Part shown: positions 1-64,000 of the stretch, piece by piece | How positions within the stretch are numbered: the stretch's first letter is position 1 | How the letters are laid out: every line of letters begins with the position of its first letter | Assembly (NCBI RefSeq): GCF_016888515.1 | Contig: NZ_JAFEJK010000001.1 | Span: 2,649,116 to 2,713,115, forward strand | Reading direction: 5' to 3' | Length of the DNA: 64,000 bases | Source: Shimia biformata | GTDB taxonomy: Bacteria > Pseudomonadota > Alphaproteobacteria > Rhodobacterales > Rhodobacteraceae | Program-made: the position numbers and the translations under genes | The notes under the pieces: model-generated | Told to the model about the DNA's origin: nothing | The model's database searches: none | The model's input: the letters and a program-made list of their open reading frames with translations, nothing else

Positions 1-72
1 CCGCCAGCCCGGCCGCGCGCTGCGCTACGCCAAGGGCTTCGCGCGCGGCCTCTTACACCACCCCACGGGGCA

Positions 73-303
73 CTACCCGGCACCGTGCCTGAGCAGGATC
101 GCGTCCAGCTCTGCCTGCGGCATGTCGCCAAAGATCATCGAGCGCGGCAGGATCAGGTGCCCGTCAGACACGGTTGTCAGTTTTGCACCGTTATCAAAGG
201 CGATTTTCGAACTGGCCAATGTCGGCATGGCCGACATCGCGGCAAAAGCCGCGGCCGTTGTCAGGAGGTCGCGGCGCGACAGCTGGGCAGGTACAGGTTT
301 CAT
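73..303 (-). pseudogene. Truncated Tat-exported MBL-fold hydrolase (N-terminal fragment)
   Basis: A 76-codon reading frame begins with a twin-arginine-type signal (SRRDLLTTAAAF followed by a hydrophobic, alanine-rich stretch) and continues with a beta-strand region resembling the start of periplasmic metallo-beta-lactamase-fold hydrolases. It stops at a TAG before any HxHxDH metal motif. The intact gene at 41651-42634 has the same layout (SRRTALGSLL signal, then a short strand region) and runs to 327 residues, so roughly three quarters of this one is missing. I chose the inner ATG at 303 because the signal peptide starts there. Sequence beyond the stop towards base 1 does not continue the family, so the break looks like a recombination junction. 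That it is non-functional is an inference. Confidence 0.6.
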
Positions 304-304
304 T

Positions 305-325
305 ATTGCAATCATTAATTGCAAT
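305..325. promoter_or_regulatory. Paired ATTGCAAT palindromes abutting a start codon
   Basis: Two copies of the self-complementary octamer ATTGCAAT lie at 305-312 and 318-325, 13 bp apart. The first ends one base from the ATG (303-301) of the truncated MBL-fold gene, so it overlaps the ribosome-binding region. The spacing would allow a dimeric repressor to contact one DNA face. The regulator is unknown. Confidence 0.35.
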
Positions 326-546
326 TTCTGAATGTGTAAAGTGACAAAGGGGTGCTGGCAGATTAATTCGATCTGTCTCGCTAGGGTCAGGACCCATTCA
401 TCCTGCACCACTGGCGCCAAACCCGCGAAACATCAGGGGTTTGGAGCGCGCAGGGAATAGTGGTTCTATTTCCAAGCGTTCCAAGCCACTGAGATGAAGC
501 GGGTTTGACGTCCTTCGGATTTGGCGGATTTTCAGCCTGACGGCTT
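326..546. other. Gene-free stretch left of the insertion sequence
   Basis: No convincing gene is seen. The stretch contains GGGTCAGGACCC-like symmetry near 395-410 and a repetitive-looking segment up to the IS boundary. It could be the end of another, degraded insertion element, but I cannot show a transposase frame, so this is only a description. Confidence 0.3.
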
Positions 547-602
547 TGAGCCTCCCCAACTGAACTGGTCCACCGCTATGTTTAGGAAACGGAGGACCAA
601 GA

Positions 603-881
603 ATGGCAAACAAGCGACCGAAGCCCGAAGAGATTGTCTCGAAGTTGCGGCAGGTTGAAGTGTTGATGGGGCAAGGCATGCCCCGTCTGGACGCGATCAG
701 ACAGATAGGTGTTGTTGAACAGACCTATTACCGCTGGCGCAAGCAGTATGGTGGAATGGGCGTGGATCAGCTGAAGGAATTGAAGCGACTTCAGAAGGAG
801 AATGAGCGGTTGAGACGTGCGGTTTCGGACCTGACGCTCGACAAGCTGATTTTGAGGGAAGCTGCGAAGGGAAACTTCTGA
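603..881 (+). CDS. IS3-family transposase OrfA
   Basis: This 92-residue protein begins [15 protein letters not shown] and holds a helix-turn-helix (about residues 10-50, with [13 protein letters not shown] as recognition region). A leucine-rich coiled segment follows (about 55-85). Both are typical of IS3 OrfA DNA-binding subunits of the IS407 group. It binds the terminal repeats and joins OrfB by programmed frameshifting. A GGAGG-type ribosome site (AACGGAGGACC) precedes the ATG. The frame ends AKGNF at a TGA just after a slippery heptamer. Confidence 0.85.
869..875 (+). promoter_or_regulatory. GGGAAAC -1 frameshift heptamer between orfA and orfB
   Basis: In the orfA frame the codons read AAG GGA AAC, giving the canonical X-XXY-YYZ heptamer G-GGA-AAC. 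A -1 slip here enters the orfB frame, which is open from at least 842 and reads [13 protein letters not shown], the usual start of IS407-type OrfB. This would give a fused OrfAB transposase. No downstream pseudoknot was modelled. Confidence 0.7.
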
Positions 882-913
882 GCCCCGCTTGTCGTCGCGC
901 TTGCATCGATCAT

Positions 914-1729
914 GTGCGCAGCCAGTTCAAAGTGTCTGAGCGCAGGACCTGCCGCGTGCTGGGACAACATCGTTCGACACAGCGGCATGCTCCGAGAGGG
1001 CGTGCAGATGAGGACCGGTTGGTCGCTGACATGATCGAACTGGCCAGACAGTACGGCCGCTACGGCTATCGTCGGATAGCGGCTCTGCTCAGGGAGGCGG
1101 GTTGGTCGGTCAGTGATGGTCGTGTCGAACGACTATGGCGACGAGAGGGGCTGAAGGTTCCAGCAAAACAACCGAAGAAGGGGCGGCTCTGGCTGAATGA
1201 CGGATCATGCGTCCGGCTGCGGCCTGAGTATCGAAACCATGTCTGGTCATATGACTTCGTTCATTGTCGGACAGATGATGGGAAGGCGTTCCGCACCTTG
1301 AACACTCTGGATGAGCACAGCCGGGAATGCCTGGCGATCAAGGTGAAGCGCAAGCTGAACTCGACAGATGTGATTGATGTTCTGACAGACCTGTTCATCC
1401 TGCGTAACACTCCTGTCTTCATACGTTCCGACAATGGCCCCGAGTTCGTTGCCCAGGCGGTTCGGGGCTGGATCGCTGCTGTTGGGGGCAAGACCGCCTA
1501 CATCGAACCAGGGTCTCCTTGGGAGAACGGATATTGCGAAAGCTTCAACGGGCGGATGAGGGATGAACTGCTCAACGGCGAGATCTTCTACAGCTTGCGA
1601 GAAGCACAAATCCTGATCGAGCAATGGAGGAAACACTACAACACAAAAAGGCCCCACAGTGCATTGGGTTATCGCCCACCGACCCCGGAAACCATCATCC
1701 CGATGGATCACAGGCCGATCATGCACTAA
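914..1729 (+). CDS. IS3-family transposase OrfB (rve integrase core)
   Basis: This is the catalytic half of the transposase, 271 residues from the first ATG; the natural product probably starts within orfA by -1 frameshift. It contains an HTH_21-like region ([16 protein letters not shown]) and an RNase-H-fold core. The acidic triad is D114 (WSYDF), D173 (RSDNGPE) and E209 ([10 protein letters not shown]); 35 residues separate D173 from E209, which is exact DD(35)E spacing. The C-terminal [18 protein letters not shown] is the family signature. The core is intact, so the element may be active. Confidence 0.88.
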
Positions 1730-1760
1730 CAATCAAATTGGACCAGTCAGATGAGGCTGC

Positions 1761-1982
1761 TCATTGAAGGATCCGGTCTCTCTCTATGGATTCGAGAGCT
1801 TCCAGACGTACGACATAGTCGATGCCCGGTACCGGATCCCGTTCCTCCTGGTTCGAAGTATATTCTGTCTCTGACATATCGTTTTCCGCTGGTTCAAAAC
1901 TGCAACTCATTTGCACGTCTCGTACGACGTGAATACCGCTGGCGGTTGAAGTGAGTCTATCATCGGGTTTCACTTCCGACAT
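1761..1982 (-). pseudogene. Short ORF cut by the insertion sequence
   Basis: A 73-codon minus-strand frame starts MSEVKPDDRLTSTASG and is rich in acidic residues. Its stop TGA (1763-1761) is the first three bases of the IS end, so the natural C-terminus was replaced by the insertion. I do not recognise the family. Because target duplications are missing, the distal part cannot be rejoined on the left side. It could also be a chance ORF. Confidence 0.3.
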
Positions 1983-2098
1983 CGCTCTCGATTGCGCACT
2001 CGCATCTACGCCCCCTACGACAACCCTCTGATTTCCCTTGAAATCCTCCCCCTCGGGCGGCGAACACGGAGCAAACTGCCTCAGGAGGTTCGCTCCCC
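1983..2098. other. Leader of the recombinase module
   Basis: This short non-coding stretch between the cut ORF and the module carries an AGGAGG Shine-Dalgarno about 11 bases before the first module ATG at 2099. No clear promoter is visible. Confidence 0.3.
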
Positions 2099-2317
2099 AT
2101 GTCCGACGATTTGTCCTTCGCGCCGCCCGCCGAAACGCTCACCACCAACCAGCGGCTCGCTGAACTGGCCAAGATTCTCGCCGGCGCCGTTTCGCGCGCC
2201 AACCCGCTGACCACGCACGAGAATTCTCCCACCGACCCAGACAGTTCACTGGACATTCTCGCCCTCAGACGCCGTCGTCGGAGGCAGTTGCGAAACCGAG
2301 TTGGAGGCGAGGAATGA
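2099..2317 (+). CDS. Small hypothetical protein, first gene of recombinase module
   Basis: This 72-residue protein starts MSDDLSFAPPAETLTTNQRLAEL and ends in an arginine-rich tail (LRRRRRRQLRNR). A strong AGGAGG ribosome site precedes it. Its stop overlaps the ATG of the next gene, so the two are translationally coupled. Function is unknown. The basic tail could bind nucleic acid, which is an inference. In alphaproteobacteria a short ORF in front of a DUF2924 gene and a serine recombinase is a recurrent arrangement, recalled rather than searched. Confidence 0.6.
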   Translation: MSDDLSFAPPAETLTTNQRLAELAKILAGAVSRANPLTTHENSPTDPDSSLDILALRRRRRRQLRNRVGGEE

Positions 2318-2790
2318 GGAACACTCGATCGAATGAAAGTGCGGCGGGACGGTCCGACGTCTTGGCCGAGCCCATGGCCCTGCGGGCGATGAGCGTGGCG
2401 CAGTTGCGTGAGAAACGGGAGGAGCTGTTCGATGCGCCCGCGCCGAATGCCAGCCGCGGCAATCTCGAGCTTCGGCAGGGCTACCGCATCCAGGAACTGG
2501 CCCTTGGCGGGCTGGGGCGCGAGACCCGGCGCACGCTCGACGTGCTGGCCGAGGAGGTCGCCGCCGGCAAGCTGGGCGGCATGGTCTCGGACCCGCGCAA
2601 GCCCGCCCCCGGCACCAAGCTGGTGCGCGAATGGGAGGGCGAGGAGCATGTCGTCACCGTGCTGGCGGACGGGTTCGAATGGCAGGGGCGGCGCTTCAAG
2701 TCGCTCTCGGCCGCCGTGCGCGCGATCACCGGCGTGAACTGGAACGGCTGGCGCTTCTTCGGCCTCGACCGGACGGGAGGGGTGAAATGA
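2314..2790 (+). CDS. DUF2924-family protein
   Basis: This 158-residue protein contains the DUF2924 hallmarks: a helical start (LRAMSVAQLREKREELFDA), the RGNLELRQGYRIQELALGGL segment, and a C-terminal strand region with PGTKLVREWEGEEHVVTV and GFEWQGRRFKSLSAVARAIT-like sequence ending NGWRFFGL. DUF2924 proteins are regularly encoded next to large serine recombinases in phage- or ICE-derived modules; their biochemical role is not established. The gene overlaps the recombinase start by an ATGA junction (2787-2790), supporting one operon. Confidence 0.8.
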   Translation: MRNTRSNESAAGRSDVLAEPMALRAMSVAQLREKREELFDAPAPNASRGNLELRQGYRIQELALGGLGRETRRTLDVLAEEVAAGKLGGMVSDPRKPAPGTKLVREWEGEEHVVTVLADGFEWQGRRFKSLSAAVRAITGVNWNGWRFFGLDRTGGVK

Positions 2791-4106
2791 CCACGCGACA
2801 AACGCCCACGCGCCGCCTGCGCTGCGCCGTCTACACCCGCAAGTCCACCGAGGAAGGGCTCGACATGGAGTTCAACAGCCTTGATGCGCAGCGCGAGGCC
2901 TGCGAGGCCTACATCGCCAGCCAGCGCGCCGAGGGCTGGGCCTGCCTGCGAGAACGCTACGATGACGGCGGCTTTTCCGGCGGCACGCTCGACCGCCCGG
3001 CGCTGAAGCAGCTGATCGCCGATATCGAGGACGGGCTGGTGGACGTTGTCGTCGTCTACAAGATCGACCGGCTCAGCCGCGCGCTGATGGATTTCTCGAA
3101 GTTGGTCAAAATCTTCGACCGCCACGGCGTGACTTTCGTCTCCGTCACCCAGTCGTTCAACACCACCACGTCCATGGGCCGGCTGACGCTCAACATCCTG
3201 CTCAGCTTCGCCCAGTTCGAGCGCGAGGTGATCGGCGAACGGATCCGTGACAAGGTGGCGGCCTCGAAGAAGAAGGGCATGTGGATGGGCGGGTTCGTCC
3301 CGCTCGGCTATGACGCCATCAACCGCAAGCTGGTCATCAACCCGGCCGAGGCCGAGAACGTGCGCGCCATTTTCGAACTCTTCGCGCGGTCAGAGACCAC
3401 CGCCTCAGTGGTGCGCGAACTGGACGCGCGCGGCATCCGCTCCAAGCGCGGCCGTCCCATCGACAGGGGCGCGCTCTACAAGCTCCTGCACAACCGCATC
3501 TATCGCGGCGAGATCACCCACAAGGGCGCGGTCTATCCCGGCGCGCATAAGGCGATCATCAGCCCCGAGTTGTGGGATGCTGTTCATGCCGTTCTCAAGG
3601 GAAATACCCATGCCCGCGCCGGACGCACCCGGGCCGCCGCGCCAGCCCTGCTGCGCGGGCTGATCTTCACCCAGACCGGCGCCGCGATGACGCCGCACCA
3701 CACGAAACGCAAGGGCAAGCGCTATTGCTACTATACCTCGATGGACGTGATCAGCGGCCGCTCCAAGGCGGAGCTGCGTGGTCCACAGCGGCTTCCGGCG
3801 GCGATGGTCGAGGAGGCGGTGATCGCCGAGGTGCGGCGCATGCTGCGCACGCCCGAGGTGGTGGCACGGACAGCGCGGGCTCTGAAGAAAGAGCGCCCAG
3901 ATCTCGACGAAAACACCGTCGTCGCCACCCTCGCGCAGTTCGATGACATGTGGGCCGCGCTGATCCCGGCCGAACAGGCGCGCGTCGTGCAACTGCTGGT
4001 CGCACGGGTCACGGTTGGCGAGGACGGCATGGACATCGACCTGCGCCATGACGGACTCGGCGCCTTGGCCAGCCTGTTGACGCCCGAAGCAGAGGACGCC
4101 GCCTGA
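2787..4106 (+). CDS. Large serine recombinase (resolvase/invertase family)
   Basis: This 439-residue protein has an N-terminal resolvase domain (about 10-155). Its catalytic serine is S20 in YTRKS, with the arginines of KIDRLSRAL (about 92-100) and the FEREVIGERI helix. A Recombinase domain follows (about 165-285; GGFVPLGYD, RGALYKLLHNRIYRG). The C-terminal region has GLIFTQTGAAMTPHHTKRKG where relatives usually carry a four-cysteine zinc ribbon (C..C before MSPTHT-like sequence); those cysteines are absent. The start is the ATG overlapping the DUF2924 stop, not upstream in-frame codons. It probably catalysed integration or excision of the surrounding element. Attachment sites were not identified. 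Confidence 0.85.
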   Translation: MTTRQTPTRRLRCAVYTRKSTEEGLDMEFNSLDAQREACEAYIASQRAEGWACLRERYDDGGFSGGTLDRPALKQLIADIEDGLVDVVVVYKIDRLSRALMDFSKLVKIFDRHGVTFVSVTQSFNTTTSMGRLTLNILLSFAQFEREVIGERIRDKVAASKKKGMWMGGFVPLGYDAINRKLVINPAEAENVRAIFELFARSETTASVVRELDARGIRSKRGRPIDRGALYKLLHNRIYRGEITHKGAVYPGAHKAIISPELWDAVHAVLKGNTHARAGRTRAAAPALLRGLIFTQTGAAMTPHHTKRKGKRYCYYTSMDVISGRSKAELRGPQRLPAAMVEEAVIAEVRRMLRTPEVVARTARALKKERPDLDENTVVATLAQFDDMWAALIPAEQARVVQLLVARVTVGEDGMDIDLRHDGLGALASLLTPEAEDAA

Positions 4107-4492
4107 TGCCCGCGCAAGACACGATCCGCGTCCACGTGCCGCTCACCTTGCGCAAACGCGGCGGCCGCCCGCGCATCCTGCCGCCCAAGGACATGGAGGC
4201 CGCATCGCCCACCGGTCAGGATCCCCGCCTCCTGCGGACCATCGGCCGGGCGTGGCGCTGGCGGAAGATGCTGGAGAACGGCGAGATCGCCACGATCACC
4301 GATCTCGCCGCCGACGAAGGCCTCTCCGACCGCTACCTCAGCCGCCTCACGCGCCTCGCCTGGCTGGCACCCGACGTGTTGGAACGCCTCGTCGTCGGCC
4401 GCGAGCCTTGCGCGATCACGATCTACGATCTGTGCCTGATCGCCTCGCTACCTTGGGAGGAGCAGGTGGCGCGGGTGTTTGGGGGTGATTGA
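4106..4492 (+). CDS. Recombinase-associated hypothetical protein with HTH-like region
   Basis: This 128-residue protein starts in a TGATG overlap with the recombinase stop, so it belongs to the same transcription unit. The N-terminus is basic and proline-rich (RKRGGRPRILPPKD). The middle (ENGEIATITDLAADEGLSD, then RYLSRLTRLAWLAPDVLERL) reads like a helix-turn-helix of the ParB/KorB sort. The C-terminal ITIYDLCLIASLPWEEQ is helical. It could be a recombination directionality factor or a DNA-binding accessory protein. This is inferred from position only. Confidence 0.6.
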   Translation: MPAQDTIRVHVPLTLRKRGGRPRILPPKDMEAASPTGQDPRLLRTIGRAWRWRKMLENGEIATITDLAADEGLSDRYLSRLTRLAWLAPDVLERLVVGREPCAITIYDLCLIASLPWEEQVARVFGGD

Positions 4493-4564
4493 AACCAATA
4501 ACTATTCCAATGACCGTCTCCAAGTTCTACTCTCAGTTGCACGTGACGAGTGGAGTAGATCAAA

Positions 4565-6118
4565 TTGCTAGACCAGAATGAATTTGAACCTGGCTTTCCC
4601 CAATGGACCGAACTCGGCCAGGTCACAGGCCTTGATCCGTTGGGGATGCAACGCCCGATTGAGGTCGTCTATCAATCTCTCTTGCCTGGAATCAGCACCA
4701 TCACTCTACGTTTGCGCTATTATTCGTTCTTCCCTTGGCTTCTCGACGCCTACGCGCGCCGAAGCGGAAGCACCGCTTTGGAAGATTTCCGGATCTTCCA
4801 GCGGCGTGCCGAGGCCCTTTTGGCGCTGACATGCGCACGTGGCGACTATGAACCTGGTGTCGCTGGAATCGAATGGGCTTTGCGCGTCGTGAGTGGCATC
4901 GGCAGCGACCCGAGTATGGACCAGATCATCGAATTCGCGGACGGCGCCGCTCCCGATGCAAGTCCTGACAATCGTTACCTGAAGAACAAGGGGGGCGCAT
5001 TTGGCGGCATTTACGCCAGCCAGTTGCGCGAAATGAATCTCATCCGCATGGATGATCCCGATCTTCCGGTTCCATATTGCTTGAACGCGGCCATGCCTCT
5101 GGCGGAAGCGCTGCGGAACGAATTGGGCGATCTGGCCGAAGTATTCCTTGCCGCGGTCGAAGCAGGTCGCGTCACCGTTGGAGACTTGGATCGGCTCGCT
5201 CCCTTAAAGCCATCTCGCATCCGCGAAGGGAGCCCGGAGCAGGAAGCCCTCGTCGCGATATTGACCGGCAGGCAACAGAATGCCGGTGCGTCCGACGCCC
5301 TTCGACGCCAAACTCTGCTCAAGCTTCTGGAACTATCCAAAGCCCTCGGTCGGGTGCCCAGTGCAGAAGACGCCAAATGGGCATGGTTCGAAACGAATGA
5401 TCGTGACCGCCCCGATGACGACAACGAGGTTTTGGGGCTCTGGTCTCTGTATCAGGCAAGCGACCTCATGCGTCTGGCCTATGAGGGTATTTTGTCGGCC
5501 GGGTTGCGCATCCTGAACCGCGCTCCTTTCAATCGCCAACCTCTAGCCACGCTTGTGGCAGACATTGCCGAGTGCTCCGGAATCGATGCGACAAAATCGT
5601 GGTCCGACACGCTTACCGCCCTTCCCGCAGAAGCCACGCCGGAAACGACCGCCAGGAATGCGCAGGCCAGACTCTTGGATGCCGAGAAGACGAGTGAGGA
5701 CGCGGACGAAATCCGCGCCGCGCTCGAACTGATCGGCGCGCTATGGGCCAAGCGCGAAGACTATCGAGCCGAGACCATGCGGTGGCTCCGGGCGGCGGAC
5801 CACTTCCGTTCATACGCCACGGAGCTGCGCTACTTCGAGGACCTCCTGGACCGTCCGACTGGGGCGGCCTTGAGCGCAATCATTTCCGAAAGGATCATAA
5901 AACGGCATCAGTGGGTTGCGTCGCGAAAATTCCGCAATCAAAGGGCTTATACCTTTCTGATGGAGCCGGACGACGGCATGCTGCGATACCGCGCCGGCTT
6001 CACGGTTTCCCCGAGCAGTCCGCGGATCGACCAGGCGGTCCAGTTCCTGAGAGACGCAAAATTGCTGAACGATGACGGACCGACGACTTTGGGTTTGAGT
6101 GAAATCGAGCGGCAATGA
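4565..6118 (+). CDS. Hypothetical protein, first gene of PLD-linked pair
   Basis: This 517-residue soluble protein uses a TTG start supported by a GTGGAG ribosome site; no better ATG precedes the conserved-looking N-terminus. The segment PGISTITLRLRYYSFFPW (about residues 41-58) resembles, from memory, the start of DUF6361-type proteins, which have a PGTSTIQTRARYF-like motif. The rest is helical without catalytic motifs I recognise. It overlaps the next gene by ATGA (6115-6118), so the products are probably made together and may form a complex. Base composition is lower in GC and less codon-biased than the core genes, consistent with recent acquisition. Function is unknown; a defence role is inferred from partner and location. 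Confidence 0.7.
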   Translation: MLDQNEFEPGFPQWTELGQVTGLDPLGMQRPIEVVYQSLLPGISTITLRLRYYSFFPWLLDAYARRSGSTALEDFRIFQRRAEALLALTCARGDYEPGVAGIEWALRVVSGIGSDPSMDQIIEFADGAAPDASPDNRYLKNKGGAFGGIYASQLREMNLIRMDDPDLPVPYCLNAAMPLAEALRNELGDLAEVFLAAVEAGRVTVGDLDRLAPLKPSRIREGSPEQEALVAILTGRQQNAGASDALRRQTLLKLLELSKALGRVPSAEDAKWAWFETNDRDRPDDDNEVLGLWSLYQASDLMRLAYEGILSAGLRILNRAPFNRQPLATLVADIAECSGIDATKSWSDTLTALPAEATPETTARNAQARLLDAEKTSEDADEIRAALELIGALWAKREDYRAETMRWLRAADHFRSYATELRYFEDLLDRPTGAALSAIISERIIKRHQWVASRKFRNQRAYTFLMEPDDGMLRYRAGFTVSPSSPRIDQAVQFLRDAKLLNDDGPTTLGLSEIERQ

Positions 6119-8445
6119 AATACTACGACGTTTTTGGAGAAAGCGGATATGACTCCGCGTTCTTGACGACTTACGCCTTTTCAGCTCAGGCGTTCGAGGA
6201 TGTGCCGTTCCCGCGCCTGAGGGGCGCTGGGTGCCGGAATATTTCGGTGTTGGCAGATCAGCGCATGGTAAACACCAGCTTCGAAGAATTCGGTCCGCCG
6301 CGCTTTGCCGGCACGCTCTATCATGTCGTCAAGATTTCCGTACCAGGCGCGTTCCATCCCAAAATCACGTTGCTGAGCGGGGCGGAAAAGGGCCGCTTGC
6401 TGATTGGTTCGGCCAACCTCACGGGCCTGGGGCTGGGCGGAAATAGGGAACTGATTGCCGACATTCCATATACTGCCGAGCGGCCAGAATACTTGCACAT
6501 TTTCGGGCAGGCTCTGCGCTATATCGCGGGTCGCGTTCCCAGCGACGATCCCTGGTTTCCTTCCGCGCTCGAGCGTGCATTCAGGCAGTCGCGATGGCTG
6601 CAAACGGCGTATCTTGATGAAACAAGTGAAAATCTGGAGGATTTGAAGTTAATCATCGACCGGCCAGACGACGCCATCCTTGGGCAGATGGTGGAGGCGA
6701 TTGGAGGGGATCCGATCGAACGGCTGATCGTGATTTCGCCGTTCTGGGATGAAGGGCTGGAAGGCCTCGCGCGGCTTCGCGTCGCTCTTGGAAATCCTGA
6801 AACCGATCTGCTTGTGCAGCCTTCGGCGGGGCAATTCCCGGTGGAGAGCGTGACGCGGCATGACAAGTTGAGGCTTTTCAATGCCGCAGTTGATGGGTCC
6901 TCGAGGTTCGTCCACGCGAAACTTTTCCTCGCACTAGGAGCGACTTGGGATCACGTCATATCAGGCAGCATGAACTGCTCGTTTCCGGCGCTGCTCGGGC
7001 CCGAGGCATCCAAAGGCAATGCCGAGGCAGGGGTCTACAAGCGCGTCACCCGCGGCGCAGCGCTGACCACGCTTGGGTTGGAGGAATATGAGGACCACCC
7101 CCTGCAATTTTCGGACCTTCCGCCGAAAGATCAAAGGGCAACTGCGCTCTCTTCCCCGCCCGCTCCAGCCGATGCGGGCACATTCGAGTTGCACGCGCGT
7201 AGACTGACATGGCGGCCGTCGGTGCACGGCGCCTTCGACGCACGTGAAATACGGCTTCTCGACCGGGACGAGTCGGAGACAGGCCAGGTTCTCGAGATCG
7301 GTGCCGCCTCGGGCAAAAACTGGGAAATTGATCCCGATATGCCGCGCCCTCGGCTCGCGGTGGTCGTGGCGACGGACGGCACCCGCTCCGCGCCGTCATT
7401 CGTGATAGATCTCGATGTGCTGGCCTCTTCAACGCGTCCCGTACAGCGGGGGCGTAAACGCAGGATTATTGATGAACTGGAAGAGCTGGAGCAGGAGGAC
7501 CTGACCATTCTCGAGGCGTTGAACGAATTGGAGATGCTCGACGATTCTTCTCAGAATGAAATATCTGCCCAGAGCAAACCGCACGCGAAAGAAACATCGA
7601 CCGACACGGAAAAAAAAGACCACAAGGTCCTTCCATATGAAGCATTCGTGCAAGCCCGAAATCGTGCTCTTGAGCAGAATCAACATCGTCCCCATTGGGT
7701 CGCTGGCCGGGGAGAAACCGCAGCCAGCGTTATCAACGCCTGCTTGAACCGTCTCGTGGGTTTGGTATCCGAAGATTTTTCAGAGACGGACGAACGCGCC
7801 TTGATGCAGGATGCCTCCACGGATCTTCGCACGACCGAGCCTTCGCAAGACGACGAGAATACGGCGGAAAGTCACGATCACTCTGTTACCAAGCAAGAAA
7901 AATCTGCGCAGCGCGCACGCGCAAAGGCGACAGCTAGGAAGTTCCTGGAAGCCGTTCAATCATTCGAAAAGCGGACCGCATCGTTGAAGGAAAAAAGGAT
8001 CACCACTGCCGAGCTCGTCAGACTGCGCGCCTTGCTCCAGGTTGTCATGGCAAGCGCGGTGCCGATATCGGGCGCATCGCGTGCGCATCAGGTGCTCACG
8101 CTGAACTCAAAGGATGGTACCGAGTGGCCCCGCCTGATCGGCCGTCTGCTCTTGCAGCACTTCGGCACGATCCGCGCTCTCCAGTTGCTCGATGTAGAAG
8201 CGGATGAAGCCGAACACACCCGCGTTCTCGACTATCTCGCCACAGCCAGATTTGCTGCGCGCGCGGCGGTCAAGGGCGCTTCCGCCAGTCCCGCCCTGGC
8301 TCCGATTCAAAGGAAACTCAAAGAGATAGCCGCCGACATCGATACGCAAGTCAAAGCCATCTCAAAGGGCAACGATTCCGACTCAGCCTCTTTGGCTGGC
8401 CTCGAAGAGAAGCTGGAGACGAGGTTTGGTTACCTCTTTTCGTGA
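6115..8445 (+). CDS. Phospholipase-D-like nuclease-family protein, partner of upstream gene
   Basis: This 776-residue protein has two PLD-type half-sites. The first is FHPKITLL with GSANLTG (H81, K83, S99, N101). The second is FVHAKLFL with GSMNCS (H267, K269, S285, N287). The strict D of the HKD motif is not present; the H-x-K ... G-S-x-N pattern is the variant found in restriction-type PLD nucleases. Residues about 340-430 form a beta-rich domain. Residues about 440-640 are charged and probably coiled or disordered, and the C-terminus is helical. One chain with two half-sites could make a complete active site. DNA or RNA cleavage is the likely activity but is inferred. No ATPase or methylase gene lies beside it. 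Confidence 0.75.
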   Translation: MKYYDVFGESGYDSAFLTTYAFSAQAFEDVPFPRLRGAGCRNISVLADQRMVNTSFEEFGPPRFAGTLYHVVKISVPGAFHPKITLLSGAEKGRLLIGSANLTGLGLGGNRELIADIPYTAERPEYLHIFGQALRYIAGRVPSDDPWFPSALERAFRQSRWLQTAYLDETSENLEDLKLIIDRPDDAILGQMVEAIGGDPIERLIVISPFWDEGLEGLARLRVALGNPETDLLVQPSAGQFPVESVTRHDKLRLFNAAVDGSSRFVHAKLFLALGATWDHVISGSMNCSFPALLGPEASKGNAEAGVYKRVTRGAALTTLGLEEYEDHPLQFSDLPPKDQRATALSSPPAPADAGTFELHARRLTWRPSVHGAFDAREIRLLDRDESETGQVLEIGAASGKNWEIDPDMPRPRLAVVVATDGTRSAPSFVIDLDVLASSTRPVQRGRKRRIIDELEELEQEDLTILEALNELEMLDDSSQNEISAQSKPHAKETSTDTEKKDHKVLPYEAFVQARNRALEQNQHRPHWVAGRGETAASVINACLNRLVGLVSEDFSETDERALMQDASTDLRTTEPSQDDENTAESHDHSVTKQEKSAQRARAKATARKFLEAVQSFEKRTASLKEKRITTAELVRLRALLQVVMASAVPISGASRAHQVLTLNSKDGTEWPRLIGRLLLQHFGTIRALQLLDVEADEAEHTRVLDYLATARFAARAAVKGASASPALAPIQRKLKEIAADIDTQVKAISKGNDSDSASLAGLEEKLETRFGYLFS

Positions 8446-8676
8446 GGAAGTTTTAACTTTGCCTTCAATGAAAGCTCGCCTGAAAGGTCGTTGGCGTCAG
8501 CGAGACATGGGCGTCCAGCGGCGGGCGTAGTTCAAGGGCTCGCGCAAGATCCCGAAACGGTTTTCAACCGGGAACATCGGCTTCGCACGATTGCGTTAAT
8601 GCATTGAAGTTGCGCTCCAATTTGAGATAGGCATCCGGGACAACAAGCCAATTCAGCGAGATCACAAGGAAAAACA
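8446..8676. other. Gene-free stretch after the PLD pair
   Basis: About 230 bases with no supported gene. Just upstream of 8677 an AAGGAAA ribosome site is visible. No promoter or terminator hairpin could be assigned with confidence. Confidence 0.3.
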
Positions 8677-9030
8677 ATGACTGAAAAAGCAATCGCTTGT
8701 GTTGAAGTCCCTCATACCGCAACGCTTCACTGTCCATTCTGTGGCCAAGAAGTCATGAACCCCCAAAAGGCCCACGAAGGCGAGGAATACTATTCGGCGT
8801 GCCCTCACACGCTTTTTGTCGCCCATGACGAGGCCTTTGAATACCGAAGCGCGCGTTTCGACTCCGCTCTCGGGATAGCGGGTGCGGAGAACGATGATCT
8901 CGACCTGCCGGAACACGGTATCGATGGACTGACCAGCCAGGTCAAAATGCATGGTGCCGTCAAGTTCGCCGGGTACGTTCCAGCCCCCTCATTTTTTGGC
9001 ACCTATGTCGGCTTCGCTCCAGAGGAGTGA
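8677..9030 (+). CDS. Small zinc-ribbon hypothetical protein
   Basis: This 117-residue protein carries a putative metal-binding knuckle, [12 protein letters not shown] (C19, C22), with a second ligand group in SACPH (C42, H44). The remainder is acidic and has no recognised family. The start is supported by an AAGGAAAAAC ribosome site. It is monocistronic, followed about 50 bp later by a terminator. It could be a conserved accessory protein or cargo of the island. No function is proposed. Confidence 0.6.
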
Positions 9031-9078
9031 AACCGAAACCGGGCCGGCATGCTCGCACACACTGCAAAGACTTGGAAA

Positions 9079-9104
9079 GGGCGTGCGCCATGGCGCGCCC
9101 TTTT
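9079..9104 (+). terminator. Rho-independent terminator after zinc-ribbon gene
   Basis: GGGCGTGC and GCGCGCCC form an 8-bp stem (one G-T pair) around a GCCATG loop, followed by TTTT. It lies about 50 bp downstream of the zinc-ribbon gene stop. Confidence 0.7.
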
Positions 9105-9435
9105 ATCGTTGGACCCCCTTACTGCCACGAATTGGACTACCAGCAGTCCCACCCACTACGCCTCCTGTTTGTTCGGGCCATGTTCCGCTCGCAGGCATTG
9201 GAGACAGGGGGCGAAGTTTTGGCGGGGTTGAGGCTCATGTCATTGAAAACGATTACGAAAATCACACCGAACCGAATTGCGCGAGGTTCGCTCGACCAGA
9301 GACCGGGGGCGGCTCAGAGACCGAAATGGGGGAGCGGCCCGTCTCAGAGGTTCGCACCCATCACGCAAACCCCTTTGAAAACAGGGAAAATTCCGGCGCT
9401 GGCCGGGGGCTATTCAAGTTTCGCAATGGTGATGG
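9105..9435. other. Gene-free stretch between terminator and tRNA-Ser
   Basis: No supported gene is present; the long frames crossing it continue into antisense of the AlaX-like gene and the tRNA. It lies 3' of tRNA-Ser, a common integration position, but I found no second copy of the tRNA 3' end in the window. Confidence 0.3.
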
Positions 9436-9525
9436 TGGCGGAGCGACAGGGATTCGAACCCTGGAGACGGTTTCCCGCCTACACACTTTCCAGGCGTGCG
9501 CCTTCGACCACTCGGCCACCGCTCC
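9436..9525 (-). tRNA. tRNA-Ser(GGA)
   Basis: The 90-base minus-strand gene starts GGAGCGGTGGCCGAGTGG and ends with an encoded CCA. It has the long variable arm of serine tRNAs, the T-loop GGTTCGAATCC, and the anticodon loop CTGGAAA giving anticodon GGA. Its 3' end faces the accessory block. Confidence 0.95.
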
Positions 9526-9619
9526 GTAGGGCGCTCTTTAGCCTTGGGGAGGAGGCATTTGCAAGGGGGATTGCAGGAAATTCCTGTTCGGCGGTGTTTC
9601 CGGGCGAAACGGCCCGGTT

Positions 9620-10336
9620 TCAGTCGTCCAGATGCAGGTTCACGCGGCGGTTCTGGCGGCCCTTCTTTTCGATCTTGCCAAGGCGGATGCGGCCGATCTC
9701 GCTGGTGCGGGCGACGTGGGTGCCGCCGCAGGGTTGCAGGTCGATCTGCGTGTCGTCGTCGCCGATCCTGACAAGGCGCACCCTGCCCGCGCCAATCGGC
9801 GGCTGCACCGACATGGTTTTCACGAGGCCGGGATTGGCGATCAGTTCGGCATCGGTGATCCAGCTTTCGGTGACCGGCAGATCGCGGTCGATCAGGTCGA
9901 CCAGCGCCGCCTCGAGCGCCTCTTTGTCCTCGGGCGCGTCGGGCATGTCGAAATCCAGCCGCCCCTTGTCGGCGCCGATCGAACCGCCGGTGACGGGCAG
10001 CGGGATCACCACCGACAGAAGGTGCAACGCGGTGTGGATGCGCATGTGGCGGAAGCGGCGGTTCCACTCGATCTCTTGCGTGACCGCGGCGCCGATGGCG
10101 GGCAACGGCGTGGGTTCGGCTGGAACCAGCACGATGTCATCGCCGGATTTCACCGTTGTCGCGACGTTGAGCGTGCCGCCGGTCCAGTCAAGCCGCCCGC
10201 TGTCGCCGGGCTGACCGCCGCCGGTGGGATAGAACAGGCTCTGGTCCAGCACCACCCCGCCCTCGGGCGTGTGGGCGATGACGGTGGCCTCTGCGCTGCG
10301 CAGATAGGCATCCTCGCGGAACAGCATTTCGGTCAT
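9620..10336 (-). CDS. AlaX-like alanyl-tRNA editing protein
   Basis: This 238-residue protein contains the editing-domain metal motifs H101-T-A-L-H105 (RIHTALHLLS) and C203-G-G-T-H207, plus the glycine-rich FYPTGGGQPGD strand turn of the AlaRS second domain. Such free-standing proteins hydrolyse mischarged Ser- or Gly-tRNA(Ala) in the cytoplasm. Its length matches AlaX-type proteins. The ATG overlaps the stop of the upstream MscS-family gene (ATGA at 10333-10336), so it is the last gene of a long minus-strand operon. Substrate preference cannot be read from the sequence. Confidence 0.88.
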   Translation of the reverse strand: MTEMLFREDAYLRSAEATVIAHTPEGGVVLDQSLFYPTGGGQPGDSGRLDWTGGTLNVATTVKSGDDIVLVPAEPTPLPAIGAAVTQEIEWNRRFRHMRIHTALHLLSVVIPLPVTGGSIGADKGRLDFDMPDAPEDKEALEAALVDLIDRDLPVTESWITDAELIANPGLVKTMSVQPPIGAGRVRLVRIGDDDTQIDLQPCGGTHVARTSEIGRIRLGKIEKKGRQNRRVNLHLDD

Positions 10337-12792
10337 CGTGCATCTCCATCGGCATCGCCGTCGCCATCCGGGGCGTTGTCCATGTCGGCTTCGGTCATCT
10401 CGACCGGTTTGGTGATCTCCGGGGCGGGCTCGCGCGGGTCCGGCTTGACGGGTTCGGCCGCCTTGCCGCCGACAAGCGCCTCGGGGTTCCTGATCCAGAC
10501 GTCGCGCTGTGCGAAGGGGATCTCGATCCCTTCTTCCTCGAACCGGCGCGCGATTTCGAAATTCATTTCCGACCGCACCGTCAGCATCCAGTTCACGTCG
10601 CGCAGGATGGCGCGGATCTCGAAATCCAGCGAATCCGCACCGAAGCCCTGGAACACCACGTTGGGCGGCGGATTGACCAGCACCATCGGATGCGCCTCGG
10701 CGATCTCGCGCAGAACGCGCTCGACCTTGCGGGGATCAGTGCCATAGGCGACCCCCACCGGCACGATGACGCGGCCAATCGTGTTGCCACGGGTATAGTT
10801 CGTGACCGAGCCCGACACGAGGTCGCCGTTGGGGATGATGACGTCGGTGCGGTCGAAGGTCTCGATCCGGGTGGCGCGGACGGAAATATCGCGCACATAG
10901 CCCATCTGACCATTGACCTCGATCCAGTCGCCTTCGGTGATTGGGCGCTCGATCAAGAGGATAATGCCCGAGACAAAGTTCTGAACGATGGTCTGAAGGC
11001 CAAAACCGATACCGACCGAAAGCGCACCGGCCAGCAGCGCGACATTGGACAGGTTGATCCCGGCACTGGTGATGGCGATGATCGCCGACAGGAAGATCCC
11101 GATATAGCCAAGCCCCGACACGATGGCGGTTTGTCCGCCCTTGTCGATGCGGGTGCGCGGCAGAACCGTGTTCTGGATGATCCCCTGCGACAGCCGCGTC
11201 ACCGCGTAACCGATGGCAAAGACCATCACCAGGACCAGCACGTCCATCGGCGAAATCCGCACGTCGCCCAGTTGCAGCCCATAGGTGATGCGGGTCCAGA
11301 TTTCATGAAGATCCGACAGGCGCGCACCCCAGATCAGCGCCAGAAGCGGCAGCGCCAGCACAAACAGCGCCAGCCCGGTAAAGACCAGCAGCAGCGAATC
11401 CTGAACCTTGGTCTCATCCCGCGCGAACAGGCCGTAGATCAGGCTCAGAAGGCGCTGGAGCAGGGCCAGGAAGGTGACCAGCTGCAAGGACAGGATCATC
11501 GGGATGATGACGCCCTGGGACGCCCGCGCAAAGCCGATGACCGACAGGCCGACGCCAATCACGGCGATTGCCATGACCGCCCGGCCGCCAATCGACACGA
11601 TGCTGTCCAGATACCGGCTTTCCGAGCTTTCCTGTTCCTCGTCCCCCGCATCATGGCGCGCGTGCAGCATCAAAAGCCGGCCAATCTGCGCAATGCCCAG
11701 TGCCCCGACCACGATCAGCGGCAGGTAGATGACGGCGCGGACCTCGTCGCTCCAGTCATCGTATTTCGCCATTTCATCAAGATAGACGTGGAACACCAGC
11801 ACCCAGCCCAGGACAAAGGCCATCAGACGGCCCTCGGTCCGTTTCTCCGGGCTGAGATCCAGCAAGGGGCGCAGCGCCGGGTTCTTGGGGAAGGCCCGTG
11901 CGCCAAGCCACATCGCAAGCAGCAGATACCCCCCAGCCAGCGGCAGGTCCGTCAACAGCGCATCGGCCCTGAGCCCCGGCAGCCCGGTGGCATAGATCGC
12001 TGCCGTAATCAGCACCAGACCGAGCAGCGGCAGGATGATCTGACCCAGCGAGAACAGATAGGCCAGCAACCAGCGCACCCCGACAATCTGATCCGAGGTC
12101 AAACGTTCAAGGAAGCGATCGGCGACATGGCGCCCGCGCGTGACCAGAACCAGGCCCGGCAGCAGCAGGATCAGGAAAATTGGCAGGTTCCGCTTGGCCT
12201 CTTGCAGGGCGTCCTTGTTGGAAAAGGTCGACGCCAGTTCCTGCAACAGAAGTTCGGCCGATTTCGCCACCGCTTCGATCGCGGCCGGCCAGAGGGTTGG
12301 ATTGATCGGAGTCTTGGTGCGCTTGAACAGGGTCTCGGCCTGCCGCGCCCGCAACAGCGTGTCCAGTGAATAGATCAGCGATTCCGCTTCGGTAAAGGCC
12401 AGGTTTGCCTTTTTCTGCGGGGCTTCCGCAGCGGCCAGTTCCGACTGCAACCGCGTGCGTTCGTCGGCAAACTCGTCCAGCGCGCCGCCTTCCGGGGCCG
12501 GCCCAAGCGCGTTCAACTGCGAGCGCAGCGACCGCACCTTGACCGATTGTGCCGATTGCACCGCGTTGAAACGCTGGCGCCAGTCGTCAAGCTGCGCCCT
12601 GAGCGTTTCCAGCGAAATGTCAGACGCCCTGCCGGTCTCGATGGACAGTTCGGCGCGCCGCGCAAGGGTTTCCCATTGGCCGTATTCAATGGCCGAGATC
12701 GCGTCCTGTTCCTGTGCGATGGCAGGTGCCGGGGCAATTGCCAGCCACAGCACCGACAGGACGATGACAAGGAACCCTCGCAGCGCCGCCAT
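10333..12792 (-). CDS. MscS-family mechanosensitive channel with DUF3772 domain
   Basis: This 819-residue protein has a signal peptide (hydrophobic residues about 7-26, ending PAIAQ) and a periplasmic DUF3772-like helical domain (about 30-185). Roughly ten membrane segments follow (about 200-600), and then the MscS core. The core includes the pore-lining helix (GINLSNVALLAGALSVGIG), the VQNFVSGIILLIERP motif, a beta domain (GDWIEVNGQMGYV) and a C-terminal alpha/beta portion ending in an acidic, disordered tail. It would release solutes on hypo-osmotic shock at the inner membrane. It lies 6 bp after cysK and overlaps the AlaX-like gene, so it appears co-transcribed with the trg locus. Confidence 0.88.
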   Translation of the reverse strand: MAALRGFLVIVLSVLWLAIAPAPAIAQEQDAISAIEYGQWETLARRAELSIETGRASDISLETLRAQLDDWRQRFNAVQSAQSVKVRSLRSQLNALGPAPEGGALDEFADERTRLQSELAAAEAPQKKANLAFTEAESLIYSLDTLLRARQAETLFKRTKTPINPTLWPAAIEAVAKSAELLLQELASTFSNKDALQEAKRNLPIFLILLLPGLVLVTRGRHVADRFLERLTSDQIVGVRWLLAYLFSLGQIILPLLGLVLITAAIYATGLPGLRADALLTDLPLAGGYLLLAMWLGARAFPKNPALRPLLDLSPEKRTEGRLMAFVLGWVLVFHVYLDEMAKYDDWSDEVRAVIYLPLIVVGALGIAQIGRLLMLHARHDAGDEEQESSESRYLDSIVSIGGRAVMAIAVIGVGLSVIGFARASQGVIIPMILSLQLVTFLALLQRLLSLIYGLFARDETKVQDSLLLVFTGLALFVLALPLLALIWGARLSDLHEIWTRITYGLQLGDVRISPMDVLVLVMVFAIGYAVTRLSQGIIQNTVLPRTRIDKGGQTAIVSGLGYIGIFLSAIIAITSAGINLSNVALLAGALSVGIGFGLQTIVQNFVSGIILLIERPITEGDWIEVNGQMGYVRDISVRATRIETFDRTDVIIPNGDLVSGSVTNYTRGNTIGRVIVPVGVAYGTDPRKVERVLREIAEAHPMVLVNPPPNVVFQGFGADSLDFEIRAILRDVNWMLTVRSEMNFEIARRFEEEGIEIPFAQRDVWIRNPEALVGGKAAEPVKPDPREPAPEITKPVEMTEADMDNAPDGDGDADGDAR

Positions 12793-12798
12793 CCGCGA

Positions 12799-13830
12799 TC
12801 AGTCCTCGAACACGCCGGGGATCGACGCCGGACCCGCGCCCAGCCAATCCGGGGTCGGCAGACCCTTTTCACGCAGGAAGGTCGGGTTGAACAGTTTCGA
12901 CTGATAGCGGGTGCCATAGTCGCACAGAACCGTCACGATGGTGTGGCCTGGCCCCATTTCCCGCGCCATGCGGATCGCGCCGGCCACGTTCACGCCCGAA
13001 GACCCGCCAAGACAAAGCCCCTCTTCCTGCAACAGGTCGAAGACAACCGGCAGCGCCTCTTCGTCGGGAATCTGATAGTTCATGTCCGGCGTGAACCCTT
13101 CCAGGTTCGCCGTCACCCGCCCCTGCCCGATGCCCTCGGTGATCGAGGTGCCCTCGGCCTTGAACTCGCCCGTGGTGTAATAGCTGTAAAGCGCCGCGCC
13201 CATCGGGTCGGCCAGCGCGATCTTCACGCCCTTGGGCTGCAATGCCTCGGCCACACCCGCGAGCGTACCGCCCGATCCGACGGCGCAAACAAAACCGTCG
13301 ACCTTGCCGCCGGTCTGTTCCCAGATTTCCGGTCCGGTGGTCTCGACATGGGCCTGCCGGTTGGCCACGTTGTCGAACTGGTTTGCCCAGATCGCACCAT
13401 TAGGTTCGGTTTCGGCAAGTTTTGCCGCCAGACGCCCGGAATACCGCACATAGTTGTTCGGATTCTTATATGGCGCCGCGGGAACCTGAACCAGCTCGGC
13501 GCCCGCCAGACGCAGCATATCCTTCTTTTCCTGGCTCTGGGTCTCAGGAATCACGATCACCGTCTTGAACCCCATCGACGCGCCAACCAGCGCCAGCCCG
13601 ATGCCGGTATTGCCCGCGGTGCCCTCGACGATGGTGCCGCCCGGCTTCAGTTCGCCCCGTGCCAGCGCATCCTTGATGATATAAAGCGCCGCGCGGTCCT
13701 TGACCGACTGTCCGGGGTTCATGAATTCCGCCTTGCCAAGGATTTCACACCCTGTCTCTTCGCTGGCGCGGCGCAGGCGAATGAGAGGAGTGTTGCCGAC
13801 GGCGGCGGCGAGGTCTTGTGCAATACGCAT
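12799..13830 (-). CDS. cysK: Cysteine synthase A
   Basis: This 343-residue PLP enzyme condenses O-acetylserine with sulfide to give cysteine in the cytosol. Visible motifs are the PLP lysine K44 in GQSVKDRAA, the substrate loop EGTAGNTGIGLA, and the phosphate-binding GSGGTLAG segment. I start it at MRIAQDLAAAVGNTP, preceded by AAAAGGGC; the longer upstream frame lacks homology. It follows trgB after about 60 bp. The trgB-cysK neighbourhood is known from the Rhodobacter sphaeroides tellurite-resistance locus. It is somewhat longer than E. coli CysK, with a C-terminal tail ending PASIPGVFED. Confidence 0.93.
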   Translation of the reverse strand: MRIAQDLAAAVGNTPLIRLRRASEETGCEILGKAEFMNPGQSVKDRAALYIIKDALARGELKPGGTIVEGTAGNTGIGLALVGASMGFKTVIVIPETQSQEKKDMLRLAGAELVQVPAAPYKNPNNYVRYSGRLAAKLAETEPNGAIWANQFDNVANRQAHVETTGPEIWEQTGGKVDGFVCAVGSGGTLAGVAEALQPKGVKIALADPMGAALYSYYTTGEFKAEGTSITEGIGQGRVTANLEGFTPDMNYQIPDEEALPVVFDLLQEEGLCLGGSSGVNVAGAIRMAREMGPGHTIVTVLCDYGTRYQSKLFNPTFLREKGLPTPDWLGAGPASIPGVFED

Positions 13831-13892
13831 GACGGCATGCCCTTTTCGGTATTTGTCTGTTTCACCCTGTGTAGGGCGCGGCGATGGGGAAC

Positions 13893-15020
13893 TCAAGCAC
13901 CGCTCCGCAGGCGATCACGCATCCGTGCAAGCCAAAGCCCGGCCACGACCAACGGCGCGTTATTCAGCCTGTCCCCGTCCAGAAGCCCGTTGAACGTGTC
14001 AAAGTCGAACAGCCATGACCGGATATCCTCGGCCTCGCTATCAAGACCGCCAATGCCGGTCACGTCGTCGGGCAGATCGGTGATGCCGATGAAGATGTGA
14101 TAGAACTCGGTCGCATTGCCCGGCGAAGCATAACAGGACGAAACCCGGTGCAGCGCCGAGACCGTCAGCCCCGCCTCTTCCTGCGCCTCGCGGCGGGCGG
14201 CATCCTCGGGGGTTTCACCGGGATCAATGCGGCCTGCAATCGGCTCGATCAGCCACGGGCGCGGGTCGCCGCGCAGGAAGGCCGGGGCGCGGAACTGTTC
14301 GATCAACAGAACCCGGTCCCGCACCGGGTCATAGGGCAGCAGGATCGCGGCATCGCTGCCCACAAGGACTTCGCGCTTGATCTGGGGGCTTTGCCCGCCG
14401 GAAAAGCTGCGATGCGTGGCGGTGATCGTTTCCATGGTGAAATAGCTGGCATAGGGGCGGTGATGGCCAGAGAGTTGCACGTCACCGCGCCCGAACCCGC
14501 TGGGCGACAGGGCCTCTGGCCCGTTTTGCGCCAGAACCTTCTGCATCGCGCGCATGCGGATCATCGGGAACATCACAGCGACCTCATCGGCTGACCGCTC
14601 TCCAAAGTAGCTCATGACTTCGGTTGCGGCATGACAGGTCATCTCGCCCCATTGCGCCTGCCATGCAGCAAGGTCCCACGCCCCGCCTTGCGGCCACAGG
14701 CCCGGCGCCGGGAAATAGACCCCGGCCTGCGTCATCCCCGTCGGTGTCACCAGCGTCACGTCGCGGGTTTCATAGCCAAATCCGCCTTCATAGAAATCAA
14801 GGCGCGCGATCTCCTCCTCCGTCAGGTTACGCGCCAGCAATCCCAAGGCCACCGCCCCGGCGCGTTCGACGATCTGGGGAAACGGCTCTCCGGGCACCTC
14901 AAGAACCGCGTGGTCGGCCAGGGTTGCGGGGTCCGCGCCAAGCGACGCAGGATCGCGGCCCAGCACGATCGCCAACAGCGGCGCGTGTCGCAACGTGCCG
15001 TAAAAGAACAGGGATGTCAT
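13893..15020 (-). CDS. trgB: TrgB-type protein: gamma-glutamylcyclotransferase-like plus Nudix fusion
   Basis: This 375-residue two-domain protein has a GGCT-like N-terminal domain (FFYGTLRHAPLL at residues about 5-16, about 1-145) fused to a Nudix hydrolase domain (about 195-370). The Nudix box is GRIDPGETPEDAARREAQ followed by EEAG, matching GX5EX7REUXEEXGU. It resembles ADP-ribose pyrophosphatases, so hydrolysis of ADP-ribose-like nucleoside diphosphates is likely. Its position between trgA and cysK matches TrgB of Rhodobacter sphaeroides, where the locus contributes to tellurite resistance. It starts 3 bp after the trgA stop. Whether the first domain is active is unclear. Confidence 0.85.
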   Translation of the reverse strand: MTSLFFYGTLRHAPLLAIVLGRDPASLGADPATLADHAVLEVPGEPFPQIVERAGAVALGLLARNLTEEEIARLDFYEGGFGYETRDVTLVTPTGMTQAGVYFPAPGLWPQGGAWDLAAWQAQWGEMTCHAATEVMSYFGERSADEVAVMFPMIRMRAMQKVLAQNGPEALSPSGFGRGDVQLSGHHRPYASYFTMETITATHRSFSGGQSPQIKREVLVGSDAAILLPYDPVRDRVLLIEQFRAPAFLRGDPRPWLIEPIAGRIDPGETPEDAARREAQEEAGLTVSALHRVSSCYASPGNATEFYHIFIGITDLPDDVTGIGGLDSEAEDIRSWLFDFDTFNGLLDGDRLNNAPLVVAGLWLARMRDRLRSGA

Positions 15021-15023
15021 GGG

Positions 15024-15464
15024 TTATCTCCAGCGGCGGGCCACGAACTCGGTCACGATCCCGCCCAGAACCGCGCCCCCGATCAGGGTGCCAGCGATTT
15101 TCGGGACCAACAGGTATTCGCCATATCGCAGGCCAAGGTCCAGCGCGACTTTCATCGCCTCGACCGGGCTGTCGTAATAGCTGAGCAAGGCCCGGCGCAG
15201 CATCTCGTTCATGCCTTGTATGAACAGCGCCACCAGCACCATGACGACCACCGTGGTCAGGCCGTTGTTGATCCCGTCCACCGTCCTGCGCCCGGCCCGC
15301 GCGCCCAGGATCCGCCACCCGAACACCGCGCCGATGCAGAAGTTCACAAGCGACATGTGACCGGGGTCGGCGCCCTCGGGCAAGAGCGGCTTGATCTGCT
15401 CCGAGACCAGGATCCCAAGCGCCCCCATGAACAGGGCGGCAATCAATTTGGCGGCGGTGAACAT
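15024..15464 (-). CDS. trgA: TrgA-family membrane protein
   Basis: This 146-residue inner-membrane protein has about four hydrophobic segments: LIAALFMGALGILV, VNFCIGAVFGWRI, TTVVVMVLVALFI and the C-terminal IAGTLIGGAVLGGI. I chose the ATG giving MFTAAKLIAALFMG because it sits in a TGATG overlap with the cfa-like stop; the longer frame is antisense to that gene. TrgA proteins are restricted to Rhodobacterales and lie with trgB and cysK in the tellurite-resistance locus. The mechanism is unknown. Confidence 0.82.
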   Translation of the reverse strand: MFTAAKLIAALFMGALGILVSEQIKPLLPEGADPGHMSLVNFCIGAVFGWRILGARAGRRTVDGINNGLTTVVVMVLVALFIQGMNEMLRRALLSYYDSPVEAMKVALDLGLRYGEYLLVPKIAGTLIGGAVLGGIVTEFVARRWR

Positions 15465-16672
15465 CAGGTGGGCCGTTGGATCGTGATTTGCGTTACATCG
15501 GTGTTTCCACAATGGAACGCCGCGGCGCAAGAGGTCAGGTAGAAATTCCACATGCGCCGGAACCTGTCGTCAAAGCCAAGCGCCGCGACCTGATCCCATT
15601 TGCCGTTGAACGTATCATACCAGCGCCTGAGCGTCTGGCTGTAGCTTTCGCCGAACTCGACCGATCCCGCGACGTGCAGCCCGGCCTTTTCCACCTCCTG
15701 CCGCAACACCGTGGGACTGGGCAGCATGCCGCCGGGGAAGATGTATTTCTGAATGAAATCAACGCCTTTTCGATAGGCGTCAAAGCGGTCGTCATGCATG
15801 GTGATGATCTGAAGCGTGGCCTGTTTCCCAGGCTTCAGACAGCGTTTCACGGTCTGGAAATAATCCGGCCAGTATTTTTCGCCGACCGCCTCGAACATCT
15901 CGATCGAGGCGATGCCGTCATATTCGCCCTGTTCGTCGCGATAGTCCTGAAGCTTGAACTCTACCAGATCTGATAACCCAGCTTTTTCAATGCGTTCCGA
16001 GGCGAACTTCAATTGCTCTCGTGAGATGGTCAGCCCGGTCACACGCACGCCGCGTTCCCGCGCGGCATATTCGGCGAACCCGCCCCAGCCACAGCCGATT
16101 TCCAGAACGTGATCCCCCGGCTGCGCCCCGATCCCGTCCACGATGGACTTGTATTTCGCGGTCTGGGCGGCCTCCATGCTTTCCTGTCCGGTCTCGAACA
16201 TGGCCGAGGAATAGGTCATCGTCTCATCCAGCCACAGGGCATAGAATTCATTACCCAGATCGTAGTGATACGAGATGTTCTTCTTCGCCTGCTCCTTGGT
16301 GTTGCGGTTCATCCAATGGCGCATGCGCTCATAGACCCGCACCAGGAACATGCCCGGAAACCCCTCGTAGAGCGAGTCATTGTCCGCCATCAGGAAATCG
16401 AGAAAGGCCTGCAAGTCGGGCGTAGACCACCAGCCGTCGATATAGGCATCGCAGAACCCCAGGTCGCCTTCGCGGATCAGGCGGGCAAAACTGTCAGGGT
16501 TGTGGATCGCAAGTTCACAGACCTGACCGGGCGCGCGTCCTTCGGCGCGGAACCGGCGGCCATCGGGCATCACAAAGTCGATACGGCCCGTATTGACCTG
16601 TTTCGCCATTTCAAAGACCTGCGCAAAATAGCGCGGCAGATTGTCTTGACCTTCGGTCGTCGTCAGGATCAT
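15464..16672 (-). CDS. cfa: Cyclopropane-fatty-acyl-phospholipid synthase family methyltransferase
   Basis: This 402-residue SAM-dependent enzyme would methylenate unsaturated acyl chains of membrane phospholipids. It has an N-terminal domain (about 20-125), the family signature ISYHYDLGNEFY (133-144), SAM motif VLEIGCGWGGFA (189-200), and the C-terminal IFPGGMLPS region. A GAAGGG ribosome site precedes the ATG. It is the first gene of the cfa-trgA-trgB-cysK-mscS-alaX run, coupled to trgA by a one-base overlap. Some relatives act on other lipid or sterol substrates, so the exact product is inferred. Confidence 0.9.
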   Translation of the reverse strand: MILTTTEGQDNLPRYFAQVFEMAKQVNTGRIDFVMPDGRRFRAEGRAPGQVCELAIHNPDSFARLIREGDLGFCDAYIDGWWSTPDLQAFLDFLMADNDSLYEGFPGMFLVRVYERMRHWMNRNTKEQAKKNISYHYDLGNEFYALWLDETMTYSSAMFETGQESMEAAQTAKYKSIVDGIGAQPGDHVLEIGCGWGGFAEYAARERGVRVTGLTISREQLKFASERIEKAGLSDLVEFKLQDYRDEQGEYDGIASIEMFEAVGEKYWPDYFQTVKRCLKPGKQATLQIITMHDDRFDAYRKGVDFIQKYIFPGGMLPSPTVLRQEVEKAGLHVAGSVEFGESYSQTLRRWYDTFNGKWDQVAALGFDDRFRRMWNFYLTSCAAAFHCGNTDVTQITIQRPT

Positions 16673-16747
16673 CCGGCGTTTCCCTTCGTCGGTTGTCGGT
16701 CTGATGCTAGTCCAAAATGAAAATCGGGCAAGAATTTCCTTTTTTCT

Positions 16748-17983
16748 TCAAAGAACCGCATCCAGCGCGGTCAAAAGCTGGTCGATTTCGCCGGGCGAGG
16801 TGTAATGGACGAAACTGACCCGCAGCACCCCTTTCTGCATGTCTACCCCCATCGCCGACAGCGCACGCACGGCATAGAAATCACCGCCCCCCGTCATGAT
16901 CCCGTGGTGGGCAAGCCGGGCGGCCAGCGCCTCGGCATGCGCGTTGCATTCCATCGCCACGGTCGGCGCGCGCAGGGCGGCGTCCCCCGGTCCGATCAGA
17001 CGGACCGAATTCCGTTGCCCGACAAAGTCCAACACCGGCTGTAACAGGGACGTCTCGTGCGCACGCAACAGGTCATGCACGGCCGAAGCGGTGCCAGCAG
17101 CTTCCCCGGTATCAAGACCGTGGTGGTCCGCCAGCGCCTCGAAATAGTCGATCACGCCCGCCATCGCCGCCACCTGCGCGTGGTCCGGGCCTGCGGGGGT
17201 GAACCGCTTGGTCAGGCTGTCACCGTTGAAATAATGGCCCTGGTTCGGCAACAGCTGCGCCACTGATCTGCGGATCACCATGACGCCCTGGTGTGGGCCA
17301 TAGGTCTTGTAGGCGGAAAACAGGTAGATATCGGCATCCAGCGCCCGCACATCGGGGATGCCATGCGGCGCATAGCTGACCCCGTCCACGCAGGTAAAGG
17401 CACCGGCGCCATGGGCCAGCGCCGTGATCCGGGCGACCGGGTTGACCTCTCCGACCACGTTCGAGCAATGCGGGAAGCAGACCAACCGCACCTTGTCGTC
17501 CAGAAGCGCCTCAAGATCGGCGGGGTCAAGGTGCCCTGTGACCGGGTCGATCTTCCATTCGCGGATCTCGATGCCCTCATCGGCCAGCCGTCGCCAGGGG
17601 CCGGAATTGGCCTCGTGGTCCTGATCGGTGACGATGATGGCCTCCCCCGGCTGCATCCACTGGCGGAAGGCCTGCGCAAGCACGTAAGTGTTCTGGGTGG
17701 TCGAGGGGCCAAAGGACACTTCGTCGCCATCAACCCCCATCCAGGCCGCCAGCCGTGCGCGGGCCTCGTCCATCTCGGCCCCGGCCAGTTCCGACGCGGC
17801 ATAGGGCGCATAGGGCTGCACCTTGCGTTCCGTGTAGAACCGGGTCAGCCGGTCGATCACGGGATTGCAGGCATAGGACCCGCCCGCGTTCTCAAAGAAC
17901 GCCTGCCCCTGCAGCGATGGCTCGGCAAAGGCGGGGAACTGCGCCCGCACAAAATCCAGGTCCAATGTCCGCTGCGATGTCAT
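16748..17983 (-). CDS. Class V aminotransferase / cysteine desulfurase-like protein
   Basis: This 411-residue PLP-dependent protein is of the NifS/CsdA-like class V fold. The PLP lysine is K226 in FSAYKTYGPHQG and the pyridine-binding aspartate is D200 in CVDGVSYAPHG. ATQN-like cofactor contacts are in GPSTTQNTY (93-101) and a His stacks in QDHEANSG. I start at MTSQRTLDLD, since the longer frame runs antisense into the EamA gene. No conserved catalytic cysteine loop is obvious, so it may be a desulfurase-like lyase or aminotransferase rather than an Fe-S sulfur donor. It ends the minus-strand run begun by EamA. Confidence 0.82.
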   Translation of the reverse strand: MTSQRTLDLDFVRAQFPAFAEPSLQGQAFFENAGGSYACNPVIDRLTRFYTERKVQPYAPYAASELAGAEMDEARARLAAWMGVDGDEVSFGPSTTQNTYVLAQAFRQWMQPGEAIIVTDQDHEANSGPWRRLADEGIEIREWKIDPVTGHLDPADLEALLDDKVRLVCFPHCSNVVGEVNPVARITALAHGAGAFTCVDGVSYAPHGIPDVRALDADIYLFSAYKTYGPHQGVMVIRRSVAQLLPNQGHYFNGDSLTKRFTPAGPDHAQVAAMAGVIDYFEALADHHGLDTGEAAGTASAVHDLLRAHETSLLQPVLDFVGQRNSVRLIGPGDAALRAPTVAMECNAHAEALAARLAHHGIMTGGGDFYAVRALSAMGVDMQKGVLRVSFVHYTSPGEIDQLLTALDAVL

Positions 17984-18047
17984 GGCTGCCCCTCCCTGCC
18001 CGTTTCTTGGATTGAAACCTGCGACAGGGGCGCGGCGGCTGCAAGCG

Positions 18048-18947
18048 TCAATTCCCGTGGGGCTTGTCCGACGGGGCCAGAAGCACCTCGGCAAGGCAGG
18101 CGACGACGATCAGCCCCGCGCCGACCCATTCCAGCCCCTGCATCCGCTCACCCGGCAACAGGATCGACGCCGAAAGCGCCGCCACCAGCACCTCGGACAT
18201 CATCAACAGCCCCGCACGTCCGGGAAACAGGAATTTCTGCGCCCAGAAAATCGCGATGACGGACGGGCCCAGCGCAAGGATCGAGGTTGCGGCGGCCACG
18301 GGCAGCCCCGCGATCATGGCGCTCAGGTCAGGCGGCCCGATCACGCCGGCCACCGCGCCCAGAAGCAGCGCCGAAAAGCCTGCGGCAAGAAACTGGAACA
18401 GGGCCATGCCCTCGACCCGCACGGTATCAAAGCGCTTGATCATCGCCGCGCCGATGGCCCAGAAGATGCCGGAAAAGAAGGCAAAGACATCGCCGATCCC
18501 CATCGGCACCTGCCCGCCGCCCTGCCCGATGATCAGCAAAAGCCCCCCCAGGCCCACCGCAATGGCCGCCCAGCGCAGCAGCCCCGCCTTCTCGTCCAGC
18601 CAGACGATGCCGATCAGCGTCGCCCAGACCGGCACGAGATAGAACAGGAAGGTCGCCCGCAAGACCGTGGAATAGATCAGCCCGGCCGCATAAAGCCCCA
18701 TGCCAAGCCCCACGACCGAGCCGATCGCGGCGGCATGGCGGAACTCGGCCCGGTTCACGTCCCAGCGCAGCGCGACGACAACCGCCAGCACCAGCGCAAC
18801 AGGCATGTTCAGCAGGAACGCCGACCAGACCCCGTCGACCCCGCTGTCCTCAAGGTGGCGCAGGGGCAGCCAGAACAGCCCCCAGACGCCCGAGGACACC
18901 AGCACGAGGGCCGAAGCCAGCCCCGTCGAAGGCGGGTTCAGCGCCAA
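18048..18947 (-). CDS. EamA/DMT-family transporter
   Basis: This 299-residue integral membrane protein has about ten hydrophobic helices in two EamA repeats (about 10-140 and 155-290), the usual size for drug/metabolite transporters. A TTG start is used; the Shine-Dalgarno lies in the stop region of the upstream HIT gene (TAGGGC). It is therefore probably translated by coupling. Substrate is unknown. It sits in the HIT-EamA-aminotransferase tail of the minus-strand run. Confidence 0.85.
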   Translation of the reverse strand: MALNPPSTGLASALVLVSSGVWGLFWLPLRHLEDSGVDGVWSAFLLNMPVALVLAVVVALRWDVNRAEFRHAAAIGSVVGLGMGLYAAGLIYSTVLRATFLFYLVPVWATLIGIVWLDEKAGLLRWAAIAVGLGGLLLIIGQGGGQVPMGIGDVFAFFSGIFWAIGAAMIKRFDTVRVEGMALFQFLAAGFSALLLGAVAGVIGPPDLSAMIAGLPVAAATSILALGPSVIAIFWAQKFLFPGRAGLLMMSEVLVAALSASILLPGERMQGLEWVGAGLIVVACLAEVLLAPSDKPHGN

Positions 18948-18950
18948 GCC

Positions 18951-19370
18951 CTAGCCAGCCAGCGCCGCGCGGATCTTGTCCGCATGGGTTTTCAAGACGG
19001 CAAAATCCGCCATCTGCCCCGGCGGGCGCAGCTTGACGCCTTCGTGACGCGGCAGGATGTGGAAATGCAGGTGATAGACTTCTTGTCCGCCCGCCGGTTC
19101 GTTGAACTGCTGCAGCGTGATACCTTCGGCATCAAACGCGGTCAGGCAGGCATGGCTGACGATCTGCACCGTTTTCAGGCAGGCGGCCAGCTGTTCCGGG
19201 CTGGCGTCCAGCATGTTGCGGCAGGGCGTCTTGGGAATGACAAGGCAATGGCCATCGGCGCGCGGCATGATGTCCATGAAAACAAAGGTGTCGTCGTCCT
19301 CGTAAAGCTTCTCGCAGGGGATTTCCCCGCGCAGGATCTTGGCGAAGATATTGTCACTGTCATAGGCCAT
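18951..19370 (-). CDS. HIT-family nucleotide hydrolase
   Basis: This 139-residue protein has the histidine triad H100-L-H102-F-H104 in VYHLHFHILPRHEG and the nucleotide-binding N-terminus IFAKILRGEIPCEKLYEDD. HIT proteins hydrolyse nucleoside phosphoramidates or AMP conjugates in the cytosol. The start MAYDSDNIF is supported by AGGAGCG; an upstream in-frame ATG lacks such a site. It lies between acuI and the EamA gene on the same strand. Confidence 0.9.
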   Translation of the reverse strand: MAYDSDNIFAKILRGEIPCEKLYEDDDTFVFMDIMPRADGHCLVIPKTPCRNMLDASPEQLAACLKTVQIVSHACLTAFDAEGITLQQFNEPAGGQEVYHLHFHILPRHEGVKLRPPGQMADFAVLKTHADKIRAALAG

Positions 19371-19433
19371 GTCACGCTCCTGAACCGGCAAACAGGGCGG
19401 CCCCGTGACCGCCCTGCCCCGTTTCTGGTCCGT

Positions 19434-20429
19434 TCAGGCGCCCAGGTCAACCACGACACGGCCCTTGACCTGGCCTTGCAGGATATCCGCCCCCAGTTTG
19501 GGCAGATCGGCCAGGGTCGCGGGCTGGACCATCGCCTCAAGCTTGTCCATCGGCAGATCCGCCGCGATCCGCTCCCACGCCCGCAGGCGGTTGTCATAGG
19601 GCTGCATGACGCTGTCGATCCCCAACAGGTTCACCCCGCGCAACAGGAAGGGGATGACAGTGGCCGGAAGCCCCGCGCCCCCCGCCAGACCAACGGCGGC
19701 GACGGAGGCGCCATATTTCATCTGTCCCAGCACCCGCGCCAGCATCGCGCCGCCGACCGCATCGACACAACCCGCCCATGTTTCGGATTCCAGGGGCCGC
19801 TTGGTGGTCTCGTTCAACTCTTCGCGCGCCACGATCTGGGTCGCGCCCAGCGATTTCAGGTAGTCGGCAGTATCGGGCCGCCCGGTCACACCGGCAACTT
19901 CGTGGCCCAGCGCCGAGAGGATCGCCGTCGCAACCGAGCCGACACCCCCCGCCGCACCGGTGACCAGAACCGGCCCGTGCCCCGGTTTCAACCCGTGATC
20001 CTCAAGCGCCATCACCGCCAGCATCGCGGTGAACCCCGCCGTGCCGACCGCCATCGCCTGTCGCGTATCGATCCCCTTGGGCAGCGGCACCAGCCAGTCG
20101 GCGCGCACGCGTGCTTTCTGACCATAGCCCCCCCAATACGCCTCGCCCACGCGCCAGCCGGTCAGGACCACTTTGTCGCCGGGCTTGTAGCGCTCATCCG
20201 AAGACGCCTCGACGGTCCCGGCAAAGTCGATCCCCGGCACATGCGGGTATTTCCGCACCAGCCCGCCACCCGGCCCGATGCAAAGTCCGTCCTTGTAGTT
20301 CACGGTCGAATATTCGACCGCCACCGTCACCTCGCCCGCGGGCAGGTCATCCAGCGTCAGCTGTTCCACCGCCGCCGACGTCTTGCCGCTGTCTTCATCC
20401 TTGCGCACAACCAAAGCGTTGAACATCAT
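19434..20429 (-). CDS. acuI: Acrylyl-CoA reductase (NADPH), AcuI-type
   Basis: This 331-residue zinc-independent MDR-family oxidoreductase reduces acryloyl-CoA to propionyl-CoA, detoxifying acrylate from DMSP breakdown. It has the GroES-like N-terminal part (VNYKDGLCIGPGGGLV, HVPGIDFAGTV) and a Rossmann motif VTGAAGGVGSVAT (about 155-167). The size and YhdH/AcuI-type GWRVGEAYWGGYGQ loop fit AcuI. Two tandem ATGs follow GAAGGAGAG. It lies directly after dmdA on the same strand, as in other roseobacters, which strongly supports the assignment. Confidence 0.9.
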   Translation of the reverse strand: MMFNALVVRKDEDSGKTSAAVEQLTLDDLPAGEVTVAVEYSTVNYKDGLCIGPGGGLVRKYPHVPGIDFAGTVEASSDERYKPGDKVVLTGWRVGEAYWGGYGQKARVRADWLVPLPKGIDTRQAMAVGTAGFTAMLAVMALEDHGLKPGHGPVLVTGAAGGVGSVATAILSALGHEVAGVTGRPDTADYLKSLGATQIVAREELNETTKRPLESETWAGCVDAVGGAMLARVLGQMKYGASVAAVGLAGGAGLPATVIPFLLRGVNLLGIDSVMQPYDNRLRAWERIAADLPMDKLEAMVQPATLADLPKLGADILQGQVKGRVVVDLGA

Positions 20430-20449
20430 CTCTCTCCTTCATCTTCTTT

Positions 20450-20476
20450 CTTGCCCAAATACTCCCGCCGGAGGCG
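20450..20476. repeat. Dispersed extragenic motif, copy 1 (CTTGCCC-AAATACTC)
   Basis: The plus strand reads CTTGCCCAAATACTCCCGCC followed by a GGAGGCG arm, between dmdA and acuI. Related copies follow genes at 37522 and 54142. The shared core is CTTG, four bases, AAATAC and then a GC-rich arm. Confidence 0.45.
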
Positions 20477-20496
20477 TCCCGGCGCGGCAACAGGGC

Positions 20497-21588
20497 TCAG
20501 GTCCAGAATGTTTCCCGGACGGTTGCCCTGCGCATGCCGTCCTGCGTTTCGATCTCAAGCGTGGTTCCCGGCGCCCAGTGGCTGCGGTCGACCATGCCGA
20601 TCGACACGTTGGTCTTGAAATCCGGCGACCAGCTTGCCGATGTCACCTGACCAACCTTCCTGCCACCGGCCATCAACGGCCACGCCCGGTCAATGGCCGG
20701 GATCGGGTCGCCGTGAATTTCAACGGGGCGGATCTGCCGTTCCGGTTCCGCCCGCGCCATCAGCCCGGCCTTGCCGATATAGTCGCGCGGTGAATTGACG
20801 AATTTGCCCAAGCCCGCCTCGAACGGGGTGTTTTCCTGACGAATGTCATTGCCATAGCTCAACAGGCCGCCTTCAACCCGTTCTTTCGTCGAGGGGCAAC
20901 CCGCCCGCACGTTCAAATCCTGACCAGCGGCAAACAGCGCGTCCCAAAGCGGCATGCCGATGTCCGAGCCTTCGATATAAATCTCGAACCCACCCTGCTT
21001 GGAGTAGCCCGAGCGCGCGATCACAAGGTCGCGCCCCTGAAACGGCAGGCGCTTGTAGCGGAAGAAGCGGATATCGCGCACCGCGTCGCCAAAGACCCGC
21101 GCCATCAGGTCGTCGGATTTCGGCCCCTGCACCCCCAGCGGGCTGACATCGGGTTCCCAGACCCGCACATCCAGCCCCAAGGCATCCGCCACCCCGGTCA
21201 CGTAAAGGATGTAATCGCTATCGGCGACCGAGATCCAATAGTGATCCTCGGCCAGCTTTACCAGGACCGGATCGTTCAGCATGCCGCCATTGCGGTCGAT
21301 GGCGGGCATATAGAAACACTGGTCATCGGCCATCCGGTCAAGGTCGCGCGGGCTGAGAAGGTCCATCAGCGCCCGCGCATCCGGCCCCTGAACCGCCACC
21401 TGCCGTTCACAAGCCACGTCCCAGACCTGAACATGGCGTTTCAGGTGGTGGTAATCCTCTTCCTCACTGGCAAAGACCGATGGCAGGATCATGCGGTTAT
21501 AGACCGAACAGACCGTCATCCCGGCGGCGTTCACACCGTCGCTGAAGGGCGTGCGGCGCACGCGGGTCGAGGGGAAGATCGACGCCAT
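20497..21588 (-). CDS. dmdA: Dimethylsulfoniopropionate demethylase DmdA
   Basis: This 363-residue GcvT-family enzyme moves a methyl group from DMSP to tetrahydrofolate, giving methylmercaptopropionate in the cytosol. The N-terminal signature GMTVCSVYNRMILPSVF with the following DYHHLKRHVQVWDVACERQV, the SGYSKQGGFEIY motif and the FVNSPRDYIGK segment fit DmdA and distinguish it from GcvT. The length is normal for DmdA. A strong AGAGGAGG site precedes the ATG, one base after the DinB-family stop. acuI follows directly. The clade of DmdA cannot be told without alignment. Confidence 0.92.
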   Translation of the reverse strand: MASIFPSTRVRRTPFSDGVNAAGMTVCSVYNRMILPSVFASEEEDYHHLKRHVQVWDVACERQVAVQGPDARALMDLLSPRDLDRMADDQCFYMPAIDRNGGMLNDPVLVKLAEDHYWISVADSDYILYVTGVADALGLDVRVWEPDVSPLGVQGPKSDDLMARVFGDAVRDIRFFRYKRLPFQGRDLVIARSGYSKQGGFEIYIEGSDIGMPLWDALFAAGQDLNVRAGCPSTKERVEGGLLSYGNDIRQENTPFEAGLGKFVNSPRDYIGKAGLMARAEPERQIRPVEIHGDPIPAIDRAWPLMAGGRKVGQVTSASWSPDFKTNVSIGMVDRSHWAPGTTLEIETQDGMRRATVRETFWT

Positions 21589-21589
21589 T

Positions 21590-22105
21590 TCAGACCTCCT
21601 CTGGCATCAGGAACAGATCGGTGTCGCCGGGGGTTTGCCCGGCGGCAGTCAGCATCGCGTGGACCTGCCCGCGATGATGGGTCTGGTGGTTGAACATATG
21701 GGTGACGCACAGGGCAACGGGTTTTGACACCTCGCGCCCCGCCGCGCCCGAGAACCAGACAAGATCTCCGGCAAGATCGAGGTTATGCAGCCCCCCGGCC
21801 CATTGCCTTATGCGGCCATCCATGCGGAACCGGTCCGCGCTCCAGACCGCGAAAGTCGGGCACAGATCGGGGCTTTCCCTGATCCCGCCCCTGGGGGCCG
21901 GGCCGCCGTCAAAACGGCTCATCCAGATCATGTCACCCCACAAAAGGTGGTTCAGCGTCGCCAGGATCGAGCCGAAAAACGCGCCGCGGTCGGTGCGCAA
22001 CTCGGTCTCAGTCATCCCCGCGCAGGCGGTCTGAATCTGACGGTTCTGCCAGGCATTGTAACGCGCCATGGTGCGACAGAACTCGGGAGAGATCATCGCG
22101 GCCAT
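21590..22105 (-). CDS. DinB-family protein
   Basis: This 171-residue four-helix-bundle protein has candidate metal-binding histidines in LNHLLWGD (about residue 52) and the C-terminal HMFNHQTHHRGQVH block. DinB-like proteins include thiol-dependent transferases and metal-binding proteins of unknown role. It starts just after the DUF1326 stop with GACGGAG as ribosome site. It ends one base before dmdA, so it is very probably co-transcribed with the DMSP genes. A link to DMSP metabolism is inferred from position only. Confidence 0.85.
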   Translation of the reverse strand: MAAMISPEFCRTMARYNAWQNRQIQTACAGMTETELRTDRGAFFGSILATLNHLLWGDMIWMSRFDGGPAPRGGIRESPDLCPTFAVWSADRFRMDGRIRQWAGGLHNLDLAGDLVWFSGAAGREVSKPVALCVTHMFNHQTHHRGQVHAMLTAAGQTPGDTDLFLMPEEV

Positions 22106-22110
22106 CTCCG

Positions 22111-22821
22111 TCAGACCCGTCCGGGGCCGGTCCAGTGGATCGGGATGATATCCGCCGACTTGCCCTCGAAATCCCAGACCCAGCCATAGTCCATGACCTT
22201 GGATTTCAGCCCGACCGCCGGGTAGATCGTCGGCCCCATCCAGTATTGCGTGTTTTCCATCGACACCGGCACGTCGGGGTTCTTGCCGGGGATCATTTCG
22301 ATCTCGCCGCGGATTTTGCGGCCCACGGTGATCTTGCGGCGGCGGCCATCGCGTTCGATCAGCACCTTTTCGCGCTCCGCCCCGATGATTTCCGAAACAA
22401 GGAAGTTGAAGACCCCGGTGTTGCCGCCCGCCGTACCCGACAGGATCTGCAACAGCCCGTTATAGGCCTTGCCGCTGGCGCTGTCGTCGACATAGGCCGC
22501 CACGCGCCAGCCGCCTTCGGCCATGCGTCCGGGAATGTCGATCAGCAGCGCACAGTTCAGCCCCGACAGGTCTTCGCCCTCGAAATGGCCCTCGTCGATC
22601 TGCAGTGCGAACCACGTCTGGCAATAGCCGTATGTGGGCGGGTGCTTGCCCAGCGAGATCCCGCAGGGGCAGACCACCTCGCACGAGCAGTTCATGAACA
22701 GCTCACCCTTGATCTCCCATTCGGTGGGGGTCATGCGGCGGCGGCGCGGATTGTCCAGCCGGTTGTCGATACGCTGTGAAACCGGCAGTTTCTCGGCCTC
22801 GGGCCGTTTCTTGATCGCCAT
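22111..22821 (-). CDS. DUF1326 domain protein
   Basis: This 236-residue protein has the DUF1326 signature: WEIKGELFMNCSCEVVCPCG with several cysteines, then GYCQTWFALQIDEG and a strand-rich remainder ending HWTGPGRV. The Cys cluster CSC...CPC suggests metal or thiol chemistry. It begins after GGAGG, which overlaps the DUF2182 gene end, and is followed by the DinB gene. DUF1326 and DUF2182 proteins are often encoded together, which is recalled knowledge; their joint function is not established. Confidence 0.85.
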   Translation of the reverse strand: MAIKKRPEAEKLPVSQRIDNRLDNPRRRRMTPTEWEIKGELFMNCSCEVVCPCGISLGKHPPTYGYCQTWFALQIDEGHFEGEDLSGLNCALLIDIPGRMAEGGWRVAAYVDDSASGKAYNGLLQILSGTAGGNTGVFNFLVSEIIGAEREKVLIERDGRRRKITVGRKIRGEIEMIPGKNPDVPVSMENTQYWMGPTIYPAVGLKSKVMDYGWVWDFEGKSADIIPIHWTGPGRV

Positions 22822-22824
22822 GTC

Positions 22825-23637
22825 CTATCCTCCGTAAAACAATTGCGGCGCGGCGAGGATCACCACGCCCCCCGCGATCAGCATAACGCCCATCGGCTTC
22901 ATCACGCGATGGCCGATCTCGGGCAGTTTCTCCAAAACCATGAACAGCGTGGCAAGGCCCATCCACAACAGGCTCATCACCCCGCCGACAAATCCCAGTG
23001 CCATGAACCCCCAGCAGCAGCCGACGCAGAATGCGCCAAGCCCCAGCCCCATGCGCAGCCCGCCCAATCCGCCGGGTCGCCATTTGCCGATGAAATACAT
23101 CATCGGGCTGTGACAGACGCCGTGGCAGACCTCCTTGGCGCGGGTGAACTGGAACGCGCCCACCGCGATCAGCAGCCCGCCGCCAACCCACGGGGATTTG
23201 GCGATCCCCAGCATGTCGATCACGCCGCCGTAAAGCAGCGCCAGCTGCGCGCCGGCAATCACGGCGGCAAAGCCGATCCACGCGATCAGGTAGCCCGCCA
23301 GCACGCCAACCCAGCCCGCAAAACCGGCGCCGTTTCCCCGGACGCTTTTCATCAGCCCCTGATAGGTCTGCAGCGTCGGCACCATCGTCGGCAGCATCAT
23401 CGCCGCCATCATCACCGACCACATCAGGAACAAGGGCCAGAAATTGGCCATCGGCATGTACATCGGCATGCGCGGATCCATCTGGCGCATGGCTTCGGCC
23501 ATCGGTCCGGGGCGTCCGATCAGGTCAACCCCCATGCCGGTCGCCATCGCGTAGAGATACCACCAGGCCGCAAGGATCGCGCCAAAGAACCCCAGCCAGA
23601 AGACCGCCCTAAACGAGATCATATCGACGCGCAGCAT
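22825..23637 (-). CDS. DUF2182 membrane protein
   Basis: This 270-residue inner-membrane protein has about seven helices. It includes the family motif NFWPLFLMWSVMMAAMMLPT, a CHGVCHSP cysteine/histidine loop and an FCVGCCWGFM helix typical of predicted metal-binding DUF2182 proteins. It is the first gene of the run leading to dmdA-acuI. It faces the divergent GntR-type regulator across an 83-bp gap holding two operator-like palindromes, so the regulator probably controls it. Confidence 0.85.
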   Translation of the reverse strand: MLRVDMISFRAVFWLGFFGAILAAWWYLYAMATGMGVDLIGRPGPMAEAMRQMDPRMPMYMPMANFWPLFLMWSVMMAAMMLPTMVPTLQTYQGLMKSVRGNGAGFAGWVGVLAGYLIAWIGFAAVIAGAQLALLYGGVIDMLGIAKSPWVGGGLLIAVGAFQFTRAKEVCHGVCHSPMMYFIGKWRPGGLGGLRMGLGLGAFCVGCCWGFMALGFVGGVMSLLWMGLATLFMVLEKLPEIGHRVMKPMGVMLIAGGVVILAAPQLFYGG

Positions 23638-23677
23638 GTATCCTCCCCAAGACGCGACTCGTCCTTTGACACTTTAA

Positions 23678-23719
23678 TGTCAGACATTTAAACTTGCCGC
23701 AAACAATAAATGTCTGACA
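23678..23719. promoter_or_regulatory. Two TGTC-N-GACA operators between DUF2182 gene and GntR gene
   Basis: TGTCAGACA (23678-23686) and TGTCTGACA (23711-23719) are near-perfect palindromes with centres 33 bp apart, about three helical turns. The second ends one base before the regulator ATG at 23721, occupying its ribosome-binding region. This arrangement fits autoregulation by a FadR-type GntR protein and control of the divergent operon. Confidence 0.65.
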
Positions 23720-23720
23720 A

Positions 23721-24470
23721 ATGAAAATCGATCCAAAATCCCGCGCCGACCTGTCGGCCCAGATCGCCAAGGCGATCCGCGACGCCATCATCTCGGGCGA
23801 GATGATCGTCGATGAACGCCTGCCCAGCGAGGCCGAGCTTGCCGACCAGTTCGAGGTCAGCCGCCCCACCGTGCGCGAGGCGTTGAAACGGCTGGCGGCG
23901 CAGAACCTGATTCGCACCCAGCGCGGCGCGACCGGGGGCGCCTTCGTGCGCCGCCTGCGCTATCAGGACGCATACGCCCAGCATATCACAACCTCGACCC
24001 TTCTTTTGTCGATGAACGCGGTGGATTTCGAGACCGCCTGCGAAGCGCGTTACGCGCTGGAACGGGCCTGCGCGCCGCTGTCAGCCCAGCGCCGGACCCC
24101 TGACCAGTTGGCGACCATGCGGGCCGAGATCCACCGGCAGGGGCAGCCGGGCCTTTCAGACGAGGTGTTCTGCGACAGCGACGTCGCCTTCCACCGCGCC
24201 TTGGTCGATGGCGCCGACAACCCGGTCCTGTCCTACCAGCTTGCGGGCGCGGTCGAGGCGATGCAGCCCCTGATGAACATGATCACCTTCACCGCCCGGT
24301 CGCGGGAAGAGATCATCGCGCTGCACACCCGGATTGCCGACGCGATCGAGGCCGGGGACGCGGGCGCGGCGGATGCGGCGCTGGCGGAACTCACAGCCTA
24401 TACGCTGACATTGGGCCAACAGGCGATGGCGGCGCGGGATGCGGCGCGGCACGGCACCGACGCGACCTGA
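23721..24470 (+). CDS. GntR/FadR-family transcription regulator
   Basis: This 249-residue protein has an N-terminal winged helix (about 8-76; LPSEAELADQFEVSRPTVRE is the recognition region) and an all-helical FCD effector domain (about 95-225). Candidate metal-binding histidines include that of DVAFHRALVD and a later HTRIADAIEAG. It is divergent from the operon ending in dmdA-acuI. No Shine-Dalgarno is seen before the ATG because an operator-like palindrome lies there; translation may be leaderless. In Ruegeria a GntR gene lies beside dmdA, so this is the likely regulator of the DMSP genes, by inference. Confidence 0.87.
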   Translation: MKIDPKSRADLSAQIAKAIRDAIISGEMIVDERLPSEAELADQFEVSRPTVREALKRLAAQNLIRTQRGATGGAFVRRLRYQDAYAQHITTSTLLLSMNAVDFETACEARYALERACAPLSAQRRTPDQLATMRAEIHRQGQPGLSDEVFCDSDVAFHRALVDGADNPVLSYQLAGAVEAMQPLMNMITFTARSREEIIALHTRIADAIEAGDAGAADAALAELTAYTLTLGQQAMAARDAARHGTDAT

Positions 24471-24527
24471 TCCTGCCTTGCACCTCTGCGGACCTCGGCG
24501 CATGGTGCGCCCCGGAAAGGAGTCCCC

Positions 24528-25160
24528 ATGCGCCCGTTCACGCCCCCTGCCCTTGCCGCACTTGCGGTTCTTCTTGGTCTTGGTGCCTGTGCCCAGACCG
24601 AATACGGCGTGTCGGCGGCCTATTCGACCGAGGCGGTTGACCCGCCTGCCGTGACAGTCCCGGCCAATGCGCCGTCAATCTTCCAGCAGTTCCGCCGCCT
24701 GACCCATGACAACGAAGCGCGGGGCAAGGAAGGCGATCATATCGGCATCGACATTCGCGGCCCCAAGGGGTTTCCCATCCTTGCCGCCGCGCCGGGCGTG
24801 GTGGTGAAATCCTATTTCGAGCCGGGCTATGGTCAACGGGTCGAGATCGACCATGCCCCGGATGCAAAAGGCCGGGTCTATCGCACCCGCTATCTGCATC
24901 TCTCCAGCCGGGACGTGACCGAGGGCGACCACGTCGCGCGGGGGCAGCAGATCGGCGGCATGGGCAACTCGGGCACGTTTTCAGGCGGACTGACCCATCT
25001 GCATTTCGAACTGTTCCTGAAATGGGACAATGGCTGGATCGAACCAACCGACCCCAACCTGCGCTGGTATGACGGCGTGGGCCGGGTGACCTGTTTTGAC
25101 CCCGCGCGCCAGAGCGCGGGAACCGGGGCGGGCTTCACCTATCCGGTGCCGTGCCGCTGA
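24528..25160 (+). CDS. M23-family peptidase lipoprotein (LytM-type)
   Basis: This 210-residue protein has a lipoprotein signal with lipobox LGAC (C21). The LytM fold shows the metal ligands H71 and D75 (GDHIGIDIRG) and H156-L-H158 (LTHLHFEL), with H123 in YLHLSS. All ligands are present, so it may be an active peptidoglycan endopeptidase anchored in the outer membrane facing the periplasm. The start follows AAAGGAG. It is convergent with the barrel-protein gene downstream. Confidence 0.87.
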   Translation: MRPFTPPALAALAVLLGLGACAQTEYGVSAAYSTEAVDPPAVTVPANAPSIFQQFRRLTHDNEARGKEGDHIGIDIRGPKGFPILAAAPGVVVKSYFEPGYGQRVEIDHAPDAKGRVYRTRYLHLSSRDVTEGDHVARGQQIGGMGNSGTFSGGLTHLHFELFLKWDNGWIEPTDPNLRWYDGVGRVTCFDPARQSAGTGAGFTYPVPCR

Positions 25161-25179
25161 ACTGCCTTCCCTGACCCGA

Positions 25180-26067
25180 TCAGAACCGCCAGCCGAGATA
25201 GGCCCCGACCAGCGTATCGTCACCCTCGTGCATCCCCGCAGCCGTCAGCGAAATACCGCGTTCAAAATCGGCCCGCATGCTGAGGCCGGTGCGGTTGGGC
25301 CATGCACCACCGTCGCGCATGTCGTGAAACGCGGTGAAGGAAAAGCGGTCTGTGGCCTGCCATGACGCCGCCAGCTCGACCATTGAACCGCCGCCGTTGG
25401 CATCGGCGTTGAAGGCGGCGACGGACAGGATGACCGGGGACAGATCGGCGGCAAGTTTCACCTTGCCGTTGACCTCTGTCCCGCTGTCCTCGACCACCTC
25501 GACCGCGCCTTCCAGACGGAAAGCACCTCGGGCGAAGGCCCCGGCGACGCTGGCGGCAGTCACCTCGTGGTCGGGCTCGTAATGCACCGACGCCGCAACC
25601 TCTGCGCCCCCAACATCACCCCGGACCGTGACACCGAAGGGAATGAATTTCTTTTCGGTCATGGTGGCGAAGGTCAGGAACGAGTGGGTTTCGTCGATCC
25701 GGTCCAGCGCCGCGCGGGGCAGCGCCCCGATCAGCGCGCCGTTGACCACCGCATCATAGGCAGGGCGCGGGATGCCCGCCTCGATCTTCCAGCCGGATGC
25801 CCCCTGCCAGAACAGCGCACCATAGCTTTCGTGCTTTTTGCCGACGACGCCAAGGACACCGGCCGTCAGACCGAAATCCCCCCGGCGCAATGCCAGGTCG
25901 AAATCGCCAAAGGCAAACTTACGGCCCGAACCGGCATCATCCACCCCGAGGGCCGCCAGCCCGTCGGCCTCGAACGAGACGCCCCAGTGAAGCGAATCCG
26001 CCGCCGCAGGCAATGCGGCGATGGCGGGTGAAACGGCAATCAGGGTTGTGGCAAGAAACGCACGCAA
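25180..26067 (-). CDS. Probable outer-membrane beta-barrel protein (porin-like)
   Basis: This 295-residue protein has a signal peptide (LRAFLATTLIAVSPAIAALP) and alternating amphipathic strands. It ends in the aromatic C-terminal signature YLGWRF expected for outer-membrane barrels. A TTG at 26067 gives a sensible signal start; a longer in-frame ATG at 26154 would place 29 odd residues before it. No porin family is recognised with certainty. It is convergent with the M23 gene. Confidence 0.6.
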   Translation of the reverse strand: MRAFLATTLIAVSPAIAALPAAADSLHWGVSFEADGLAALGVDDAGSGRKFAFGDFDLALRRGDFGLTAGVLGVVGKKHESYGALFWQGASGWKIEAGIPRPAYDAVVNGALIGALPRAALDRIDETHSFLTFATMTEKKFIPFGVTVRGDVGGAEVAASVHYEPDHEVTAASVAGAFARGAFRLEGAVEVVEDSGTEVNGKVKLAADLSPVILSVAAFNADANGGGSMVELAASWQATDRFSFTAFHDMRDGGAWPNRTGLSMRADFERGISLTAAGMHEGDDTLVGAYLGWRF

Positions 26068-26176
26068 AACAATGTCCAAACAGCAGAAAATCCACGAATG
26101 GCAAAGCCAATAGCCCGGTTCACGCGCCAAGCGCAATATGTCCGGCTGACGCACGCGGCATTCCGCCTGCTTCCCC

Positions 26177-26205
26177 TTGCGCCCACCGCCGTCCTTGCTT
26201 ACATA
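26177..26205 (+). promoter_or_regulatory. Sigma-70-type promoter of ssrA
   Basis: TTGCGC (26177-26182) and TACATA (26200-26205) are separated by exactly 17 bp and lie just upstream of the tmRNA gene, whose transcript would start near 26212. Confidence 0.55.
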
Positions 26206-26211
26206 TTGAGC

Positions 26212-26527
26212 GTTCCCTTCGGGGGACTATGGACATAAACGCGCTCGTAATAAGCGGATCGGACCCGGGGGCGGTACCCGGCGGCTCCACCAAAACCCCT
26301 TCATTTGAGGGCAAATGGGGCCGAAATAGGATCGACGGACGTCTAAAGGGGTTAGCTTTGTCTCGGCGGGGTACCACCGTTATTGGTCCAAACAGTACAA
26401 TTGCAAATGACAATCGTGCTCCGGTAGCAGTCGCTGCGTAAGCAGTGCCTAACACCGAAAACTAAGCCCTCTCGCCTAGCCGCGTGAGGCGGGGCCCGCC
26501 GGAGCCTGGCAACAGAATCCGGCACTT
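26212..26527 (+). ncRNA. ssrA: Circularly permuted two-piece tmRNA
   Basis: The acceptor piece comes first and ends CGGCTCCACCA at 26292. After a short spacer that is removed, the coding piece begins GGGGCCG at 26317, and the two form a 7-bp acceptor stem (one G-U). The tag frame 26403-26441 reads ANDNRAPVAVAA and stop, an alphaproteobacterial proteolysis tag. The 3' end carries a GCCGGA/TCCGGC hairpin (26498-26523). The RNA rescues stalled ribosomes with SmpB. Outer ends are estimated. Confidence 0.93.
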
Positions 26528-26741
26528 CCTTTCACTCATTCAGGCACATGGCAACGGAAGCCTGCACTTCCCCTCCAAACCAGCTTCCGCATCCCGGCAA
26601 GACGCCTCTGCGCCGCACATGCGCCAAAGGGGTTTGGTGCAACAACCCTGCAATGCCGGCGCTTTGATATCAGGAATTTCTGGCCGGATAAGGGCAACTG
26701 TGCTTCACTGCTGCCAAATCAGGGTGGAAGGGACGGATATC

Positions 26742-27434
26742 ATGGCCAAGATCACAGGACCGGCGCTTGTGACTGCGTTGATGACCGGGCTGACGACGGG
26801 GCTGATAGCCGCGCCGATGGCTGCCATCGCCGAGGACGCCATGCAGCCCCCGCTTCCCGTCACCAATGACTCCAGCCCCTGGTCCTTCAGCCTTGGCCTG
26901 TCGACAGTCGGGATTACCGGTCAGGTTGCCTATCAGGTCAACGACAGGTTCCGGCTGCGGGGCGTGGTCGGGCGGGCCCCGCGCATCCGCGGCAGCGAAA
27001 ACGAATCCGGCATTGACTATACCGTCGACGCCAGGATCGCCGGCGTGTCGCTTCTGGGTGACTATTTCATCGGCGGCTCGAATTTCCGGCTGACCTTCGG
27101 GGCCTTCCTCTCTGGGTCAAGCCTGACCGGAGACGCCAGCGGCCCGCTGACCGTCGGGGACGACGTCTATAACACGACCATCCAGGCCAAAGCCACTTTC
27201 GCCCGCGAGGTCGCGCCGATCCTGGCGCTTGGGTTCGATGTTCCGATGGGCAAGAACACGACCTTCGTGGGCACTGCCGGCTATATCTTTACCGACGGGC
27301 TGACCACCAACATCACGGTCATCGCCGGAGATCCCGTTGATCCCGATGACATCGTGACCGAAGAAGGCCAGCTGAAAAACAGCATCGGTCCAGGCTATCC
27401 CTTTATCGAGCTGGGTGTGCTGTTCACCTTCTGA
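26742..27434 (+). CDS. Outer-membrane beta-barrel protein
   Basis: This 230-residue exported protein has a signal peptide (MAKITGPALVTALMTGL to IAAPMAAIAED), alternating strands, and a C-terminal strand PFIELGVLFTF ending in phenylalanine, as in small OmpA/OmpW-like barrels. The ATG at 26742 follows GGAAGGGA; a longer frame upstream overlaps the tmRNA 3' region and is not used. Function is unknown. It is followed by the chromate transporter, probably a separate unit. Confidence 0.72.
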   Translation: MAKITGPALVTALMTGLTTGLIAAPMAAIAEDAMQPPLPVTNDSSPWSFSLGLSTVGITGQVAYQVNDRFRLRGVVGRAPRIRGSENESGIDYTVDARIAGVSLLGDYFIGGSNFRLTFGAFLSGSSLTGDASGPLTVGDDVYNTTIQAKATFAREVAPILALGFDVPMGKNTTFVGTAGYIFTDGLTTNITVIAGDPVDPDDIVTEEGQLKNSIGPGYPFIELGVLFTF

Positions 27435-27495
27435 GCCCGCCAGATCAGGGCAATCAGCACTTGAACACGCACACCCGTCATGATCCACCCATGCC

Positions 27496-28749
27496 ATGTC
27501 GATGACCCAGACACCAACCCTTGCCGACATGGTCCGCGTCTATGGCCGCATCGGGCTGTTGTCCTTCGGCGGCCCTGCCGCGCAGATCAGCCTGATGCAC
27601 AAGGAACTGGTCGAGGACCGGCCGTGGATGGAGGAAAAGCAGTTCCTTGGCGCGCTGTCGTTCTGCATGTTGCTGCCGGGGCCGGAGGCGATGCAGCTGG
27701 CAACCTATTCCGGCTGGAAGCTGCGCGGCTGGCCGGGCGGTTTGATCGCGGGGCTTTTGTTCGTGCTGCCCGGTGCGGCGGTCATCTTCCTTCTGGCCGC
27801 GCTCTATGTCCGGTTCGGTCCGCTGCCGCTGGTGCAGGATGGGTTTCTGGGCGTCAAGGCGGCGGTGGTGGCGATCATCCTGACGGCGCTGGTGAAACTG
27901 TGGAAGAAGGTGCTGCACGGCTGGCCCAACCGCCTGATCGCCCTCTTTAGCCTTGCTGCGCTTTTTACCGGCGCCCTGCCCTTTCCGCTGGTGATCCTGA
28001 TTGCGGGGCTGGCCGGGGCGGTCATGGGGGGCCGCGACGACCAACACGCCACGCCCGCGCATCGCGCCAGCTGGCGCAGCACCGTAGGCACCGTTCTGTT
28101 CTGGGGCGCGCTCTGGGCCTTGCCGGTCGCCTATGTCGCGCTGAGCGGCCATAGCTTCCTGCTGCAGATCGCCACGTTCTTCTCGACCCTTGCGGTGGTC
28201 ACTTTCGGCGGTGCTTATGCGGTGCTGGCCTATATGGTGCAGACCGTCGCCAGCGATCACGGCTGGCTGACCACCGCGCAGATGATGGACGCGCTGGGGC
28301 TGGCCGAGACCACGCCCGGCCCGCTTATCCTTGTCACCCAGTTTGTCGCCACGCTGGCCGGTCAGGCGCAGGGCGGCGCGGGGTTGGCGCTGGTGGCGGG
28401 GGTGCTGGCCTTGTGGTGTACCTTCGTGCCCTGTTTCCTCTGGGTCTTCGCCGGGGCCCCGCATGTCGAGATCCTGCTGGCGCAACCGCGCCTGCGGGCG
28501 GCGCTGGACCGGATTTCGGCGGCGGTGGTGGGCGTGATTGCCAACCTGTCGCTGTGGTTTGCCATACACCTCTTGTTTGCCCGCACGCAGATGACGGCGC
28601 TTGGCCCGGTGCCGGACTGGGCCACGCTTGATCCGCGCGCCCTTGTGCTGGTCGGCGCGGCGCTTGCCGGGGGCTTCCTTGTGCGCCTGTCGATGATCCG
28701 GCTGCTTGGTCTGATGCTGGGGCTTGGCCTTCTGGCCGGACTGCTCTGA
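27496..28749 (+). CDS. chrA: Chromate transporter, ChrA type (two-domain)
   Basis: This 417-residue membrane protein has the duplicated CHR domains. The first (about 12-190) has IGLLSFGGPAAQISLMH and MLLPGPEAMQLATY; the second (about 215-410) has FSTLAVVTFGGAYAVLAYM and GLAETTPGPLILVTQF. About ten helices are present. ChrA exports chromate driven by the membrane potential, though many homologues have untested substrates. No chrB is adjacent. The ribosome site is weak. Confidence 0.88.
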   Translation: MSMTQTPTLADMVRVYGRIGLLSFGGPAAQISLMHKELVEDRPWMEEKQFLGALSFCMLLPGPEAMQLATYSGWKLRGWPGGLIAGLLFVLPGAAVIFLLAALYVRFGPLPLVQDGFLGVKAAVVAIILTALVKLWKKVLHGWPNRLIALFSLAALFTGALPFPLVILIAGLAGAVMGGRDDQHATPAHRASWRSTVGTVLFWGALWALPVAYVALSGHSFLLQIATFFSTLAVVTFGGAYAVLAYMVQTVASDHGWLTTAQMMDALGLAETTPGPLILVTQFVATLAGQAQGGAGLALVAGVLALWCTFVPCFLWVFAGAPHVEILLAQPRLRAALDRISAAVVGVIANLSLWFAIHLLFARTQMTALGPVPDWATLDPRALVLVGAALAGGFLVRLSMIRLLGLMLGLGLLAGLL

Positions 28750-28830
28750 GACGCAAGTTTTTCCACCGGCCCCACTTTCGTTTCCCTGCGAATCTTCTTA
28801 GGCTTGAGCGCAAGCAAAGAGAGGCCCCTC

Positions 28831-29301
28831 ATGTCCAGCATGATCGACTATGGCAACCTGATGCATCGCGCCATGCGCAAGCTGATACAGGACGTGCTGA
28901 GTGACGTTGAGGCCGATGGCCTGCCGGGTGACCACCATTTCTTCATCACCTTCGACACCCATCACCCGGACGTGAAAATGGCGGACTGGCTGAAAGACCG
29001 CTATCCGGGCGAGATGACGGTGGTCATGCAGCATTGGTATGACAACCTCGAAGTCACCGATGACGGGTTTTCCGTCACCCTGAACTTCGGTGACGCGCCC
29101 GAACCGCTCTATATCCCCTATGACGCGATCAAGACCTTCGTGGACCCGTCGGTCGAGTTCGGCCTGCGCTTTGAAACGCAGGACAGCGACGATGATGACG
29201 ATCCCGACGACGGTGACGAAATCCCGGACGATATCGAGGTCGAAGAGGATACCCAGAAACCCGAGGCCGAGGTTGTCAGCCTCGACAGTTTCCGCCGCTA
29301 A
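28831..29301 (+). CDS. sspB: SspB-family ClpXP adaptor
   Basis: This 156-residue protein has the SspB fold (about 1-120; IDYGNLMHRAMRKLIQDVL, HHFFITFDTHHPDVKMADWL, VVMQHWYDNLEVT) and an acidic linker of about 30 residues. A short C-terminal tail (AEVVSLDSFRR) probably docks ClpX. SspB tethers ssrA-tagged proteins to ClpXP. The start is the ATG at 28831 after GAGAGG. Its RNA partner system, ssrA, is 2.3 kb upstream in this window. The stop overlaps the convergent LysR stop. Confidence 0.92.
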   Translation: MSSMIDYGNLMHRAMRKLIQDVLSDVEADGLPGDHHFFITFDTHHPDVKMADWLKDRYPGEMTVVMQHWYDNLEVTDDGFSVTLNFGDAPEPLYIPYDAIKTFVDPSVEFGLRFETQDSDDDDDPDDGDEIPDDIEVEEDTQKPEAEVVSLDSFRR

Positions 29302-30182
29302 TTCCGCCCCGCGATTTCCGCTTTCCGCGCCACAAGCGCCTCGGCGAGATAGTCGACGAACAGCCGCACGCGCGCCGTGCGCCTGAGATCGGAATGCAAT
29401 AGCAGCCAGATCCAGCGGTTCGGTTCCACTTCGGTGCCGGGCATCTCGACAAGGTCAGGGTCACGGGCCGCCATCAGCGCGGGCAGGTATCCAAATCCCA
29501 TGCCGCCCCGGATCATCTGGTATTGCATCACCACTTCGCGTGCCATGTGATGCACCCGTGCCCGCGCATAAGGCGTCTTGGTGATCCAGCGCGCCACATC
29601 CGGGTTCTCGGCCCATGACACCCAGTCCAGCCCTTCGCCCTGCGGACCAGCGTTGGGCAGGTGCTGGTCCAGATAGGTCCGTGCGCCATAGATCCCGACC
29701 CCGGTCTGCACCACCTTGCGGCCCACCACGTCCTGCGTCACCTCGTATGCCACCCGTACCGAGACATCGGCCTCAAGCCGGGCAAGGTCTTCGAACCGGT
29801 TGGTGACGCCGATCTGAAGCTCGATACCGGGATGACGTGTGCTGAAGCCTGACAGGATTTCGGGCAGGATCGTATAGGCCAGAACCGGCGGCACCGACAC
29901 GCGGATGACACCCTTGGGCTGTCGGTCCAGCCCCAGAAGCCGCGCCTGCGCCCCTATGACGGCATCCTCGGCGGTTTCCGCCATCGGCAACAGCGCCTCG
30001 CCCGCCGGGGTCAGCACCATGCCGCTGCGGGTGCGGTGAAACAGCGGCGCGCCAAATGCGGCCTCAAGCGCACGCACCTGCCGGTCAACGGTGGCGTGGG
30101 TCGCGCCGGTGACCACGGCCGCGCCGCGCAGACTGCCGGCGCGGGCAACGGCAAGGAAATAGGGAAATCCGGTCCAGTCCAT
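29298..30182 (-). CDS. LysR-family transcription regulator
   Basis: This 294-residue protein has an N-terminal winged helix (DWTGFPYFLAVARAGSLRGAA with VDRQVRALEAAFGAPLFHR) and a periplasmic-binding-like effector domain (about 90-290). An AAGGACAG site precedes the ATG. It is convergent with sspB and divergent from the SRPBCC gene, about 125 bp apart, which is its likely target by the usual LysR arrangement. Confidence 0.87.
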   Translation of the reverse strand: MDWTGFPYFLAVARAGSLRGAAVVTGATHATVDRQVRALEAAFGAPLFHRTRSGMVLTPAGEALLPMAETAEDAVIGAQARLLGLDRQPKGVIRVSVPPVLAYTILPEILSGFSTRHPGIELQIGVTNRFEDLARLEADVSVRVAYEVTQDVVGRKVVQTGVGIYGARTYLDQHLPNAGPQGEGLDWVSWAENPDVARWITKTPYARARVHHMAREVVMQYQMIRGGMGFGYLPALMAARDPDLVEMPGTEVEPNRWIWLLLHSDLRRTARVRLFVDYLAEALVARKAEIAGRN

Positions 30183-30306
30183 GATCTGTCCTTACCAGGG
30201 GATCGGGTGCCCGAATGTAACATATTCACCCCACCCTGTAACGGTTTTCGGCATTTCGTCTTGTATCCGCGCCACCTATTTCAGGACCACAGCAAGGAGG
30301 AGAGCC

Positions 30307-30777
30307 ATGCCACACGTCATCTTGAAACGCGTCATCAACGCCCCCGTCGCCAAGGTCTGGGAAAGCTGGGACGACTATGCCCATATCGAAAAGTTCAACC
30401 CGAACCTGTCGGCGTCCTATCTGGTGAACCAGTCGCAGCCCACCGGCCTTGGCGCCGAGCGTCAATGCGACCTCAGCGACGGCAGGAACTTCATCCAGGA
30501 ACGGATCATCGACTATGTCCCGAACCGGCGCATGAAGATCGAGATCTTCAACGGCACCCTGCCGGTGCGCGACACCTTTGCGACGATCGAGATGCAGGAA
30601 ACCGGACCAGACCGGACCGAGGTCACGTTCAGGATGGAATTCGTGCCGAAATTCGGGCTGATCGGGCGGATGATGGTGCCGATGATGAAGCCGCAGTTCC
30701 GCAAGCTTCTGGGCCGGTTGCTGGACGCAAACAAGGCTTATGTCGAAGACGGCGTCGAGATCATGCGCGCCGCCTGA
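30307..30777 (+). CDS. SRPBCC (START-like) family protein
   Basis: This 156-residue protein has the helix-grip pattern: KRVINAPVAKVWESWDDYAHIEKFNP, then curved beta strands and a long C-terminal helix (KLLGRLLDANKAYVED). Such proteins bind hydrophobic ligands or act as polyketide cyclases or stress proteins; the substrate is not predictable. A perfect AGGAGG precedes the ATG at 30307, and the longer upstream frame is rejected. It is divergent from the LysR gene. Confidence 0.85.
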   Translation: MPHVILKRVINAPVAKVWESWDDYAHIEKFNPNLSASYLVNQSQPTGLGAERQCDLSDGRNFIQERIIDYVPNRRMKIEIFNGTLPVRDTFATIEMQETGPDRTEVTFRMEFVPKFGLIGRMMVPMMKPQFRKLLGRLLDANKAYVEDGVEIMRAA

Positions 30778-30781
30778 CCGC

Positions 30782-31351
30782 CTATTGACGTGCCAGGAAC
30801 GCCACCACGGATTTCTGCGGGAACCCGTCATGGACCCGCAGGAATTCAAGGTTCATGCCGCCATCCGTCAGGGTGCGGTCATATTGCTGCATTTCATAAC
30901 CGCCGTTTTCGTTGATATAGAGCGAATAGACGGTCAGCGTGTCCCCGACGATCCGGCCCCAGACATAGGGGTCGCCCTTCATCGGGTCCAGCTGCTCGGC
31001 ATGGCCGAACATGTTGCGCTGCATGGCGGCGGCGAAAATGTCGTCACGGTCCGTCGGCTCAAACTCGACCGAGTATTCCTTTTCCTTGCGCCGGCCATCG
31101 GATTTGATCGTGGTCGAACTCCAGGTCACGATAAACCCTTTCTTCGTCCTCTCGATCTTGACCCCCATGTCGCGGGTTTCGACCTTGCCGTCGGCGCTGA
31201 CCAGTTCGGCGGTGCCGGAATAGCTGCCGACAAACCGTTCGACAGCGTCACTTGCCAGCACCATCGCCGCACCGAACAGCCAAAGGACGGACGCCAGCAA
31301 GAGCCGTGACAGGACCGGGTTGGACATGGGACGCGCGATGGCTTTGGTCAT
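30782..31351 (-). CDS. Exported hypothetical protein
   Basis: This 189-residue protein has a signal peptide (SRLLLASVLWLFGAAMVLASDA) and a beta-rich mature part (FVGSYSGTAELVSADG, GFIVTWSSTTIKSDG, YSLYINENGGYEMQQYDRTL) suggesting a small lipocalin-like periplasmic domain. AAGGAG supports the ATG at 31351. It is convergent with the SRPBCC gene and divergent from fumC. I do not recognise a named family. Confidence 0.75.
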   Translation of the reverse strand: MTKAIARPMSNPVLSRLLLASVLWLFGAAMVLASDAVERFVGSYSGTAELVSADGKVETRDMGVKIERTKKGFIVTWSSTTIKSDGRRKEKEYSVEFEPTDRDDIFAAAMQRNMFGHAEQLDPMKGDPYVWGRIVGDTLTVYSLYINENGGYEMQQYDRTLTDGGMNLEFLRVHDGFPQKSVVAFLARQ

Positions 31352-31499
31352 CGGAAAACTCCTTCAATATGGCGTCAGCCTAGCGGTCCGGCGGGGCAAA
31401 TCAATGGCCCTTGCACGAAGAAGTGAACATTTCGGCGTCATTCCTCTGGCCGGGCCGCGTCCAATGCCCGCAGTCCTTGGTATTCCACGGTATACAGCA

Positions 31500-31527
31500 T
31501 TGCACTTTCCCGCGCTTGGGGTATGAA
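31500..31527 (+). promoter_or_regulatory. Candidate fumC promoter
   Basis: TTGCAC (31500-31505) and TATGAA (31522-31527) are separated by 16 bp and lie 43 bp before the fumC ATG. No operator is obvious. Confidence 0.35.
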
Positions 31528-31570
31528 ACACGCAAACCTTCTGCCCCATCTACTGCACGGAGCCTGCACG

Positions 31571-32965
31571 ATGACCCAGACCCGCACCGAAACCGACAGC
31601 TTTGGACCGCTGGAAGTTCCTTCCGACAAGTATTGGGGCGCACAGACCCAGCGCTCGATCATGAACTTTCCCATCGGCTGGGAAAAACAGCCCGTCGCCA
31701 TCGTGCGCGCGCTGGGTGTGATCAAGCAGGCCTGCGCGATGCAGAACAAGGCCACAGGCAAGCTGGACGCGAAACTGGCCGACGCCATCATCCAGGCCGC
31801 ATCCGAAGTGGTCGCGGGCAAGTTCGACGACAACTTCCCGCTGGTGGTCTGGCAGACCGGGTCCGGTACCCAGTCGAACATGAACGCCAACGAGGTGATC
31901 GCCAACCGCGCCATCGAGATTCTCGGCGGCGTGATCGGCTCGAAAGACCCGGTTCACCCGAACGATCACTGCAACATGGGGCAATCCTCGAACGACACCT
32001 TCCCCACCGCCATGCACATCGCCACCGCGATGTCGGTGCGCGACGTGCTGATGCCCGGCCTGACCAAGCTGGCCGAAGGGCTGGAAGCCAAGGCGGAAGA
32101 GTTCAAGGACATCATCAAGATCGGCCGCACCCACACGCAGGACGCGACCCCGCTGACGCTGGGACAGGAATTCTCGGGCTATGCGCACCAGATCCGTCAG
32201 GGCATCAAGCGCGTCGAAGCGGCGCTGCCCGGCATCTATGAACTGGCGCAGGGCGGCACCGCCGTCGGCACCGGGCTGAACACCCAGAAGGGATGGGGCG
32301 AGGCCGTGGCCGCGAACATGGCGGAAATCACCGGCCTGCCCTTCGTCACCGCCCCCAACAAGTTCGAGGCTCTGGCCGCCCATGACGCCATGGTCTTCAT
32401 GTCCGGCGCATTGGCCACGGTTGCGGGCGCGATGTACAAGATCGCCAATGACATCCGCTTCCTCGGCTCCGGCCCGCGTTCGGGGCTGGGCGAGTTGATC
32501 CTGCCGGAAAACGAACCCGGCTCGTCGATCATGCCGGGCAAGGTGAACCCGACCCAGGCCGAAGCCATGACCCAGGTCGCCGCCCATGTAATGGGTAACA
32601 ATGCCGCGATGACCTTTGCCGGAAGCCAGGGCCATTTCGAGCTGAACGTCTATAACCCGATGATGTCCTACAACCTGTTGCAATCGATCCAGCTTCTGGG
32701 CGACGTCGCCGACAGCTTCACGACCCGCATGCTGATGGGGATCGAGGCCAACAAGCCGCGCATCCAGAAGCTGATGCAGGAATCGCTGATGCTGGTCACC
32801 GCGCTGGCCCCCACGATCGGCTATGACAACGCCACCAAGGTCGCGAAAACTGCGCACAAGAACGGTACCACGCTGAAGGAAGAGGCCATCGCGCTTGGCT
32901 TTGTGGACGAAGAAACCTTCGACAAGGTCGTGCGCCCCGAACAGATGATCGGTCCGAAAGACTGA
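31571..32965 (+). CDS. fumC: Fumarate hydratase class II
   Basis: This 464-residue TCA-cycle enzyme interconverts fumarate and malate in the cytosol as a tetramer. It has the signature loop [15 protein letters not shown], the [19 protein letters not shown] segment, and [20 protein letters not shown] with catalytic residues. Length is typical for oxygen-stable FumC. The ATG at 31571 follows GGAG. It is monocistronic with a strong terminator after it. Confidence 0.96.
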
Positions 32966-32981
32966 TCATAAGCAAATGCTG

Positions 32982-33011
32982 AAAACGGGGGCCATCGCGC
33001 CCCCGTTTTTT
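32982..33011 (+). terminator. Rho-independent terminator of fumC
   Basis: AAAACGGGGGC and GCCCCCGTTTT form a long stem around a short loop, followed by a T run. It starts 17 bp after the fumC stop. Confidence 0.85.
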
Positions 33012-33194
33012 GTTGGTTGTGGTCCAAATACCTGGCCCAGTGTCCGACGTCAGGAATGCAGGAAGAACAGATCCTGATCCAAGGACATTTGACCGGGCCT
33101 GGCCCCCTGAGTTTTGACAATTCCCGGAACCACGCAGCCCCTTTATCCGCGACTGCGATCCAATTCCCGACGCCCCGAAAATTCTTGCCTCGGC

Positions 33195-34346
33195 TTATTG
33201 TCGAACGCCAACGACAAGATCATCCATCACCATCTGCCAATAGTGCAGCGTGTGTACCCTGACCTTTGTGACATTGGACATGTGCGGTGCGTAAACGACC
33301 GGAGCATATGCGCTCAGTTGCACATGATCTGTCGCGACTTTCTCATCTCCGCGCCAAAACTCGAAGATTGCGGTTTCACCCTGGGCAGGCGGCCATGCAA
33401 CGGCAAGATTCACCTGAACAAAGTCGAAGCCATCGGGATGCGAGATGCTCGCCGGGTGGCCCGAACTTGTATATGCCACAAAGCTTCCCGAAGTAGCCCC
33501 GTTGACATACCCTCTGCTGCCGCTCGGAAATGAGTTTTTGATGCTATTGATATTGAACCACTTCAAGCCACCGTACCCGGATGGAACTTTCCTGAGCCAG
33601 TTGGCAGAAATATCATCGAAGGTGAGCGTCGATTGCGCGCCTTCCATCCCGGAACCAGGTTTCAGCGTACCCAGGGTCACAGGGAACTCGGCAATCTCGA
33701 CGGTACGTGACACGTCGCCCGCCGTCAGGACATAGGTGCCGCGCCTGGGGACCACGACTTCAAACTTGTTCCCGTCACGCGCCACTTCCTGCAATGGGAA
33801 ATCTGGGCCCGAGATCATCAATTTGTCTTCGGTCTCCAGAACGCCACTGATTGATTTTTGCGGGACAAGTCCGACGGGTTCCATCATCTCGACCAGCCCG
33901 CCCCCCATGCTTGCTCCGGGGACATCGATGAAGCGCCGGGTTTGCAGCGTGTTATTGGATGTGACTGTCCAGCCTTCCGGGATCAGGGCCTCAAATGTGT
34001 AATCACCCAGTTCATAAAGCGCGGTGCCAGGCACGACACGGGATCCCGGAAAATTGGCAAACCCGTTTTCATTCGCCGTGGCGCGCCAACGCTCGACACC
34101 ATCTTTGGCGAGAACAAAAACAATGCCCGCCAGTGGCTGGTCCCCCAAATCATAGTCGCCGTTTTCGTTACGATCCATGTATGAAAAAGACGACATGTTG
34201 AACGTTTCAGCGGTCCGATCCCACACTTCACGTGGTTCATAAGGGCTTTGAGAGACTGCGGTTTCCGCCCAAAGGCCCGCAATCAGACCAATCGGCAAGG
34301 CCAGCAAAGACCGCCTGATTTTTGAGATGACTAATCCGTTTTTCAT
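33195..34346 (-). CDS. Exported protein with SdrD-B-like calcium-binding repeat
   Basis: This 383-residue protein has a signal peptide (SKIRRSLLALPIGLIAGLWA), then a B-repeat-like domain with the calcium-loop pattern YMDRNENGDYDLGDQPLAG and VFVLAKDG. Further beta domains follow; residues about 245-380 (TLTFDDISANW, VPSGYGGLKWFN) resemble extracellular jelly-roll domains with bound calcium. It is probably surface-exposed or secreted. I chose the ATG at 34346 for the signal peptide; 34379 is an alternative. It lies downstream of, and on the same strand as, the Gly-Gln repeat protein, with a terminator between them. Confidence 0.7.
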   Translation of the reverse strand: MKNGLVISKIRRSLLALPIGLIAGLWAETAVSQSPYEPREVWDRTAETFNMSSFSYMDRNENGDYDLGDQPLAGIVFVLAKDGVERWRATANENGFANFPGSRVVPGTALYELGDYTFEALIPEGWTVTSNNTLQTRRFIDVPGASMGGGLVEMMEPVGLVPQKSISGVLETEDKLMISGPDFPLQEVARDGNKFEVVVPRRGTYVLTAGDVSRTVEIAEFPVTLGTLKPGSGMEGAQSTLTFDDISANWLRKVPSGYGGLKWFNINSIKNSFPSGSRGYVNGATSGSFVAYTSSGHPASISHPDGFDFVQVNLAVAWPPAQGETAIFEFWRGDEKVATDHVQLSAYAPVVYAPHMSNVTKVRVHTLHYWQMVMDDLVVGVRQ

Positions 34347-34406
34347 TCGAAGATTCTTTTTGTTGAAGGGCTTGTCCATGTCCGTCGCGCTTCAGAAGGA
34401 TCACCG

Positions 34407-34426
34407 ATTGCATGAACGATTGCAAT
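34407..34426. promoter_or_regulatory. ATTGCAT / ATTGCAAT pair upstream of SdrD-B-like gene
   Basis: ATTGCAT (34407) and ATTGCAAT (34419) are 12 bp apart, some 60 bp upstream of the 383-residue protein start. The same octamer, 13 bp apart, precedes the truncated MBL gene near base 305. It may be a shared operator or coincidence. Confidence 0.25.
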
Positions 34427-34573
34427 GACAAGGCTTGCCACGGGCCAAGGCGCTTTTGCCTAATGACCTTTCAGCGACGTGCCGCCAGATCAATTGCGTC
34501 GGTCGAATGTGTTTGCGGGCCATTGGGGGCGCAGTCTTTCGAAGCGACGAACAAGACACACTGGGTTGCCGCT

Positions 34574-34614
34574 AAAAAAGGCTAGCCAAACCCGAAAGAT
34601 CAGCTAGCCCTTTT
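34574..34614 (-). terminator. Terminator of the Gly-Gln repeat gene
   Basis: On the minus strand AAAAGGGCTAGC pairs with GGCTAGCCTTTTTT around a 15-base loop, ending in a T run. It lies 50 bp after the repeat gene stop and may work in both directions. Confidence 0.75.
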
Positions 34615-34664
34615 GCTTTCATGGCCAAGCGGCTTTCACGACCGCCGCCAAATTGACGGTGGAT

Positions 34665-35732
34665 TCAGCGATCTAAGCCGTTGCTGCTGTTGTTTATGTT
34701 GCCGCCGTTACCGCCGTTGCCGCCGTTACCGCCGTTACCGCCATTGCCGCCGTTACCGCCGTTACCGCCATTGCCGCCGTTACCGCCGTTGCCGCCGTTA
34801 CCGCCGTTGCCGCCGTTGCCGCCATTGCCGCCGTTACCGCCGTTACCGTCTCCATCGTTTCCGGAGTTCTCATTGCCTTCGGAGTTCCCGCCGCCGGTAC
34901 CGTCACCTCCATTGGTTCCGTTGTTATCCGTATTTGGACCCTGGCCTTGTCCTTGGCCCTGGCCTTGTCCTTGACCCTGACCTTGGCCTTGACCTTGTCC
35001 TTGGCCCTGACCTTGACCCTGGCCTTGTCCTTGACCTTGTCCCTGGCCCTGACCTTGACCCTGGCCCTGACCCTGACCTTGTCCTTGGCCCTGACCTTGA
35101 CCCTGGCCTTGTCCTTGACCTTGTCCCTGGCCCTGACCCTGACCTTGACCCTGGCCTTGACCCTGGCCCTGACCCTGACCTTGTCCTTGGCCCTGACCTT
35201 GACCCTGGCCTTGTCCCTGGCCCTGACCCTGACCCTGACCTTGTCCTTGGCCCTGACCTTGACCCTGGCCTTGTCCTTGACCTTGTCCCTGGCCCTGACC
35301 TTGGCCTTGTCCTTGACCCTGGCCTTGGCCCTGACCTTGACCCTGACCTTGTCCTTGACCCTGACCTTGTCCTTGACCTTGTCCTTGACCCTGACCTTGT
35401 CCTTGACCTTGGCCTTGGCCTTGACCAGGATTCCGTCTCGGACCCTGCCCCTGACCTTGACCTTGACCATCATCTACATACGCAATCGGCGCAGTTCCGA
35501 GCCGGGCTACAATGAGTGGAATACAGGCATTGTCTGGATCTTGTTCAATCAAAGTTTCCAACTTCGCTTGCATCTCCCGACGGGTATCGACATTCAAATA
35601 CCGATCACAGTCGTCCGCCACTTGTTGGGAATGAGCTTGAGTTGCTGACGAAAATGCTGCGACGGATGCCAAAATTGCCATCGTAGACACAGACGAAAAA
35701 AAGGCGCCGTTGCTAAAAAAGCGAAGGAGCAT
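34665..35732 (-). CDS. Exported (Gly-Gln)n / (Gly-Gly-Asn)n repeat protein
   Basis: This 355-residue protein has a signal peptide (hydrophobic residues about 17-30, cleavage near THAHS-like TQAHSQQ). A small globular domain follows (about 36-87; DDCDRYLNVDTRREMQAKL, NACIPLIVARLG). Then come four Gly-Gln units, a GPRRNP break, 81 Gly-Gln units (residues 103-264), an Asn/Gly/Glu linker and 16 Gly-Gly-Asn units before NNSSNGLDR. No anchor or C-terminal sorting motif is visible. The strong GGAGG before the ATG and third-base variation within repeats argue that it is translated. A matrix, adhesin or ice/mineral-interacting role is conceivable; none is shown. Confidence 0.75.
   Translation of the reverse strand: MLLRFFSNGAFFSSVSTMAILASVAAFSSATQAHSQQVADDCDRYLNVDTRREMQAKLETLIEQDPDNACIPLIVARLGTAPIAYVDDGQGQGQGQGPRRNPGQGQGQGQGQGQGQGQGQGQGQGQGQGQGQGQGQGQGQGQGQGQGQGQGQGQGQGQGQGQGQGQGQGQGQGQGQGQGQGQGQGQGQGQGQGQGQGQGQGQGQGQGQGQGQGQGQGQGQGQGQGQGQGQGQGQGQGQGQGQGQGQGQGQGQGQGQGQGQGQGQGPNTDNNGTNGGDGTGGGNSEGNENSGNDGDGNGGNGGNGGNGGNGGNGGNGGNGGNGGNGGNGGNGGNGGNGGNGGNGGNINNSSNGLDR
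34698..34841 (-). repeat. Sixteen 9-bp units encoding Gly-Gly-Asn
   Basis: The 144-bp tract is an array of GGCGGYAAC-type units read on the minus strand, with GGC/GGT variation. It is in frame with the coding sequence. Confidence 0.9.
34941..35426 (-). repeat. Eighty-one 6-bp units encoding Gly-Gln
   Basis: The 486-bp tract uses GGT, GGC and GGG with CAA and CAG, so the hexamer is imperfect at third positions only. All six frames are therefore open across it, which generates spurious ORFs. Confidence 0.93.
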
Positions 35733-36276
35733 AACTAACCTCCAGAGAATAATTCAGATAACTGCATCTTAACACGGCGAATTTCTTTGATCGGTCGAAT
35801 CTGCGGAATGAGAAGTTTTTCAACGTAAGCGCGAATTTCCAGCGAGCTTCACAAGAAATTGCCGAAAACGCTTTTGGGTTTCTTACAATCATTCCCACTA
35901 AGGTTGAGTATAGACGTGAGGCTCCCTCATTGGTTGCGAAGTCTTTGTGCCGCACGCGATTCGATAAGCACCCTTTTTGCCATCAACATCCTCGTGCCGC
36001 CTCCGCCTCTGGCACTGCAAAAAAGCTGTGCGGTGTATTGGATCAACGCGCGGCAGGGATTGCATTGCCTTACCGTGTCAACGTGAAGCAAACGCCACAA
36101 GCCTTTGACAATGTGCCGCGGTTTGACTTTAGGCCCGTCGTCTGCCCGCGATACCCCGGCCTTGCTCTGACCTCTTGCCCCGTGCCATCCTTCTTGAGGC
36201 AAGGCCGATCTGTTTCGCCGTGAACTGACCGAAAACCATGGCGCGGCGATGCCATGCTTTGAGAGGATATGCCGCC
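35733..36276. other. Gene-free stretch between repeat gene and DUF2189 gene
   Basis: About 540 bases with lower GC than the neighbours. The only signals I see are the GGAGG ribosome site of the repeat gene at the left edge and GAGAGGA of the DUF2189 gene at the right. Short open frames lack ribosome sites or family features. A small RNA cannot be excluded. Confidence 0.35.
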
Positions 36277-37077
36277 ATGACATCCAACACCAAAGGCGCC
36301 ACGCCGCCGGATTCAGGGGTGCCGCAGGTCAATAGGGTCACGGCCTCGGATATCCGCGCCTCGCTGAAGGCCGGGTTCTCGGATTTCCTCGCGCGCCCCG
36401 TCATGAGCGGCTTTTTCGGCCTGTTTTATGCGGTCTTCGGCATTCTGTTGGTCTGGAGCCTGGTCTGGCTTGGCAAGATCTGGATGATCATTCCCGCCGT
36501 TGTCGGCTTCCCTCTGGTCGCGCCTTTTGCCGCCGCCGGGCTTTACGAGATCTCGCGGCGGCGACAGATGGGCCAAGATTTCGGCTGGTCCGACATCCTG
36601 ACGGTCATGGCCAACCAGCGTAAACGCGAGATGGGCTGGATGGCCTTTGTCACCCTGTTCGTCTTCTGGGTCTGGATGTACCAAATCCGGCTGTGGCTGG
36701 CGATCATCCTGCAGGACGCGTCGTTCTCGGACGTCGACGGATTCCTGCACACGGTATTCTTCACGCCGGCGGGCTGGACCTTCCTGTTTGTCGGCACCTG
36801 CGCCGGGGCAATCCTGTCGGCGGCGTTGTTCACGCTGACGGTTGTGGCCATGCCGATGCTTCTGGACTGGGACACGAACTTCGTCACGGCGATGCTGACC
36901 TCGATCCGTGTCGTGACCGAAAACCCGAAAACCATGCTCACCTGGGCCGCGATCATCTCGGTCACCATGCTTCTGTCGCTGATCCCGGCCTTCCTTGGGC
37001 TGATCTTCACCCTGCCCATCCTGGGCCACACGACCTGGCACCTTTATCAACGCGCGGTGCCTCCGGTGGACGCCTGA
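36277..37077 (+). CDS. DUF2189 integral membrane protein
   Basis: This 266-residue protein has about six hydrophobic helices. They begin with ARPVMSGFFGLFYAVFGILL; the family-typical PLVAPFAAAGLYEISRR motif follows, and the TWAAIISVTMLLSLIPAFLG helix lies near the C-terminus. DUF2189 members are inner-membrane proteins of unknown function, sometimes linked to cytochrome oxidase genes. The ATG at 36277 follows GAGAGGA; the earlier in-frame ATG is not used. Confidence 0.87.
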   Translation: MTSNTKGATPPDSGVPQVNRVTASDIRASLKAGFSDFLARPVMSGFFGLFYAVFGILLVWSLVWLGKIWMIIPAVVGFPLVAPFAAAGLYEISRRRQMGQDFGWSDILTVMANQRKREMGWMAFVTLFVFWVWMYQIRLWLAIILQDASFSDVDGFLHTVFFTPAGWTFLFVGTCAGAILSAALFTLTVVAMPMLLDWDTNFVTAMLTSIRVVTENPKTMLTWAAIISVTMLLSLIPAFLGLIFTLPILGHTTWHLYQRAVPPVDA

Positions 37078-37126
37078 CCCCCGGTTCGGGATTGGCAACC
37101 CCGCCGCCGCCGCATACCCTGCGACC

Positions 37127-37300
37127 ATGAAGAACGTCACCAACCTCAACCAGTTCCGCAAGACAAAGGCCCGCGCCGACAGGAAAGCGAGGGCCGACGA
37201 AAACGCGGTCAAGTTCGGGCGCACGAAGGCGCAGAAGGATCTGGAAAAGGCCAGGGCCGACAAAGCCCGGCGCGACCTTGACGGGAAAGAGCGGGAATGA
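37127..37300 (+). CDS. DUF4169-family small protein
   Basis: This 57-residue highly charged protein (MKNVTNLNQFRKTKARADRK at the start, then NAVKFGRTKAQKDLEKARAD) matches the layout of DUF4169 proteins of alphaproteobacteria: an N-terminal NLxxxRK motif and a lysine/arginine/alanine-rich helix with FGRTKAQK. Its stop overlaps the ATG of the following RHH gene (ATGA, 37297-37300), indicating an operon. Function is unknown. Confidence 0.8.
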   Translation: MKNVTNLNQFRKTKARADRKARADENAVKFGRTKAQKDLEKARADKARRDLDGKERE

Positions 37301-37530
37301 GCCGCCCCATCAAACGCTCATTAACCCTGAAAGGCCATCGCACATCCGTCTCGCTGGAAGAGGAGTTCTGGCAGGCTTTCCGTGACATTGCCGAGGAAAA
37401 AGGTCGCCCGATCAATGCCTTGGCCGCCGATATTGATGCAAAACGCGACCTTGAAACCGGCCTTGCCACCGCCATCAGGCTGTATGTACTGGCGCATTAC
37501 AAAAACCGCGCCACGCCTTCTTTCTTGTAG
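37297..37530 (+). CDS. Ribbon-helix-helix domain protein
   Basis: This 77-residue protein has the RHH_4 pattern: SLTLKGHRTSVSLEEEFWQAF forms the strand and first helix, followed by ALAADIDAKRDLETGLATAIRLYVL. Such proteins are small DNA-binding regulators. It is translationally coupled to the DUF4169 gene. The stop TAG lies inside a copy of the dispersed extragenic motif. Confidence 0.82.
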   Translation: MSRPIKRSLTLKGHRTSVSLEEEFWQAFRDIAEEKGRPINALAADIDAKRDLETGLATAIRLYVLAHYKNRATPSFL

Positions 37531-37549
37531 AAATACTCGCGCCGCAGGC
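37522..37549. repeat. Dispersed extragenic motif, copy 2
   Basis: TTCTTGTAGAAATACTCGCG followed by CCGCAGGC resembles the copies at 20450 and 54142 (CTTG, four bases, AAATAC, then a GC-rich arm). It begins within the stop region of the RHH gene. Confidence 0.4.
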
Positions 37550-37566
37550 AGCCGCCACAGGCGGCT

Positions 37567-37977
37567 TCACAGCGCGGCGGCGGCGGTTTCCCGGATACGT
37601 TCGATCATCGCCCGCAGACCGTTTGAGCGTTGCGACGACAGGTGTTCGTTCAGCCCCAGCCGCGCCATCTCTGCACGCGCATCGACGGCCACCACGTCAG
37701 CCAAAGACAGCCCGTTGTAAAGCTTGCGCAAAAGCGCGATCAGCCCGCGCACGATCATCGCGTCGCTGTCTCCGTCGAAGGAAAAGACGCCGTCCTCGAT
37801 CGTGGCATGCAGCCACACCTGGCTGGCGCAGCCCTCGACCTTGGTGGCGGGCACCTTCAGCGCATCGTCCAGCGGGGTCATGTCCTTGCCCTGTTCGATC
37901 ACGTAGCGATAGCGGTCTTCCCAGTCCTCGATGAACTCGAAATCCTCGACAATCTCTTCAAACGCTTCGGTGGCCAT
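37567..37977 (-). CDS. sufE: SufE-family sulfur acceptor
   Basis: This 136-residue protein receives persulfide from SufS during Fe-S cluster assembly. The sulfur-accepting cysteine is C50 in KVEGCASQVWL. The fold pattern (EDWEDRYRYVIEQGKDM, SDAMIVRGLIALLRKLYNG) is complete. It is convergent with the DUF4169-RHH pair. No other suf gene is in the window. Confidence 0.92.
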   Translation of the reverse strand: MATEAFEEIVEDFEFIEDWEDRYRYVIEQGKDMTPLDDALKVPATKVEGCASQVWLHATIEDGVFSFDGDSDAMIVRGLIALLRKLYNGLSLADVVAVDARAEMARLGLNEHLSSQRSNGLRAMIERIRETAAAAL

Positions 37978-38097
37978 GGTTCTTTCCCCTTTTGCCCTGA
38001 GTTAGTGGGCTACGGCGCAAAGGTCCAGCCCCGCCAAGGCGCTTTTCAAACGGCTGGGGATGGGCTACCCAAGGGGCAAGGAATTTGAGGTGGGCAC

Positions 38098-38604
38098 ATG
38101 CGGAAAACCGGTCTTGCGCTTTTGGTTGTTGCGACGTTGGGCGGCTGTGGCTTCAGCCAGTCGAACTGGAACCCGTTCAACTGGTTCGGCAGCAGCGAAG
38201 AGGTCGAGGTGATCGACGAGAATACCAACCCCCTGGTGCCGCAGAAATCAAACACCGGCATGTTCGCCAAGAAGCCGCCCCCGCCCTATCCCGGCGTGCC
38301 CGTTGGCCAGGTCAAGGAACTGCGGATCGAGCGGGTCAAGGGCGGCGCGCTGATCCGGGTGACCGGTGTGTCGGACTATCTCGGATCACATTCGGTCAAG
38401 CTGCAGCCCGAAAACGACGGGGTGCCGATCCAGGGCGTGCTGACCTATCAGCTTCTGGCGATCAACCCCGGCACGCCTGCGGGCGGGGGCTCGGAAATTG
38501 CGCGCGAGGTGACGGTGGCCCACAGCCTGACCAACCAGCAATTGGAAGGCGTGCGCACGATCAAGGTTGTCGGCGCACGCAACGCATTGCAATCACGCAG
38601 ATAA
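38098..38604 (+). CDS. Lipoprotein of unknown function
   Basis: This 168-residue protein has a lipoprotein signal with lipobox LGGC (C17) and a proline-rich linker (AKKPPPPYPGVPVG). A beta-rich domain follows (VKELRIERVKGGALIRVTG, GVLTYQLLAINPGTP). Relatives are common next to sufE and rnd in Rhodobacteraceae (recalled). It probably sits on the outer membrane's inner face. The ATG follows a weak ribosome site (TTGAGGTGGG). Confidence 0.75.
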   Translation: MRKTGLALLVVATLGGCGFSQSNWNPFNWFGSSEEVEVIDENTNPLVPQKSNTGMFAKKPPPPYPGVPVGQVKELRIERVKGGALIRVTGVSDYLGSHSVKLQPENDGVPIQGVLTYQLLAINPGTPAGGGSEIAREVTVAHSLTNQQLEGVRTIKVVGARNALQSRR

Positions 38605-38627
38605 TCGGGCGCGGTTGCGCCCTGCGT

Positions 38628-39785
38628 TCAGAGCGGAACGATCTCGACGGAACTGCCCTTGGCGGCCAGCGCGATCTTGCCGTCGCAGAGGCGCAGCGCG
38701 TCGTCGCCAAACACTTCACGCCGCCAGCCTGACAGCGCAGGCACGTCCCGGTCACCCGACGCGATGGCATCCAGATCCGCCGCAGGCGCAATCAGCCGTG
38801 CCGCGACACCCGAATCCTCGGTCTTGGCTTTCAGGAGAACCCGCAGAAGATCGGCCAGCGCGGGGTTCACCTGTTGCTTGTCCTTCGGTTTGTCCACCCG
38901 CGGCATCTGATCCGGCGGGCATTCCAGCCCTGCTTTCACGGCGGCAAGGATGCCATCGGCGATCTCGCCTTTGCGGGCTTCGCGCAGCAACAGGCGCGAG
39001 CGGCCGATATCGGACATGGATTGCGGCTTGGTCGAGGCCAGCTCGATCAGCGCGTCATCCTTGAACACGCGGTTGCGGGGGATGTTGCGCGACTGGGCAT
39101 AGCCCTCGCGGAACCGGGCCAGTTCGCGCACGATCGACAGGAACTTTGGCGTGTTGGTGCGGGTCTTGACGCGTTGCCAGGCTTCCGAGGGCCGCATGAT
39201 ATAGGTCTCGGGGTTGGTCAGGACCTGCAATTCCTCCTGCACCCAGCGGGCGCGGCCGGTCTTGTCCAACTCGGCGGCAAGGTATTCATAGATCTTGCGC
39301 AGGTGAGTCACATCGGCCAGCGCATATTTCTTCTGGGCCTCGGTCAGCGGACGGCGCGACCAGTCGGTGAAGCGGCTGGACTTGTCCAAGCTCTGCCGCG
39401 CGATCTTGCGCACGAGTGTTTCGTATCCCACCTGCTCGCCAAAGCCGCAGACCATGGCCGCGACCTGCGTGTCAAACAGCGGTTCGGGGAACACCTTGGC
39501 CTCGACAAAGAAGATTTCGAGGTCCTGACGCGCCGCATGGAACACCTTGACCACGGATGTATCGCGGAACAGGTCATAGAGGGGTTCGAGCGACAACTCC
39601 CCCGCCAGCGGATCGACTAGCACGGCGTTGTCGTCGCTGTCGCCGGGCATCGCCATCTGGATCAGGCACAGCTTCGAGTAATAGGTGCGTTCGCGCAGGA
39701 ACTCGGTATCGAGGGTGACGTAATCGTGTTTGCGCGCGTCTTCACAGAATTGCGCGAGGTCCTCGGTCGTGGTGATGGTTCTCAT
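38628..39785 (-). CDS. rnd: Ribonuclease D
   Basis: This 385-residue 3'-5' exoribonuclease matures tRNA. The DEDD domain (about 1-180) shows D26 and E28 in VTLDTEFLRERTYYS, KVFHAARQDLEIFF, and the KKYALADVTHLRKIYEYL motif with the last Asp. An HRDC domain follows (about 205-290). The ATG at 39785 is the first residue of the conserved start. It is convergent with the lipoprotein gene. Confidence 0.93.
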   Translation of the reverse strand: MRTITTTEDLAQFCEDARKHDYVTLDTEFLRERTYYSKLCLIQMAMPGDSDDNAVLVDPLAGELSLEPLYDLFRDTSVVKVFHAARQDLEIFFVEAKVFPEPLFDTQVAAMVCGFGEQVGYETLVRKIARQSLDKSSRFTDWSRRPLTEAQKKYALADVTHLRKIYEYLAAELDKTGRARWVQEELQVLTNPETYIMRPSEAWQRVKTRTNTPKFLSIVRELARFREGYAQSRNIPRNRVFKDDALIELASTKPQSMSDIGRSRLLLREARKGEIADGILAAVKAGLECPPDQMPRVDKPKDKQQVNPALADLLRVLLKAKTEDSGVAARLIAPAADLDAIASGDRDVPALSGWRREVFGDDALRLCDGKIALAAKGSSVEIVPL

Positions 39786-39887
39786 ATACGGCTCTGATCG
39801 GTTCTTGTTCTGTTGCTTCAGCCCTCATGCCAGCCATACCGCAACGGCGCGCAAATGCAAATGCCGCGCCGGGCCGGAGGCCGAAGG

Positions 39888-40481
39888 TCACAGATAAAGC
39901 GGTGCAGTTTCGCCAGCGGCAAAGCGGCGCAGAACGGCCGGATAAAGCCGGTGTTCCTGCTCAAGCACCCGCGCCGCCAGCGTGTCGGCGGTGTCGCCGG
40001 GCTGAACAGGCACCCGTGCCTGACCCAGAATCGGGCCATCATCCAGCGCCGGTGTCACCAGATGCACGGTGCAGCCATGTTCATGGTCCCCCGCCTCAAG
40101 CGCGCGGGCATGGGTGTGCAGACCTTTGTATTTCGGCAGCAGCGAGGGGTGGATGTTCAGCATCCGCCCATCCCAGGGCGCGACGAACCCTTCGGTCAGA
40201 ACCCGCATGAACCCCGCAAGGCACAAGAGATCGGGCTGCACCTTGTCCAGTTCGGACTGGATCGCATCCTCGAAGGAACGGCGGTCGCCCTTGAAGGGGC
40301 GGTGGTCGACCACGGCGGTTGGCACGCCCATGTCGGCAGCCTTGGCCAACCCGCCCGCGTCGGCGTCATTGGCCAGCACAAGGACCGGGGTCGCCGGGTG
40401 GTCGGGATCGGCCATGTCCTCGACCAGCCGGACCATGTTCGACCCGCCGCCCGAGATGAAGATGGCGACCCGTTTCTTCAC
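39888..40481 (-). CDS. purN: Phosphoribosylglycinamide formyltransferase
   Basis: This 197-residue enzyme uses 10-formyl-THF to formylate GAR in purine synthesis. The N-terminal [12 protein letters not shown] binds phosphate, the catalytic N and H are in [18 protein letters not shown], and the Asp lies in [13 protein letters not shown]. It starts with GTG in a GTGA overlap with the purM stop (40478-40481), so the two are translationally coupled. Confidence 0.94.
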
Positions 40482-41524
40482 AGCAGGCTGCCCGAATAGG
40501 CCACGCCTTCGCCTTTGGACACGGTGCCGATCCGGGTCACGGTTTCGCCCATCTGGGCCAGCAATTCGGTCAGCGCGGCGGCCTGCTCTGCCTTGACGAC
40601 AAGGATCATGCCGATGCCGCAGTTGAAGGTTTTCAGCATCTCGCCCTCGGACATGCCGCCGGTCGCGGCCAGCCATTTGAACACATCGGGCAGATCCCAT
40701 GCGTCAAGGTCGATCTCTGCGCCCAAGCCATCGGGCAGCACGCGCGGCAGGTTCTCGGTCAGACCGCCGCCGGTGATATGGGCCAGGCCATGCACGCCCC
40801 CTGCCCGCACCGCCGCCAGCGCCTGTTTGACATAAAGCCGCGTCGGGGCCAGCAGCGCGGCACCAAGGCTGCCTTCGGCCCAGGGGCAGTCGTCATCCCA
40901 GCCAAGGCCCGAAACCTCGACCAGCTTGCGCACGAGGCTGTAGCCGTTGGAGTGGACACCCGACGAGGCCAGCCCAAGCAGAACGTCACCTTCGGACACA
41001 CCCGCCGGCAGGTCGCTGCCGCGTTCCATCGCGCCGACCGCAAAACCGGCAAGGTCGAAATCACCGGCAGGATACATGCCCGGCATCTCGGCGGTCTCAC
41101 CCCCGATCAGGGCGCAGCCCGACTGGTAACAGCCCGCCGCGATTCCTTCGATGATGCGCGCGGCCTGTTCGGTCTCAAGTTTGCCGGTGGCGAAATAGTC
41201 GAGAAAGAAAAGCGGCTCCGCGCCCTGACAGACAAGGTCGTTCACGCACATGGCGACAAGGTCGACACCCACCGAGTCGACATTGCCGGTATCAATCGCG
41301 ATCCGCAGTTTCGTTCCGACGCCATCCGTTGCGGCAACGAGGATCGGATCGGTATATCCGGCATCCTTCAGGTCAAACAGCGCGCCGAACCCGCCAAGCC
41401 CGGACATGACGCCCGAGCGCGCCGTGCGTTTGGCCGCCGGTTTGATCCGCTCGACAAGCGAATTGCCCGCATCGATATCCACGCCCGCATCCGCATAGGT
41501 GATGCCGTTCTTGCCGTTGCTCAT
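40478..41524 (-). CDS. purM: Phosphoribosylformylglycinamidine cyclo-ligase
   Basis: This 348-residue ATP-dependent AIR synthetase is the fifth step of purine synthesis. It starts [19 protein letters not shown] and has the ATP-binding [14 protein letters not shown], the glycine-rich [13 protein letters not shown] and the [16 protein letters not shown] signatures. It forms a purM-purN operon, as in many proteobacteria. Confidence 0.95.
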
Positions 41525-41650
41525 CCTGAAGGCTCCTTCGCAAATATTGGCGCTGCTTTAGCCTATGGGGATGGCAAATGGAACCGCGAAAGAACGCAGG
41601 AAAACCGGGGCGCCCGACCGTCCGGGCACCCCGAATGCGTCAGGACGGCA

Positions 41651-42634
41651 TCAGCCGGAATACTGCCAGGGCGATTGCACCCAGCGATAGGCCGACGGGG
41701 TGCGGTCGACAAAGCCGATGGCGGGGAAATCAAGGTGCATGCCCGCGACCTCGATCCCGTCGGTGCTGAGTTGATCCAGAAGCCGCTGGCGCGTGGCAAC
41801 CGCCGTGGCGACATCGGCGTCATAGACCACGGCCCAGCCCGGTTCGCTGAACTGCACCGCAGGCACATGCACCACGTCGCCCCAGATCAGCAATTGCCGC
41901 CCGCCCGAGGAGAGGACGAACCCGGTATGCCCCGGTGTATGCCCCGGCAGGGGCAGCGCGGCGATGCCGGGCAGGACCTCTGCCTCGCCGCTGAATTCGC
42001 GACGGCGCCCGGCATAGGGCGCCACCATGTTGCGCGACAGGGCGAAATACTGCTGGAACTGTTCCGGCAGAGAGGCAAAGACCGCGTCATCATGGGTAAA
42101 GGCCCATTCTTCGGCCGCCACCACCAGTTCGGCATTGGCGAAGGCGGGCGCGCCGTCGGCATCCAGCAGACCGCCGACGTGATCGGTGTGCAGATGCGTC
42201 ATCAGGAGTGCGTCGAAATCCTCGGGGCGGTAACCCGCCGCCGCCAGAAGCCGCTGGAACGCGCCATAGGTTTGGCCCGCAAAGCCCGGCATGCCGGTGT
42301 CAATCGCCACCAGATGCTGTGGCGTTTCCAAAATGAAGGCATTGACCGGCGTGGTGACCTGCCCCGGCACGAAGGGGTGATGCGCGGCGTCATGGGCTGC
42401 GCGGGCCGCGGCGTCTTCATACCCGATCACCATGTCGGCAGGCCCCGCGCCATAGCCATCAAGGATCGAGGTGACGGTAATGTCGCCCAGCGCATAGCGG
42501 TATATCCCCGGCACCTGCCCCGTGGGTGGGCTGGCCGGGGTCGACATGTCGTCAGCGGCGATGCCCCGTCCGGCGGTCAGCACCACCGGGGCGGCCAGAA
42601 GCGATCCAAGCGCGGTTCGGCGTGATAGTTGCAT
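41651..42634 (-). CDS. Tat-exported MBL-fold metallo-hydrolase
   Basis: This 327-residue periplasmic hydrolase has a twin-arginine signal (LSRRTALGSLL). Metal ligands are in MTHLHTDHVGG (H147, H149, D151, H152), a later GHTPGHTGFVL histidine, and an LLIWGDVVH aspartate. It has all ligands for two metals; related enzymes are lactonases or phosphodiesterases. The ATG follows AAAAGGATTGATT. It is divergent from a LysR gene with 99 bp between, so it is a likely target. It is the intact counterpart of the fragment at 73-303. Confidence 0.87.
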   Translation of the reverse strand: MQLSRRTALGSLLAAPVVLTAGRGIAADDMSTPASPPTGQVPGIYRYALGDITVTSILDGYGAGPADMVIGYEDAAARAAHDAAHHPFVPGQVTTPVNAFILETPQHLVAIDTGMPGFAGQTYGAFQRLLAAAGYRPEDFDALLMTHLHTDHVGGLLDADGAPAFANAELVVAAEEWAFTHDDAVFASLPEQFQQYFALSRNMVAPYAGRRREFSGEAEVLPGIAALPLPGHTPGHTGFVLSSGGRQLLIWGDVVHVPAVQFSEPGWAVVYDADVATAVATRQRLLDQLSTDGIEVAGMHLDFPAIGFVDRTPSAYRWVQSPWQYSG

Positions 42635-42733
42635 AATCAATCCTTTTCATTATGTGATTGCCCGCCACCAGATGCGCCTTTATTCTTTTCGCAAACAGCT
42701 TTGACTTTCCTATTCCTGACATAAGGGTTTCTT
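42635..42733. promoter_or_regulatory. Divergent promoter region between MBL and LysR genes
   Basis: This AT-rich 99-bp gap holds the ribosome sites of both divergent genes. Several T-N11-A type arrangements could bind LysR proteins, but I cannot single out one. Confidence 0.3.
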
Positions 42734-43723
42734 ATGGATCACCTCGCTTTCATGGAAAGCCTTGTCGCCGCCGTCGAAACCGGGTCGCTGACCCGCGCGG
42801 CCAAGGTGCGGCGCATCAGCCAGCCCGCGCTCAGCCAGCAGATCACCGCGCTTGAGGCGCATTACAACGCGCCCCTGTTGCGGCGCGGCCGCAACGGGGT
42901 GACGCCGACACAGGCGGGCACCGTTGTCCTGACCCACGCGCGCAGCATGCTGGCGACGCATCACCGGATGCTGGATGATCTGGCCGCGCTTGCCGATGAG
43001 GTCAAAGGCCCACTGCGCGTCACGATGAATGTCGGCCTGGCGCAGACCATGATGGGCGCGGTGCTGATGGAGGCCGCGCGGCGCTATCCCGAGTTGCAGA
43101 TCGAGCTGACGCCGGACGACGCGGTGGTCGATATCGTCGCCGAGCGCTATGATCTTGCATTGCGCGCAGGGACGATGGGGCATGAAAACACCATTGCCCG
43201 CCGGATCGGTGTGATTCACGGCGTTCTGGTGGCAACGCCGGCCTACCTCGACCGGGTTGGCCGGCCACAGACGCCGCAGGATCTGATCAAGCTGGACTAT
43301 TTCGGCTACCGCGCCGAAAACGACGCCATTGCGACCACGGTGCAACGGGACGGACAGGTGGTTCAGGCCCCGATCCGCACCACCATGGTCGCGCGCCTGC
43401 CCGACCTTGTGCTGCAGGCGCTTCAGGCCGGCGCGGGCTTTGCCAAGGCGCCGACATTCCTGATCTGGGACCGGCTGGAAACCGGCGAACTGGAACAGGT
43501 GCTGCCCGGCTGGTCGCCCGAGGACAAGGACCTGTTCCTGGTCTATCCAGAACGCACGGGCCGGGCGCGCAAGGTTGAAGCCTTTGTCGAGATCCTGCTG
43601 CCCCACCTTGCCCGCCTCAACGGGGTCTCGGTGCTGCCCAGCGCCCTGCCCCGGACAAAAGCGTCACAACCGCTTGACCACGCCTTTCGCTCTGATAGAC
43701 ACGAGGCTCAGGCGGGCCTGTAG
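42734..43723 (+). CDS. LysR-family transcription regulator reading into a tRNA gene
   Basis: This 329-residue protein has an N-terminal winged helix (MESLVAAVETGSLTRAAKV, SQPALSQQITALEAHYNAP) and an effector domain (about 90-295). It is some 30 residues longer than usual. The tail from about residue 295 (NGVSVLPSALPRTKASQPLD onward) looks non-conserved, and the stop TAG lies inside the 5' end of the downstream tRNA. It probably regulates the divergent MBL hydrolase. Confidence 0.85.
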   Translation: MDHLAFMESLVAAVETGSLTRAAKVRRISQPALSQQITALEAHYNAPLLRRGRNGVTPTQAGTVVLTHARSMLATHHRMLDDLAALADEVKGPLRVTMNVGLAQTMMGAVLMEAARRYPELQIELTPDDAVVDIVAERYDLALRAGTMGHENTIARRIGVIHGVLVATPAYLDRVGRPQTPQDLIKLDYFGYRAENDAIATTVQRDGQVVQAPIRTTMVARLPDLVLQALQAGAGFAKAPTFLIWDRLETGELEQVLPGWSPEDKDLFLVYPERTGRARKVEAFVEILLPHLARLNGVSVLPSALPRTKASQPLDHAFRSDRHEAQAGL

Positions 43724-43790
43724 CTCAATTGGTTAGAGCAGAGCGCTCATAACGCTTTGGTTGCGGGTTCAAGTCCTGCCGGGCCTACCA
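43714..43790 (+). tRNA. tRNA with CAT anticodon (Ile2 or elongator Met)
   Basis: This 77-base gene starts GGGCCTGTAGCTCAATTGG and ends with an encoded CCA. It has the T-loop GGTTCAAGTCC and anticodon loop CTCATAA. CAT can be methionine or, after lysidine modification, isoleucine (AUA). The GGGCC acceptor and GCGCTCATAACGC arm favour Ile2, but this needs a tRNA model. Confidence 0.9.
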
Positions 43791-43877
43791 CCTTCCACCA
43801 GCCTCAGGTTTGCTTCCCACCGCAACTGTGCCAGAGTCGCCGCGACTCGAGATGCCATTTGCATGACCGGAGAATTC

Positions 43878-44453
43878 ATGTCCCGTCTTTCCCATTTGCC
43901 CCCCTTTCGCCGGACCCTGCTTGCCGCCGCGCTGACCGCCCTGGCCGGGCTTGCCGCTGCGCCCGCCAACACCGAATCCCTGCCCGAGGTGCTGGTGCTG
44001 GAGGATCGGCTTGAGGTCGGCGAATACCTGGTTCTGGGCGAGGCGGAACTGGTCGCCTTCCCGACCCTGGGGACCAACTGGCGCGGACGTATTGACACCG
44101 GGGCCACGACGACATCGGTCCACGCCATCAACATCGAGGAATTCGAGCGGGACGGGCAGGACTGGGTGCGGTTCACGCTGCGCAACGAGTTGCTGGACAC
44201 CGAAGTCCCGCACGAGGCGCCGATTGCGCGGATCGTGCAGATTCGCAAACGCGGCACCGAAGACATGCAACGCCGCCCGGTGATCGAAATGACCGTGTCG
44301 ATCGGCGGAGTGCCGCGCAAGATCGAGGTCAACCTGACCGACAGGTCAAACTTCGAGTTTCCGGTGCTGATCGGGCGCAACTACCTTGACGGCATCGCGG
44401 TTGTCGACGTGTCGCGCGCCTATCTGCATGGCGCCGCAGAAAACGAGCAGTAA
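43878..44453 (+). CDS. Exported retropepsin-like protease (PF05618, RimK-associated type)
   Basis: This 191-residue protein has a signal peptide (RRTLLAAALTALAGLAAAP) and a retropepsin-like fold with active-site D73-T-G in GRIDTGATTTSVHA, plus the FEFPVLIGRNYLDG strand. Families labelled ATP-dependent zinc protease contain this domain, though the chemistry is aspartic-type. The ATG at 43878 follows GGAGAA. It is the first gene of a three-gene operon with a transglutaminase-like membrane protein and an ATP-grasp ligase. Confidence 0.82.
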   Translation: MSRLSHLPPFRRTLLAAALTALAGLAAAPANTESLPEVLVLEDRLEVGEYLVLGEAELVAFPTLGTNWRGRIDTGATTTSVHAINIEEFERDGQDWVRFTLRNELLDTEVPHEAPIARIVQIRKRGTEDMQRRPVIEMTVSIGGVPRKIEVNLTDRSNFEFPVLIGRNYLDGIAVVDVSRAYLHGAAENEQ

Positions 44454-44468
44454 TCGGGAGTCACTGAC

Positions 44469-45998
44469 ATGAGCGCAAAGCTGCAACTGAGGCTCATGGT
44501 GGCCGTCCTGCTTCTGATCGGCTTCGGGCTGACCGCCTATAAGGTCGTCGTGCTGAAATTTCCGCTGACACCGGGGGAACAGGAACAGGTCTGGACCGTG
44601 CAGGCACAGCTGCGGTTCACCGCAGACGGCCAGCCGGTCCGCGCCCAGGTCAACCTGCCTGGCATGACGCAGTCGCTCTATGTGGTGGATCAGGGCTCGG
44701 CCCCGCGCGGCTTTGGCTTCTATGTCGAACAGTCCGACGGGTTCCGCCGGGGTGTCTGGGAAGCGCGCGCGCCGCAGGGGGATGTCCGGCTCTATTACCA
44801 GGCCCGCGTCTATGCCTCGGGCGGGGTCGTGGCGAAACGCCCTGCCCCCGACGCGCTGCCGGACCCCGCGCCCTTCGCCGAAGCCGATGTCGAGGCCGCC
44901 AACGACATTCTCGAAGACGCGTTTCGCTATAGCGCCGACAACACCGGCTTTGCCCTGCGCCTGACGAACCGGGTGTTCAACGACATCACCGACCCGGCGG
45001 TCACGACCCTTGCCGGCGACAAGGCCAAGACCGCAGACCGCGCCGCGCTTGTCGTCCGCCTTTTGCAGTCGGCTGAGATCAACGCGGCCGTGGTCCGGGG
45101 TATCCGTCTTGACAAAAGTGAGCGAAAGCAATCGCTTGCCACGGTGATCGAGATCTGGGACGGCACCCGCTGGCAGGTGATCGACCCGGTGGCGGGCAGC
45201 GTCGGCATGCCCGACAATTTCCTGCCCTGGCAAACCGGGGACGAATTCCTGTTCCAGGTCGATGGCGCAAAAGACTCGTCGCTGACCTTCTCGGTGATCC
45301 GCGACCAGATCTCGTCGCGCTCGCTGGCCATCGAACAGGGGCAGTCAAAGGGCGTCGCGCTGATCAACTTCTCGCTGTTTTCGCTGCCGGTGGATGTGCA
45401 GAACACGTTTTCCATGCTGCTGCTGATCCCGATTGGCGCGCTTGTCGTCGTGGTGCTGCGTAACCTTGTCGGGCTCAAGACATCGGGCACCTTCATGCCG
45501 GTCCTGATCGCGCTGGTCTTTGTCCAGACCGAGCTGCTGACGGGCCTGATCCTGTTTGTCACCGTGGTCGGGGTCGGGCTGGTGATCCGGGGTTATCTGA
45601 CCTCGCTCAACCTGTTGTTGGTGCCACGGATCGCCGCGGTTCTGATCGTGGTGATCACGCTTTATCTGATGCTGTCGGTGATCGGCTATCGCATGGGGGT
45701 CGAGGCGGCGCTGTCGGTGACCTTCTTCCCGATGATCATCATCGCCTGGACAATCGAACGCATGTCCGTTCTGGCCGAGGAAGAGGCCATGTGGGACGTT
45801 CTGGTTCAGGGCGGCGGCAGTCTGTTAACTGCGATTCTGGCCTATCTTGCCATGACCAACCGCGAGATCGCCTATCTGACCTTCGCCTATCCCGAGCTGT
45901 TGCTGGTGGTGCTGGCGGTGATCCTTGTCATCGGCCAGTACACCGGCTTCCGGCTGTCCGAACTGCGCCGGTTCGAACCCCTGTCGCGGGGCGAGTGA
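44469..45998 (+). CDS. Inactive transglutaminase fused to seven-helix membrane domain
   Basis: This 509-residue protein has an N-terminal anchor (about 10-30) and a periplasmic domain (about 35-285) with transglutaminase topology. The Cys-His-Asp triad cannot be identified (RAALVVRLLQSAEINAAVV where the Cys helix would be). About seven helices follow (about 305-495; FSMLLLIPIGALVVVVLRNL, SGTFMPVLIALVFVQTELL). The name inactive transglutaminase fused to 7TM exists for such proteins. It ends in a TGATG overlap with the ligase gene. Confidence 0.85.
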   Translation: MSAKLQLRLMVAVLLLIGFGLTAYKVVVLKFPLTPGEQEQVWTVQAQLRFTADGQPVRAQVNLPGMTQSLYVVDQGSAPRGFGFYVEQSDGFRRGVWEARAPQGDVRLYYQARVYASGGVVAKRPAPDALPDPAPFAEADVEAANDILEDAFRYSADNTGFALRLTNRVFNDITDPAVTTLAGDKAKTADRAALVVRLLQSAEINAAVVRGIRLDKSERKQSLATVIEIWDGTRWQVIDPVAGSVGMPDNFLPWQTGDEFLFQVDGAKDSSLTFSVIRDQISSRSLAIEQGQSKGVALINFSLFSLPVDVQNTFSMLLLIPIGALVVVVLRNLVGLKTSGTFMPVLIALVFVQTELLTGLILFVTVVGVGLVIRGYLTSLNLLLVPRIAAVLIVVITLYLMLSVIGYRMGVEAALSVTFFPMIIIAWTIERMSVLAEEEAMWDVLVQGGGSLLTAILAYLAMTNREIAYLTFAYPELLLVVLAVILVIGQYTGFRLSELRRFEPLSRGE

Positions 45999-46957
45999 TG
46001 ATCCGCTTCGCATCCCCCTTTGCGCTGCGGCGGGCCGGTATCGTCGGCATGAACCGCCGCAATGTCGAACTGATCGCCCAGAACAACCCCCGCCACCTTT
46101 ACCCGCTGGTGGACAACAAGCTGATTACCAAGCGCGTGCTTGCCGAGCATGGGCTTGATGCGCCGACGCTGATCGGTGCCGTGCGGCTAACCGGGCAATT
46201 GCGCGACCTGCCTGCGTTTCTTGAACCGCACAAGCGGTTTGTCATCAAGCCGGCGCAGGGCAGCGGCGGCAAGGGCATCCTTGTGGTCGCCGGGCGCGAC
46301 GGTGAGGCCTATCTGCGGCCCTCGGGCGTTGCCTTTGGTTTTGACGAACTGGCCCGCCACGTGAACAACATCCTGTCCGGCCTGTTTTCGCTTGGTGGCA
46401 AGAACGATGTCGCCATGATCGAGGAAATGATCGACTTCGACCCGGTGTTCGAAGGCTATTCCTTCGAAGGTGTGCCGGATATCCGGGTGATCGTCTACAA
46501 GGGCTTCCCGGTGATGGCGATGACCCGGCTGTCGACCGCGGCATCGGATGGCAAGGCAAACCTGCATCAGGGGGCCGTCGGGGTTGGCCTGGATATCGCC
46601 ACGGGCCGCGCGCTGCGTGCGGTCCAGTTCGACAAACCCGTCACCACCCATCCCGACACCGGGGCCGACCTGACCCGGATCACCGTGCCCGGCTGGGACC
46701 GCCTGACCCAACTGTCGGCGCGCTGCTTTGCAGCCACCGGGCTGGGTTACATGGGGGTCGACGTGGTGCTGGACCGGCAGAAAGGGCCACAGATCCTTGA
46801 GCTGAACGCCCGTCCCGGCCTGGCGGTGCAGATCGCCAACGGACGCGGCATGCGGCCCCGGATCGACGCGGTCGAGGCCCTGCTGACCACCGGGTCCGCC
46901 CCATCCAGCCCCGATGACCGCGCGGCCTGGGCGAAAGAGCATATCGCCCCCCTCTGA
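45998..46957 (+). CDS. Alpha-L-glutamate ligase-like ATP-grasp protein
   Basis: This 319-residue cytosolic protein has an N-terminal GMNRRNVELIAQNNPRHLYP signature and the ATP-grasp core. The core shows KRFVIKPAQGSGGKGILVV as lysine and P-loop-like region, FEGVPDIRVIVYKGFPVMAM, and metal ligands in ILELNARPGL. It would add an amino acid to an unknown acceptor, like RimK. It follows the membrane protein with one base of overlap, so three products likely act together. Confidence 0.85.
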   Translation: MIRFASPFALRRAGIVGMNRRNVELIAQNNPRHLYPLVDNKLITKRVLAEHGLDAPTLIGAVRLTGQLRDLPAFLEPHKRFVIKPAQGSGGKGILVVAGRDGEAYLRPSGVAFGFDELARHVNNILSGLFSLGGKNDVAMIEEMIDFDPVFEGYSFEGVPDIRVIVYKGFPVMAMTRLSTAASDGKANLHQGAVGVGLDIATGRALRAVQFDKPVTTHPDTGADLTRITVPGWDRLTQLSARCFAATGLGYMGVDVVLDRQKGPQILELNARPGLAVQIANGRGMRPRIDAVEALLTTGSAPSSPDDRAAWAKEHIAPL

Positions 46958-47077
46958 CACCCGCCTCTTCCTGCGCTTCCCCGGTCCATCCGGGGGTTGC
47001 GGTTTGGTTGTTAACAGGTTTACCTCTCTGCAACATTCAGACCCGGGTTCATCGGGCAGATGGGAGGACATGACGCA

Positions 47078-50000
47078 ATGGGGATGCGTTTCTTTTCGGA
47101 CAAGAACAGGCCGGTGCATCTGGGCCCGTACCCGCTGGAGCGGTTGGTGCGGGGCAATCAGCCTGACCTGTCAACCGTGCCGCCGATGGCGGATCTGGAC
47201 TTTCGCCGGATGGACACGCCGCATTCGCTGGTCAATGCGATGGGTGAATACCAGGCGATGATGGACGCGATCCGCGACGGGCTGGTGAACAAGGTGCCAT
47301 CGGTCACGCCGGATAGTTTAACAGAACGCGCCAATCACTTGAAATCATTTGGCTATTTCAACGACGCGTCGATGGTCGGCATCTGCCGTCTGACCCCCGA
47401 GATGATGTTGGACACCCCGCGCCGCAACCCCGACATCGACCGTCTGGCGCATGATCTGAAGACCCGCCAAACCAAGACGCTGGCCGCCGGGATCGACATG
47501 ATCATGGCCGATCTGAAGGACTCGATGGAGGCCCCGCCGTCGGGCATCGAGGGCCATACCCACGCCATCGTCTATCTTTATGAACATCACCGCGATCCGT
47601 CGCCCACCGAACCCGGCGCGGACTGGATCATCGACGCGCAAGGCCACCGCGCCTGCCTGCGCGCCACGGAAACCGCCTGTGTCATCGGCAACTACCTGCG
47701 GCTTCTGGGGCATGGCGCGCGCAGCCATAGCCTGACATCGACCGATATCGACCTGAACAAGGCGGCGGTGGCGGCGGGGCTGGCCTGGGTCGAGAATGGC
47801 CAGCTGGTCGCGCCCTTCCTGGGCACCGGGTTCGGGGTGGCCGTTGTCACCACCTCGTTTGCCCTTGCCCCGGATATGCCGCTCTCGGCCCAACAGCCCT
47901 ATTTCCAGACCCACGGGCCGGGCTGGTGGCTGGGCAAGGGGCACGCGAAATCCGCCTTCACCCGCGACCCCTATCGCAAGCGGCGCTATGTCGACGGGGC
48001 GCACCCGTTTGAGCGGTTGAAACGGGTCGAAACGCCGACGACCTTCATCGACGAGCCCAACGTCGCCCGTGTCCCCAAACGCGCCGACATGTTCGCCCGC
48101 GCCCAGTTTGGCGACATGGGCAAGGCTAACCAGCAGAACGCCACGGGCGGCTATTACGCCCGCAAAGCGGCCCCTTCGATGGCGCAGCGCCGCGCGCTGG
48201 GGGCGTTCGTGCTGTTGCAGGATGGCGAAAGCGCCCATGGCCGCCGCCCCTCGGATGCCGAAAAGAACGCGCAGAACGTCAAGGCGGCCAGCTATTTCCT
48301 TGGCATTGACGCCGTGGGCATTTCGCGTTGCCCGGACTGGGCCTGGTATTCCCATGACGCCACCGGTAACCCGATCGACCCGCCCCATGATCAGGCGATC
48401 TCGATGATCGTGGATCAGGGGTACGAGACCATGGAAGGCGCCAGCGGGGACGACTGGATCAGCGTCGCCCAATCCATGCGCGCCTATCTGAGATTCTCGC
48501 TTCTGGGTGGAGTTATTGCCAAGCAAATCAGGAACTTGGGATACAAAGCTAAAGCGCATTCCGTAATGGATGGAGAGGTCCTGCAACCGCCCCTGTTGCT
48601 GCTTTCCGGCCTTGGGGAAGTCAGCCGCATCGGCGAGGTCATCCTGAACCCCTACCTTGGCCCGCGCCTCAAATCCGGTGTCGTCACCACCGACATGCCG
48701 ATGGCCCATGACAGGCCGATTGATTTCGGTCTGCAGAACTTCTGCGAGAACTGCAACAAATGCGCCCGCGAATGCCCCTCGGGGGCGATCACGGCGGGTC
48801 CGAAGCTGATGTTCAACGGCTATGAGATCTGGAAATCCGACAGCCAGAAATGCGCCACCTATCGCATTGGCACCCTTGGCGGCGCGATGTGCGGGCGCTG
48901 TATGAAGACCTGCCCGTGGAACCTGGAGGGGCTCTTTGCCGAAGCGCCCTTCCGCTGGGCGGCGTCGCATATCCCCGCAGCCGCGCCGATGCTGGCGAAA
49001 CTTGACGACAAGGTCGGCAACGGCGGGCTGAACCCGGTCAAGAAATGGTGGTGGGACCTGGAGTTGCAGCCCGAGGGCAATTACGAGCCCACGGAACATC
49101 CCGTGAATGAACGCGGACTGCAACCCGATCTGGACCTGAAATACGAGGATCAGACTCTGGCCGTCTATCCCGCCCCGCTGGCGCCGCACCCGTGGCCCTA
49201 TCCCTTCCCGATGGACCGCGAAAAGGGGATCGAGGCATATCAGGCGATGATTACTGCCGAGGAATACAAGCTGCGGCTGGATCGCGGAGAACGCGGCCAT
49301 ATCCATGAATACAAGCTGCCCGGCGACGCGCCGGTGGTGCAGGTGGTGATTTCCAGGGCCGAGAAAATGACCGCCGACGTCACCAAGTACGAGTTCCGCA
49401 CCCCGGACGGCAGCCCCCTGCCCGCGTGGACCGCTGGCGCACATCTCGACATCGTGGTCGCGCCGGAATTCCTGCGGCAATATTCCATGTCGGGCGACCC
49501 GGCGGACCGGTCAAAATACCAGATCGGCGTGCTGCGCGAGGATCAGGGGCGCGGCGGATCGAAGCTGATGCACCGGATTTTCAACGAGGGCCGGCGGATC
49601 TTTATCTCGAAGCCGATCAACCATTTCGAACTGGACGAGAGCGCGACCAAAACCTTCCTGATGGGCGGCGGCATCGGCATCACCCCGATGATCGCCTTTG
49701 CCCACCGTCTGCACGCTTTGGGCCATGAATTCGAACTGCACTATTCCGCCAGCCGCAAGGACGGCGCGGGGTTCCTTGACGATCTGGCGGCGATGCCGTG
49801 GGCGGATCGCGTGCATCTGCATTTCTCGGATCAGGGCAGCCGCGCCGATCTGGATCAGGTGTTGACCGGCTATCAACCCGGCTGGCATGTCTATACCTGC
49901 GGGCCGGATCGCTACATGGACGGGGTAATTGCGGCGGCCGAACGGCAGGGTTTCCCGGACGAGGCCCGCCACCTTGAGTATTTCAGCGTCCCCGAGACCC

Positions 50001-50278
50001 CTGACTGGGTCAACCACGACTTTACCATCCGCCTGAAGGATGGCCGGGAACTTATTGTTCCAAAGGATAAAACCGCGACTGATGTTCTTGGCGAAAACGG
50101 CATCCACGTCGATGTGAAATGCTCCGATGGCATCTGCGGCGTCTGCAAATGCGGGCTGGTGTCGGGCGACGTCGAACACCGCGATTTTGTCCTGTCCAAG
50201 GCGCAGCGGGAAACGTCGATCATCCTGTGCCAAAGCCGGGCCGCAGAAAAAGACGGGGTGATCGAGATCGACCTATAG
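47078..50278 (+). CDS. Soluble reductive dehalogenase fused to its own reductase (BhbA/NpRdhA-like)
   Basis: This 1066-residue protein has a cobalamin-dependent reductive dehalogenase part (about 1-680). Its two 4Fe-4S motifs are CENCNKCARECP (C556, C559, C562, C566) and C592-x12-C605-x2-C608-x3-C612. An FAD/FMN-NAD(P)H reductase follows (about 760-970; FLRQYSMSGDP, GGGIGITPMIAFAHRL, YTCGPDRYM). The C-terminal plant-type 2Fe-2S domain shows CSDGICGVCKCG. There is no Tat signal, so unlike respiratory RdhA it works in the cytoplasm and can take electrons from NAD(P)H. Removal of halogen from halophenols is the expected reaction. The start at 47078 follows GGAGGA. Confidence 0.88.
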   Translation: MGMRFFSDKNRPVHLGPYPLERLVRGNQPDLSTVPPMADLDFRRMDTPHSLVNAMGEYQAMMDAIRDGLVNKVPSVTPDSLTERANHLKSFGYFNDASMVGICRLTPEMMLDTPRRNPDIDRLAHDLKTRQTKTLAAGIDMIMADLKDSMEAPPSGIEGHTHAIVYLYEHHRDPSPTEPGADWIIDAQGHRACLRATETACVIGNYLRLLGHGARSHSLTSTDIDLNKAAVAAGLAWVENGQLVAPFLGTGFGVAVVTTSFALAPDMPLSAQQPYFQTHGPGWWLGKGHAKSAFTRDPYRKRRYVDGAHPFERLKRVETPTTFIDEPNVARVPKRADMFARAQFGDMGKANQQNATGGYYARKAAPSMAQRRALGAFVLLQDGESAHGRRPSDAEKNAQNVKAASYFLGIDAVGISRCPDWAWYSHDATGNPIDPPHDQAISMIVDQGYETMEGASGDDWISVAQSMRAYLRFSLLGGVIAKQIRNLGYKAKAHSVMDGEVLQPPLLLLSGLGEVSRIGEVILNPYLGPRLKSGVVTTDMPMAHDRPIDFGLQNFCENCNKCARECPSGAITAGPKLMFNGYEIWKSDSQKCATYRIGTLGGAMCGRCMKTCPWNLEGLFAEAPFRWAASHIPAAAPMLAKLDDKVGNGGLNPVKKWWWDLELQPEGNYEPTEHPVNERGLQPDLDLKYEDQTLAVYPAPLAPHPWPYPFPMDREKGIEAYQAMITAEEYKLRLDRGERGHIHEYKLPGDAPVVQVVISRAEKMTADVTKYEFRTPDGSPLPAWTAGAHLDIVVAPEFLRQYSMSGDPADRSKYQIGVLREDQGRGGSKLMHRIFNEGRRIFISKPINHFELDESATKTFLMGGGIGITPMIAFAHRLHALGHEFELHYSASRKDGAGFLDDLAAMPWADRVHLHFSDQGSRADLDQVLTGYQPGWHVYTCGPDRYMDGVIAAAERQGFPDEARHLEYFSVPETPDWVNHDFTIRLKDGRELIVPKDKTATDVLGENGIHVDVKCSDGICGVCKCGLVSGDVEHRDFVLSKAQRETSIILCQSRAAEKDGVIEIDL

Positions 50279-50287
50279 GGCCAGGAC

Positions 50288-51601
50288 CTAGCGCCCGATC
50301 ACGATATCGGCCCGCAACCCGCCCAACGTGTCGCTTTCGCCAAGGCGCAGAACGCCGCCATGGGCGCGCGCGACATCGGCGGCAATGGCCATGCCCAGCC
50401 CCACGCCCGACCCCTTGTCCTGATTGCGCGCCGGATCAAGCCGCACAAAAGGTTTCAGCGCCTCGTCGCGCCGATCCGCCGGGATACCCGGCCCGTCGTC
50501 ATCCACCCGGATGCGCAGGGATTTGTCGCTGAGCCGGACCGAGACCTCGGCCCGCTCACCATAGCGCACCGCGTTGTTGATCAGGTTCTCGACCGCGCGG
50601 CGGATGCCGACGCGATGCAGCGGCATTTTTCCCTGCCCCTCGATCTTGGCGATGCTGACCGGCAACCCGGCCCGCGCGCTGTCCTCGACGATCTGGGCAA
50701 CGAAATCGGCCGGGTCGGTCATCTCGGGTTCGCCCTCGGTGGCACCGCGGGCAAAGCTGAGGAATTCATCCAGAAGGCGCTGCATGTCCTCGACATCGCG
50801 TTCCAGTGGTTCGCGGTCCTCATCCTCAAGCAGGGACAGCCCCAGTTTCAGCCGCGTCAGCGGCGTGCGCAGGTCGTGACTGACCCCGGACAACATCATG
50901 GTGCGCTGTTCGATCTGCCGTTCGATGCGCGAGCGCATGTCGAGAAAGGCATTGCCCGCAGCCCGCACCTCGACCGCGCCGGACGGCGTGTAAGGCACGT
51001 TGCGCCCGCGCCCAAAAGCCTCAGCCGCCGCTGCCAGCCGGGTGATCGGGCGCAGCTGGTTCCTGAGATAGACGAAGGCGATCAGCGTCATCAGCGCGCC
51101 AAACACCAGCATGTTGACCAGAAGCTGGTGCGGATTGGAGGCAGACATCCGCTCACGCGCGACCTCGATCCGTACCGGCCCCATCTGCGAATTGGCAAAT
51201 ACCACGACCTGCCGGTCGTCCGGCAGCTGCACCGCACTGATGGTGGGCACCAGATCGCGCAGCGTGCGGATCACGACCAGACCCGAGAAATCGTACCACC
51301 GTCGCGAATCCGCATATTCGATCGGCACGTCGAACGTGATGTCATACCCCAGCCGCCGCGCCAGCCTTTCAATGTCGCCGCGCGGGGCGGACACATTACC
51401 TTCGACGTATAACTCATTGATAAACAGATCAAGTTCGCGGGACACAGTCCGCGACATCTGCTCGGTCACGCCTTCGAAATGGCGTTGGATGAACACAACC
51501 GACACCAGAAGTTGCAGGGTCACCACGGGCAGGATCAGGATCAGCGCCGCCCGCCCGTAAAGTCCGCGTGGCATGTACCGTTTGAGCCAGTTGAATGTCA
51601 T
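50288..51601 (-). CDS. Sensor histidine kinase (EnvZ-like), orphan
   Basis: This 437-residue inner-membrane kinase has one helix near residues 14-35 and a periplasmic domain (about 40-155). A second helix is at about 160-180, followed by HAMP, then the dimerisation box VSHDLRTPLTRLKLGL with the phosphoacceptor His. The HATPase_c domain has RRAVENLINNAVRYGE, DDDGPGIP and GSGVGLGMAIA. No response regulator is adjacent, although EnvZ-type kinases usually follow an OmpR gene. It converges on the dehalogenase gene, 9 bp apart at the stops. The start MTFNWLKRYM is chosen over an upstream ATG. Confidence 0.88.
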   Translation of the reverse strand: MTFNWLKRYMPRGLYGRAALILILPVVTLQLLVSVVFIQRHFEGVTEQMSRTVSRELDLFINELYVEGNVSAPRGDIERLARRLGYDITFDVPIEYADSRRWYDFSGLVVIRTLRDLVPTISAVQLPDDRQVVVFANSQMGPVRIEVARERMSASNPHQLLVNMLVFGALMTLIAFVYLRNQLRPITRLAAAAEAFGRGRNVPYTPSGAVEVRAAGNAFLDMRSRIERQIEQRTMMLSGVSHDLRTPLTRLKLGLSLLEDEDREPLERDVEDMQRLLDEFLSFARGATEGEPEMTDPADFVAQIVEDSARAGLPVSIAKIEGQGKMPLHRVGIRRAVENLINNAVRYGERAEVSVRLSDKSLRIRVDDDGPGIPADRRDEALKPFVRLDPARNQDKGSGVGLGMAIAADVARAHGGVLRLGESDTLGGLRADIVIGR

Positions 51602-51651
51602 GGCCAAAGGATGCAACGTCCATGGCACGAAGAAAAGCCCAAGGACGCCCT

Positions 51652-52566
51652 ATGGACGCAGAGATCCTGAAATTCGACCCCACTCCGGGATTGCCCGAAG
51701 ACCTGGGACATGGCGTGCGCCGTGTTCTGGCGCCGAACCCGTCCCCCATGACCTTTCGCGGCACCAACACCTATCTGGTGGGACAGGGCGACATCGCCGT
51801 CATCGACCCCGGCCCAGACGACCCTGCCCATCTTCAGGCGATTCTCGCGGTGCTGCGTCCGGGTGAATGGATCAGCCATATCCTTGTCACTCATGCGCAT
51901 CTGGACCACTCGCCGCTGGCCCGCCCGCTGGCCGATCACACCGGCGCGCCGATTCTGGCCTTTGGCGACGCGTTCTCAGGTCGCAGCGCGGTGATGCAGG
52001 ACCTGGCCGAGCGCGGTCTTGCCGGCGGTGGCGAGGGGGTGGACGCCGGGTTCACCCCCGACCAGAGGCTGGCGCATGGTGATCGGGTGCAGGTCGGGGA
52101 CGTCACTCTGACCGCCCTGCACACACCGGGGCATTTCGGCAACCACCTGGCCTTTGCCATGGGAGATATCTGTTTTACCGGGGACTTGGTCATGGGCTGG
52201 GCCAGTTCGCTGGTCTCGCCCCCCGATGGCGACCTGACCGATTTCATGGCGTCCTGCCGGATGTTGCGCGATGGCGACTGGACGGTGTTTCATGCCGGCC
52301 ATGGCGCACCGATCGAGACCCCGCTGGACCGGCTGGACTGGCTGATCGCCCACCGGGAAACGCGCGAGGCGGAAATCCTTGCCGCACTTGCCGACGGCCC
52401 GGCCCGCGCCTTTGATCTGGCGACGCGGATCTACACCGAAACACCCCCTGCCCTGATCGGCGCCGCCACGCGCAATGTCTTTGCCCATCTTGTTGATTTG
52501 ACAGGAAGAAAACTGACCGCCCCCGAGCAAACCCTTGAATCCGATGCGGTTTTCCGCCGCCTTTGA
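51652..52566 (+). CDS. MBL-fold hydrolase (LACTB2-like)
   Basis: This 304-residue cytosolic protein has metal ligands in LVTHAHLDHSPLARPL, the LHTPGHFGNHLAFAM histidine, the FTGDLVMGW aspartate and FHAGHGAP. The C-terminal winged-helix tail (about 230-304) is as in LACTB2-type endoribonuclease-like hydrolases. The ATG at 51652 follows AAGGA; earlier in-frame ATGs overlap the divergent kinase gene. Confidence 0.87.
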   Translation: MDAEILKFDPTPGLPEDLGHGVRRVLAPNPSPMTFRGTNTYLVGQGDIAVIDPGPDDPAHLQAILAVLRPGEWISHILVTHAHLDHSPLARPLADHTGAPILAFGDAFSGRSAVMQDLAERGLAGGGEGVDAGFTPDQRLAHGDRVQVGDVTLTALHTPGHFGNHLAFAMGDICFTGDLVMGWASSLVSPPDGDLTDFMASCRMLRDGDWTVFHAGHGAPIETPLDRLDWLIAHRETREAEILAALADGPARAFDLATRIYTETPPALIGAATRNVFAHLVDLTGRKLTAPEQTLESDAVFRRL

Positions 52567-52646
52567 AAAGGTCACACAAAAACTTCAAAAAAGTGTCGAA
52601 ACCCTCTGGACCTCTCAAAAATCTGGGGCTATATCAGCGCCCGTGT

Positions 52647-52721
52647 TCCGGCGTAGCTCAGCGGTAGAGCAGTTGACTGTTAATCAATTGGTCGTAGGTT
52701 CGATCCCTACCGCCGGAGCCA
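52647..52721 (+). tRNA. tRNA-Asn(GTT)
   Basis: This 75-base gene starts TCCGGCGTAGCTCAGCGG and ends CCA. It has the T-loop GGTTCGATCCC and the anticodon loop CTGTTAA giving GTT. A terminator follows directly. Confidence 0.95.
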
Positions 52722-52722
52722 T

Positions 52723-52761
52723 AAAAACCCCTTTAAGGTCAAATCCTTAGAGGGGTTTTTT
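52723..52761 (+). terminator. Terminator after tRNA-Asn
   Basis: AAAAACCCCTTTAAGG pairs with CCTTAGAGGGGTTTTTT around a TCAAAT loop and ends in a T run. It begins two bases after the tRNA. Confidence 0.85.
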
Positions 52762-52794
52762 GATCTCTAGCACCATGCTTGCTTTGGGTATAAA

Positions 52795-52853
52795 TAGGCA
52801 AATGGTAGGCAAATCACTGCGTGAATTTGGGCAAATCAAACTGAACTTGCCTA
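52795..52853. repeat. Four TAGGCAAAT-type boxes downstream of tRNA-Asn
   Basis: TAGGCAAAT occurs at 52795 and 52806, exactly 11 bp apart. TGGGCAAAT lies at 52828, and an inverted TTGCCTA at 52847-52853. Short direct and inverted boxes beside a tRNA 3' end resemble arm-type sites of tyrosine integrases. No integrase gene is present. Confidence 0.45.
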
Positions 52854-52870
52854 CTGATTGTTGGGATTGC

Positions 52871-53383
52871 TTACAGGCCAAGACTGACAACAGCATCCAC
52901 AACCCCGTTAATACCTAGGAAAAATGAGGTCAGCGTCATCACAGCCAAGGCAATTGCGAGTAGATGAAGAACAACCCTAATCCTAATCAACCAAGCCTGC
53001 TTTGGCTGCTCAACAACATAGGGGTGATCCCAAGTGTAATCGCGTGACTGCAAAATGTCGGTATCCAGCATGTTGACGAGATAAGCTAGTCCAGCCGACA
53101 CAGCCGCCAAACCCACGCCGTATGCGAACCACCGCAATGCCGAAACGAATTGCTTTACGTCTACGGCTTCATGGTTGCCGCTTTCGAGCGTACCAATGAA
53201 TGCAAGCAAGGCAACGACCGCACCACCATTGATCAACAACATCGCTCGAATGGCAACATTGGCCGCCTCAATGGCAAATTTTCGGCTGTCCGCCATCATC
53301 GCGTCATTGCGTTCATGCGTCCGCAACGCCTGTTCAAGATTGAGCCGTTTTTGTTCCACTGTCCATTTTGATTTGTCGGTCAT
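52871..53383 (-). CDS. Membrane protein of unknown function
   Basis: This 170-residue protein has a charged helical N-terminus (about 1-45) and about four hydrophobic helices (AMLLINGGAVVALLAFIG, FAYGVGLAAVSAGLAYLV, VVLHLLAIALAVMTLTSFF and the C-terminus). Its GC content is clearly below that of neighbouring genes. It starts at MTDKSKWTVEQ after AGAGGCG; a longer frame is less likely. It sits between tRNA-Asn and a short ORF, probably a leftover of a mobile element. Confidence 0.65.
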   Translation of the reverse strand: MTDKSKWTVEQKRLNLEQALRTHERNDAMMADSRKFAIEAANVAIRAMLLINGGAVVALLAFIGTLESGNHEAVDVKQFVSALRWFAYGVGLAAVSAGLAYLVNMLDTDILQSRDYTWDHPYVVEQPKQAWLIRIRVVLHLLAIALAVMTLTSFFLGINGVVDAVVSLGL

Positions 53384-53423
53384 CACTGCGCCTCTTGTTG
53401 TCCGCTGCATTATGTCGGCTTGT

Positions 53424-53552
53424 TCAACGTGGTACCAGCTTGTCCGCAAAGCGACGTAAGCTGGCCAGATCGTCGGGCGTGATCTTGTTCGTGACCGAAT
53501 GTGCCAGCCGCCGCAGTTCGAACAGATCGGGGTCGATAAATCCTTGCAGCAT
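53424..53552 (-). CDS. 42-residue ORF upstream of the membrane protein
   Basis: This short frame, starting MLQGFIDPDLFELRRLAHSV, has a hydrophobic-charged helical pattern and lies directly upstream of the membrane protein gene on the same strand. It has only a weak ribosome site. It could be the C-terminal end of a decayed gene. Confidence 0.3.
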   Translation of the reverse strand: MLQGFIDPDLFELRRLAHSVTNKITPDDLASLRRFADKLVPR

Positions 53553-53640
53553 CAATGCTGGTGACCTGCCCCCATGACCACAGCGCCCCGCCCGGCGCGT
53601 CCGGGCAGGCCCTGTAGACCGATGAACAGGAGCAGGAAAG

Positions 53641-53766
53641 ATGCCCGACACAGGCAAAACACCCCCACCGCCGCGGCCTTCAAAGCCGCAACAGCCGTCG
53701 GAAAAGCGCGTGCACCCGCGCCCCGAGCCGAAGAAACCGCTTTTTGACGACTGGGCGATGATCTGA
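53641..53766 (+). CDS. Small proline-rich protein
   Basis: This 41-residue ORF (MPDTGKTPPPPRPSKPQQP at the start, ending PLFDDWAMI) is preceded by AGGAGCAGGAAAG. It is followed 40 bp later by the TfoX-C gene on the same strand. It is basic and probably disordered, with a hydrophobic acidic end. Similar short ORFs are known in Rhodobacteraceae (recalled), function unknown. Confidence 0.5.
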   Translation: MPDTGKTPPPPRPSKPQQPSEKRVHPRPEPKKPLFDDWAMI

Positions 53767-53805
53767 GCGGATGACGCCCGGATCGACGCGGGATATGCTG
53801 GCGCC

Positions 53806-54138
53806 ATGACCACCCCTGTTTCCTCGATCCGCAACCTTGGTCCCGCCTACGAGGCCGCCTGCGCCCGAGCGGGCATCACCTCGGCTGAAATGCTGCGCGA
53901 TCTGGGCGCGGACGCGGCCTATGCCCGGCTTCTGGAAACCGGAACCAGGCCGCATTTCATCGGCTATTATGTGCTTGTGATGGGGCTGCAGGGCCGGCCC
54001 TGGAACGATTGCAAGGGTCGCGAAAAGGCAGAGCTGCGCAAGCGGTTCGACGCCATCAAGGCGCGGTCACATGACAAGGGCCGCTCCGAATTCGAAGCGG
54101 CCCTCGACAGGATCGGGGTCATCGAAAAACGCCCCTGA
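53806..54138 (+). CDS. TfoX/Sxy C-terminal domain protein
   Basis: This 110-residue protein contains only the TfoX C-terminal domain: helix-hairpin-helix-like IRNLGPAYEAACARAGITSAE, then YYVLVMGLQGRPWNDCKGRE. It lacks the N-terminal TfoX domain found in competence regulators, so a regulatory role in competence should not be assumed. The stop is followed by a copy of the dispersed extragenic motif and two hairpins. Confidence 0.82.
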   Translation: MTTPVSSIRNLGPAYEAACARAGITSAEMLRDLGADAAYARLLETGTRPHFIGYYVLVMGLQGRPWNDCKGREKAELRKRFDAIKARSHDKGRSEFEAALDRIGVIEKRP

Positions 54139-54141
54139 ATT

Positions 54142-54167
54142 CCTCTTGCCCGAAATACCTCGGGGGT
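54142..54167. repeat. Dispersed extragenic motif, copy 3
   Basis: CTCTTGCCCGAAATACCTCG followed by GGGGT matches the copies at 20450 and 37522 and lies just after the TfoX-C stop. Confidence 0.45.
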
Positions 54168-54216
54168 GTGGGGGCTGGCCCCCACGTGATCAGGCGGTGT
54201 GGAGGCTGGCCCCCAC
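54168..54216. terminator. Two tandem hairpins between TfoX-C gene and ndk
   Basis: GTGGGGGCTGGCCCCCAC (54168-54185) is a perfect stem with a TG loop. A near copy, GTGGAGGCTGGCCCCCAC, lies at 54199-54216. They sit between convergent genes and may terminate both. No T run follows. Confidence 0.5.
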
Positions 54217-54226
54217 TTCCAACTCG

Positions 54227-54649
54227 TTAACCGACCAGTTCGAGGCCCGAGAAGAAATAGGCGATCTCGACTGCGGCGGTTTCCGGCGCGTCCGAGCCGT
54301 GGACCGAGTTTTCGCCAACCGATTCAGCGAATTCGGCGCGGATGGTGCCCGGTGCGGCGTCGGCGGGGTTGGTGGCGCCCATGACTTCGCGGTTCTTGGC
54401 AATTGCGCCTTCGCCTTCCAGCACCTGCACGACAACCGGCTCGGAGGCCATGAATTCGCACAGTTCGTCATAGAAGGGACGCTCGGCATGGACGGCATAG
54501 AACACGCCGGCCTGTGCCTTGGTCAGGTGGATGCGCTTTTGTGCGATGATGCGCAGGCCGGCATCTTCGAACTTGGCGTTGATCTTGCCGGTCAGGTTGC
54601 GGCGGGTGGCGTCGGGTTTGATGATCGACAGGGTGCGTTCAGTTGCCAT
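54227..54649 (-). CDS. ndk: Nucleoside diphosphate kinase
   Basis: This 140-residue enzyme transfers phosphate between nucleoside tri- and diphosphates through phospho-His. The active histidine is H117 in NSVHGSD. The N-terminal [14 protein letters not shown] and the [14 protein letters not shown] motif are complete. The longer frame upstream is antisense to the ABC-F start region and is rejected. Confidence 0.95.
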
Positions 54650-54809
54650 TTTGGGCCTCATTTCTTGAAGAAAACAATCTGGCGCTGCCCTTAGCATGGC
54701 GCCTTGGGGGGATAAAGAGAGTTTTGGCGACATTTGCCAGGCGCAACATCCCCCGCCGGGCTGCGCTTTCCTGTTGACAAGACCGGGGCGGTCCGTCAGC
54801 CCGTCGCCC

Positions 54810-56651
54810 ATGCTCAGGATCGACGATATCACCTATGCCGTGGCCGGACGCCCCCTGTTTCAGGGCGCGTCGGCGACCATTCCCGAAGGCCACAAGGTCG
54901 GCCTGGTCGGGCGCAATGGCACCGGCAAGACCACGCTGTTCCGGCTGATCCGGGGCGAACTGGCGCTGGAATCGGGCGCGATCTCGCTGCCGTCCCGCGC
55001 CCGGATCGGCGGGGTGGCGCAAGAGGTGCCGTCATCGGAAACCTCGCTGCTGGATACGGTGCTGGCCGCCGATACCGAGCGCGCGGCACTTCTGGCCGAA
55101 GCGCAGACCGCGACCGACCCGACCCGTATCGCCGAGGTGCAGACGCGGCTGGCCGATATCGACGCGTGGTCCGCCGAGGGCCGCGCCAGCGCGATCCTGA
55201 AGGGGCTGGGATTCGACTTTGCCGACCAGTCGCGCCCTTGTTCGGATTTCTCGGGCGGCTGGCGGATGCGGGTGGCGCTGGCCGCTGTCCTGTTTTCACA
55301 GCCCGACCTTCTGCTGTTGGACGAGCCGACCAACTACCTTGATCTTGAGGGCGCGCTGTGGCTGGAAAGCTATCTGGCGAAATACCCCCATACGGTCATC
55401 ATCATCAGCCACGACCGGGGTCTACTGAACCGGGCGGTCGGTGCGATCCTGCATCTTGAGGACAAGAAGCTGACCTTCTACCAGGGGCCCTATGACCAAT
55501 TCGCCCGTCAACGCGCCGAGCGGCTGGCTCAGGCCGAGGCGATGGCCAAGAAACAGGAAGCCCGCCGCGCCCATCTGCAATCCTATGTCGATCGGTTCCG
55601 CTATAAGGCGGACAAGGCGAAACAGGCGCAGTCGCGGCTGAAGGCGCTGTCCAGGATGCAGCCGATCTCGTCGCCGCAAGAGGCCGCGCTGCGCGCGTTT
55701 TCCTTCCCCTCACCCACCGAGCTTTCGCCGCCGATCATTCGGATCGAGGGCGGGTCAGTGGGCTATGACGGCACCCCTGTTCTGAAGAAGCTGAATTTGC
55801 GCATCGATCAGGACGACCGGATTGCGCTTCTGGGCAAGAACGGTCAGGGCAAGTCGACGCTGGCCAAGCTGCTCAGTGACCGGCTGGCGCTGATGGATGG
55901 CCAGATGGTGCGGGCCTCGAAGCTGAAAATCGGCTATTTCGCGCAGCATCAGGTGGATGAGCTGCATGTCGATGAAACGCCGATGGATCACGTCCGGCGC
56001 GAGCGGCCAAACCTGTTGCCGGGGCAGCACCGATCGATCCTGGCTGGGTTCGGGCTGATGGCGGATCAGGCGGAAACGCTGGTCGGCGACCTTTCGGGCG
56101 GGCAGAAGGCGCGGCTGTCGCTTCTGTTGGCGACGCTGGATGCGCCGCATCTTCTGATCCTTGACGAGCCGACCAACCACCTGGATATCGAAAGCCGCGA
56201 GGCGCTGGTCGAAGCACTGACCGATTATGGCGGGGCGGTGATCCTTGTCAGCCACGACATGCACCTTCTTTCGATGACCGCCGACCGTCTGTGGCTGGTG
56301 TCAAACGGGTCGGTCGCGCCTTACGAGGGCGATCTGGAAAGCTATCGAGAGATGCTGCTGGCCGCCGACAAGCCGGTGCAGAAGGCAAAGCCGGAAAAGC
56401 CCAAACGCGCGTCGCGCGACGCGGTTCTGGCCCTGCGCGCCGAGGTCCGCAAATGCGAGGAGCGCGTCGGCAAGCTGACCGAGATGCGCGAGAAGCTGGA
56501 CGCGAAGCTGGCCGATCCCGCGCTTTATGACGGCAACAAACAGGATGAGATCGCGCTTTGGCAGAAGAAACATGCCGAGGTGATCGAAGGGCTGGACCGC
56601 GCCGAAGCGCTGTGGATGGACGCGCTGGAGCGGCTTGAAGGGGCGGAATAA
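54810..56651 (+). CDS. ABC-F family ATP-binding protein
   Basis: This 613-residue protein has two ABC domains. The first has Walker [10 protein letters not shown], signature FSGGW and [12 protein letters not shown]; the second has [19 protein letters not shown] and [12 protein letters not shown]. An interdomain arm (about 235-310) carries [20 protein letters not shown], and the C-terminal coiled coil is about 545-610. ABC-F proteins act on ribosomes. The layout fits the Uup/YheS-type group. The ATG at 54810 gives the conserved start [13 protein letters not shown]. Confidence 0.9.
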
Positions 56652-56721
56652 GGCCAGAACTGGCCTTCGCCATTTATGGGCGATAGGCTTGCCTCATCGC
56701 GCATTTGCATGAGACGTTTTG

Positions 56722-57240
56722 ATGACCATCGACCCTGACCTTGTCGGCACCTGGAACAACGGTGGTTCCCGGCCCGTCGAAATCACCTCTGACGCGGAAT
56801 TGTGGATCCTCGGCAAACCCTGGCCCTATACGATCTCGTCCGACGACAAGACGGCCACCTTTCCCGGCACCAACCCGCTTTGGGTGCTGACCCGGATCAG
56901 CGGGGCGGGCACGCTGTTTGGCCTGTGGGAGCGGTTCGAGGCCGATACCAGCGGCACCTGGCGCGAGGAATGGCTGATCCGGGCGGATGGCAGCTATACC
57001 TATCATTGGTCGCTGGACGGGCAGTTCGACAGCGAAGGCATCGGCACCTATACCGACACGGGCACCCATATGACCACGCGGGAACGGCGCAGCGCCCTCA
57101 CGACCGGCGCTGGCAATACGATCACGATTGCGCAGTTCTTCGGCCCCTTGCAACAGGGCACCTATACGGTCGCGGGTGACAAGAAATCCTGGGTGCTGCA
57201 TCTGCCATCGGGTGACGTGACCTTTGTAGAACACAGCTGA
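56722..57240 (+). CDS. Conserved hypothetical protein
   Basis: This 172-residue soluble protein is beta-rich (PVEITSDAELWILGK, GTYTVAGDKKSWVLHLPSG) with many Thr, Gly and Trp. It starts LVGTWNNGG near residue 8, a pattern reminiscent of lipocalin-like domains, but no family is certain. The ATG at 56722 is used; a TTG one codon earlier is in frame. Ribosome site is weak. Confidence 0.65.
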   Translation: MTIDPDLVGTWNNGGSRPVEITSDAELWILGKPWPYTISSDDKTATFPGTNPLWVLTRISGAGTLFGLWERFEADTSGTWREEWLIRADGSYTYHWSLDGQFDSEGIGTYTDTGTHMTTRERRSALTTGAGNTITIAQFFGPLQQGTYTVAGDKKSWVLHLPSGDVTFVEHS

Positions 57241-57313
57241 CCGCTTTGTCCGGGGCGCGGGCAACGCCAAGAAAACGGTTGATCGGGATGCGCAATCGAC
57301 TAGGGGTGGAGAC

Positions 57314-57931
57314 ATGGACATCTCCTTTCTGATCACCGCCTTTGTCACTCTCTTTGTGATCATCGACCCGATTGGGCTGATGCCGCTGTTTGTCGCGCTG
57401 ACACAGGGCGCAAGCGTCGCCGAAAGGCGGTCGATTGCGCTGCGGTCCTGTGCGACGGCGCTGGCGCTGTTGACGGTATTTACCTTCTTTGGCGAAAGCG
57501 TGCTTGGCTTTGTCGGCATCTCGATGCCCGCCTTCCGCATCGCGGGTGGGGTTCTGCTGTTCCTGACCGCGCTCGACATGCTGTTTGAACGCCGCACCAA
57601 GCGCCGCGAGGATCAGGCCGAGGAAGAGGAAACCCCGGATCCGTCGATCTTTCCCCTTGCCCTGCCGCTGATTGCCGGACCGGGGTCGATTGCGACCGTG
57701 ATCCTTCTGGCCGGGCAAAACCCGTCGCTGATGGGGTCGGTCATGGTGCTGGGCGTGGCGGCGGCGGTGCTTCTGGTGGTTCTGGCCTTTTTCCTGCTGG
57801 CGCCGATGCTGGAGCGGCTTCTGGGGCGCACCGGCATCAATATCGCCACCCGCCTTCTGGGTATGCTGCTGGCGGCACTTGCGGTGCAGTTCATCCTGAC
57901 GGGCCTCAGGGATTTCGGTTTCGTCGCCTGA
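57314..57931 (+). CDS. MarC-family membrane protein
   Basis: This 205-residue protein has six helices in the UPF0056/MarC layout: FLITAFVTLFVIIDPIGLMP at the start, GILLFLTALDMLF-like third helix, a charged loop (RRTKRREDQAEEEE), then PLALPLIAGPGSIATVILL. Despite the name, MarC members are not shown to give multiple antibiotic resistance. GTGGAG precedes the ATG. It is followed by the aspartic protease gene on the same strand. Confidence 0.88.
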   Translation: MDISFLITAFVTLFVIIDPIGLMPLFVALTQGASVAERRSIALRSCATALALLTVFTFFGESVLGFVGISMPAFRIAGGVLLFLTALDMLFERRTKRREDQAEEEETPDPSIFPLALPLIAGPGSIATVILLAGQNPSLMGSVMVLGVAAAVLLVVLAFFLLAPMLERLLGRTGINIATRLLGMLLAALAVQFILTGLRDFGFVA

Positions 57932-57962
57932 TCCCCATATAGGTCCATGAGAGGAGAGCGGC

Positions 57963-58544
57963 ATGAACGCGTATGACTACGGAAGGTTGACCTATCTGGT
58001 GCTTCTGGGCGCGGCTGTGGTGTTCTGGTTTGTCACCAACCATCGCCAAAGCCTTGGCAAGACTATGCAACAGGCGCTGGCATGGGGGCTGATCTTTCTT
58101 GGCGTGGTGGCCGCCGTTGCCATGTGGGACGACATTCGCGGCGCGGCGCGGCCCCTGAACGCGGTGGTCAGCGATCAGGGACGGATCGAAATTCCGCGTG
58201 GCATGGATGGGCATTACCACATCAACGTCGAGATCAACGGCACCCCCATCCCCTTTATCGTCGACACCGGCGCCAGCGACATCGTGCTGACCAAACGGGA
58301 TGCGCGCCGCGTCGGGCTGGACCCCGACCAGCTTCCGTTTGTCGGTCGCGCCATGACCGCCAATGGCGAGGTGCGCACCGCCCCGGTAACGCTTTCCGAG
58401 GTCCAGCTTGGCGGCGTCGTGGACCGCAACATGCCTGCGCGTGTGAATGGTGGCGACATGGACACATCGCTTCTGGGCATGAGCTATTTGCAGCGGTTTT
58501 CCCAGATCACCATCGCCGGGAACCGCCTGATCCTGACGCCCTGA
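57963..58544 (+). CDS. TIGR02281-type retropepsin-like aspartic protease
   Basis: This 193-residue protein has two N-terminal helices (about 10-25 and 40-56) and a periplasmic retropepsin-like domain (about 75-193). The catalytic D101-T-G is in FIVDTGASDIVL, and the flap-like region is AMTANGEVRTAPV. One DTG per chain implies a dimer. AGAGGAG precedes the ATG, and it lies 31 bp after the MarC gene. Confidence 0.87.
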   Translation: MNAYDYGRLTYLVLLGAAVVFWFVTNHRQSLGKTMQQALAWGLIFLGVVAAVAMWDDIRGAARPLNAVVSDQGRIEIPRGMDGHYHINVEINGTPIPFIVDTGASDIVLTKRDARRVGLDPDQLPFVGRAMTANGEVRTAPVTLSEVQLGGVVDRNMPARVNGGDMDTSLLGMSYLQRFSQITIAGNRLILTP

Positions 58545-58685
58545 ACGGCGCTGGAACGCGGGCGGCAAAAATCGGCAAAATTCCGCACCTTTTTGGAAGC
58601 CGTTGACTCTTAAGGGATTCACAGCGCGAATCACTTGTGTCATACTCGTGTCATCAGACCCGAAAACGGGCGATTTGAGGCAGAT

Positions 58686-58988
58686 ATGACAACCCAGAGA
58701 TCCAGACCCGCCCTTGGTGCGCTCGTATTTTTCGGGACCGCCTTCGCGCTTGCGATCTATTTCATGTTTGCCGCCGTTCAGGGCGATTATGGCCTGTTCC
58801 GCCGGATCGAGATCCGCGCCGAGAAAGCCGCGTTGATGAACGAGCTGCACGAATTGCAGACCGAGGTCGCGCGGATGGAAAACCTGACCGAGCGGCTGTC
58901 GGACGAATATCTTGACCTTGATCTTCTGGACCAGCAGGCGCGTGACGTGCTGGGGCTGATCCGCTCGGACGAGATCGTCATCCGCTGA
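58686..58988 (+). CDS. FtsB/DivIC-family septum formation initiator
   Basis: This 100-residue protein has one membrane helix (LVFFGTAFALAIYFMFAA) and a coiled coil (EIRAEKAALMNELHELQTEV), followed by the family tail EYLDLDLLDQQARDVLG. It would join the divisome at the septum. The ATG at 58686 follows GAGGCAG. It precedes the PDH operon, a common position for this gene in alphaproteobacteria. Confidence 0.88.
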   Translation: MTTQRSRPALGALVFFGTAFALAIYFMFAAVQGDYGLFRRIEIRAEKAALMNELHELQTEVARMENLTERLSDEYLDLDLLDQQARDVLGLIRSDEIVIR

Positions 58989-59062
58989 TCCCCTCTCTCG
59001 CTGGCCTGCGACCGAAATAGGGGTCGCATTGCGGGTTCGGCTTGGCTATCCTGAGTCCCGAC

Positions 59063-59080
59063 TAGTTTAACGCTAAACTA
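59063..59080. promoter_or_regulatory. Perfect inverted repeat upstream of pdhA
   Basis: TAGTTTA-ACGC-TAAACTA is a 7-bp perfect inverted repeat with a 4-bp spacer, 23 bp before the pdhA ATG. Its symmetry and position suggest a repressor operator for the PDH operon. The regulator is not in the window. Confidence 0.6.
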
Positions 59081-59103
59081 TCCAAGCATCGGGAGGGCGT
59101 CGG

Positions 59104-60120
59104 ATGGCTGCGAAAAAAACGACCCAGAAAGCTGCCGCGAAATCAAACGTTTCGGGCGAAGAGCTGACACAGTATTACCGCGACATGCTGCTGATCCGCC
59201 GGTTCGAGGAAAAGGCCGGCCAGCTTTACGGCATGGGTCTGATCGGCGGTTTCTGCCACCTTTATATCGGGCAGGAAGCGGTTGTCGTCGGGCTTGAGGC
59301 CGCCGCCGAGGAGGGCGACAAGCGTATCACGTCCTATCGCGATCACGGCCATATGCTGGCCTGCGGCATGGACCCCAACGGCGTCATGGCCGAACTGACG
59401 GGCCGCATCGGGGGCTATTCCAAGGGCAAGGGCGGCTCGATGCACATGTTCTCGAAGGAGAAGCATTTTTACGGCGGTCACGGCATTGTCGCGGCGCAGG
59501 TGCCGCTGGGCGCGGGGCTGGCGTTTGCCGACAAGTACAAGGGCAATGGCCGCGTGACATTCACCTATTTCGGGGACGGCGCGGCAAACCAGGGGCAGGT
59601 TTACGAGACCTTCAACATGGCCGCCCTGTGGAAACTGCCCGTGATCTTCGTGATCGAAAACAACCAATATGCCATGGGCACGGCGCAACAGCGCTCGACC
59701 TCGACCAAGGACATTTACCATCGCGGCGAAGCCTTTGGTATTCCCGGAGAAATCGTCGATGGCATGAATGTGCTGTCGGTCAAGGAAGCCGGCGAAAAAG
59801 CGGTCATGCACTGCCGCGCCGGCAAGGGGCCGTATATTCTGGAAGTGAAGACATACCGTTATCGCGGGCACTCGATGTCGGACCCGGCGAAATACCGCAC
59901 CCGCGAGGAAGTGCAGAAGATGCGCGAGGAACGTGACCCGATCGATCAGGTCCGCGACATGCTGCTGACCGGAAAACATGCGTCCGAGGACGATCTGAAG
60001 GCCATCGACAAAGAGATCAAGGCCGTCGTCAACGCATCCGCCGATTTCGCCAAGGAAAGCCCGCTGCCGGATGTGTCCGAGCTGTGGACCGATATCTATG
60101 CAGAAGCGGAGGTGCAGTGA
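59104..60120 (+). CDS. pdhA: Pyruvate dehydrogenase E1 component, alpha subunit
   Basis: This 338-residue thiamine-diphosphate enzyme subunit decarboxylates pyruvate with PdhB. It has the ThDP/Mg motif starting G157-D-G ([15 protein letters not shown] to FVIENN), the phosphorylation-loop-like [14 protein letters not shown], and [12 protein letters not shown] near the N-terminus. A lysine/alanine-rich leader (residues 2-18) precedes the domain. AGGGCGTCGG precedes the ATG. It is the first gene of the operon; pdhB starts one base after its stop. Confidence 0.95.
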
Positions 60121-60121
60121 C

Positions 60122-61489
60122 ATGGCAACCGAAATTCTGATGCCCGCCCTGTCGCCGACGATGGAAGAAGGCACGCTGGCGAAATGGCTGGTGAAAGAGG
60201 GCGATACCGTGTCCTCGGGCGATATCATCGCCGAGATCGAGACCGACAAGGCGACGATGGAGTTCGAAGCGGTCGATGAAGGTGTGATCGGCAAAATCCT
60301 GGTCGCCGAAGGCACCGAGAACGTCAAGGTGAACACGGCGATTGCAGTTCTGGTGGAAGACGGCGAAGAGGTCGGCGATGTCGCGGCCTCGGCCCCTGCC
60401 CCTGCCCCGGACACCGCCGCGCCTGCCTCTGCGCCCGCAGAAGCCAAGTCCGCCCCACCCGACGCGCCGAAACCGGACACCAGCCCCGACTGGCCCGAGG
60501 GCACGCCGATGAAGCAGCAGACCGTGCGCGAGGCGTTGCGCGACGCCATGGCCGAGGAAATGCGCCGCGACGAAGACGTTTTCCTGATGGGCGAAGAGGT
60601 CGCTGAATACCAGGGCGCCTATAAGATCAGCCAGGGATTGCTGGATGAGTTCGGCTCGAAACGGGTGATCGACACGCCGATCACGGAACATGGGTTCGCC
60701 GGGATTGGTGTTGGCGCGGCCTTTGGCGGGCTGAAGCCGATTGTCGAGTTCATGACTTTCAACTTCGCGATGCAGGCGATTGACCAGATCATCAACTCTG
60801 CTGCCAAGACGCTTTATATGTCGGGCGGTCAGATGGGGGCGCCGATGGTGTTCCGAGGACCAAACGGCGCGGCGGCGCGGGTTGGCGCGCAGCACTCACA
60901 GGACTATGCCGCGTGGTATGCCCAGATACCGGGGCTGAAGGTGGCGATGCCCTATTCGGCTTCGGACGCCAAGGGGCTGCTGAAATCCGCGATCCGCGAC
61001 CCGAACCCGGTGATCTTCCTTGAGAACGAAATCCTTTATGGCCGGTCGTTCGACGTGCCCGATATCGCCGATTACACGGTGCCGTTTGGCAAGGCGCGGA
61101 TCTGGCGTGAGGGGTCGGACGTGACCATCATTTCCTTCGGGATCGGCATGAGCTATGCGCTGGAAGCCGCTGAAAAGCTTGCAGAAGACGGGATCAACGC
61201 CGAGGTGATCGACCTACGCACGCTCAGGCCCATCGACTATGACACGGTGCTGGCTTCGGTGATGAAAACCAACCGATGTGTGACCGTGGAAGAGGGTTTC
61301 CCGGTCGGATCGATCGGCAACCACCTGTCGGCGGTCATCATGGAGCGCGCGTTTGATTACCTTGACGCGCCGGTCATCAACTGCACCGGCAAGGATGTTC
61401 CGATGCCCTACGCCGCCAACCTTGAGAAACTGGCGCTGACCACCACGGATGAGGTGATCGCGGCGGTGAAACAAGTCACCTATCGCTGA
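60122..61489 (+). CDS. pdhB: Pyruvate dehydrogenase E1 beta subunit with N-terminal lipoyl domain
   Basis: This 455-residue protein carries an N-terminal lipoyl domain (1-80; lipoylated K43 in [10 protein letters not shown]) and an Ala/Pro linker (about 85-125). The transketolase-like E1 beta core (about 130-455) has [17 protein letters not shown] and [17 protein letters not shown]. The lipoyl fusion is usual in alphaproteobacteria. The first 80 residues are almost the same as those of pdhC. Confidence 0.95.
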
Positions 61490-61502
61490 GGGAGGCTAGG
61501 AA

Positions 61503-61757
61503 ATGAAGAAACCAGAGTTTCAGAGCCATGGCGGCAAAGGACTAAAGTTCCCAATCGTAGGAGATGGCGAAAAGGACTGGGTTTTGATTTCGAAAGAGTT
61601 GTTGGACGATGAAGTGGGAGACAACTCCTCGGACGAAGAGCGCCAAGCCTGGGTTGAGGCAAACATTGACCAGATTTTGCAAGCTTACAAATCCAAACTT
61701 GCAGGTGGGGTCCTTAGAAAACCGTTTGATCGAATTAATGTGAGGAGGGACTCCTGA
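61503..61757 (+). CDS. Small AT-rich ORF inside the PDH operon
   Basis: This 84-residue protein ([20 protein letters not shown] at the start; [14 protein letters not shown] and [20 protein letters not shown] later) has GAGGCTAGGAA before its ATG. Its TGA overlaps the pdhC ATG by one base. GC is near 48 percent by eye, against above 60 percent for pdhB and pdhC, and codon use differs. The strand-then-helix layout is a little like DUF1488 proteins, which is only an impression. Tight coupling to pdhC implies it is translated. Function unknown. Confidence 0.65.
61743..61756 (+). promoter_or_regulatory. Hairpin over the pdhC ribosome-binding site
   Basis: AGGAG-GGA-CTCCT forms a 5-bp stem with a 3-base loop that contains the pdhC Shine-Dalgarno. 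Ribosomes translating the upstream small ORF would open it, so pdhC expression may depend on that ORF. Confidence 0.45.
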
Positions 61758-63061
61758 TGCCCACAGAAATCCTCATGCCCGCCCTGTCGCCCACGATGGA
61801 GGAAGGCACGCTGGCGAAATGGCTGGTGAAGGAAGGTGACGAGGTCGCGTCAGGCGACATCATCGCCGAAATCGAGACCGACAAGGCCACGATGGAGTTC
61901 GAGGCCGTCGATGAAGGGATCGTCGGCAAGATCCTGGTTGCCGAGGGCAGCGAAGGCGTCAAGGTGAACACGCCCATTGCGGTTCTGCTGGAAGATGGCG
62001 AAAGCGCCGACGACATTGGCGCGACGGTGGCCCCTGCCCCTGCGGACGCCGGGACAACCGCCCCCGCAGCCGCACCCGCGCCTGCCCCTGCCGCGCCTGC
62101 TGCGGCCCCCGCTGCACCAAAAGCGGCCAGCGGCGACCGGGTCTTTGCCTCGCCTCTCGCGCGGCGGATCGCGGCGGAGAAGGGCATCGACCTAGCCGCG
62201 CTGGAAGGGTCCGGCCCGCGTGGGCGGATCATCAAGGCCGATGTCGAAGCGGCGCAGCCCGGTCAGGCGAAACCCGCCGCGGCAGCCGAGGCGCCGAAAG
62301 CGGGCGCTTCCCCTGCCCCGACACCGCAGACCGTCGATGCGGGCGCGGTGGCCAAGATCTATGCCGACCGCGACTTCCAAGAGGTCAAGCTGGACGGCAT
62401 GCGCAAGACCATCGCGGCCCGGCTGACCGAGGCCAAGCAGCAGATCCCGCATTTCTATCTGCGCCGCGATATCCGTCTGGACGCGCTGATGGCCTTCCGC
62501 GCCGATCTGAACGCGCAACTGGAAAAGCGCGGGGTGAAGCTGTCGGTCAACGACTTCATCATCAAGGCCTGCGCGCTGGCGCTGCAACAGGTGCCGGATG
62601 CCAATGCGGTCTGGGCCGGTGACCGTATCCTGAAGCTGAAACCATCGGATGTCGCGGTGGCCGTTGCTATCGAAGGCGGTCTTTTCACCCCGGTTCTGCG
62701 GGATTCCGACCAGAAATCCCTGTCGGCCCTCTCCGCCGAGATGAAAGACCTCGCCACCCGCGCCCGCGACCGCAAGCTGGCCCCGCATGAATACCAGGGC
62801 GGCAGCTTTGCGATCTCGAACCTTGGCATGTTCGGCATCGACAATTTCGACGCGGTCATCAACCCGCCGCACGGCGCGATCCTTGCGGTTGGCGCAGGCG
62901 TGAAGAAACCCGTGGTTGGCAAGGACGGAGAAGTCACCGTGGCCACGGTCATGTCGGTGACCCTGTCGGTTGATCACCGCGTCATCGACGGCGCGCTGGG
63001 GGCCGAACTGTTGCAGGCGATTGTCGACAACCTGGAAAACCCGATGGCGATGCTGGCATAA
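61757..63061 (+). CDS. pdhC: Pyruvate dehydrogenase E2, dihydrolipoamide acetyltransferase
   Basis: This 434-residue E2 core protein has one lipoyl domain (1-80; K43) and Ala/Pro linkers. The peripheral-subunit-binding domain (about 132-170) reads [19 protein letters not shown] then SGPRGRI. The catalytic acetyltransferase domain (about 205-434) has the active His in [15 protein letters not shown]. It starts in a TGATG overlap with the small ORF. No E3 (lpdA) gene follows; the next gene encodes a channel. Confidence 0.95.
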
Positions 63062-63072
63062 GGGCACACGGC

Positions 63073-63672
63073 ATGCCCCAGCACCATATCTGGCCAACCG
63101 TTGTCAATTGCCTGGCGCCGGCATGTTTCCTGTGCCTGGCCGCGCTGTTTGCCGGGTTCGGGGCAGAAAACATCCTCTCCAACAGCATATTTGGAGTCCC
63201 ATCGGTTTATCCCGGGCTCGCGCTGATCTGTGTTGCGCTGTTTTCGATCTTCCGGTCGCATTTCAACCATTCGGTCGACGACCGGCTGGTCTGGTTGGCG
63301 ATTTTCGTCAGCGGCATCGCGCTGATCCTGTTCTTCGCGCTTCTCTATCGGGCCGAGGGGATTCTCTGTACCGCGCCGCTTTGCCCGGGAACCAGCGGCG
63401 TCATGCTGTCCGATCCCAGGTTTCTGACACCGATCGGGACCAGCCATGTGGCCGACTGGCTGCCGGTCACATCCGGCGCGCCGGTGGTCTCTCTGGATCA
63501 GGGGTTCGTTAGCGGTCTTTACTATTCCACCGTGACCTTCACAACTCTGGGCTATGGTGACTTCCAACCGGTCGTGCGGATGCGCACCATTGCCGGAATA
63601 GAGGCGCTGATCGGATATGGGTTTCTTGGGATGGTCGTCGGTCTGCTGATCGACCTTGGCAACAAGCGCTGA
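63073..63672 (+). CDS. Two-TM potassium channel family protein
   Basis: This 199-residue membrane protein has four hydrophobic stretches and a pore region YYSTVTFTTLGYGDFQPV containing the selectivity filter TLGYGD, followed by a helix (IEALIGYGFLGMVVGLLI). It lacks an RCK domain. It begins 11 bp after pdhC and may be on the operon tail. Confidence 0.87.
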   Translation: MPQHHIWPTVVNCLAPACFLCLAALFAGFGAENILSNSIFGVPSVYPGLALICVALFSIFRSHFNHSVDDRLVWLAIFVSGIALILFFALLYRAEGILCTAPLCPGTSGVMLSDPRFLTPIGTSHVADWLPVTSGAPVVSLDQGFVSGLYYSTVTFTTLGYGDFQPVVRMRTIAGIEALIGYGFLGMVVGLLIDLGNKR

Positions 63673-63688
63673 TTGACCAGAATTGGGC

Positions 63689-63793
63689 TCAGCCCAGAAT
63701 CGCGGCCTGTGCCAAAACGACAAGACCAATGAAAGAGATGCCGGTCAGCGCAGCATTCACTTTGTATTTTTGAATTGCTTGGCGCAAGCTCAT
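63689..63793 (-). CDS. 34-residue membrane peptide
   Basis: A perfect GGAGGA lies 4 bases before the ATG of a 34-codon frame: MSLRQAIQKYKVNAALTG followed by a hydrophobic helix (ISFIGLVVLAQAAI). It has one amphipathic-basic and one membrane segment. It is convergent with the channel gene and below the usual annotation cutoff. Function unknown. Confidence 0.6.
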   Translation of the reverse strand: MSLRQAIQKYKVNAALTGISFIGLVVLAQAAILG

Positions 63794-63867
63794 GACATCC
63801 TCCTTTCTTCTGCCTCTGACATATATCGTGAAGGTAAACCTATTGCAAATAGTGCCAAGCGGTTTGG

Positions 63868-63890
63868 TCAGGCGGAAAATCCCCGCCTGA
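63868..63890. terminator. Hairpin after cysE
   Basis: TCAGGCGG and CCGCCTGA form an 8-bp stem around AAAATCC. It is 8 bp after the cysE stop on the minus strand. No strong T run follows, so termination is likely but not certain. Confidence 0.5.
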
Positions 63891-63897
63891 CAGCGCT

Positions 63898-64000
63898 TTA
63901 CCCCTTGAACCGCTGATCCATGCTGACCGAAGGCTGGTCGCAGCCCGCTTCGCCGACGATCTTTGCGGGAACACCGGCGACGGTCTTGCAGGGCGGCACT
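63898..64000 (-). CDS. cysE: Serine acetyltransferase, C-terminal end (partial)
   Basis: Thirty-three codons are visible: VPPCKTVAGVPAKIVG followed by a tail ending SMDQRFKG and TAA. PAGTTVAGVPAK-type sequence is the last left-handed helix turn and tail of CysE, which acetylates serine for cysteine synthesis. The rest lies outside the window. It would supply O-acetylserine to the cysK product encoded at 12799. Confidence 0.75.
   Translation of the reverse strand, partial: VPPCKTVAGVPAKIVGEAGCDQPSVSMDQRFKG

Follow-up and report, generated by a model that had tools for sequence, protein, structure and literature searches.

The window, by which we mean the whole 64,000-nucleotide stretch of Shimia biformata DNA analysed here, carries on its forward strand an open reading frame (ORF) for a reductive dehalogenase (RdhA) fused to a reductase module (Table 1). 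In-frame ATGs lie at 47060 (giving a 1072-aa form), 47078 and 47084, and the second of these is the likeliest start because GGGAGG sits ahead of it. The GC3 of the ORF (0.79) is similar to that of nearby genes. Pfam places a HisKA/HATPase kinase gene downstream on the minus strand (50288-51628), convergent with rdhA, and this gene is common to two of 80 named relatives (L005 and L013) and to four other loci in the pooled set described below. On the upstream side, zinc-protease-like and 7TM-transglutaminase genes are followed by an ATP-grasp gene, which lies on the same strand as rdhA and ends 120 bases before it; this upstream set clusters with no rdhA-near gene in the 80 named relatives. No aromatic-catabolism gene neighbours rdhA in the window, and no membrane partner RdhB was named among its ten neighbours, small proteins excepted, that were scanned with Pfam.

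Table 1. Features of the rdhA locus, in window coordinates
Feature	Position	Strand	Basis or remark
GGGAGG, ribosome-binding-like	47062..47067	+	about 10 bases 5' of ATG 47078; putative role
Self-sufficient RdhA-PDOR fusion	47078..50278	+	uninterrupted ORF, 1066 aa plus stop
N-terminal half, weak second RDH-model match (positions 8-199)	47324..47884	+	E 3.6e-6
Insert, residues 109-158	47402..47551	+	missing in NpRdhA, present in BhbA
Catalytic RDH domain (TIGR02486 positions 88-312)	48389..49018	+	profile match
Tyr470 (NpRdhA Tyr426), putative proton donor	48485..48487	+	alignment; role from NpRdhA/JtRdhA
Lys532 (NpRdhA Lys488)	48671..48673	+	alignment
First 4Fe-4S motif, C556-x2-C-x2-C-x3-C (C556-C566)	48743..48775	+	motif and alignment
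Arg596 (NpRdhA Arg552)	48863..48865	+	alignment
Second 4Fe-4S motif, C605-x2-C-x3-C (C605-C612), with C592	48890..48913	+	motif and alignment
PDOR-like module, residues 753-1066	49334..50275	+	sequence match to 2pia, 6kbh; Foldseek match to 6kbh, 2pia
RQYS, residues 800-803	49475..49486	+	motif read; presumably the flavin site
GGGIGITP, residues 863-870	49664..49687	+	motif read; presumably the NAD(P)H site
Plant-type 2Fe-2S cysteines 1015, 1020, 1023, 1051	50120..50230	+	motif read

The encoded protein joins a cytoplasmic-type RdhA to a phthalate-dioxygenase-reductase (PDOR) module with flavin, NAD(P)H and 2Fe-2S parts. Its 1072-aa form scores 186.8 bits against the NCBIfam model TIGR02486 ('reductive dehalogenase'; cut-off 160.35). 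The best solved relatives by sequence are 4ras, 6zxu and 6zy0, with E = 3.6e-163 for the NpRdhA chain 4ras_A, and the NpRdhA structures align to residues 3-108 and 159-744. From about residue 754 to 1062 the best solved relatives are phthalate dioxygenase reductase (2pia, which matches this C-terminal region with E = 1.5e-55) or P450 fusions bearing such a module. With an AlphaFold model as query, Foldseek ranked 14 NpRdhA chains first (TM 0.77-0.78 by target length), followed by 6kbh and 2pia. The model has a mean pLDDT of 69 and is weak at the clusters, and for this reason we make no claim about pocket geometry. The RDH model finds three matches in the genome. Two lie in this ORF, one being the catalytic domain and the other the N-terminal half, which we take as a vestigial duplicate of the cobalamin domain; the third is a separate gene, QueG (423.4 bits against TIGR00276). 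Inserts of the kind present here are described in PMC10463259 as specific to RdhA fusions and as folding over the active site. Judged by eye, the N terminus MGMRFFSDKNRP holds no twin-arginine signal, and the Tat signal peptide that marks respiratory RdhAs is lacking in the window protein.

One profile fails on this group. The window protein has no match to PF13486 (Dehalogenase) at E<=1, nor does the type member BhbA, which indicates that the model misses the fusion clade. A PF13486 search of the Shimia genome was likewise silent, as were its controls. Since none of four fusions was matched, BhbA included, surveys based on PF13486 would overlook such enzymes.

The expected catalytic and cluster residues are uniformly present. 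We aligned the window protein with 80 relatives, BhbA and four other plasmid copies (86 fusions), adding NpRdhA for numbering. NpRdhA residues F291, S422, M423, Y426, K488 and R552 correspond to F339, S466, M467, Y470, K532 and R596 of the window protein and, together with the eight cluster cysteines, are identical in all 86 full-length fusions. Over a larger set of 179 rows the last five of these residues and the eight cysteines never vary, and F291 is kept in 178, the remaining row having a gap. The relatives largely keep the flavin, NAD(P)H and 2Fe-2S motifs as well. Around the second halogen site the window protein has Met, Val and Val where NpRdhA has F290, A419 and N452, as do 159, 154 and 175 of the 179 rows, respectively, so the substrate scope may differ from that of NpRdhA. 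A lost salt bridge, suggested by NpRdhA K307, was dropped from consideration; the alignment at that position shifts between methods. The first-pass annotation had read the ORF as a self-sufficient reductive dehalogenase with two Fe-S motifs, a flavin reductase and a 2Fe-2S ferredoxin on one chain and no Tat signal, and the profile score, structure matches, motifs and N terminus bear this out; the catalytic Tyr and Lys, for which it had proposed a comparison with BhbA and NpRdhA, are in place as Y470 and K532.

The enzyme type is known already and common among relatives, and we claim no rarity for it. Scanning genome contigs with patterns drawn from the window protein (tblastn, E<=1e-3) found 584 relatives, a number that may include matches to a single module. 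Of these, the best 80 all exceed 1000 aa and are 72.8-80.6% identical to the window protein; by title, Rhodobacteraceae/Roseobacteraceae genera predominate, Rhizobiaceae-type genomes contribute some, and MAGs are numerous. Within the same family, 170 of 295 genomes match at E<=1e-30, many through the reductase module alone, and a hand count restricted to alignments that span 1000 residues or more in a single frame and contain no stops places a near-full-length fusion in 109 of the 295 sampled genomes. Broken or partial copies occur in six further genomes (G096, G099, G102, G160, G211 and G268), and G033 has an unfused NpRdhA-like form. Among plasmids, at least 80% of the fusion is found in one place in eight of 72,556 records, pBHB included. 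The nearest kin of the window copy on the tree are those of Shimia thalassica (81%) and Actibacterium lipolyticum.

Do the relatives keep the gene in a telling context? The pooled set comprises 187 loci, of which 80 are named genome loci, six come from plasmids, 100 from the family sample, and one is the window; they hold 180 distinct rdhA copies. For 157 of these the flanks run to at least 1.5 kb both ways, and in the other 23 one flank is shorter than 1.5 kb. No gene family recurs generally around rdhA in the 180 loci, and a conserved operon is ruled out, as the commonest family within 4 kb, a short-chain dehydrogenase (SDR) group formed by single linkage, reaches only 25 of them. A MarR-type regulator lies within 4 kb upstream in 16 loci, 15 times within about 100 bp; the rdhA copies concerned are all at most 70.5% identical to that of the window, which is without such a regulator.

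The neighbour that bears on function is pobA, encoding 4-hydroxybenzoate 3-monooxygenase, which is found within 4 kb of rdhA in 10 of the 180 loci. In eight of them (L051, L075, L076, L078, L080, L164, L165 and L166, with rdhA copies 73-76% identical to that of the window) it lies no more than 260 bp away, in the two BhbA-type plasmid loci L094 and L095 at 2.3-3.4 kb, and 172 loci have no adjacent pobA. All eight adjacent genes pass the TIGR02360 cut-off, and between them they span all four arrangements, upstream or downstream and on the same or the opposite strand. The near flanks hold eight pobA genes in 586 kb, as against three in the 1.56 Mb lying farther away (Poisson 2.4e-5, kinship ignored). 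Four loci (L164 to L167) entered the sample after their pobA coordinates were known, and without them the counts are five near and two further out (Poisson 1.1e-3, again ignoring kinship). Adjacent pobA occurs in five of the 80 named loci, all MAG contigs, and in three of the 99 family-sample fusions taken in (of 108 besides the window's own), with none in the first 60, more distant, family loci. On a FastTree phylogeny of the 179 rows plus NpRdhA, the eight loci amount to six changes, at least five by starred branches, and shuffled labels give a mean of 7.9 changes, with three of 500 shuffles as low as six. The adjacency is somewhat clustered on the tree but is not one event. A marine rdhA-pobA pairing was not found in the open-access PMC literature searched. 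The link concerns a small minority of loci, is absent at the window, and is best regarded as suggestive. Genome-wide co-occurrence of the two genes is not used as evidence, because pobA exceeds its cut-off in 191 of the 295 family genomes anyway.

The Shimia genome itself has marks of a B12 route and of a 4-hydroxybenzoate route, neither of them next to rdhA. Its pobA lies at C25:108484-109650, about 0.5 kb from pcaH (C25:107303-107971), and cobN exceeds its cut-off, the TGA flagged in it being the terminal stop of a 1117-codon open frame.

What could the enzyme do, and on which substrate? The closest guide is JtRdhA of the marine bacterium Jhaorihella thermophila (WP_104007082), described in PMC10463259 as an NADPH-driven, air-tolerant debrominase and deiodinase whose NADPH use is tightly coupled with or without air. 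It is reported there to debrominate or deiodinate ortho-halophenols, with chloro compounds acting as inhibitors only. Its relative rates (PMC10463259) are 100 on 3,5-dibromo-4-hydroxybenzoate, 99.3 on 3-bromo-4-hydroxyphenylacetate, 49.7 on 3-bromo-4-hydroxybenzoate and 6.8 on 2,6-dibromophenol (Table 1 of that paper), and, among iodinated compounds, 84 on 3,5-diiodo-4-hydroxybenzoate, 71.6 on 2-iodophenol and 65.5 on 2,4,6-triiodophenol; TBBPA is taken too.

By analogy, the window enzyme very probably uses NADPH to remove bromine or iodine from compounds resembling phenol. NADPH would reduce the flavin of the C-terminal module, and single electrons would then pass through the 2Fe-2S centre and the two 4Fe-4S clusters to cobalamin in its base-off form within the middle domain. 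Its cobalt would meet the halogen of an ortho-halogenated phenol, and Tyr470, assisted by Lys532 and Arg596, would donate a proton while bromide or iodide departs. NpRdhA and JtRdhA are the source for the path of the electrons, the proton donor, the use of NADPH, the tolerance of air and the preference for bromine and iodine. The expectation in the first-pass annotation that fused enzymes of this kind work with NAD(P)H under oxic conditions holds for JtRdhA, which has the same architecture (PMC10463259), and may apply to the window protein.

For the physiological substrate we infer a role from two observations: the adjacency of pobA in some relatives and the preferences of JtRdhA together favour brominated or iodinated 4-hydroxybenzoates over simple bromophenols. 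The likeliest role would be the conversion of 3-halo- or 3,5-dihalo-4-hydroxybenzoates, that is, brominated or iodinated para-hydroxy acids, into substrates of the pobA-pca route, for carbon. Taken as a whole, an NADPH-driven debrominase and deiodinase of ortho-halophenols with this likeliest role is an explanation in which we have high confidence. A wider proposition, offered tentatively and with some doubt, is that marine self-sufficient RdhAs form the entry step of a scattered natural halo-4-hydroxybenzoate route, in which bromine or iodine is removed before PobA and the pca enzymes act, and that marine Alphaproteobacteria brought rdhA and pobA together on several occasions and in differing orientations.

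The same enzyme could instead serve simple marine bromophenols, which the first-pass annotation had thought plausible substrates; the purpose would be detoxification or carbon. Such compounds are plentiful in marine settings (PMC13101508), and JtRdhA accepts 2,6-dibromophenol as well as 2,4,6-triiodophenol and TBBPA, which supports that idea loosely. Its rate on 2,6-dibromophenol, however, is a small fraction of that on the dibrominated hydroxybenzoate, and the catabolic gene touching rdhA, in the minority of loci where there is one, is pobA, whose product acts on 4-hydroxybenzoate. We consider bromophenols somewhat unlikely as the natural substrates and would move the idea towards para-hydroxy acids that carry a halogen.

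A main use on halogenated 4-hydroxyphenylacetate or tyrosine breakdown products is a decidedly unlikely alternative role, even though 3-bromo-4-hydroxyphenylacetate equals the best substrate of JtRdhA and, with that enzyme, supports growth of engineered E. coli W (PMC10463259). The Shimia genome has hmgA, and in seven of the 180 loci a gene of the fumarylacetoacetate hydrolase family is found no more than 4 kb from rdhA; against this, none of 13 HpaE matches in the genome exceeds the cut-off, and the one hydrolase copy scanned falls below the cut-offs of all six families listed for it. Loss of dehalogenation in favour of the reduction of some other substrate might be read from the three securely aligned pocket positions that differ from NpRdhA, but is very improbable given that the window protein retains the core residues for catalysis and for the clusters, which are identical across the set. 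Finally, the epoxyqueuosine-reductase-like function that the first-pass annotation had named as the contrary outcome is practically dismissed, for although both are class III B12 enzymes (PMC10463259) and the fusion matches TIGR00276 weakly, its 24.4 bits fall far below the cut-off of 200, the dehalogenase residues are present, and the genome has its own QueG.

The window protein is a clear-cut representative of the enzymes that use NADPH for debromination in air, a chemistry relevant to flame-retardant clean-up and to the marine bromine and iodine cycle. Our modest addition is the rdhA-pobA context in a few relatives, which hints at the natural substrate; recurrent though rare, the pairing makes the natural-substrate question directly testable. 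If the entry-step proposition is true, about a third of the sampled family genera may draw carbon aerobically from halogenated para-hydroxy acids.

Among known systems, QueG is a class III B12/Fe-S enzyme with another substrate, no reductase module and, here, a separate gene. Ros_A3X954 of Roseobacter sp. MED193, described in PMC13101508 as an oxygen-sensitive debrominase without a Tat signal, has its cluster motifs at residues 283-294 and 337-345, positions that imply a short protein from another branch than the fusions; they also rule out that it is the fusion at the MED193 locus in our set (L061, 74% identical to the window protein). NpRdhA of Nitratireductor pacificus (4RAS, 6ZXU; substrate complexes in PMC7565698) is the best fold match, 43.6% identical over 681 positions and equal in its catalytic residues; unlike the window protein it has neither reductase module nor insert, and it reduces chlorinated compounds too (PMC10463259). 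JtRdhA, about 39% identical to NpRdhA, resembles the window protein in the description given by PMC10463259: a duplicated B12 domain, two 4Fe-4S clusters, a PDOR fusion, no Tat signal, an insert relative to NpRdhA, and Y426, K488, R552 and most pocket residues kept. Activity is proven for JtRdhA and predicted for the window protein. BhbA of Comamonas sp. 7D-2 (plasmid pBHB, WP_015585978), whose homologues have already been called widespread in roseobacters (PMC13101508), is 51.6% identical to the window protein over 1061 positions and shares its architecture, catalytic residues and insert, with F, S and A in place of M, V and V at NpRdhA positions 290, 419 and 452; its gene belongs to a catabolic cluster that also contains genes for protocatechuate 4,5-dioxygenase and a 281-aa ORF resembling pobA.

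The Pfam reductive-dehalogenase model, PF13486, matched none of the four fusion proteins tested (RdhA and reductase on one chain), BhbA among them, and Pfam-based surveys may therefore leave the fusion clade undetected.

The surroundings of rdhA differ among its copies. A MarR-type regulator lies 5' of the gene in 16 of 180 loci, all of them more distant copies with 60-70.5% identity to that of the window (loci L125, L129, L130, L139, L141, L144 and others); the intervening gap is about 100 bp or less in 15 of these, and frequently about 10 bp. The row of three genes that precedes rdhA in the window was not seen close to rdhA among the 80 named relatives, the best 80 of 584.

Features of the window
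Feature	Position	Strand	Remark
Transposase-like ORF	914-1729	+	integrase core domains
Two overlapping ORFs, Zac-like	4565-8445	+	weak PADLOC matches
Two low-GC3 ORFs	33195-35732	-	GC3
Zn-protease-like, 7TM-transglutaminase and sugar-transfer-type ATP-grasp genes, consecutive	43881-46957	+	immediately 5' of rdhA

The two low-GC3 ORFs, with values of 0.61 and 0.46 against 0.79 in the rdhA ORF, matched no Pfam family above cut-off. The transposase-like ORF, which we take to be of IS3 type, stands a few kb from the overlapping pair. Within that pair PADLOC matched ZacA (1.2e-7) and ZacB (1.5e-12), and the ZacB-matching ORF also gave a PLD-like Pfam match under cut-off; the two ORFs are possibly a Zac-like anti-phage pair.
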